A stretch of DNA of 22,472 nt. Origin: a virus. The stretch's first letter is position 1; each line of letters starts with the position of its first letter. This document shows, in pieces, positions 1 through 22,472 of the stretch. Location: positions 1-22,472 of the IMG/VR virus record IMGVR_UViG_3300008055_000343. The stretch is one strand, 5' to 3'. Both the position numbers and the translations under genes were made by a program. Under the pieces are notes generated by a model, which was not told the DNA's origin, searched no databases, and was given only the letters and a program-made list of their open reading frames with translations.

Positions 1-4
1 GAGC

Positions 5-2167
5 TTGCTAAGCTCGCATCCAGCGTTGTCATCGAAACTCCAAAAGACAACGGAAAGCCTAAGCGAAGCCGAGGCGGACAAGGCTAGAAAAGAAGCGAAG
101 CGAGCCAAGCTACGCGATCTAAAGATCCCTCCGCCGGCAAGCGTTGAGCGAAGACTAAAGGCCGAAACAGATCCTGAGATGTGGCTCGCAACCTATTTCG
201 CAAGTCAGTTCGGCGAGGCTTTTACAGGCGACAGGAAGTCAATGCTGACATCCATCATAGATGCTGCTTTGTACGGTGGAGATCAAGCGATCGCTGGTCC
301 TCGGGGAGAAGGAAAAACGACCATTGCGACCAGAGCCGCACTGTACTTGATGGTGATGGGGATGAGCACATTTCCGGTCGTCATCGGCAAAAGCCAAGGC
401 AAGTCGCAGCAGGAACTCAAGGACATCAAAGAGCAACTGCAACAGAACGAACTATTCGTTGCCGACTACCCGGAGATCGGCATTCCGATGCAGGCCGTTG
501 GCGGTTGGTCCAGTCGAGCACGCATGCAGACTGTATCAGGCGTGAATACCAACATTGAACTCGCAGCAGATCACATCGCATTTCCAACCATCGGGCGATG
601 GCAGCTCGGTCCGGACTGGCCTGAGAGCGTTGTTCCTGCATCATGCGGCCAGGTGCTCTACTGCCTCGGAGTCGATGGTCCGGTTCGAGGAACCAAGTTC
701 CGGTCGATGCGTCCAACGCTTGCCATCATCGACGACATCGAGGATCGCGAAGCCGCGGCGTCCGATGTGCTCATTGCCAAGAACGAGGAAGTGATCGAAG
801 CGGACATTGCTGGACTGGGTGCCAGTGCGGAGCGAATCCCGCGAGTGATGCTGTGCACATGCCAGAATCGTCGTTGCATCGCCTATCGGTTCACCGATCC
901 AAAGGTCAAGCCATCTTGGAGAGGTAAGCGATACCGCAAGATGGTACAGCCTCCAGACCGGATGGACTTGGTTGAGCAATACATCGATCAGCGTCGCAGT
1001 AGAAAGCCCGACGATCCAGATGCTCGCGAAGCCTATCGTTTTTGGCGTGACAACCGACAGATCATCGAGGCGGGATGCGTTGTCAGCAACCCAAACAGCT
1101 ACTCTCGAAAACTGCACTCCGATGGCGAGCCATTGGAGCTGTCAGCCATCCACGCCTATTACAACCGCGTCGCCGACGTTGGTCCTAAGTCGGTTGCGAC
1201 CGAGATCGACAACGATCCTCCCGAGGAATCCGGTCCGGTCGGAGCTGGGCTCACCGCAGCAATTGTGCAATCCAGGATGAGCGGACTCGCTAGGCGTCAG
1301 CTACCAATCAACGCAACGGCACTCACCGCAGCGATCGACCTTGGCAAGTACCGTTGCCATTGGGTCGTTACGGCCTGGTGGCACGGTGCCGGCGGTGTTG
1401 TCGTCGATTATGGCGTCGCTGAAGTGTACGGAACCGACAAAGGGATGGACGCGGAAGCCTCCGAGCCAGCGATCTACAACGCTTTGCTGAACTGGCGGGA
1501 TGAGCTGCTTCAAAAGAAGTTTGTCGACGGGTCAGGAATTGAGCGAAAGGTGGACTTCTGCATGGTCGACTCAGGGTCGTTCACCAATGCTGCCTATCAG
1601 TTCTGTCGCGAAGTTGGCGGCGTCTTCCATCCGTCCAAGGGTTATCAACCCTACACACCAAAGAAGGCGAACACAGCCACAATCATTGCCGGTTCCAACA
1701 TGCACGCCAGCCGTCTGTCATCCGCTGGATTGTGGCTCTACGAATTGGACACGGCCTATTGGAAGCAGTTCGTCCACGAGCGATTCCTGACTCCGACATT
1801 TGACGAGCAGAACATGCTGCGTCGAGGATCTCTGTCGTTGTTCACGCTCGACGGATCGCAGCGGCACGCGTCCTACAGCCAGCACATAACCGCCGAGGAG
1901 TTCGTCAGCGAGTTCAAGGAAGGCAAGGGAACCAAGCAGTATTGGGCCGTTCGCAACGATAACAATCACTGGCTCGATGCTACCTACATGGCAGCGGCAG
2001 CCGGTGAAGCGTGCGGAGTCAAGCTCATCGCTCCATCGGAGATCGAGATTCAGGCAAAGCAGCAAGCCGAGAAGCAGAAGCAATCGAAGCCGGTCGAGTC
2101 CAGGCATCAGCACGGAACTCGATTCAAGCAACGTCAGGGTGGGTGGATACCAAAGAGGAGAGGGTGA
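5..2167 (+). CDS. terL: phage terminase large subunit (ATPase-nuclease)
   Basis: This is the DNA-packaging motor that cuts concatemeric phage DNA and pumps it into the prohead. A Walker A motif GPRGEGKTT lies at residues 98-106. A Walker B-like segment with IIDDIED lies near 241-247, preceded by a G-x3-RG/RP region typical of large terminases. The C-terminal half looks like the RNase H-fold nuclease: AAIDLGKYR near 441-449, MVDSGS near 520-525, and HWLDATYMAAAAG near 655-667 supply the expected acidic residues. The first start available is TTG at base 5. The frame is still open to the window edge, so the real start may lie upstream and the N-terminus is uncertain. The stop overlaps the next ATG (TGATG). 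Position at the head of a packaging-head operon supports the call. No small terminase is visible, so it is presumably just upstream. Confidence 0.93.
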   Translation: MLSSHPALSSKLQKTTESLSEAEADKARKEAKRAKLRDLKIPPPASVERRLKAETDPEMWLATYFASQFGEAFTGDRKSMLTSIIDAALYGGDQAIAGPRGEGKTTIATRAALYLMVMGMSTFPVVIGKSQGKSQQELKDIKEQLQQNELFVADYPEIGIPMQAVGGWSSRARMQTVSGVNTNIELAADHIAFPTIGRWQLGPDWPESVVPASCGQVLYCLGVDGPVRGTKFRSMRPTLAIIDDIEDREAAASDVLIAKNEEVIEADIAGLGASAERIPRVMLCTCQNRRCIAYRFTDPKVKPSWRGKRYRKMVQPPDRMDLVEQYIDQRRSRKPDDPDAREAYRFWRDNRQIIEAGCVVSNPNSYSRKLHSDGEPLELSAIHAYYNRVADVGPKSVATEIDNDPPEESGPVGAGLTAAIVQSRMSGLARRQLPINATALTAAIDLGKYRCHWVVTAWWHGAGGVVVDYGVAEVYGTDKGMDAEASEPAIYNALLNWRDELLQKKFVDGSGIERKVDFCMVDSGSFTNAAYQFCREVGGVFHPSKGYQPYTPKKANTATIIAGSNMHASRLSSAGLWLYELDTAYWKQFVHERFLTPTFDEQNMLRRGSLSLFTLDGSQRHASYSQHITAEEFVSEFKEGKGTKQYWAVRNDNNHWLDATYMAAAAGEACGVKLIAPSEIEIQAKQQAEKQKQSKPVESRHQHGTRFKQRQGGWIPKRRG

Positions 2168-2394
2168 TGGCAAGGAAGAAACAGCGACCACAGGAGTCAC
2201 AAGAAACGCAAACGATCGAGGCACCCGTCGCCGAGGTTCCGATTGAGCCTCGTCGATTCATGCCACGCGATTGCACGTTGTGCGTAACGCGTCGAAAGCC
2301 AGGCGAGAGCTACGTGCGAGTGTACAGCAAGCACGGATCGATTCGTTATTGTCGGTGCGGCATGTGCGGCAACACCTGGGCACAGGAAGGATAA
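2167..2394 (+). CDS. small zinc-ribbon protein
   Basis: This is a 75-aa protein. The first ~30 residues are low-complexity and rich in Glu, Gln, Pro and Arg. They are followed by a four-to-five-cysteine zinc-binding motif: C36-x2-C39, then C62-x-C64-x2-C67 ending CGNTW, which resembles a TFIIS-like or Com-like zinc ribbon. A strong Shine-Dalgarno stretch (AGAGGAGAGGG) sits just before the ATG, and the ATG overlaps the terminase stop, so it is probably translationally coupled to terL. Function is not recognised. A nucleic-acid-binding or packaging accessory role is an inference from position and fold type only. It is one of several small cysteine-motif proteins in this genome. Confidence 0.8.
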   Translation: MARKKQRPQESQETQTIEAPVAEVPIEPRRFMPRDCTLCVTRRKPGESYVRVYSKHGSIRYCRCGMCGNTWAQEG

Positions 2395-2446
2395 AGTTTT
2401 TCTACGTTTGCAACCTGCATAGCAATTGCAAATAGACGCACCAGGC

Positions 2447-2474
2447 ATGCCATGTGATCCTTGATGCATGGCAT
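2447..2474 (+). promoter_or_regulatory. hairpin over the start codon of the gpW-like gene
   Basis: ATGCCATG (2447-2454) and CATGGCAT (2467-2474) form a perfect 8-bp inverted repeat with a 12-nt loop, and the right arm contains the ATG at 2468. A second inverted repeat, TTTGCAA (2407-2413) and TTGCAAA (2426-2432), lies just upstream in the same 73-nt gap. In RNA the first hairpin would bury the start codon and could limit translation of the connector gene. The pairing is seen in the sequence; the regulatory effect is inferred. Confidence 0.35.
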
Positions 2475-2683
2475 CCGCTGCAAGCCTACTCACACAGATT
2501 GACGCTGCGATCGAAGCACTTCTCACCGGAGGTTCGTCGTCTTATTCCATTGGATCGCGGAGCGTTACCAAACTCGACCTTGCGAGCCTCTTCGAAGAGC
2601 GTCGCATGTTGCAGAACCAGGTCGTGCGAGAGAGCGGATCAGGCGGCTTTTCCCTTGGCAAGCTGTCGAGGCATCGCCGATGA
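2468..2683 (+). CDS. gpW-like head-tail connector protein
   Basis: A 71-aa protein between terminase and portal, the classic position and size (68 aa in lambda) of head-tail joining protein W. The pattern also fits: an N-terminal helix (SLLTQIDAAIEALLTGG), a short beta hairpin (SYSIGSRSVTKLD), then a second helix (LASLFEERRMLQNQVVRES) and a basic tail. Lambda gpW plugs the portal after packaging so that the tail can join. ATG 2468 is chosen because it begins the helix directly. Its ribosome-binding site is weak and it lies in a possible hairpin. The stop overlaps the portal start by 4 bases (ATGA). Confidence 0.75.
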   Translation: MASAASLLTQIDAAIEALLTGGSSSYSIGSRSVTKLDLASLFEERRMLQNQVVRESGSGGFSLGKLSRHRR

Positions 2684-4461
2684 TCGCAGGACTGATCGAT
2701 TCCATTGTTTCTGCCATCGATCCGCTTGCTGGCGTCCGTCGGTTGCAGGCTCGAAAGCTGATGCGTTCCTACCAAGGGGCCGAGCCATCGCGAGTCAGCA
2801 GCAACCGCATCCCAAAGAACAACCCAGCCGACCAGGAACTGCTTGGTCCATTCGGAGCCGACCGACTTCGAGCATGGGGCCGCGACCTCGTTCGCAATAA
2901 TGCCTACGCTTGGGGCGTCGTCGATACGATCGTTTCCTCTGTGGTTGGTTGTGGGATCAAGGCACAATCGACCTTTGAGACACCACAGGGCGACGACGTC
3001 GAATCTATCAACGACGAGCGAGACAAGATCTGGGCCGAGTGGTCCGAAGTCTGCGAGATTAACGGCCAATACACACTCGACGAAATGCAATCGCTGGCAC
3101 AGCGTGAAATCGTCGAAGCTGGCGAAGTGCTGATTCGCATTGTCCGACTTCCATCCAGCGAATACCGAGGCATCTATCGACCCGTCCCATTGGCACTTGA
3201 GCTAATCGAGGCGGATCGACTCGCTGGCGACAAAGACAACTACGCAGCACACCTCGACAACACGACCGGGAACCGCATCGTCCGAGGCGTCGAACTCGAC
3301 GATCTTGGCCGACCAGTTGCCTATTGGATCTACAAGGATCACCCGCTCCAACCGTGGGCATTCACTCGCACACCTGAGCGAATCCCCGCCAATGAGATCC
3401 TGCACCTTTACCGCCACGATCGCATCGGTCAGACGCGAGGCGTTTCATGGTTCGCACCGGCACTGAGCTGGATTCGCGACCTCGGAACCTACGTTGACAA
3501 CGAACTCCAAGCATCCGCGGTTGCATCCTGCTTCACTGTCGCCATTAAGACCGAAACACCCATCGGATCGTTGTCCGATCCTGACGGTGGAGATTCTGTT
3601 GACGCGGCAGGCAACAAGCTCGACTACCTCGAACCAGGCCAGATCGTCCGACTGTCGCCAGGCGAATCGGTCGAAGGGATCAACCCAGGCCGACCGACTG
3701 CCGGAGCTGAACCGTGGATCGCTCTCATCCTCCGAGGCATCGCGGTTGGGACCGGCCTGTCCTACGAGACGGTCGCTCGCGACTACAGCGGAACCTCGTA
3801 CAGTTCGTCCAGAACCAGCCAGCTTGAGGATCGCCGTCGATTCCGATGTTGGCAACAGTATTTGATTCGGCACTTCCTCCAACCCACCTGGGACGCGTTT
3901 TGCGACGCTGCAGCACTTAGCTCCCTGCCGGCGTTCCCCTCCTCCGCCGATCTGCTTAGTGATCGTCGCAGAGCCGTTCCGGTGGAGTGGCAGACACCCG
4001 AATGGGAATGGGTCGATCCCCAGTCCGAGCAATCCGCCGCAAAGGACGCCATCGAAAACTTCATGTCCACCTACCAGACCGAACTCGGTCAGCGTGGCAA
4101 GTCATGGCGATCGGTGTTCTACCAACAATCCAAAGAGCGACGCCTCATGGAGCAGCTCGGCCTCAAGACGCTTCAGCAGCAGCAGGTCGACGTATCCGCG
4201 GCTCAATCATCGATGGCGGCTCCCAGCGAGCCAACACCGATTGGAAGCGGCGAAATGATGGGCCTGTCGACTCTCCAGTTTAACCGCGACCGCAAAGCGA
4301 TCGCCAAAACGCTGGACGATCTCGCCAACGGAGTCATCGGCGAAGCGACTGCCAAGGTGTTCCTGTCGTCGATCGGCATGAACGACGCCAACGCACAAGC
4401 ACTCATCGATGACGCAAAGGATGGATCTGTCGACACTCTGCCAGCCGAGGTGCCTCAATGA
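2680..4461 (+). CDS. portal protein, lambda gpB family
   Basis: A 593-aa protein that forms the dodecameric channel at the prohead vertex, through which DNA enters and to which the tail is attached. The N-terminal region (RNNAYAWGVVDTIVSSVVGCGIKAQ, about residues 72-96), the central GEVLIRIVR and LELIEADRL blocks (about 147-180), EILHLYRHDRIGQTRGVSWFAPAL (about 239-262) and the YETVARDYSGTSYSSSRTS segment (about 360-378) are characteristic of the Phage_portal_2 (lambda) family. The C-terminal ~120 residues are Gln-rich and helical with low conservation, as usual. The start overlaps the gpW-like stop by ATGA and the stop overlaps the capsid gene start (CAATGA), so the three genes are coupled. 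Confidence 0.93.
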   Translation: MIAGLIDSIVSAIDPLAGVRRLQARKLMRSYQGAEPSRVSSNRIPKNNPADQELLGPFGADRLRAWGRDLVRNNAYAWGVVDTIVSSVVGCGIKAQSTFETPQGDDVESINDERDKIWAEWSEVCEINGQYTLDEMQSLAQREIVEAGEVLIRIVRLPSSEYRGIYRPVPLALELIEADRLAGDKDNYAAHLDNTTGNRIVRGVELDDLGRPVAYWIYKDHPLQPWAFTRTPERIPANEILHLYRHDRIGQTRGVSWFAPALSWIRDLGTYVDNELQASAVASCFTVAIKTETPIGSLSDPDGGDSVDAAGNKLDYLEPGQIVRLSPGESVEGINPGRPTAGAEPWIALILRGIAVGTGLSYETVARDYSGTSYSSSRTSQLEDRRRFRCWQQYLIRHFLQPTWDAFCDAAALSSLPAFPSSADLLSDRRRAVPVEWQTPEWEWVDPQSEQSAAKDAIENFMSTYQTELGQRGKSWRSVFYQQSKERRLMEQLGLKTLQQQQVDVSAAQSSMAAPSEPTPIGSGEMMGLSTLQFNRDRKAIAKTLDDLANGVIGEATAKVFLSSIGMNDANAQALIDDAKDGSVDTLPAEVPQ

Positions 4462-6659
4462 CACTTGCCGAGATCAACGCGATTCGTCGCAAGAAGTTTG
4501 CACAAGCGATCGCAAAGAACGATCCTTCGCCAGTTATCCAGCGACAGTTCGGAGTCATCAAGGACGGCAAGGCAGTCATCGCCACCGAGACACCTGTCAT
4601 GGTCTACGACGACGCCAGGCGTCAATGGGTCGCTCAGGTACTGCTCATGAACGGAGTCCGATTCCGTCAGGATCGCAATCAGCTCCCCATCGTCGACAGT
4701 CACAACGACCAGACCGTTCGAAACGTCTTCGGCTCCATCCGATCCATCAAGATCGAGGGCGATGCACTCGTTGGACTCCCCGAGTTCGCCAGCGACGACG
4801 AGAGCCAAAAGATCGCGACTAGATACAACGAGGGACACCTCAACGACTTCAGCATCGACGCACAAATCCTCGCACGTCAGTACGTGCCAGAGGGTCAACG
4901 ATACACGACTCCGAGTGGGAACGTGATAGATGGACCAGCGGAGATTGTCACCGCTTGGGAGCCACACAACGCTTCGATCTGTGCAACGGGTGCAGATCCA
5001 AATTCTACTGTTCGTCGGTCTAGCGACCGGGAAGGGATTACGAGAATGGACGAGGCACTCATGGCCGCAGTTCAAAAACTCGGCGTGCCGGAAGGTATGA
5101 CCGATCCAGTTCAAATCATCACGTTTCTTGCTGGTGCAGCCGGCTCGGAAGCGATCGAGGCACCAGAGATGCCAGAGGTCGAATCGATGATGGATGAAGA
5201 AAAACCAATGGAGGGCGAGGCGGTTCGAGCGGATGCACCAATGCCTGCCGACGCACCATCTCAAGAAGAAGCGGTCAAGGCCGAGGTTGCACGCCAACTC
5301 GCTGCCGAAAAGATCCGCCGCCAAACCATCATCAATGACGTGAAGCTCGCGAGACAAGATCGGGCACTCGCAGACAAGCTCATCGATGACAACGTTTCTG
5401 TTGCAGATGCCCGACGGGAGATTATTCGAAGAATGGCTCAAACACCATTGGGAAGCGGAGCCATCGAAGGCTCCAGCATTGCAGTCACCGTGTCCGAGCA
5501 AGACAAGTTCATGGAAGTCGCATCCGCTGGCCTCGTGCAGCGATGTTTCCAGGGTCAAGTCAAGCGACAGGCACCGCAAGTCCAAGGAGCGGAGCAATTC
5601 CGTAATTTGGGCGTTTACCGTTTGGCCGAACTGTGCGTTCGCCGAATGGGAATCAATCCAGAGCGATACACTCGCCAAGACATCGCACGCATGGCGATGG
5701 GCCACGAGCCAACCTTCAACCGGCTCAACATTCGACGATCGGTAGAGGCGTACCACACCAGCGGATCGTTTGCCAACCTGTTGCTCGACGCAGCAACAAA
5801 GACGCTGCGAGCCGCCTACGAAGAAGCACCTTACACTTGGTCGCTTTGGGCTCGCCAAGCTCAATCGGTCGAGGACTTCAAGAACATCAACCGCATCCAG
5901 CTTGGCGAATCGCCCAACTTGGAAATGGTTCCTGAAGGTGCACCGTATCCAGAGGGAGCGATCAGCGATTCCAAGCGATCGTACAAAGTCGAGAAGTTCG
6001 GCAAAAAGTTCTCCGTCACCTGGGAAACCGTCATCAACGATGATCTCGATGCACTGTCGCGAATCCCAGCCATGCACGGAAACGCAGCTCGCCGGACTCA
6101 AGAGAAGGTGGTCTATGACGCACTTCTCGCGAATCCAACGATGGCTGATGGTTTCGCGTTGTTCTCCGCATCGCACACGAGCGGAACCAACATTACCGCA
6201 ACTTCGGTTGCAGCTCCAGGCGTGACATCGCTCAACGAAGCGTTCAAGCTCATGGGCCTCCAAAAGGGTCTGTCGAGCGACGTCTACCTGAACCTGCAAC
6301 CTCGCACGTTGCTTGTGCCACTTGCTTACTCTGGCACCGCGTTGGAATTGGTAAACAGTCAATCCTACGCTCAGAGCAACGGCAACGAAGGCGTAGTCAA
6401 CATCTACGGCGTGAACGGCGTCCGTCCGTTGCAAGTCGTATCGACCCCGCTGCTCGACGCGAACAGTGCTACCAACTGGTACGCAATCGCCGACAACTCG
6501 CAGATCGACACCGTGGAAATCACCTTCCTGAATGGTGAAGAGTCCCCAGTCCTTGAGAGCGAATGGAACAAGGACAACGACACGTACCACTACTACGTGC
6601 GTCAAACGATGGCCGCAGCGGTCATCGATCACCGCGGCATCTTCGGAAACCGCACCTAA
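4458..6659 (+). CDS. prohead protease-scaffold-major capsid fusion protein
   Basis: One 733-aa polypeptide combines three roles that most phages split. Residues ~1-190 resemble an HK97/U35-type prohead protease: H82 in VDSHND, S132 in LNDFSID, and E168 in AWEPHNASICATGADP are the likely His/Ser/acid residues. Residues ~197-330 are acidic and helical (repeated Glu/Met/Pro, then a long KAEVARQLAAEKIRRQ helix), as expected for a scaffold or delta domain. Residues ~335-733 are the capsid shell protein of the HK97 fold, similar to Mu gpT-like heads (for example RIPAMHGNAARRTQEKVVYD near 534-553). The protease presumably cuts itself and the scaffold away during maturation. An in-frame ATG at 5046 (M197), preceded by GGGAAGGGA, could yield a protease-free scaffold-capsid product. 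Fusions of this type are known as protease/MCP fusion proteins. Confidence 0.88.
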   Translation: MTLAEINAIRRKKFAQAIAKNDPSPVIQRQFGVIKDGKAVIATETPVMVYDDARRQWVAQVLLMNGVRFRQDRNQLPIVDSHNDQTVRNVFGSIRSIKIEGDALVGLPEFASDDESQKIATRYNEGHLNDFSIDAQILARQYVPEGQRYTTPSGNVIDGPAEIVTAWEPHNASICATGADPNSTVRRSSDREGITRMDEALMAAVQKLGVPEGMTDPVQIITFLAGAAGSEAIEAPEMPEVESMMDEEKPMEGEAVRADAPMPADAPSQEEAVKAEVARQLAAEKIRRQTIINDVKLARQDRALADKLIDDNVSVADARREIIRRMAQTPLGSGAIEGSSIAVTVSEQDKFMEVASAGLVQRCFQGQVKRQAPQVQGAEQFRNLGVYRLAELCVRRMGINPERYTRQDIARMAMGHEPTFNRLNIRRSVEAYHTSGSFANLLLDAATKTLRAAYEEAPYTWSLWARQAQSVEDFKNINRIQLGESPNLEMVPEGAPYPEGAISDSKRSYKVEKFGKKFSVTWETVINDDLDALSRIPAMHGNAARRTQEKVVYDALLANPTMADGFALFSASHTSGTNITATSVAAPGVTSLNEAFKLMGLQKGLSSDVYLNLQPRTLLVPLAYSGTALELVNSQSYAQSNGNEGVVNIYGVNGVRPLQVVSTPLLDANSATNWYAIADNSQIDTVEITFLNGEESPVLESEWNKDNDTYHYYVRQTMAAAVIDHRGIFGNRT

Positions 6660-6680
6660 TCTTAACTGACGATCTTCGCT

Positions 6681-6700
6681 CCTGGGCTTATCGGCTCAGG
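6681..6700 (+). terminator. hairpin after the capsid gene
   Basis: CCTGGGC (6681-6687) pairs with GCTCAGG (6694-6700) in a 7-bp stem with one G-U pair and a 6-nt loop. It lies in the 88-nt gap between the capsid fusion and the next gene. No T-run follows, so it is not a canonical intrinsic terminator. It could be an RNA-stabilising or processing hairpin that helps the capsid message accumulate. Only the pairing is directly visible. Confidence 0.3.
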
Positions 6701-6747
6701 GGCATGTTGACAACCAAAACCACATCAATAAACGGGAATAAAGAAAA

Positions 6748-7404
6748 ATGGGATTCGTGAACCACGCGAAATTCGAAGATGACTTCTTCGGCGGAAGAAC
6801 GTTCACCGCGACGGTCGGTGAAGGCAACTGGAAGATCACCGACACCTCGTCGAGCGGCACTCCAACGTATGCTTCGGTCAGCCCATCGGCGACCGGAGAA
6901 ATCGCACTGACTTTCGACAGTGCCAACGAAGTTCAAAACGTTTGCTTGGATTTCGGTGACAAGCTTTGCTTTGACATCGACAACATCCAGCGAGCAGTCT
7001 TCATCGTCAAGACCGTTGCATCCGTCAACGCTGCAACGACCTTGGCATTCGGACTGCAGTCGGCACGAGCTGATGACACCGACAGCACCGCAAACAACGC
7101 CCAGTTCAAGCTTGCCGGCTCGAACGCGATTGTTTGTGAAACCGACGACGGAACCAGCGATCTCGACGACAAGGCTACTGGCCTGTCGCTCGTTGCCACA
7201 TATCGCGAGTGCGTGATCGACTTTACTGGCGGCAAGTCTGACGTGAAGTTCTACGTCGACGGCGTCCGAGTCGCATCGACCACGACCTTCACGATGGCCG
7301 CTGCAACCAGCTCGCTGCAACCGTTCGTTCAGATCAGCAAGACTGCATCGACGAACGTCAACAGCGTGACCATCGACTACGTGTCGGTGGAGTGCAAGCG
7401 GTAA
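6748..7404 (+). CDS. probable head decoration protein, lectin-like beta fold
   Basis: A 218-aa protein directly downstream of the capsid gene. It has no signal peptide or membrane segment and is dominated by short alternating Thr/Ser/Val-rich strands. The pattern resembles a concanavalin-A/LamG-like jelly roll: an opening FEDDFFGGRT, a central AVFIVKTVA...LAFGLQS, and a closing CVIDFTGGKSDVKFYVDGVRVAST followed by LQPFVQISKT and VTIDYVSVECKR. The final 'function of x, then a terminal strand' arrangement is common in LamG folds. Its place after the major capsid gene suggests a decoration protein that stabilises or coats the shell and might bind glycans. The translation signal is weak (GGGAATAAAGAAAAATG). 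The assignment is by fold pattern and synteny, and a tail or fibre role is possible. Confidence 0.6.
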   Translation: MGFVNHAKFEDDFFGGRTFTATVGEGNWKITDTSSSGTPTYASVSPSATGEIALTFDSANEVQNVCLDFGDKLCFDIDNIQRAVFIVKTVASVNAATTLAFGLQSARADDTDSTANNAQFKLAGSNAIVCETDDGTSDLDDKATGLSLVATYRECVIDFTGGKSDVKFYVDGVRVASTTTFTMAAATSSLQPFVQISKTASTNVNSVTIDYVSVECKR

Positions 7405-7407
7405 GCG

Positions 7408-7755
7408 ATGACTCTGCATGACGTCATACAGAGCGACTCGATCAACCTGTTCGCGAATCCAAACGATTTCGCCGAACCGGTCAGCTACATCAAGCGGACT
7501 GGAAAATCGAGATCGATCAACGCGATCGTGGTTCGAGACGCTCTAGCGATCCTGCCCGAAGACGGAGACACCATTACACCCGTCTTCGAGGTCAGCGTTG
7601 CAAATGACATCACGCAGGGAATCTCCAGCGAAGAACTCGACCTTGGCGGCGACGCAATCGCGTTCGCCGTCCGGGTCGGACGCAAACCAGAACGCCGCAC
7701 CATTACCAAGCTTCTGTCTCATGACGAGGGGATGTTGGTCCTAGAATGCCGCTAG
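7408..7755 (+). CDS. probable head-tail connector (gpFII-like)
   Basis: A 115-aa protein, the right size and position for the head-completion/attachment protein (gpFII in lambda is 117 aa). It lies between the capsid-decoration genes and the tail terminator. It is beta-rich, with a middle stretch VFEVSVANDITQGISSEELDLGGDAI that looks like the long loop and strands of such connectors, and it ends ...HDEGMLVLECR. It begins 3 bases after the previous stop and overlaps the following gene by 10 bases, so it is part of a tightly packed operon. Homology is not certain: the assignment relies on gene order and size. Confidence 0.55.
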   Translation: MTLHDVIQSDSINLFANPNDFAEPVSYIKRTGKSRSINAIVVRDALAILPEDGDTITPVFEVSVANDITQGISSEELDLGGDAIAFAVRVGRKPERRTITKLLSHDEGMLVLECR

Positions 7756-8237
7756 CAGTCAACGAACAGATCGCTGTGGTTTTGCTCGGACGCTTGGAGG
7801 CGATGATCGGAGATTCCACGAATTATCCGATCGACGTCTGCGAGGTGCTGCGACCAACACGTTCCACCGATTTTACACCTCGCGATCGCCAAATCGTTCT
7901 CGTTCAGGGTTCGGCTGAGATCGTCGAGGAACTGATGCGACCAGGCAATCCGCCTGCTGTCGCCTATCGCCAAACATACCAAATCCGATGCCACCTGATG
8001 CCGAGCGAACGCGATGCAGCCACAATCGACGAACAGCTCAATCTCTTTCATGCTGACGTTGTGCGTGCTGTTTGTAGCGTCGCTTCTACTTGGCACACTC
8101 TCGGCGGACTTGCCGTTGATGCTCAGTTCCGATCCCCGGAATACGTCTCGGCAGATGGTGGACTCGATGGCGTCAACGTTCCTTTGCTTGTTACCTACAG
8201 GACGGATGAGGGAGATCCAACTGTGGTGAGAACATGA
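7746..8237 (+). CDS. probable tail terminator protein
   Basis: A 163-aa protein in the position of lambda gpU, which caps the tail tube once it reaches length. The start MPLAVNEQIAVVLLGRLEAM gives an N-terminal helix. It is followed by a mixed alpha/beta region, RQTYQIRCHLMPSERDAATIDEQLNLFHADVVRAV, where a strand and a long helix resemble the gpU/minor-tail completion fold, and a final GLDGVNVPLLVTYRTDEGDP strand that is frequent in tail-completion proteins. It overlaps the upstream gene by 10 bases and the downstream gene by 4 (ATGA). The function is inferred from synteny and fold pattern. Confidence 0.6.
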   Translation: MPLAVNEQIAVVLLGRLEAMIGDSTNYPIDVCEVLRPTRSTDFTPRDRQIVLVQGSAEIVEELMRPGNPPAVAYRQTYQIRCHLMPSERDAATIDEQLNLFHADVVRAVCSVASTWHTLGGLAVDAQFRSPEYVSADGGLDGVNVPLLVTYRTDEGDPTVVRT

Positions 8238-8905
8238 GCGAGGCTTTCAACTTCAAAGTGGACGTCAACCAGGAATCCCTCCGCAAGATCGCTGAGAATC
8301 TCGGCCAGTTCAAGCATCACCTGGCACGCCATCTGGCGACTGCCGTCAACCGCACTGCAAAGACCGTCGGCGTGGAGGCTGCACAGCAGCTCGGCAAGGT
8401 CGTCAACTTCAAGCTCCACAGCACCAACAAGCACACCTCCAAAACGTACACCAAGGCGAAGGTGCTCAAGAAGGCGGTCATCAAAAAGAACAACGCATCG
8501 CCTGACAGTCCACAGGTCACGATCAAGCTATGGAAGGGGCATGCCTTTCCAGCTCGCTGGCATGAGGCAATGGAGTACGGAAAGACTCGCAAAGGCAAAC
8601 GACTCCGATCTGGTGTTCGGTACAAGACGAACATGGGCGGCGGTTGGACCAGCGTCCTCGATGGCTTCACTGTTCGACAGTGGGGCGGCAACGTCTACAA
8701 ACGTGAAGAGGGTGGACGCAAGCTCCGAAAGATCTATGGCAAAAGCCCAGGCGACTACTTCACGCAGACCAGCATTTCCAGCGATGCCGCCCGCATCGCC
8801 GCTGAGCGACTCCCCATCGAAATCAAACGCAGGCTCCGCGAGGTCACATTGGCCGCTGAGGGCAAGATCAAACTACGCACGTCACCTGAATTAGGAACCA
8901 ACTAA
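8234..8905 (+). CDS. minor tail protein, gpZ-like
   Basis: A 223-aa, strongly basic protein. The N-terminal half has LRKIAENLGQFKHHLARHLATAVNRTAKTVGVEAAQQLGKVVNF, then a Lys-rich segment (TSKTYTKAKVLKKAVIKKNN). This is the usual form of the prophage minor tail protein Z family, which joins the tail to the head or is needed for infectious tails in lambda. The second half carries an aromatic/Gly block (RYKTNMGGGWTSVLDGFTVRQWGGNVYKR) and a C-terminal helix. It starts inside the stop of the upstream gene (ATGA) with GGTGAG before the ATG. It is followed immediately by the tail-tube gene (TAAATG). The order terminator-Z-tube is typical of siphophage tail operons. Confidence 0.7.
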   Translation: MSEAFNFKVDVNQESLRKIAENLGQFKHHLARHLATAVNRTAKTVGVEAAQQLGKVVNFKLHSTNKHTSKTYTKAKVLKKAVIKKNNASPDSPQVTIKLWKGHAFPARWHEAMEYGKTRKGKRLRSGVRYKTNMGGGWTSVLDGFTVRQWGGNVYKREEGGRKLRKIYGKSPGDYFTQTSISSDAARIAAERLPIEIKRRLREVTLAAEGKIKLRTSPELGTN

Positions 8906-9841
8906 ATGACGCTACTCAAACGCAAACGAGTCCTTGCCGCAAAGATCGAATCGACACCAGGAACCGCCGAGACTCTCACCTCGTCGGATGCAGCGTTCAA
9001 CGCTTACGACGTCATGATCCAGACCGAAACGGAAATGGAACAGCGTGAGGGCCAGGGATCGTTCGGCATGAGGCCAAGCGTCGCTGGAGGCTACAAAGGC
9101 AAGATCACGTTTAAGCACGATGCATCCTGGGACGGAACCGCCACCGAGCCGGCTTGGGCCGATACGTTCCTCCCTGCATGCGGCTGGGTCAAATCGGGCC
9201 AGGTCTACACACCTCGCACCGAGGCACCAGGCACCAACGTCAAGACGCTCACAATGGCCGTCTACATCGACGGTATGCGAAAACTGCTCCGAGGTTGCAT
9301 GGGCACCTTCAAATGGAACTGCCCGACCGGCAAAACGGCGTTCCTTGAGTTCGAGTTCACCGGCGTCTGGGAATCACCGACCGACACCGCAATCATCGCG
9401 CCAACGTATCCAACGGTCGCACCACTTCGCTACGCATCATCGACGACCACATGGAACAGCGTCGACTTGCACCTCGAGAGCCTGGTTCTCGACAGTGGAA
9501 ACACAATCCTACTTCGCGAGTCTGCTGGCACCGCCGCTGGGTTCCTGGCCGCGATCGTCACCAATCGAATCTGCACCATTACTGGCAATCCAGAATCGAA
9601 ACTCGTGGCGACCCAGGATCGCTACGGCAAACTGCTCGACTACAGCGAGCACGCACTTACTTTCGATCTCGATGGGCCGACCAACAGCAAGATCACCATC
9701 GCAGCTCCGAAAGCTCAGATCACTTCAATCTCGGAGGCCGACCGCGAGCGACTCGTGGTCGATGACATCACTTGGCAGTGCAATGCCAACGGTTCAACGG
9801 CGGACCAGGAGGTGTCAATTACCTTCACCGCTGCTACCTAG
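8906..9841 (+). CDS. major tail tube protein
   Basis: A 311-aa beta-rich protein that would polymerise into the tail tube. The beginning, LKRKRVLAAKIESTPGTAETLTSSDAAFNAYDVMIQTETEMEQREG, is the standard opening of one phage tail-tube family ('a.k.E..pGta..l...DA..a'). Further on come GYKGKITFKHD, GTFKWNCPTGKTAFLEFEFTGVWESPTD (near residues 134-160), and a final VDDITWQCNANGSTADQEVSITFTAA strand pair. The ATG follows the gpZ-like stop with no gap. The next gene is a tail-assembly chaperone, which is the expected neighbour. The 19-nt gap after this gene holds a strong ribosome-binding site for that chaperone. Confidence 0.85.
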   Translation: MTLLKRKRVLAAKIESTPGTAETLTSSDAAFNAYDVMIQTETEMEQREGQGSFGMRPSVAGGYKGKITFKHDASWDGTATEPAWADTFLPACGWVKSGQVYTPRTEAPGTNVKTLTMAVYIDGMRKLLRGCMGTFKWNCPTGKTAFLEFEFTGVWESPTDTAIIAPTYPTVAPLRYASSTTTWNSVDLHLESLVLDSGNTILLRESAGTAAGFLAAIVTNRICTITGNPESKLVATQDRYGKLLDYSEHALTFDLDGPTNSKITIAAPKAQITSISEADRERLVVDDITWQCNANGSTADQEVSITFTAAT

Positions 9842-9859
9842 TTTTTTTGAGGAGGGGTT

Positions 9860-10204
9860 ATGCCGATTTTCTTGGAACCTGATCAGTCGTTTGAAATCGT
9901 TCTCGATAGCGATGCTGACAAGCCCGTGGCCTCGCGTCCGGTGTTTGTGGCTCGCTCGCAATCGATGCGAGGTCAGCGAAAGATCATGGAAGCGATTGAC
10001 ATGCTGCACGCCGACGGCGTCACTGTCGCTCAAGTCTTTGATGCAGCGGTCGAGCAATTGAAGCGAGTCCTAACCGACTGGCGAAACATGGGTCGCGAGT
10101 ACACTGCCGACGCGATTGAGGATGTGCTCAGTTACAACGAATCGATCGAACTGTTGCGCAAGGTTGCTTACAACCAGCGAATGAGTGGCGACGAAAAAAA
10201 ATGA
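9860..10204 (+). CDS. tail assembly chaperone, upstream (G-like) part
   Basis: A 114-aa acidic, helical protein between the tail tube and the tape measure, the position of lambda gpG. It is preceded by a very strong Shine-Dalgarno stretch, GAGGAGGGG, at 9849-9857. The sequence is strand-rich at first (FEIVLDSDADKPVASRPVFVARSQS), then helical (DMLHADGVTVAQVFDAAVEQLKRVLTDWRNM, and AIEDVLSYNESIELLRKVAYNQRMSGDEKK). Such proteins keep the tape measure soluble and guide tube assembly. The last codons read GAA AAA AAA TGA within a run of eight A. This allows either termination here or -1 frameshifting into the next frame, giving a G-GT style extended product. Its homology is inferred from synteny, size and the slippery end. 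Confidence 0.75.
   Translation: MPIFLEPDQSFEIVLDSDADKPVASRPVFVARSQSMRGQRKIMEAIDMLHADGVTVAQVFDAAVEQLKRVLTDWRNMGREYTADAIEDVLSYNESIELLRKVAYNQRMSGDEKK
10195..10201 (+). other. candidate -1 frameshift site A_AAA_AAA
   Basis: Eight consecutive A residues (10194-10201) form the heptamer A AAA AAA in the zero frame, immediately followed by the TGA stop of the chaperone gene. A slip of one base backward continues in the frame of the next gene, beginning ATG ATG CGA, to give a ~228-aa fusion. Programmed -1 frameshifting at this exact locus (G/GT) is widely conserved in long-tailed phages. The alternative is plain coupling through the ATGA overlap. Confidence 0.6.
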
Positions 10205-10545
10205 TGCGAGTCGCTGCGTTGATTCGTCAGGGAAAGCTCTGCCGGCATTGCAGCGACAAGGAGTGCGTGGACATGGGAACCGACACAGAACCAATCGAGA
10301 TCGAGTGCCCGCATTGCAACGGGTCTGGGTGCTCCCATTGTGCTCAGGGGTCGGTACGCATCCAGGGTTGCCCAAATCGATTCTGCCGTCCTATCGTCGA
10401 CGTCATTGGACTGTGCGATCTCTACCAAAAAGGATTGCCACCTGTCTCTGGCGGAGCACTGGACCAGGCCGTCTGGTTCGTTGATGCACAACGTTTCTTG
10501 GAACTTGACGAACTCATGATCAAGGCGGAGGCTCACCGTGGCTAG
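10201..10545 (+). CDS. Cys-rich tail chaperone extension (T-like position)
   Basis: A 114-aa frame occupying the T position between the G-like chaperone and the tape measure. It is cysteine-rich: C14-x2-C17-x4-C22, then C36-x2-C39-x-G-x-G-x2-C44-x2-C47, which looks like the CxxCxGxG zinc repeats of DnaJ, then C57 and C62. The C-terminal half is helical (LDQAVWFVDAQRFLELDELMIKAEAH). Its ATGATG start overlaps the previous TGA and has only a poor ribosome-binding site. It may therefore be expressed mainly by re-initiation or as the C-terminal part of a frameshifted GT-like fusion. In lambda the T segment recruits the tape measure. A DnaJ-like zinc module in this role is unusual and would suit chaperoning, but the function is inferred. 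Confidence 0.7.
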   Translation: MMRVAALIRQGKLCRHCSDKECVDMGTDTEPIEIECPHCNGSGCSHCAQGSVRIQGCPNRFCRPIVDVIGLCDLYQKGLPPVSGGALDQAVWFVDAQRFLELDELMIKAEAHRG

Positions 10546-11938
10546 CGAATCCGTACAGATCCTGATCGAGGCCGAGGACAAAGCGTCTGCAAAGGTCGCT
10601 TCTGCTGCTCAGGCAATCGACCAGAATATCAAGTCGGTGAAGGACACCGGAGCCAAGGCAAAAGCCTCAACCGAGTTTATCGGCGTCCTTGCCGGTCAGC
10701 TCGGAGGAACGGAGCTGGCATCCTACGCGGGTCAACTCGCAGGCGTCACTGAAAAGGTCGGTCAATTTGCCGAGATGCAAAAGGCTGGAGGTGCTGGTGC
10801 CCTAGCGTTCAAGGCTGGTCTGGTGGGCCTCGTTGCTACGCTTGCGTTCAACGTCGGCCAGTCGATCGGCAACGCAATCTTCCAGACCGATAAATGGAAT
10901 CGCATGCTGGCGGAATCGCGTGCTCGCATTCAGGAATTGAGAGACGCTGCGAATACTGTCCGAGGCATGCGATTCGCCGAAGACCTCGAAGACGTCCAGC
11001 TTATCAAGAATCCTGAAGAACAAGCCGCAGAAGCTCGCAAGCTTTACGACTCGATCGACAAGAATCTTCAGACGGTCGAGGCTCGTTATGGCAGAAGCGT
11101 GTCTGCACTCGACAAAATGACGAATGCCACCGATGCCCTCGGTCGAGTCACTGGCGAGCGTGGCAGGAACATCGCGGCGAAGCAGGACGAGATCGCAGCC
11201 GATGTGCAACTGATTGACCAGATGCGTCAACAGAAAAACGAAATCGGAAAGATTTACGGCATTCGTGCTTTAGAGATCCAAGCCATCAAGGCCAAGCAGC
11301 AGGCCGAGGACGAAGCCGAAGCAAAACGAAAGCAGATCTCTGCCAACTCGCTTTCGCAAATGAAGGCTTTGAAGGAGCAGTACAACGAACTGACAATGGG
11401 ATCGTTGGAGGCAAAAAAAGCACAGTTGCTTGCCGAAGGTGCATCTGCCCAAGACGCTCAAATCATCGTCAACCTACAAAAGATGGTTGACCTCGAAAAA
11501 GAAAAGGCAGACGCCAAAAAGAAGGCCGACGAGGAAGAAAAAGCACGCATCCAAAAGATTGACGATCTACGCAAGAGCGAACTGGAACGACTCCAAGAAC
11601 AAAAGATCGCCATCGAACAAGGCGAACAAGCCGCCCACGCATTCCGACTCCAACAGCAGGGACTCGACCAGGGGACCGCCGAAGCGATCGCCGCAGCTCA
11701 GGCCGCAATGGACGCATCGAAAGAAAAGAAGGACTCGAAGGCAATCGAGCAGACCAGCAACGCGGCTTTTGAATCGCGATTGCTCAGTCGCGGTCCACGC
11801 GAAGACGATCAAAAGAAGATCGTCGAGAACACCAAGCTGACCGTCGAACAGCTTGGAAAGGTTGAGGAAGCGATCAAGAAACTTGAGCCTTCAAAGACAG
11901 ATCCAAAATCCAACCTAAAGATTGAGGTGATCAAGTAA
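10538..11938 (+). CDS. tape measure protein
   Basis: A 466-aa helical protein starting with GTG (10538), preceded by AAGGCGGAGG. The N-terminal segment (VQILIEAEDKASAKVASAAQAIDQNIKSV) is the usual tape-measure opening. A Gly/Ala-rich hydrophobic stretch (about residues 84-118, including AGLVGLVATLAFNVGQSIGNAIF) is the probable membrane-active segment. The remainder is long Lys/Glu/Gln coiled coil (for example IKAKQQAEDEAEAKRKQ and KADEEEKARIQKIDDLRK). Tape-measure length sets tail length at roughly 0.15 nm per residue. At 466 aa the tail would be about 70 nm, short for a siphovirus. It overlaps the upstream gene by 8 bases and the downstream gene by one (TAATG). Confidence 0.87.
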   Translation: MASESVQILIEAEDKASAKVASAAQAIDQNIKSVKDTGAKAKASTEFIGVLAGQLGGTELASYAGQLAGVTEKVGQFAEMQKAGGAGALAFKAGLVGLVATLAFNVGQSIGNAIFQTDKWNRMLAESRARIQELRDAANTVRGMRFAEDLEDVQLIKNPEEQAAEARKLYDSIDKNLQTVEARYGRSVSALDKMTNATDALGRVTGERGRNIAAKQDEIAADVQLIDQMRQQKNEIGKIYGIRALEIQAIKAKQQAEDEAEAKRKQISANSLSQMKALKEQYNELTMGSLEAKKAQLLAEGASAQDAQIIVNLQKMVDLEKEKADAKKKADEEEKARIQKIDDLRKSELERLQEQKIAIEQGEQAAHAFRLQQQGLDQGTAEAIAAAQAAMDASKEKKDSKAIEQTSNAAFESRLLSRGPREDDQKKIVENTKLTVEQLGKVEEAIKKLEPSKTDPKSNLKIEVIK

Positions 11939-12837
11939 TGCCAGCTCTTGAAGTCACCGAAATGTGGAGCAAGCCAGCTCATGACGTGCGATTGGAAGAC
12001 AACTTCCGAAAGCTCACGGTCAAGCTCCAGCGTGCCTACCAGATCACCAGCACTCCCAACGCTGTCGAGTGGGACATTTACCAAGCGACCGGAATCCCCG
12101 CTGCCGGCTCGTCCTTCAGCGAAGATTTTCCATTCGTCTACGCCGACGGTGCATCCCTCGAACGAGTCTCTCCAGTGCTATGGATGATGACTATCGATTA
12201 CAACGGCGAGATCGCACCTGGCACAGATCCCGAGGAACCTAACAATCCAATCATGGCTCCGCCTCGCATCGACTGGGACGACGTCGAAAGCGAGGAAGAA
12301 ATCGACGAGGACTTCGACGGCAAGCCCATCCAAACCGTCAACCGTGAACCGATCGAGGGAGTCAAGGCACTCATTCCCGATCAGACGGTCAGCATCAAAC
12401 GGAACATGATTAGCTTTTCGCCGTATGTACAAGCACGTTACCGCCGAGCGGTCAACTCGGACACGTTTCTAGGTTGGCCTCCTGGAACCGCAAAGCTGAT
12501 GAAGTTTTCTGCGTCCAATGTCTTTGGAGAGACTGGCGGTTATTGGGAGATCACCGCACAAATCAGATTCCGTTACCCGTACCGAACAACGGCAGAGAAG
12601 GCTTGGTACGCTCGCGTCCGTCATGAGGGATTCTACGAAAAGATTGACCTGACCGGAGGAACCACTCGCATCGTTCGAGCGGTCGACGGCAACAAAGAAC
12701 CGATGACTCGCAAAGTCCTTCTCGCCTCTGACGGTTATCGACTCCCCGTACCCGCTGAGGGCGAAGAACAGATCGCAAACTGGCTTGAGTTCAAGCTCTA
12801 CGATTCACTCCCTTTCAACGCATTAGGACTCCTTTAA
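11938..12837 (+). CDS. tail protein of unknown function (distal-tail position)
   Basis: A 299-aa protein immediately after the tape measure, where siphophages encode distal-tail or baseplate hub components. I do not recognise the family. The beginning (DVRLEDNFRKLTVKLQRAYQITSTPNAVEWDIYQATGIP) suggests strands followed by a loop. The middle is very acidic (DWDDVESEEEIDEDFDG, about 121-137). The later part (VSIKRNMISFSPYVQARYRRAVNSDTFLGWPPGTAKLMKFSASN, then GYWEITAQIRFRYPY and the C-terminal NWLEFKLYDSLPFNALGLL) looks like a folded beta domain. The pattern of 'conversion of an input then test of a filtered range of strands' resembles no enzyme. A structural role is inferred from synteny. The start overlaps the tape-measure stop (TAATG). 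Confidence 0.7.
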   Translation: MPALEVTEMWSKPAHDVRLEDNFRKLTVKLQRAYQITSTPNAVEWDIYQATGIPAAGSSFSEDFPFVYADGASLERVSPVLWMMTIDYNGEIAPGTDPEEPNNPIMAPPRIDWDDVESEEEIDEDFDGKPIQTVNREPIEGVKALIPDQTVSIKRNMISFSPYVQARYRRAVNSDTFLGWPPGTAKLMKFSASNVFGETGGYWEITAQIRFRYPYRTTAEKAWYARVRHEGFYEKIDLTGGTTRIVRAVDGNKEPMTRKVLLASDGYRLPVPAEGEEQIANWLEFKLYDSLPFNALGLL

Positions 12838-12838
12838 C

Positions 12839-13465
12839 ATGGCAACAATTGCAAACGTCACCATCCTTCTACCCGATTCCTCGATCAACGACGTCGACAT
12901 CGCAGCGAACGCGAACATCGACCCAACGAAGATGGCTCAGCGAGTCCTCGCCGAGTACGTTGTTCCGGTTCATGCGTTTCGAGTCTGGGACGCGGTCGCA
13001 TCCAATCCCGTCTCCGCAGCGGCCAGCGATGATCTCGGCTTGGTCACTGGCACCTGGGGCACCAATCCTGTCCGGATCACCGCTGGCGATCTCAAGGCCG
13101 TTGGAGCAACCACGCGACGGATCTACTTCTCGATCCCCGTTCCTCCCAACTTTGAAAACGGACAAACGATCCAAATCCGAGCCAATGCGAAGATGGAGAC
13201 AACCGTTGCCGACACCACATGCACCATCGACTTCGAGGCGTATGCTGGTTCCTCCGGATCGCCTGGTTCTGATCTTGTTACCACATCGGCGACCAGCATG
13301 AACTCGCTGACCGCATCCAATTACGACTTCACCGTCACAGGCTCTAGTCTTGCTGGAAAGCTGCTGGAATGCCGGATGTCCATCGCCTGCAACGACGCAG
13401 CGACTGGAACCGCGGTTACTCCCGCGGTCTACAAAGTTTCTCTTCTGTGCGACACACGAGGCTAA
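12839..13465 (+). CDS. beta-rich tail/virion protein
   Basis: A 208-aa protein, one base after the upstream stop. It lacks a signal peptide and has many Thr/Ser/Ala-rich strands: an N-terminal VTILLPDSSINDVDIAANANIDPTKMAQRV, then a likely jelly-roll domain (RRIYFSIPVPPNFENGQTIQIRANAKMETTVADTTCTIDFEAYA, about 95-140, and NYDFTVTGSSLAGKLLECRMSIACNDAATG, about 161-190). Amphipathic strand repeats of this kind are common in tail fibres and receptor-binding or decoration domains. I do not recognise a specific family. Its location between a distal-tail gene and other virion genes makes a tail-tip role likely. Confidence 0.65.
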   Translation: MATIANVTILLPDSSINDVDIAANANIDPTKMAQRVLAEYVVPVHAFRVWDAVASNPVSAAASDDLGLVTGTWGTNPVRITAGDLKAVGATTRRIYFSIPVPPNFENGQTIQIRANAKMETTVADTTCTIDFEAYAGSSGSPGSDLVTTSATSMNSLTASNYDFTVTGSSLAGKLLECRMSIACNDAATGTAVTPAVYKVSLLCDTRG

Positions 13466-13468
13466 TCG

Positions 13469-14155
13469 ATGCCAGACGTTGAGATCGGAGCGTTTACTCC
13501 CGAACGTGCTCGCCGAATATGGCAGGCCACGCTAGCTTTTGAGCGTGGGATCGATGTCGCTAGCACCGACATGCGTCCAGCGATCGCTCCACCGATCTAC
13601 TTCATCAATCTGTCGAGTCATACAGTTCCACCCTACGGGTGCATTCAGGTCAACGGCGTCGAGGAGATTGGGAGCCAAAACTACTTGCAGATTGCTCGAC
13701 CCTTCGACTACACAAGTTCCGTAATGGCACCGTTCCTATTGAATGGCCCTTACGAGGTCGAGGCAGGCGATCTCGGTGTTGCTCAGTCTGGACCGATCTT
13801 TCGAGCACTGACCGACGGAACCGCCTACGCATGCGGAACCAGGCTCGGACCAGCGGTAGATTCCTTTGAGCTTACCAAGGGAAGCTCCTTCACCGCGATC
13901 TCCTACGATGACATTGGAACCGACATCCTCAAGGTAATCGCATGCGAGACGCCACTACTGGCGACCGCGGGATCGCTCGGGATCGCCGGCAACAGCAGCG
14001 GAACCGTTACGGCCAGGCTCCCCGGTTCCGGCAACTGGAGTCCAGGAACTATCACCTACACCGCATGGGCACCGACTTCGACACCGATCACCGCGAATGC
14101 GATCGTGTTGATATTCCCAGTCGATGCCAAGTGGGTTGCTGTGGAGATCTGCTAA
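13469..14155 (+). CDS. virion protein of unknown function
   Basis: A 228-aa protein with an N-terminal helix (FTPERARRIWQATLAFERG) and a strand-rich body. It contains PPIYFINLSSHTVPPYGCIQVNGVEEIG (about 41-68) and a closing Gly/Thr-rich segment (AGNSSGTVTARLPGSGNWSPGTITYTAWAP, about 172-201). No catalytic motif or membrane segment is visible. It is separated by 3 bases from the previous gene and overlaps the next start by 1 (TAATG), so it belongs to the tail operon. A structural or tail-tip role is inferred from position. The family is not recognised. Confidence 0.65.
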   Translation: MPDVEIGAFTPERARRIWQATLAFERGIDVASTDMRPAIAPPIYFINLSSHTVPPYGCIQVNGVEEIGSQNYLQIARPFDYTSSVMAPFLLNGPYEVEAGDLGVAQSGPIFRALTDGTAYACGTRLGPAVDSFELTKGSSFTAISYDDIGTDILKVIACETPLLATAGSLGIAGNSSGTVTARLPGSGNWSPGTITYTAWAPTSTPITANAIVLIFPVDAKWVAVEIC

Positions 14156-15564
14156 TGGGATGTTTCGGTTCGTGCAACTGCTCACCGTGCTGCATGGATG
14201 CCGCCGAACTCGCCGAGATCGCTACCAGCGTCACTATCCTCAGGGAATCGGAAACGGACACCGTTTCGTTTGTTTCGAATGGATGCTGCCACACAGCAAC
14301 AGCGACCGACGACACCATCTATTACACGTGCGACACGCTTCTAGTCGTCGATCGGACCATCAACGAAACGATCCAAGTTTCGTCGAAGATGATCAAGTCA
14401 AAAAAGTACGTGCTGGATCCGCCTGGAACCTACCAGCAAAACGACGTGTTTTGCACATTCTTTTACGACGAGCCAGACGCAAGTGCAGCCAGCTTTTGCG
14501 ACGACGTCTACAACTGCGGAACGGTGGAACGTGCCGTCGAGCTAAAGACTCAGCGATGGATTGCGGTTCGCTGGGCCTATGGCGAAACGAAGGTATCGAT
14601 CTACAAGGGCAACATGACTTGCGAGTATGGTGGGACCATCGAGTGCAAGTACGTTGTCGAATGTGCTGTCGAGGTCCGAGCTGCTCACGGTGCTGGCTCT
14701 TGGCAGTCGACCACAAGAACCGCATCGATGAGCGGCAAATCGTCATGCTGTGAGGAAAATATCCAGGGCTACGATTTCAACAGTGGATTCCCGCCAGTTC
14801 CGATTCCAGGAGAGGAATGCACATCGACAAAGCCTTACCACGACTCGCCATTCAATTGTCCAGACGATGTCGAGTTTGGAGCAGAGGTAACGTACTGGCT
14901 GTTGCGTTATCGCGTTTACGATGCACCCGAGGACATTCCAGCAACGATCACCTTTACCGATGCAGACGTCAACGAATGCAACTTCGAGACATGCATCGAG
15001 GGCGTCGACTCACTGTGTTTCTATCCAATCGGAGCGAGCCTCGATCCGGTGACTGGCGGAACGATTCGAAGCATCGGTTATCTCTACAATTGCCAGTTCT
15101 GCTTCAACATAGGCATTGAGTGCGATGTCTGTGCCAAGTTCAGCGGCGGATACCCATGCTCATGTGAACCACGCGAAACCGATCGCACTCACTCCGAGTC
15201 TCGATTTACCGAGGACGGAATCATGGAAACGTTCAACGTCGTCAACAATCCGTTTCTCATCAAAACGACGGCTTGCCACAATCTCTTTTGGGAGAACTAC
15301 GCACCAGGCCGATGGACTCAGGATTGCGAGTCGTGCGACAACCCGATCTACCCCGGACCTCCATTAGCAGAGCAGAACGCGTGCAACTACTGGGACTGCA
15401 TCGACTGCTACTTCTCCGGTGCCGATCCCATCGTACCTGTCTATCAAATGAAGGTTGCGACTGTCGACAGCTACACGTTCTCTGTCAATTTCACCAAGCA
15501 GATTGAGCCAACCGACGAGGTTTGCATTCCATTCCCAACGGTTGTCGTTACCCTCAACACCTAA
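14155..15564 (+). CDS. cysteine-rich tail/virion protein
   Basis: A 469-aa protein with about 34 cysteines (7%), beginning MGCFGSCNCSPCCMDAAE. Cysteines continue throughout, often as CxxC or CC pairs: GCC near residue 43, SSCC near 199, NCQFC near 309, CDVCAKFSGGYPCSC near 320-334, ESCDNP near 393, NYWDCIDCYF near 410. The sequence between them is strand-rich, with no membrane segment or signal peptide, and ends in a beta strand (TVVVTLNT). The longer reading from further upstream is rejected, because ATG 14155 overlaps the previous stop (TAATG), the style used by its neighbours. Virion proteins assembled in the cytoplasm rarely have so many cysteines, so metal binding or disulfide formation is likely. 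It is probably a tail-tip or fibre protein; the specific role is unknown. Confidence 0.7.
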   Translation: MGCFGSCNCSPCCMDAAELAEIATSVTILRESETDTVSFVSNGCCHTATATDDTIYYTCDTLLVVDRTINETIQVSSKMIKSKKYVLDPPGTYQQNDVFCTFFYDEPDASAASFCDDVYNCGTVERAVELKTQRWIAVRWAYGETKVSIYKGNMTCEYGGTIECKYVVECAVEVRAAHGAGSWQSTTRTASMSGKSSCCEENIQGYDFNSGFPPVPIPGEECTSTKPYHDSPFNCPDDVEFGAEVTYWLLRYRVYDAPEDIPATITFTDADVNECNFETCIEGVDSLCFYPIGASLDPVTGGTIRSIGYLYNCQFCFNIGIECDVCAKFSGGYPCSCEPRETDRTHSESRFTEDGIMETFNVVNNPFLIKTTACHNLFWENYAPGRWTQDCESCDNPIYPGPPLAEQNACNYWDCIDCYFSGADPIVPVYQMKVATVDSYTFSVNFTKQIEPTDEVCIPFPTVVVTLNT

Positions 15565-15573
15565 CAGGCTGCC

Positions 15574-16890
15574 ATGCGAGTTGGCGTACACTTTGAGAGC
15601 CCAGAGACACGATCCTCGGAACCCAAGCCGATCTCGCAACAGCAGAATCGAGCGTTCGCCTGGTTCGCTCAAAATCCTTGGTTCCACCTCCATCGATACC
15701 GCGGAAACGATCCTGAATGGTTAGAGAAATGGGAACGCACCATTCCACGGTATTGCAAGTGCGAGGAAGGATACCGCCAGATCAAAGAGCGAACACCGCC
15801 ACGCTTCGAGAGTCCCGACAACTTCTTCGAATGGACAATCGACGTTCATAACGAGGTCAATGCAAAGCTTGATAACGAGCGGAAGCGATACCCGCAGATC
15901 ACTGTCGACGAAGCACTTCGTCTCTGGAGATCCGAAATCGCATTCTGGCAACCGATCCATTTTGGTGGTCTTGAATGCTGGTCGATTTCAATGGCTCGCC
16001 GTTTGCGATCCTTCGGAACCGTCGTACACGGCAACATTGCCGATGAGTCTGTGGCCGAGACGCTGCTTGGAATGTCGCCTCGCGTCCGATTGCTCGATGC
16101 AGCAAAGCATGGCGTCCCGATTGTCATGAGCTGCGTTCCAAAGGCCGCACCGATCCTAGACTCCGATTTGATCCTGCTGGCTCACGGATACTGCGACTGG
16201 ACACGCGACTGGGTCATGAGTTCGCACGGCGTCTGCCGGCGTCTGGTGGGTGTTTCCAGGGTTGTCTCGGAGCACGTCACTCGATGGACAGGTCGACCAT
16301 GCGAAACCATTGAAAACGGAATCGAAACCGAGCGACTTGTTCCCACGATCACCCGCGAGGAGATGCGTCTACGTTGCGAGATTCCCCAGGACGCTTTTGT
16401 CGTCGGCTACACAGGACGAATTGCCGGCGAGAAACGCTGCGAGCTGCTCGTTCAGGCTGTTGCACGAATGGACGGAGCGTACCTCGTCCTTTGCGGTTGG
16501 CTCACCAAGCATGCCGAGCGAGTGCGGCAGATTGCCGACGATCTTGGAATCAGCCATCGAGTCCGCATGATCGAGCCCATCCAGCAGATCGGCGACTTCC
16601 TCAATGCCATCGACGTCTTCGCGACGGTTCCATCGAGCGAGGGATTCGGGCTATCGGTCGTCGAAGCGATGCACTTTGGCCTGCCAGTAGTCTCGACCAA
16701 TCTAGGAATCATGCACGATCTTGCCGAGCGTCACGGAGACTTCGGACCATCGATCCTTGATGTGTACGCGGACGCGTCGGCTGTAGCACATGCTATAGAA
16801 ACCGCCACGGCATGCAGCATCGACCTCAGCGAGTACACAGCGGACGCAATGGCGGATCGCTGGAGACGGTATTTGTCAATCGACACCTAA
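15574..16890 (+). CDS. GT4-type glycosyltransferase with Erv/ALR-like N-terminal segment
   Basis: A 438-aa protein. Residues ~120-438 form a GT-B glycosyltransferase of family GT4: FGGLECWSISMARRL near 130-144, GVSRVVSEHV near 226-235, VVGYTGRIAGEKR near 276-288, and the sugar-nucleotide motif EGFGLSVVE with E356 and E364. Before it, residues ~26-105 look like the helical core of Erv/ALR sulfhydryl oxidases: WFHLHRY, then IPRYCKC (C61-K-C63), PPRFESPDNFFEWTIDVHNEVNAKL with the hallmark HNxVN at 92-96. The redox pair is CxC rather than the usual CxxC, so activity is uncertain. It lies 9 bases after the very Cys-rich virion gene. It may glycosylate, and perhaps oxidise, a phage virion or host-surface target. 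The enzyme class is firm. The substrate and the Erv relationship are inferred. Confidence 0.82.
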   Translation: MRVGVHFESPETRSSEPKPISQQQNRAFAWFAQNPWFHLHRYRGNDPEWLEKWERTIPRYCKCEEGYRQIKERTPPRFESPDNFFEWTIDVHNEVNAKLDNERKRYPQITVDEALRLWRSEIAFWQPIHFGGLECWSISMARRLRSFGTVVHGNIADESVAETLLGMSPRVRLLDAAKHGVPIVMSCVPKAAPILDSDLILLAHGYCDWTRDWVMSSHGVCRRLVGVSRVVSEHVTRWTGRPCETIENGIETERLVPTITREEMRLRCEIPQDAFVVGYTGRIAGEKRCELLVQAVARMDGAYLVLCGWLTKHAERVRQIADDLGISHRVRMIEPIQQIGDFLNAIDVFATVPSSEGFGLSVVEAMHFGLPVVSTNLGIMHDLAERHGDFGPSILDVYADASAVAHAIETATACSIDLSEYTADAMADRWRRYLSIDT

Positions 16891-16906
16891 ACACGGATGG
16901 ATTGAG

Positions 16907-17923
16907 ATGACAGAAAAACGACCCGGACCACCTCACACGCCAGCTCGTCTCTACCTGGAGGAACTCTGCCGCAAATTCCCCGACGCAAGCAATCTCGGCC
17001 TAGCCAAACGAGCAAAGGCCGAACGACCAAACAGTTTCCGCAGCGTCGAAACAGCTCGGAGCACCATCCGCTCCATCCGCGGTGCACACGGAGCCGAAAA
17101 GAAGAAATTCGCTACCCAGCCAAGGCCAAAGGGAACTGCTGGTCAGGTTCCAAAGATGCCACCCAGTCTCTCAACCGCGTGGGAACCATTCGAAATCGAC
17201 GCCAAACGAGTCGGCATCATCTCAGACGTTCATATCCCCTACCACGACGAAACAGCGTTCTCCGCTGCCGTGAAGGAACTCAAAAAGCAATCACCAGACT
17301 GCTTGCTCATCAATGGCGACTTCGCCGACTTCTACCAAGTCAGCAGGCATCAGCGAGATCCGCACCATCGACGATTCTCGGAGGAACTAAAGCTAGTGAT
17401 CGGAGGCCTGGAGTGGATTCGCCATGAGTTTCCAAATGCACGCATCGTATTCAAATTAGGCAATCACGAAGAACGCTGGGACCATTTTATTTGGAACCGA
17501 GCACCGGAGATCTACGACCTCGCGAACGTTCGCATCGGCGAACTGGTCAAGGCCAAGCAGTTTGGCATCGAGGTGATCGGCGACCAAAGGCCGATCATGT
17601 TGGGCAAGCTGCCAGTCCTCCACGGCCACGAGCTTGGCCGCTCGATCTTCTCGCCGGTCAACCCTGCCAGAGGTGCATTCCTCCGAACGCATCACACGGT
17701 CTTGGTTGGACACTCGCACCAGACATCCGGCCACGCCGACACCGATATGTTCCACTCGGAAACATTCGTGTGGTCCACTGGTTGTCTCTGCGATCTCACG
17801 CCTGAATATGCTCGCGTAAACAGATGGAACCACGGATTCTGCTGGGTGGACATCGCGACCGACGGCAGCTTCTCCGTGCGAAACATGCGGATCACCAAGC
17901 ATGGCGAAATTCGAGGTGCATGA
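16907..17923 (+). CDS. calcineurin-like metallophosphoesterase
   Basis: A 338-aa protein with the five metal-binding blocks of the superfamily in order: D107 and H109 in SDVHIPY, D138 in NGDFADF, N186-H187-E188 in LGNHEERW, H239-x-H241 in VLHGHE, and H269-x-H271 in VGHSHQ. These coordinate a dinuclear metal centre that hydrolyses phosphomono- or diesters. Residues ~1-65 are a separate basic helical segment with ETARSTIRSIRGAHG, a nucleic-acid-binding-like extension that I have seen associated with phage members of this family. GGATGGATTGAG precedes the ATG, and the stop overlaps the next gene. The substrate cannot be told from the sequence: nucleic-acid processing or modification of a nucleotide are possible. 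Confidence 0.85.
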   Translation: MTEKRPGPPHTPARLYLEELCRKFPDASNLGLAKRAKAERPNSFRSVETARSTIRSIRGAHGAEKKKFATQPRPKGTAGQVPKMPPSLSTAWEPFEIDAKRVGIISDVHIPYHDETAFSAAVKELKKQSPDCLLINGDFADFYQVSRHQRDPHHRRFSEELKLVIGGLEWIRHEFPNARIVFKLGNHEERWDHFIWNRAPEIYDLANVRIGELVKAKQFGIEVIGDQRPIMLGKLPVLHGHELGRSIFSPVNPARGAFLRTHHTVLVGHSHQTSGHADTDMFHSETFVWSTGCLCDLTPEYARVNRWNHGFCWVDIATDGSFSVRNMRITKHGEIRGA

Positions 17924-18183
17924 TGCGTTGCCGACTTCGAGGCAGATACTGGTCCATCGTCCGAGGCAAGCTGGACAGCAAGCTAGACGGCCTCTGCGAT
18001 GCGAACACTAGGACGATCACCGTCAGACCCTCGCTTACCGGCGAGCGAGAGCTGGAGGTACTCATTCACGAGATGCTGCACGCATGCCATTGGGATCTCG
18101 ACGAGCAAGCGATCACCGAAACCAGCGAGGATCTAGCCAGGGTGCTGTTCCGTTTAGGGTACAGAATCACCCGCGATCATTGA
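17920..18183 (+). CDS. small HExxH (zincin-like) protein
   Basis: An 87-aa protein starting at the ATGATG that overlaps the previous stop. Either M is possible; 17920 is the first. It has the zinc-binding HEMLH at residues 50-54 (EVLIHEMLHACHWDLDE), with acidic residues E62 and E67/E70 as a possible third ligand. This helix pattern resembles SprT-like or other short phage metallopeptidases. N-terminal strands (YWSIVRGKLDSKLDGLCDANTRTITV) precede it and a helix (SEDLARVLFRLGYRI) follows. A peptidase is therefore possible, perhaps acting in virion maturation or on a host protein, but at 87 aa it may only be a minimal domain. Its last 17 bases overlap the convergent gene. Confidence 0.7.
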   Translation: MMRCRLRGRYWSIVRGKLDSKLDGLCDANTRTITVRPSLTGERELEVLIHEMLHACHWDLDEQAITETSEDLARVLFRLGYRITRDH

Positions 18184-18751
18184 TGTTCTTTAGATACTCG
18201 CAGATCTTGAAGATCACGATAATGGTCTCCAGTATCACACGGACGGCGATTGTACCGAAAATAAATCCGGTGATACCGCCGAGCAAGGAACCAACGATAG
18301 CGGATCTGTCGCCGCCGGACTGTGCGTTAGCTACAAACACAGCACCAACAACAGAAAATGCAGCACCAATTAGCCAAAGAATCCAGATTGTGGACAGCAG
18401 CGATGGCGTTATCAGGAAATCAAATCGGTGGTCAAGGAATGACGATTTGTGCGGACTGGTGCTTTCCGGCTTCCTTGGCGTCCACGGTGCCTCTTGAAAC
18501 GCCTCGCGACGATCCTCAGGCGGATTCCATGTTGGCGGAGTCTGCGGGACTTCCGGGATAGGCAGGTCCAGCAGATTCACATCTTCCGACTTGAACACTA
18601 GGCCGGCGATCCCAGACGCGGTGGTACGGATCTTGTTTGTCGTTGATTCGATTTCCGTAGACTTCTTGATCGTCCCATCGGCGGCCATACGTTTGAGATC
18701 CGCAGAACCGACTTCGATAGTGCCAGTTGGCAAATACACTTTCCAAGCCAT
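18167..18751 (-). CDS. membrane protein with GYF_2-like and DUF4282-like domains
   Basis: A 194-aa protein starting at ATG 18751, which has CGGGGAA upstream. A longer reading to 18850 lacks a good start context. Residues 1-55 (MAWKVYLPTGTIEVGSADLKRMAADGTIKKSTEI...GLVF) look like a GYF_2-type domain, often found in bacterial membrane proteins. A Pro-rich linker (about 60-100) is followed by FLDHRFDFLITPSLLS and two membrane helices (about 118-142 and 151-182), with VRVILETIIVIFKICEYLKNI at the end, as in DUF4282 proteins. It is the only gene here reading toward the late operon and overlaps the convergent HExxH gene by 17 bases. A gene by itself beside attP is typical of lysogeny-expressed morons. 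Its function is unknown. Confidence 0.75.
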   Translation of the reverse strand: MAWKVYLPTGTIEVGSADLKRMAADGTIKKSTEIESTTNKIRTTASGIAGLVFKSEDVNLLDLPIPEVPQTPPTWNPPEDRREAFQEAPWTPRKPESTSPHKSSFLDHRFDFLITPSLLSTIWILWLIGAAFSVVGAVFVANAQSGGDRSAIVGSLLGGITGFIFGTIAVRVILETIIVIFKICEYLKNINDRG

Positions 18752-18874
18752 AACAAATTCCCCGAGCGAAAGAAACCGAAATGATGCGATGACCGCATCG
18801 TAATCATCAGCGGCGACGATAGCCACTGAATGCCAGAAAAGAACCAACACAGGTCGTTTTCATGTAGTTTTGGA

Positions 18875-18893
18875 TACGTCCCATTTTACGTCC
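18875..18893 (+). repeat. left integrase arm-type repeats, TACGTCC x2
   Basis: TACGTCC occurs at 18875-18881 and 18887-18893, a 12-bp spacing, in the noncoding stretch left of the proposed crossover. The same repeat with the same spacing occurs three times on the other side (19046-19076). Short direct repeats on both sides of a crossover, beside an integrase gene, are the hallmark of integrase arm-binding sites. Binding by this integrase is inferred. Confidence 0.6.
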
Positions 18894-18935
18894 ACTTGCA
18901 AAAACACATCGAAAACGCTGTGTATTTCATGGTGT

Positions 18936-18955
18936 TTCAATTCCCGCCGCCTCCA
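18936..18955 (+). other. candidate attP core: tmRNA/tRNA 3'-end identity
   Basis: TTCAATTCCCGCCGCCTCCA reads as a T-loop (TTCAATT), T-stem 3' half (CCCGC), acceptor 3' strand (CGCCTCC) and discriminator A. The acceptor strand would pair with GGGGGCG at a tmRNA 5' end, leaving a G3-U70 pair as in alanyl tmRNA. The T-stem 5' half is absent to the left (GGTGT instead of GCGGG), and no tmRNA body precedes it, so this is not a gene. It is the portion a phage carries to restore the host gene on integration. A tRNA 3' end is the alternative. Confidence 0.6.
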
Positions 18956-18970
18956 TCTTTTTAGTTTTAG

Positions 18971-19004
18971 AACCCTGGGAATCGCAAGTTTCCCAGGGTT
19001 TTTT
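18971..19004 (+). terminator. strong intrinsic terminator on + strand
   Basis: AACCCTGGGAA (18971-18981) pairs with TTCCCAGGGTT (18990-19000), an 11-bp perfect stem with an 8-nt loop, followed by a T-run (18999-19004). The orientation serves + strand transcripts; in the - direction no T-run follows. No + strand phage gene lies just upstream, but a host tmRNA restored by integration would be read directly into it. It abuts the stop codon of the convergent integrase. Confidence 0.85.
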
Positions 19005-20215
19005 CATTGTCGCACTCGACCCTGACGGCCTTTGGTGACGTTCGATACGTCCCTTTTTACGTCCCTTTTTACGTCCACCTGTCCAGAGGCCGATGCCCAC
19101 AGATCGCTGGTCACAAGCAGATAGCTTTGCTTGGCGACGCTCTCGGTGTTGCCGAGCCAGGCACACGCTGCGGTCAGTCCGAAATCTCGCTCAAGCTCGG
19201 TCTGGCGACTCGCTCGAAGCGAATGGAATAAACGCGGCCAAGGCTTGATGTCGGCTTGCTTGAGGTAGCGTTTTAAAGCGGTCGATAGGTTCACGTTCGC
19301 CCAGCCTGTCGGTGTGTTGGATACCGCTCGCATCTTGGCGTCGTCGATCACGTACCCTTCGCGACTGGGTAACGCTTCGAGGTGGGGCCGAAGCTCGGGG
19401 AAGAGTGGACAAAGACGCTTTCCACGTCCATGCTGCCGCTCGTTCTTTGGCTCATGGATCTCCATTGTGCCGGCGTCGAAATCGACCCCCGACCACTGAA
19501 GCGATAGCACCTCGGACGGACACCGAAGACCTCCGTATCGGGACAAAGCGACGATCGCTTTCCATTTGGGGGGTAGGAATGGCATCAGGTCATTGATCGT
19601 TTCGCGAGTCACCTCGACGTTGCTTTTTCCGCTGGGGCGAGACATCTTGACGTCAGCAAAGGGATTCTTTGCCAGTTTCTCGTCGGCCACGGCGTGATCC
19701 AGGAACTGCTTGACGAATGTCAAGCGTTTGTGCATCGTCGCTGGCGAGAGGTTTGCGGATCTCATTGCGTCGATCCATTGGGTGGCGTGGCTGGCTCGCA
19801 ACTCGTCGATCCGTAGATCGGTGCCGACCGCGTCCATAAAGGACTTGGATGCCGTTTTCCAAACGAGCACCGTTGCTGGTTTGACGGCGGATTTTCGCTG
19901 CTCAATGTAGGCGTCAAAGAAATCCTTCAGCGTTTTACGAATTGTCCTGGGTGGGATCTCAACTCCGGTGATCAGATGGCAGCGAGCCAGTCTTATCTTC
20001 AAGGCGTCGGACACTCTCGACAGCCAGGCCGACGTGGACGCGTCTACACCGACTCCAAGACACTGAGCACTCAGCAAGTTGGCAACGTGGCCGCGTACCG
20101 TTTCCGCGTCTCGCTTGGACACTTTGCCGAGACGCAGTGTCCGCCGAGCACCATCGATTGGCGATGTCCACTGCACTCGCCGTGTTCCGTTTGCTAATTG
20201 CGTGAGCTGTGCCAT
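19004..20215 (-). CDS. int: tyrosine recombinase (phage integrase)
   Basis: A 403-aa site-specific recombinase. The catalytic residues are visible: R231 in GGLRCPSE, a lysine in the beta hairpin around 257 (HEPKNER), H331-x-x-R334 in HSLRASR, N356 replacing the common His/Trp in WLGNTES, and nucleophile Y365 in KQSYLLV. Residues ~90-185 form the SAM-like core-binding domain. The N-terminal ~75 residues (starting MAQLTQLANGTRRVQW) are the arm-binding-like part. After the tyrosine comes an unusual C-terminal tail, VDVKRDVKRDVSN (380-392), encoded by the TACGTCC repeats. It inserts and excises the phage at the adjacent attP. It lies on the - strand and its stop touches the terminator hairpin. 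The ATG at 20215 has no clear ribosome-binding site. Confidence 0.93.
   Translation of the reverse strand: MAQLTQLANGTRRVQWTSPIDGARRTLRLGKVSKRDAETVRGHVANLLSAQCLGVGVDASTSAWLSRVSDALKIRLARCHLITGVEIPPRTIRKTLKDFFDAYIEQRKSAVKPATVLVWKTASKSFMDAVGTDLRIDELRASHATQWIDAMRSANLSPATMHKRLTFVKQFLDHAVADEKLAKNPFADVKMSRPSGKSNVEVTRETINDLMPFLPPKWKAIVALSRYGGLRCPSEVLSLQWSGVDFDAGTMEIHEPKNERQHGRGKRLCPLFPELRPHLEALPSREGYVIDDAKMRAVSNTPTGWANVNLSTALKRYLKQADIKPWPRLFHSLRASRQTELERDFGLTAACAWLGNTESVAKQSYLLVTSDLWASASGQVDVKRDVKRDVSNVTKGRQGRVRQ
19046..19076 (+). repeat. right integrase arm-type repeats, TACGTCC x3, inside int
   Basis: TACGTCC occurs at 19046-19052, 19058-19064 and 19070-19076, each 12 bp apart, with T-rich spacers. 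They lie within the 3' end of int, so the repeats encode the tail VDVKRDVKRDV. Together with the two copies left of the core they frame the putative crossover. The repeat and spacing are seen directly; their use as integrase arm sites is inferred. Confidence 0.6.
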
Positions 20216-20394
20216 GTCGGTCGTGACGGTTAAGTTGACTTTTTGGAGAGATGTGACCTAACGTGTCTGCGGGGGCAAAACAATCGAACCGTTAAAAAAC
20301 CATAAGCTAGCTTTGAGAGATGCCCACATGACTGATTTATACGATGTTTGGATTTGGACTCCCCGCGGATTTGAACCGACGAAATGCGATCCAG
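20216..20394. promoter_or_regulatory. intergenic region upstream of int
   Basis: This 179-bp stretch has no convincing gene. It contains a perfect 10-bp palindrome, AAGCTAGCTT (20304-20313), a direct repeat GAGAGATG (20246-20253 and 20315-20322), and a + strand TTGACT (20235-20240), 18 bp, TAACGT (20259-20264) promoter-like pair with no obvious + gene behind it. The int promoter on the - strand should lie here, but I see no good consensus match. All of these are weak signals. Confidence 0.3.
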
Positions 20395-20407
20395 TTACGT
20401 CGGTTCA
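20372..20407 (-). repeat. 10-bp inverted repeat spanning the zinc-protein stop
   Basis: TGAACCGACG (20372-20381) and CGTCGGTTCA (20398-20407) are perfectly complementary, with a 16-nt loop holding the TAA stop of the - strand gene. The hairpin has no T-run, so it is a possible processing or weak termination structure between that gene and int. One arm also contains a T-loop-like GGTTCAAATCC on the - strand. Confidence 0.4.
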
Positions 20408-20778
20408 GGTTTCTTTTTTGCTGAGCGTTTCGCGGGAACCTCTTTGCTTTTTGCCTGTTGATCGGAAGATTTACGACCCGCTGGACGTCCTCCACTACCA
20501 GCAAAGTAGCATCGTCCCTCGGCAATCAAAGCGTCCCAAGTAGAACCTGCTTTTACTTCTGCACCAAGCCGGTTGTAGCATCGGTAATGACACTTGCGCG
20601 TTGGTTTTTCATTGCCTAATGGCTCGCCGCATGCCAAGCAGATCTCGGCTTCAATGAGATGACGCCGCGATTCGGGGAATGTGGCCTCCTCCGCTTCGCC
20701 TACAGACAACTCTTTTCGAATTGCCTCAAGCTCTGTGATGATCTTTCCCAGTTGCTGCGTCAGTTTTTTAGTTTGCAT
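20395..20778 (-). CDS. zinc-motif regulator candidate, leftward (repressor-position) gene
   Basis: A 127-aa protein. Residues ~1-25 form a charged amphipathic helix (KLTQQLGKIITELEAIRKEL) that could dimerise. Then comes ICLACGEPLG with C47-x2-C50, followed by H64-x2-C67 in KCHYRCYNRL, a C2HC zinc motif. Residues ~96-120 are basic (GGRPAGRK, then KRSAKKK), resembling an AT-hook-like DNA-binding tail. It is paralogous to the rightward gene at 20963: both share ICLACG-x2-LG, HY-x-CY, and GGRP. It sits where lambda cI sits: divergent from an early operon and reading toward int. A candidate promoter with a perfect operator in its spacer ends 6 bases before the ATG, which would make the mRNA leaderless. 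A regulatory role is inferred. Confidence 0.7.
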   Translation of the reverse strand: MQTKKLTQQLGKIITELEAIRKELSVGEAEEATFPESRRHLIEAEICLACGEPLGNEKPTRKCHYRCYNRLGAEVKAGSTWDALIAEGRCYFAGSGGRPAGRKSSDQQAKSKEVPAKRSAKKKPEPT

Positions 20779-20784
20779 TCCACA

Positions 20785-20813
20785 ATTCTTGAAACTGTTT
20801 CCACTGTAGGCAA
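20785..20813 (-). promoter_or_regulatory. candidate leftward promoter with operator in spacer
   Basis: On the - strand TTGCCT (20813-20808) and AAGAAT (20790-20785) are separated by 17 bp. Each matches the sigma-70 consensus at 4 of 6 positions. The perfect palindrome GAAACAGTTTC (20801-20791 on that strand) lies in the spacer. Transcription would begin near the ATG at 20778, suggesting a leaderless message like lambda cI from PRM. This is a candidate only. Confidence 0.35.
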
Positions 20814-20918
20814 GTCCCTATGCCTCAAATGGTTGCGAATTCCTAACGGTTTTTGTTAGGAAACTAATTCCGAAAAAGTTTCTTCGGGTGCCTAGAAAAC
20901 TGTTGCCGAAACAGTTTC
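20791..20918. promoter_or_regulatory. operator-like array GAAAC-N-GTTTC
   Basis: Two perfect 11-bp palindromes, 20791-20801 (centre T) and 20908-20918 (centre A), lie near the two divergent genes. Related half-matching sites lie at 20860-20870 (GAAACTAATTC), 20872-20882 (GAAAAAGTTTC) and 20896-20906 (AAAACTGTTGC), each with one or two mismatches. Sites 20860, 20872, 20896 and 20908 fall on a 12-bp ladder (12, 24, 12). Such phased palindromes between divergent regulators are typical operators. The binder would be one or both zinc proteins, or the HTH protein; this is an inference. Confidence 0.6.
20840..20862 (+). repeat. inverted repeat TTCCTAAC/GTTAGGAA
   Basis: A perfect 8-bp inverted repeat (20840-20847 and 20855-20862) with a 7-nt loop (GGTTTTT) lies in the middle of the divergent regulatory region, between the leftmost operator and the 12-bp ladder. 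It could be another protein-binding site or an RNA hairpin. No gene is nearby to which it clearly belongs. Confidence 0.4.
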
Positions 20919-20931
20919 TTTCCGATACCAT
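20903..20931 (+). promoter_or_regulatory. candidate rightward early promoter with operator in spacer
   Basis: TTGCCG (20903-20908) and TACCAT (20926-20931) are separated by 17 bp, with about 4 of 6 consensus matches each. The perfect palindrome 20908-20918 lies at the -35 end of the spacer, so a bound protein would block RNA polymerase. The predicted start near 20938 leaves a short leader containing AAGAGGAA before the ATG at 20963. Confidence 0.35.
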
Positions 20932-20962
20932 CCTCTGCCGTTGGAACTTTGTTCAAGAGGAA

Positions 20963-21226
20963 ATGGTTGTGAAAACAAAACGGAATACAAAGATTTGCCT
21001 TGCTTGCGGCAAGGCGTTAGGGACAGGCGGACGGGTTGTTCGCGGAGTTCATTACAACTGCTACCGAGCAATTCTGAGAAAGATCTGGCGAGGTGCAGCG
21101 ACAGACATGGATTGCGTTGAAGAGGGCTTGATGTTGCTGCCAGCCAAAGGCGGTCGCCCTCCATCGAATCCAGCAACGTTGCGAATGCAGTATGGAGCCA
21201 AGCGATGCTCTACCGCAAAGAAGTAG
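20963..21226 (+). CDS. zinc-motif regulator candidate, rightward (Cro-position) gene
   Basis: An 87-aa basic protein. ATG 20963 is chosen because AAGAGGAA lies directly upstream. An upstream GTG at 20888 would put the operators inside the gene. The zinc motif is C12-x2-C15 (ICLACGKALG) with H30-x2-C33 (GVHYNCYRAIL), and the GGRPPSNP motif at 63-70 is followed by a basic tail. It shares ICLACG, LG, HYxCY, an acidic EEG step and GGRP with the leftward 127-aa gene, so the two are paralogues transcribed away from each other. It lacks the N-terminal coiled helix of the other. Being first in the early operon, it occupies the position of lambda cro. It overlaps the next gene by 22 bases. The function is an inference. 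Confidence 0.7.
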   Translation: MVVKTKRNTKICLACGKALGTGGRVVRGVHYNCYRAILRKIWRGAATDMDCVEEGLMLLPAKGGRPPSNPATLRMQYGAKRCSTAKK

Positions 21227-21510
21227 CACCGGCTCTCGCCGTGAGTGCGAGAGAAGCGGCTCGAATGCTCAGCATTGGTCAAACCAAACTGCGTGAGCTG
21301 TGCATATCAGGTGAGTTGAAACCCATCTATCTGTTCTCAGATCGTGGGCCACGGAAGTTTTTGGTGAGTGAGTTAGAGAAGTTTTTAGCGACTAAGGAGA
21401 GAAGCAATGTTAGTTCTAGGCAGGAAGAAAGACGAGTTCATCGTGATCGGCGGAAACATCCGCATCGTCGTCAACCGCTGCGGCGTCAACCAAATCAGCT
21501 TGGCGATTGA
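21205..21510 (+). CDS. HTH DNA-binding protein (excisionase/MerR-like)
   Basis: A 101-aa protein from ATG 21205, with GGAG 8 bases upstream. Residues 11-62 (LAVSAREAARMLSIGQTKLRELCISGELKPIYL...RKFLVSELEKFLA) form a winged helix-turn-helix of the HTH_17/excisionase type: a helix entering 'EAARML', the turn 'SIGQTKL', a wing around 45-52 and the closing 'SELEKFL' helix. It could be the recombination-directionality factor for the integrase or a cII/cro-like regulator. The domain ends near residue 65. From residue 68 the frame runs through the csrA gene in another frame, producing an Arg-rich tail to 21510. Either the tail is real or a sequencing/assembly frameshift hides an earlier stop. The overlap with csrA is 104 bases, unusually long. 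Confidence 0.75.
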   Translation: MLYRKEVAPALAVSAREAARMLSIGQTKLRELCISGELKPIYLFSDRGPRKFLVSELEKFLATKERSNVSSRQEERRVHRDRRKHPHRRQPLRRQPNQLGD

Positions 21511-21580
21511 TGCTCCGGAAGACGTCAGCATTGTGCGTGGCGAACTGTTAGATCGAAAGGAATCGACCGATGGCAACTGA
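21407..21580 (+). CDS. csrA: CsrA-type translational regulator
   Basis: A 57-aa protein that aligns with bacterial CsrA/RsmA (61 aa in E. coli) without gaps through residue 50. It shows MLVLGRKKDE at the start, where L4 and R6 match and R7 is K, then the beta strands FIVIGGNIRIVV, GVNQISLAIDAPEDVSI, and R44 in IVRGEL, the residue that contacts RNA. CsrA dimers bind GGA in hairpin loops of leaders and block or stabilise translation. AAGGAG lies 7 bases before the ATG. It starts inside the HTH frame and overlaps the next gene by 11 bases, so it belongs to the early operon. Host genomes have their own CsrA; a phage copy could redirect host translation or time phage genes. Confidence 0.9.
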   Translation: MLVLGRKKDEFIVIGGNIRIVVNRCGVNQISLAIDAPEDVSIVRGELLDRKESTDGN

Positions 21581-22004
21581 ACAAGCAATTGATCGCTGCA
21601 TCGAACGCTTCATTGATGACGTCATCGAGGTGATCGATTGTGAATGGTGCGAGCGTCGCGGGCAACTCGCTGACGATTGTTGCTACTGCGGTGGCAAAGG
21701 AACGATCGCTCTGGATCACATCGACTTTTATTGGATCGAGGCGGAGTTCCTGAAGCTGAACCTGCTCAACGTTCGTCCAGCGTGGATGCGTTGTGGGCTG
21801 TACTGGATCTGGAACCACGAAACATGCGACCAGGTGTATTGGCTTGTGACTGAGGTGCAAGCGTTCCGTTTGCATCCCGAGCGTATCTACGCGATCGCTG
21901 CTGCTATGAACCGACGCGATCGCGAGAACAGGTGGCAAGTGCTTTGTGAGTTTGTACGGTTTTTGTTTGGGGTGGGAGGGAATGATGGGAAGCGAAAACG
22001 ATAA
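21570..22004 (+). CDS. cysteine-motif early protein of unknown function
   Basis: A 144-aa protein starting 11 bases before the csrA stop. An N-terminal helix (EQAIDRCIERFIDDVIEVID) precedes a zinc-type motif, C24-x2-C27 and C37-C38-x-C40-GGKG, similar to the CxxC...CxxCxGKG half-repeats of DnaJ-like or zinc-ribbon folds. The rest is aromatic and helical (IDFYWIEAEFLKLNLLNVRPAWMRCGLYWIWNHETCDQVYWLVTEVQAFRL, then AIAAAMNRRDRENRWQVLCEFVRFLF) and ends in a basic GKRKR. I do not recognise a family. Its place between csrA and a recombination exonuclease suggests an early DNA-metabolism or regulatory function, but nothing more can be said. It overlaps the exonuclease start by 23 bases. Confidence 0.65.
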   Translation: MATEQAIDRCIERFIDDVIEVIDCEWCERRGQLADDCCYCGGKGTIALDHIDFYWIEAEFLKLNLLNVRPAWMRCGLYWIWNHETCDQVYWLVTEVQAFRLHPERIYAIAAAMNRRDRENRWQVLCEFVRFLFGVGGNDGKRKR

Positions 22005-22472
22005 TTACCACGCTGATACATCGAGGATTAGCAACTCGATGCTATCGGTACTGAAGCGTAGTCCGCAAGAGTTCTTGCAGACATTTGTCACCGAGTCAAT
22101 TGTCAAAGAGCAATCGTCGGCGATGGCGTTAGGTGAGCTGGTGCACTCGCTGGCGTTGGAGCCGGACACGTTTAGCAGCCGCTACGCAGTCGTTCCTAAG
22201 TGCGATCGACGCACAACAGACGGCAAGATCGCGTGGGCTGAGTTTCAGGCCGAAGCCAATGGCAAGCAGCTTGTCGATGGCGATCTGTACCAGCAGGCGT
22301 GCGAGTGCGTGGAGTCGCTGAGCAATCATGACATCGGACGCTACTACATCAACGAACTGCCGAGAGATGCGGTGATCGAGGTGCCGATCATGTTCGACTG
22401 GCTCGAGGTGCCGTGCAAGTGCAAGCCAGATATGGTGCTGCCAGGGTCGCAGATCATTATTGACATCAAGAC
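21982..22472 (+). CDS. RecE/YqaJ-type (PD-(D/E)XK) exonuclease, partial
   Basis: This gene is cut by the window edge after about 163 codons. The start ATGATG (21982) gives MMGSENDNYHADTSRISNSMLSVLKRSPQEF, the usual opening of the RecE/exodeoxyribonuclease VIII-like PD-(D/E)XK family. The core follows: GELVHSLALEPDTF (H55), RYAVVPKCDRRTTDGK (68-82), VIEVPIMFDW (E133), CKPDMV (D150) and IIDIK (D161-x-K163), in the right order for the metal-binding nuclease site. It would degrade one strand to expose 3' ends for an annealing protein (RecT/Erf/Sak type), probably encoded just downstream, for recombination and replication. It overlaps the upstream gene by 23 bases, so it belongs to the early operon. 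Confidence 0.88.
   Translation, partial: MMGSENDNYHADTSRISNSMLSVLKRSPQEFLQTFVTESIVKEQSSAMALGELVHSLALEPDTFSSRYAVVPKCDRRTTDGKIAWAEFQAEANGKQLVDGDLYQQACECVESLSNHDIGRYYINELPRDAVIEVPIMFDWLEVPCKCKPDMVLPGSQIIIDIK

Follow-up and report, generated by a model that had tools for sequence, protein, structure and literature searches.

Sulfhydryl oxidases encoded by the virus itself are known from large DNA viruses of eukaryotes. Among these, ASFV pB119L (3gwl), mimivirus R596, and poxvirus E10R are compact Erv-type oxidases that act on structural proteins produced in the cytoplasm, and all retain a CxxC active site. To our knowledge, none of them lies next to a dedicated Cys-rich client gene. The R596 oxidase is fused to an ORFan domain (PMC3509050) rather than to a glycosyltransferase, and published descriptions name CxxC as the signature of the Erv family (PMC10598087). 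The closest described proteins also include ALR, Erv1, and Erv2 (PF04777; 1oqc, 3o55, 1jr8), as well as QSOX, in which an Erv domain is joined to a second functional domain, a thioredoxin domain. Our literature search found no phage-encoded sulfhydryl oxidases of this kind.

Here, we analyze a 22,472-nucleotide stretch of viral DNA (IMG/VR record IMGVR_UViG_3300008055_000343, positions 1 to 22,472), which we refer to as the window. Because it carries genes for a terminase, a lambda-type portal, a protease-capsid fusion, a neck protein, a tail tube, and an integrase, we assign it to a temperate tailed phage. The nearest isolate-phage terminases are 22% identical to that of the window. A plasmid search with the integrase gave one distant Deinococcus match, and a planctomycete host is no more than a guess. 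Beside the integrase gene, a divergent pair 109 bp apart, at 20395-20778 (-) and 20888-21226 (+), encodes paralogues (36% over 59 aa, E 3e-9) with a common zinc-finger-like motif, ICLACGxxLG...HYxCY; these could be lysogeny regulators. A 725-aa open frame at 4455-6632 (-), antisense to the protease-capsid gene at 4458-6659 (+), is most likely a composition effect and not a gene.

The locus considered here consists of the following features:

14155 to 15564, + strand: gene for a Cys-rich protein (469 aa, 34 Cys), the proposed oxidase substrate, directly upstream of the Erv open reading frame
15574 to 16890, + strand: open reading frame of 438 aa, a fusion of an Erv-like domain and a GT4 glycosyltransferase
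15649 to 15888, + strand: Erv/ALR-like domain, residues 26-105 (PF04777, ALR profile match, Erv fold)
15679 to 15693, + strand: WxxLH motif, W36-H40, flavin-site residues (W and H in 120/120 relatives)
15754 to 15762, + strand: CxC active-site pair, C61-K-C63 (CxC in 116/120 relatives, CxxC in 4/120)
15847 to 15861, + strand: HNxVN motif, H92-N96 (H, N, and N in 120/120 relatives)
16357 to 16812, + strand: GT4 glycosyltransferase domain, residues 262-413, with E356-x7-E364 (PF13692/PF00534, phrog_2170)
16907 to 17923, + strand: metallophosphoesterase gene, next downstream (phrog_221, E 1.5e-36; PF00149)

We think it likely that this phage encodes an FAD-dependent sulfhydryl oxidase with a shortened CxC disulfide, which oxidizes its Cys-rich neighbor in the host cytoplasm; FAD binding and activity are inferred.

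An Erv/ALR-type domain in front of a glycosyltransferase

Residues ~26 to 105 are an Erv/ALR-type domain, for which both homology and fold are clear. The Pfam family Evr1_Alr (PF04777) matches the N-terminal 130 aa at 34.6 bits (E 2.6e-8) and the whole 438 aa at 31.6 bits, with a curated cut-off of 27.6 bits. When the window protein was compared with the PDB by plain phmmer, ALR and Erv1 came out on top at only E 0.03-0.2. A family profile of 37 relatives matches ALR structures at E 5e-15 and ASFV pB119L, which is also matched by fold, at E 1.6e-14. Because PF04777 scores above its cut-off and the ALR profile matches, the Erv motifs in this open reading frame are beyond chance; a chance motif is further ruled out by PF04777 matches of 37/37 diverse relatives taken individually (E 0.01 or better). 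An artefactual reading frame is likewise ruled out, by eight full-length homologues (77-97% identical) and by a dN/dS of 0.03-0.11 in each half of the frame, which indicates purifying selection.

An AlphaFold2 model of the domain has a pLDDT of 80 and a pTM of 0.72, and in Foldseek its ranks 1-29 are exclusively Erv/ALR/QSOX proteins (best E 9e-3), with a probability of 1.00 for the best 18 of them. The top matches have moderate TM scores of 0.57-0.60; the absence of ~ten residues between helices 1 and 2 may be the cause. A reading made from the sequence only had proposed an Erv/ALR-like segment here and had named a predicted fold other than an Erv bundle as one refutation, and both homology and predicted fold have upheld it. 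The motifs it listed (a CxC pair, PPRFES...FFEW, and HNEVNAKL) are all present, as C61-K-C63 and H92-N-E-V-N96-A-K-L among others, and only its W-x-LH spacing needs correcting, to W-x-x-L-H (W36-F-H-L-H40).

The fusion to a glycosyltransferase, also claimed there, is equally real: PF13692 scores 75.1 bits against a cut-off of 27, GT4 families match at E about 1e-20, and E356 and E364 are invariant in 9 homologues, so that the E-x7-E criterion of GT4 is met. By profile and motif, the C-terminal half thus resembles other GT4 enzymes (PF13692, PF00534; phrog_2170) and is assigned to this family, its sugar transfer being inferred. Unlike GT4 proteins generally, it is preceded by an Erv-like domain. 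The pairing of an Erv domain with a second functional domain recalls QSOX, but the partner here is a glycosyltransferase and not a thioredoxin domain; a Pfam scan of the 438 aa found no thioredoxin family, and the QSOX criterion is unmet.

Active-site and flavin-site residues across the family

Searching IMG/VR for a DNA pattern that encodes FFxWxxxxHNxVN gave at least 119 stretches, and each of the first 80 inspected (80/80) was an open reading frame arranged like an Erv domain. Uncultured phage contigs contain at least 120 distinct relatives of the domain, and the active-site counts given here refer to 120 distinct domain sequences among the matches listed. Across a 37-member alignment of diverse relatives, W, H, P, Cys, F-F, W, H-N, V, and N are invariant. 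In a side clade (L019, L020, L022, L026, L041, L044, L061, L074, and others), a GCPC Erv domain forms the C-terminal part of a longer protein, the N-terminal part of which has no assigned family.

None of the 37 diverse relatives has a match in PHROGs, and four different queries against 50,697 isolate phages revealed no convincing carrier of an Erv domain. The sole match to the window domain is weak and lies inside a dUTPase (E 0.3); one relative fused to a glycosyltransferase gave only weak Synechococcus phage matches at residues 117-184, beyond the Erv domain, and two further relative types gave nothing. When the genomes of 84,980 bacterial and archaeal species were scanned for the motif, with a pattern that would overlook Ervs lacking FF, 36 matches came up, none of them a true Erv domain (chance). 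PF04777 was not found in four bacterial genomes, a search without a positive control; it has been reported from Pirellula, Verrucomicrobiaceae, and a few other bacteria (PMC10598087).

The CxxC spacing is gone in 97% of the 120 distinct sequences listed. The CxC types (116/120) comprise CDC, CPC, CSC, CQC, CKC, and others, and a canonical PCxxC remains in 4/120. Since CxxC is the published signature, strict Erv/ALR membership fails on the active site, and with this spacing unmet (C61-K-C63), the window domain is classed as a CxC variant of Erv/ALR. The criterion of flavin-site residues (W, H, and HNxVN) is met in 120/120, and the two active-site Cys are kept in every one of the 120 relatives listed.

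Alignment to human ALR places C63 at C145, the second active-site Cys, in a column that is Cys in 120/120; the W before HNxVN is just as constant. We take C145 to be the flavin-proximal Cys, as is established for the family. The C142 column is non-Cys in the CxC types, with the partner Cys one residue closer. Like ALR, Erv1, and Erv2, the window domain is a helical bundle with WxxLH, the flavin-proximal Cys, HNxVN, and a terminal W in the same order. Unlike them, the family is phage-encoded and has CxC in place of CxxC in 116/120, and the window domain has a shorter first helix region, a fused glycosyltransferase, and no shuttle pair. In the window subgroup, D-N and an insertion stand where G-K would otherwise follow HNxVNxxL. 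A shuttle pair is likewise absent from many compact viral Ervs (PMC3509050).

That the CxC forms a redox-active disulfide is an inference. Precedents for redox-active CxC are the CPC of Mia40 (PMC4019985) and the Cys-X-Cys shuttle disulfides that occur in cellular Ervs (PMC3509050). One could instead read the domain as a catalytically dead Erv fold that serves the Cys-rich protein as a chaperone or docking module, with the CxC either structural or in a mixed disulfide with the client. The loss of CxxC spacing in 116/120 relatives listed would fit this, as would two features of the window subgroup, its changed G-K motif and its short first helix. A dead scaffold, however, would not need both Cys and all flavin-site residues, which are invariant, and the same type of Cys-rich neighbor accompanies the CxxC and the CxC versions. 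We therefore regard a dead fold as unlikely and favor a CxC oxidase.

The Cys-rich upstream gene and the glycosyltransferase fusion

The start of the Cys-rich gene at 14155 to 15564 overlaps the preceding stop as TGATG. A Cys-rich gene (4-9% Cys) adjoins the Erv gene upstream except in one side clade, the CPC clade, which has none at position -1. Across 21 non-redundant loci (the side clade excluded), a Cys content of at least 4% was found for 18 of 20 upstream genes. Only 19 of 108 same-strand neighbor genes of at least 200 aa are Cys-rich, 18 of them at -1 and the remaining one at -2, beside a Cys-rich -1 gene (hypergeometric P for position -1, 2.5e-17, uncorrected for shared ancestry). In a reverse scan of IMG/VR with the Cys-rich N terminus, an Erv domain came next after 39 of the 39 Cys-rich genes that could be evaluated, although some contigs were identical to those of the first scan. 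The canonical CxxC type (L036/L096) has the same pairing. The earlier suggestion that the Cys-rich neighbor is the substrate thus gains strong support from both search directions, the identity of the substrate being inferred. That suggestion also described the neighbor as a virion protein with about 34 cysteines; the 34 Cys and the adjacency stand, but virion status is not shown, and the gene can be placed only at the end of the tail-gene block.

The upstream genes split into several groups that BLASTP keeps separate, some of which, to judge by a common MGCFGxCxC start, are probably remote homologues. An alignment of 15 relatives of the Cys-rich protein shows Cys columns 95% conserved versus 41% at other positions, and Cys accounts for 25 of 46 invariant columns. 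The protein is predicted to be beta-rich (pLDDT 81), with strands of up to 38 residues. It has no Pfam family above cut-off, no PDB sequence match, and no credible fold match in the PDB or BFVD; against PHROG, one relative gave one weak unnamed match (E 0.0035).

Dense clusters of CC, CxC, and CxxC, notably an N-terminal MGCFGxCxCxxCC, would also suit a protein that binds metal or iron-sulfur clusters, in which case the Erv-like domain would provide redox maturation or protection and there would be no structural disulfides. We consider this improbable: the Cys are scattered along a long, beta-rich protein whose gene lies among tail genes, relatives differ in Cys number (18 to 48), and Erv-family enzymes are known disulfide makers. 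The Cys-rich partner of the proposed oxidase is most likely structural, a tail-distal or fibre-like protein stabilized by disulfides, its location in the virion being inferred.

C-terminal extensions of at least 100 aa are present in 18 open reading frames among the matches listed. They are GT4 in the window group, GT-A/GT8-like in L023, L027, L029, L042, L071, and L072, and a domain without family assignment in L048/L069. The GT-A/GT8-like extension has an invariant DAD and weak GT8 and glycogenin PDB matches, and Pfam Glyco_transf_8 falls below cut-off in two. On a tree of 95 columns that is poorly resolved, no fewer than three changes under starred branches are required for the GT-A label by itself, so the fusion appears to have been gained or lost more than once. 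After the L048-type fusion, the gene at L048:8163-8720 (+) resembles, on visual inspection, an FkbM-type methyltransferase and could be another modification enzyme adjacent to the Cys-rich/Erv pair.

Most relatives are solo, with no glycosyltransferase in the same or next gene, which rules out a glycosyltransferase as the general key partner. A metallophosphoesterase is the recurring +1 gene in many relatives, and since a phosphoesterase, and not a glycosyltransferase, follows in the solo loci examined, we view the fusion as an add-on and the Erv/Cys-rich pair as the core. Fusion in phages, for which the sequence-only reading had suggested a search, was indeed found and is recurrent in uncultured phage contigs, but it is a minority state. 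What characterizes the family is its CxC active site together with a Cys-rich partner; glycosyltransferase fusion is optional and recurrent.

The best solved-structure matches of the glycosyltransferase part (window 15964-16887) include 5d00, a bacillithiol-type glycosyltransferase (N-acetyl-glucosaminyl malate synthase), and 3c4q/3c48. These are thiol-cofactor enzymes, and the matches probably reflect plain GT4 kinship. An enzyme of low-molecular-weight thiol synthesis among the nearest structures, within what is a very large family, together with the fusion to a GT4 domain in the window protein and to GT-A-like domains in other relatives, could be taken to mean that the Erv-like domain serves the glycosyltransferase as a redox switch or acceptor-binding module and that the Cys-rich adjacency is incidental. 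This we find very hard to credit, given the predominance of solo relatives and a Cys-rich gene adjoining nearly all members outside one clade, in both search directions.

Proposed oxidative-folding mechanism

We propose that a compact, FAD-dependent domain of Erv/ALR ancestry, its active-site disulfide shortened from CxxC to CxC, would be made directly after the Cys-rich protein and introduce disulfides into it in the host cytoplasm. C61 would exchange with substrate thiols and C63 would be the flavin-proximal Cys, electrons passing from client thiols through the CxC and FAD to oxygen, most likely, or to another acceptor. In the window subgroup, the oxidase would be tethered to a GT4 enzyme that probably modifies the same or a neighboring virion protein, a target that is likewise inferred. 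The proposal rests on data for homology, fold, conservation of the flavin-site residues and both Cys, purifying selection, and gene pairing. Counting against it are the lost CxxC, D-N in place of G-K, the moderate TM scores, the CPC clade without a Cys-rich neighbor, and the reducing state of a bacterial cytoplasm. The three alternatives (a dead Erv fold, metal-center maturation, and service to the glycosyltransferase) are weaker but remain open.

Disulfide formation and glycosylation are hallmark modifications of the eukaryotic ER. It is conceivable, though we hold this only tentatively, that uncultured tailed phages carry a cytoplasmic oxidative-folding line consisting of a flavin oxidase with a CxC active site shorter by one residue, one Cys-rich structural client whose gene lies immediately upstream, and, in several lineages, a fused glycosyltransferase, with one protein placing both disulfides and glycosylation on one client.

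Conservation of a CxC Erv-like domain with a matched client, in at least 120 distinct sequences, would amount to a natural experiment, showing how the spacing of the active site determines Erv redox chemistry. The Erv/Cys-rich pair could also offer a ready enzyme-client pair for disulfide-rich proteins in the bacterial cytoplasm. Our findings suggest that these phages themselves supply the means of disulfide bonding for a single dedicated partner protein, and the pair could signal that some phages assemble disulfide-hardened components within a reducing cell.
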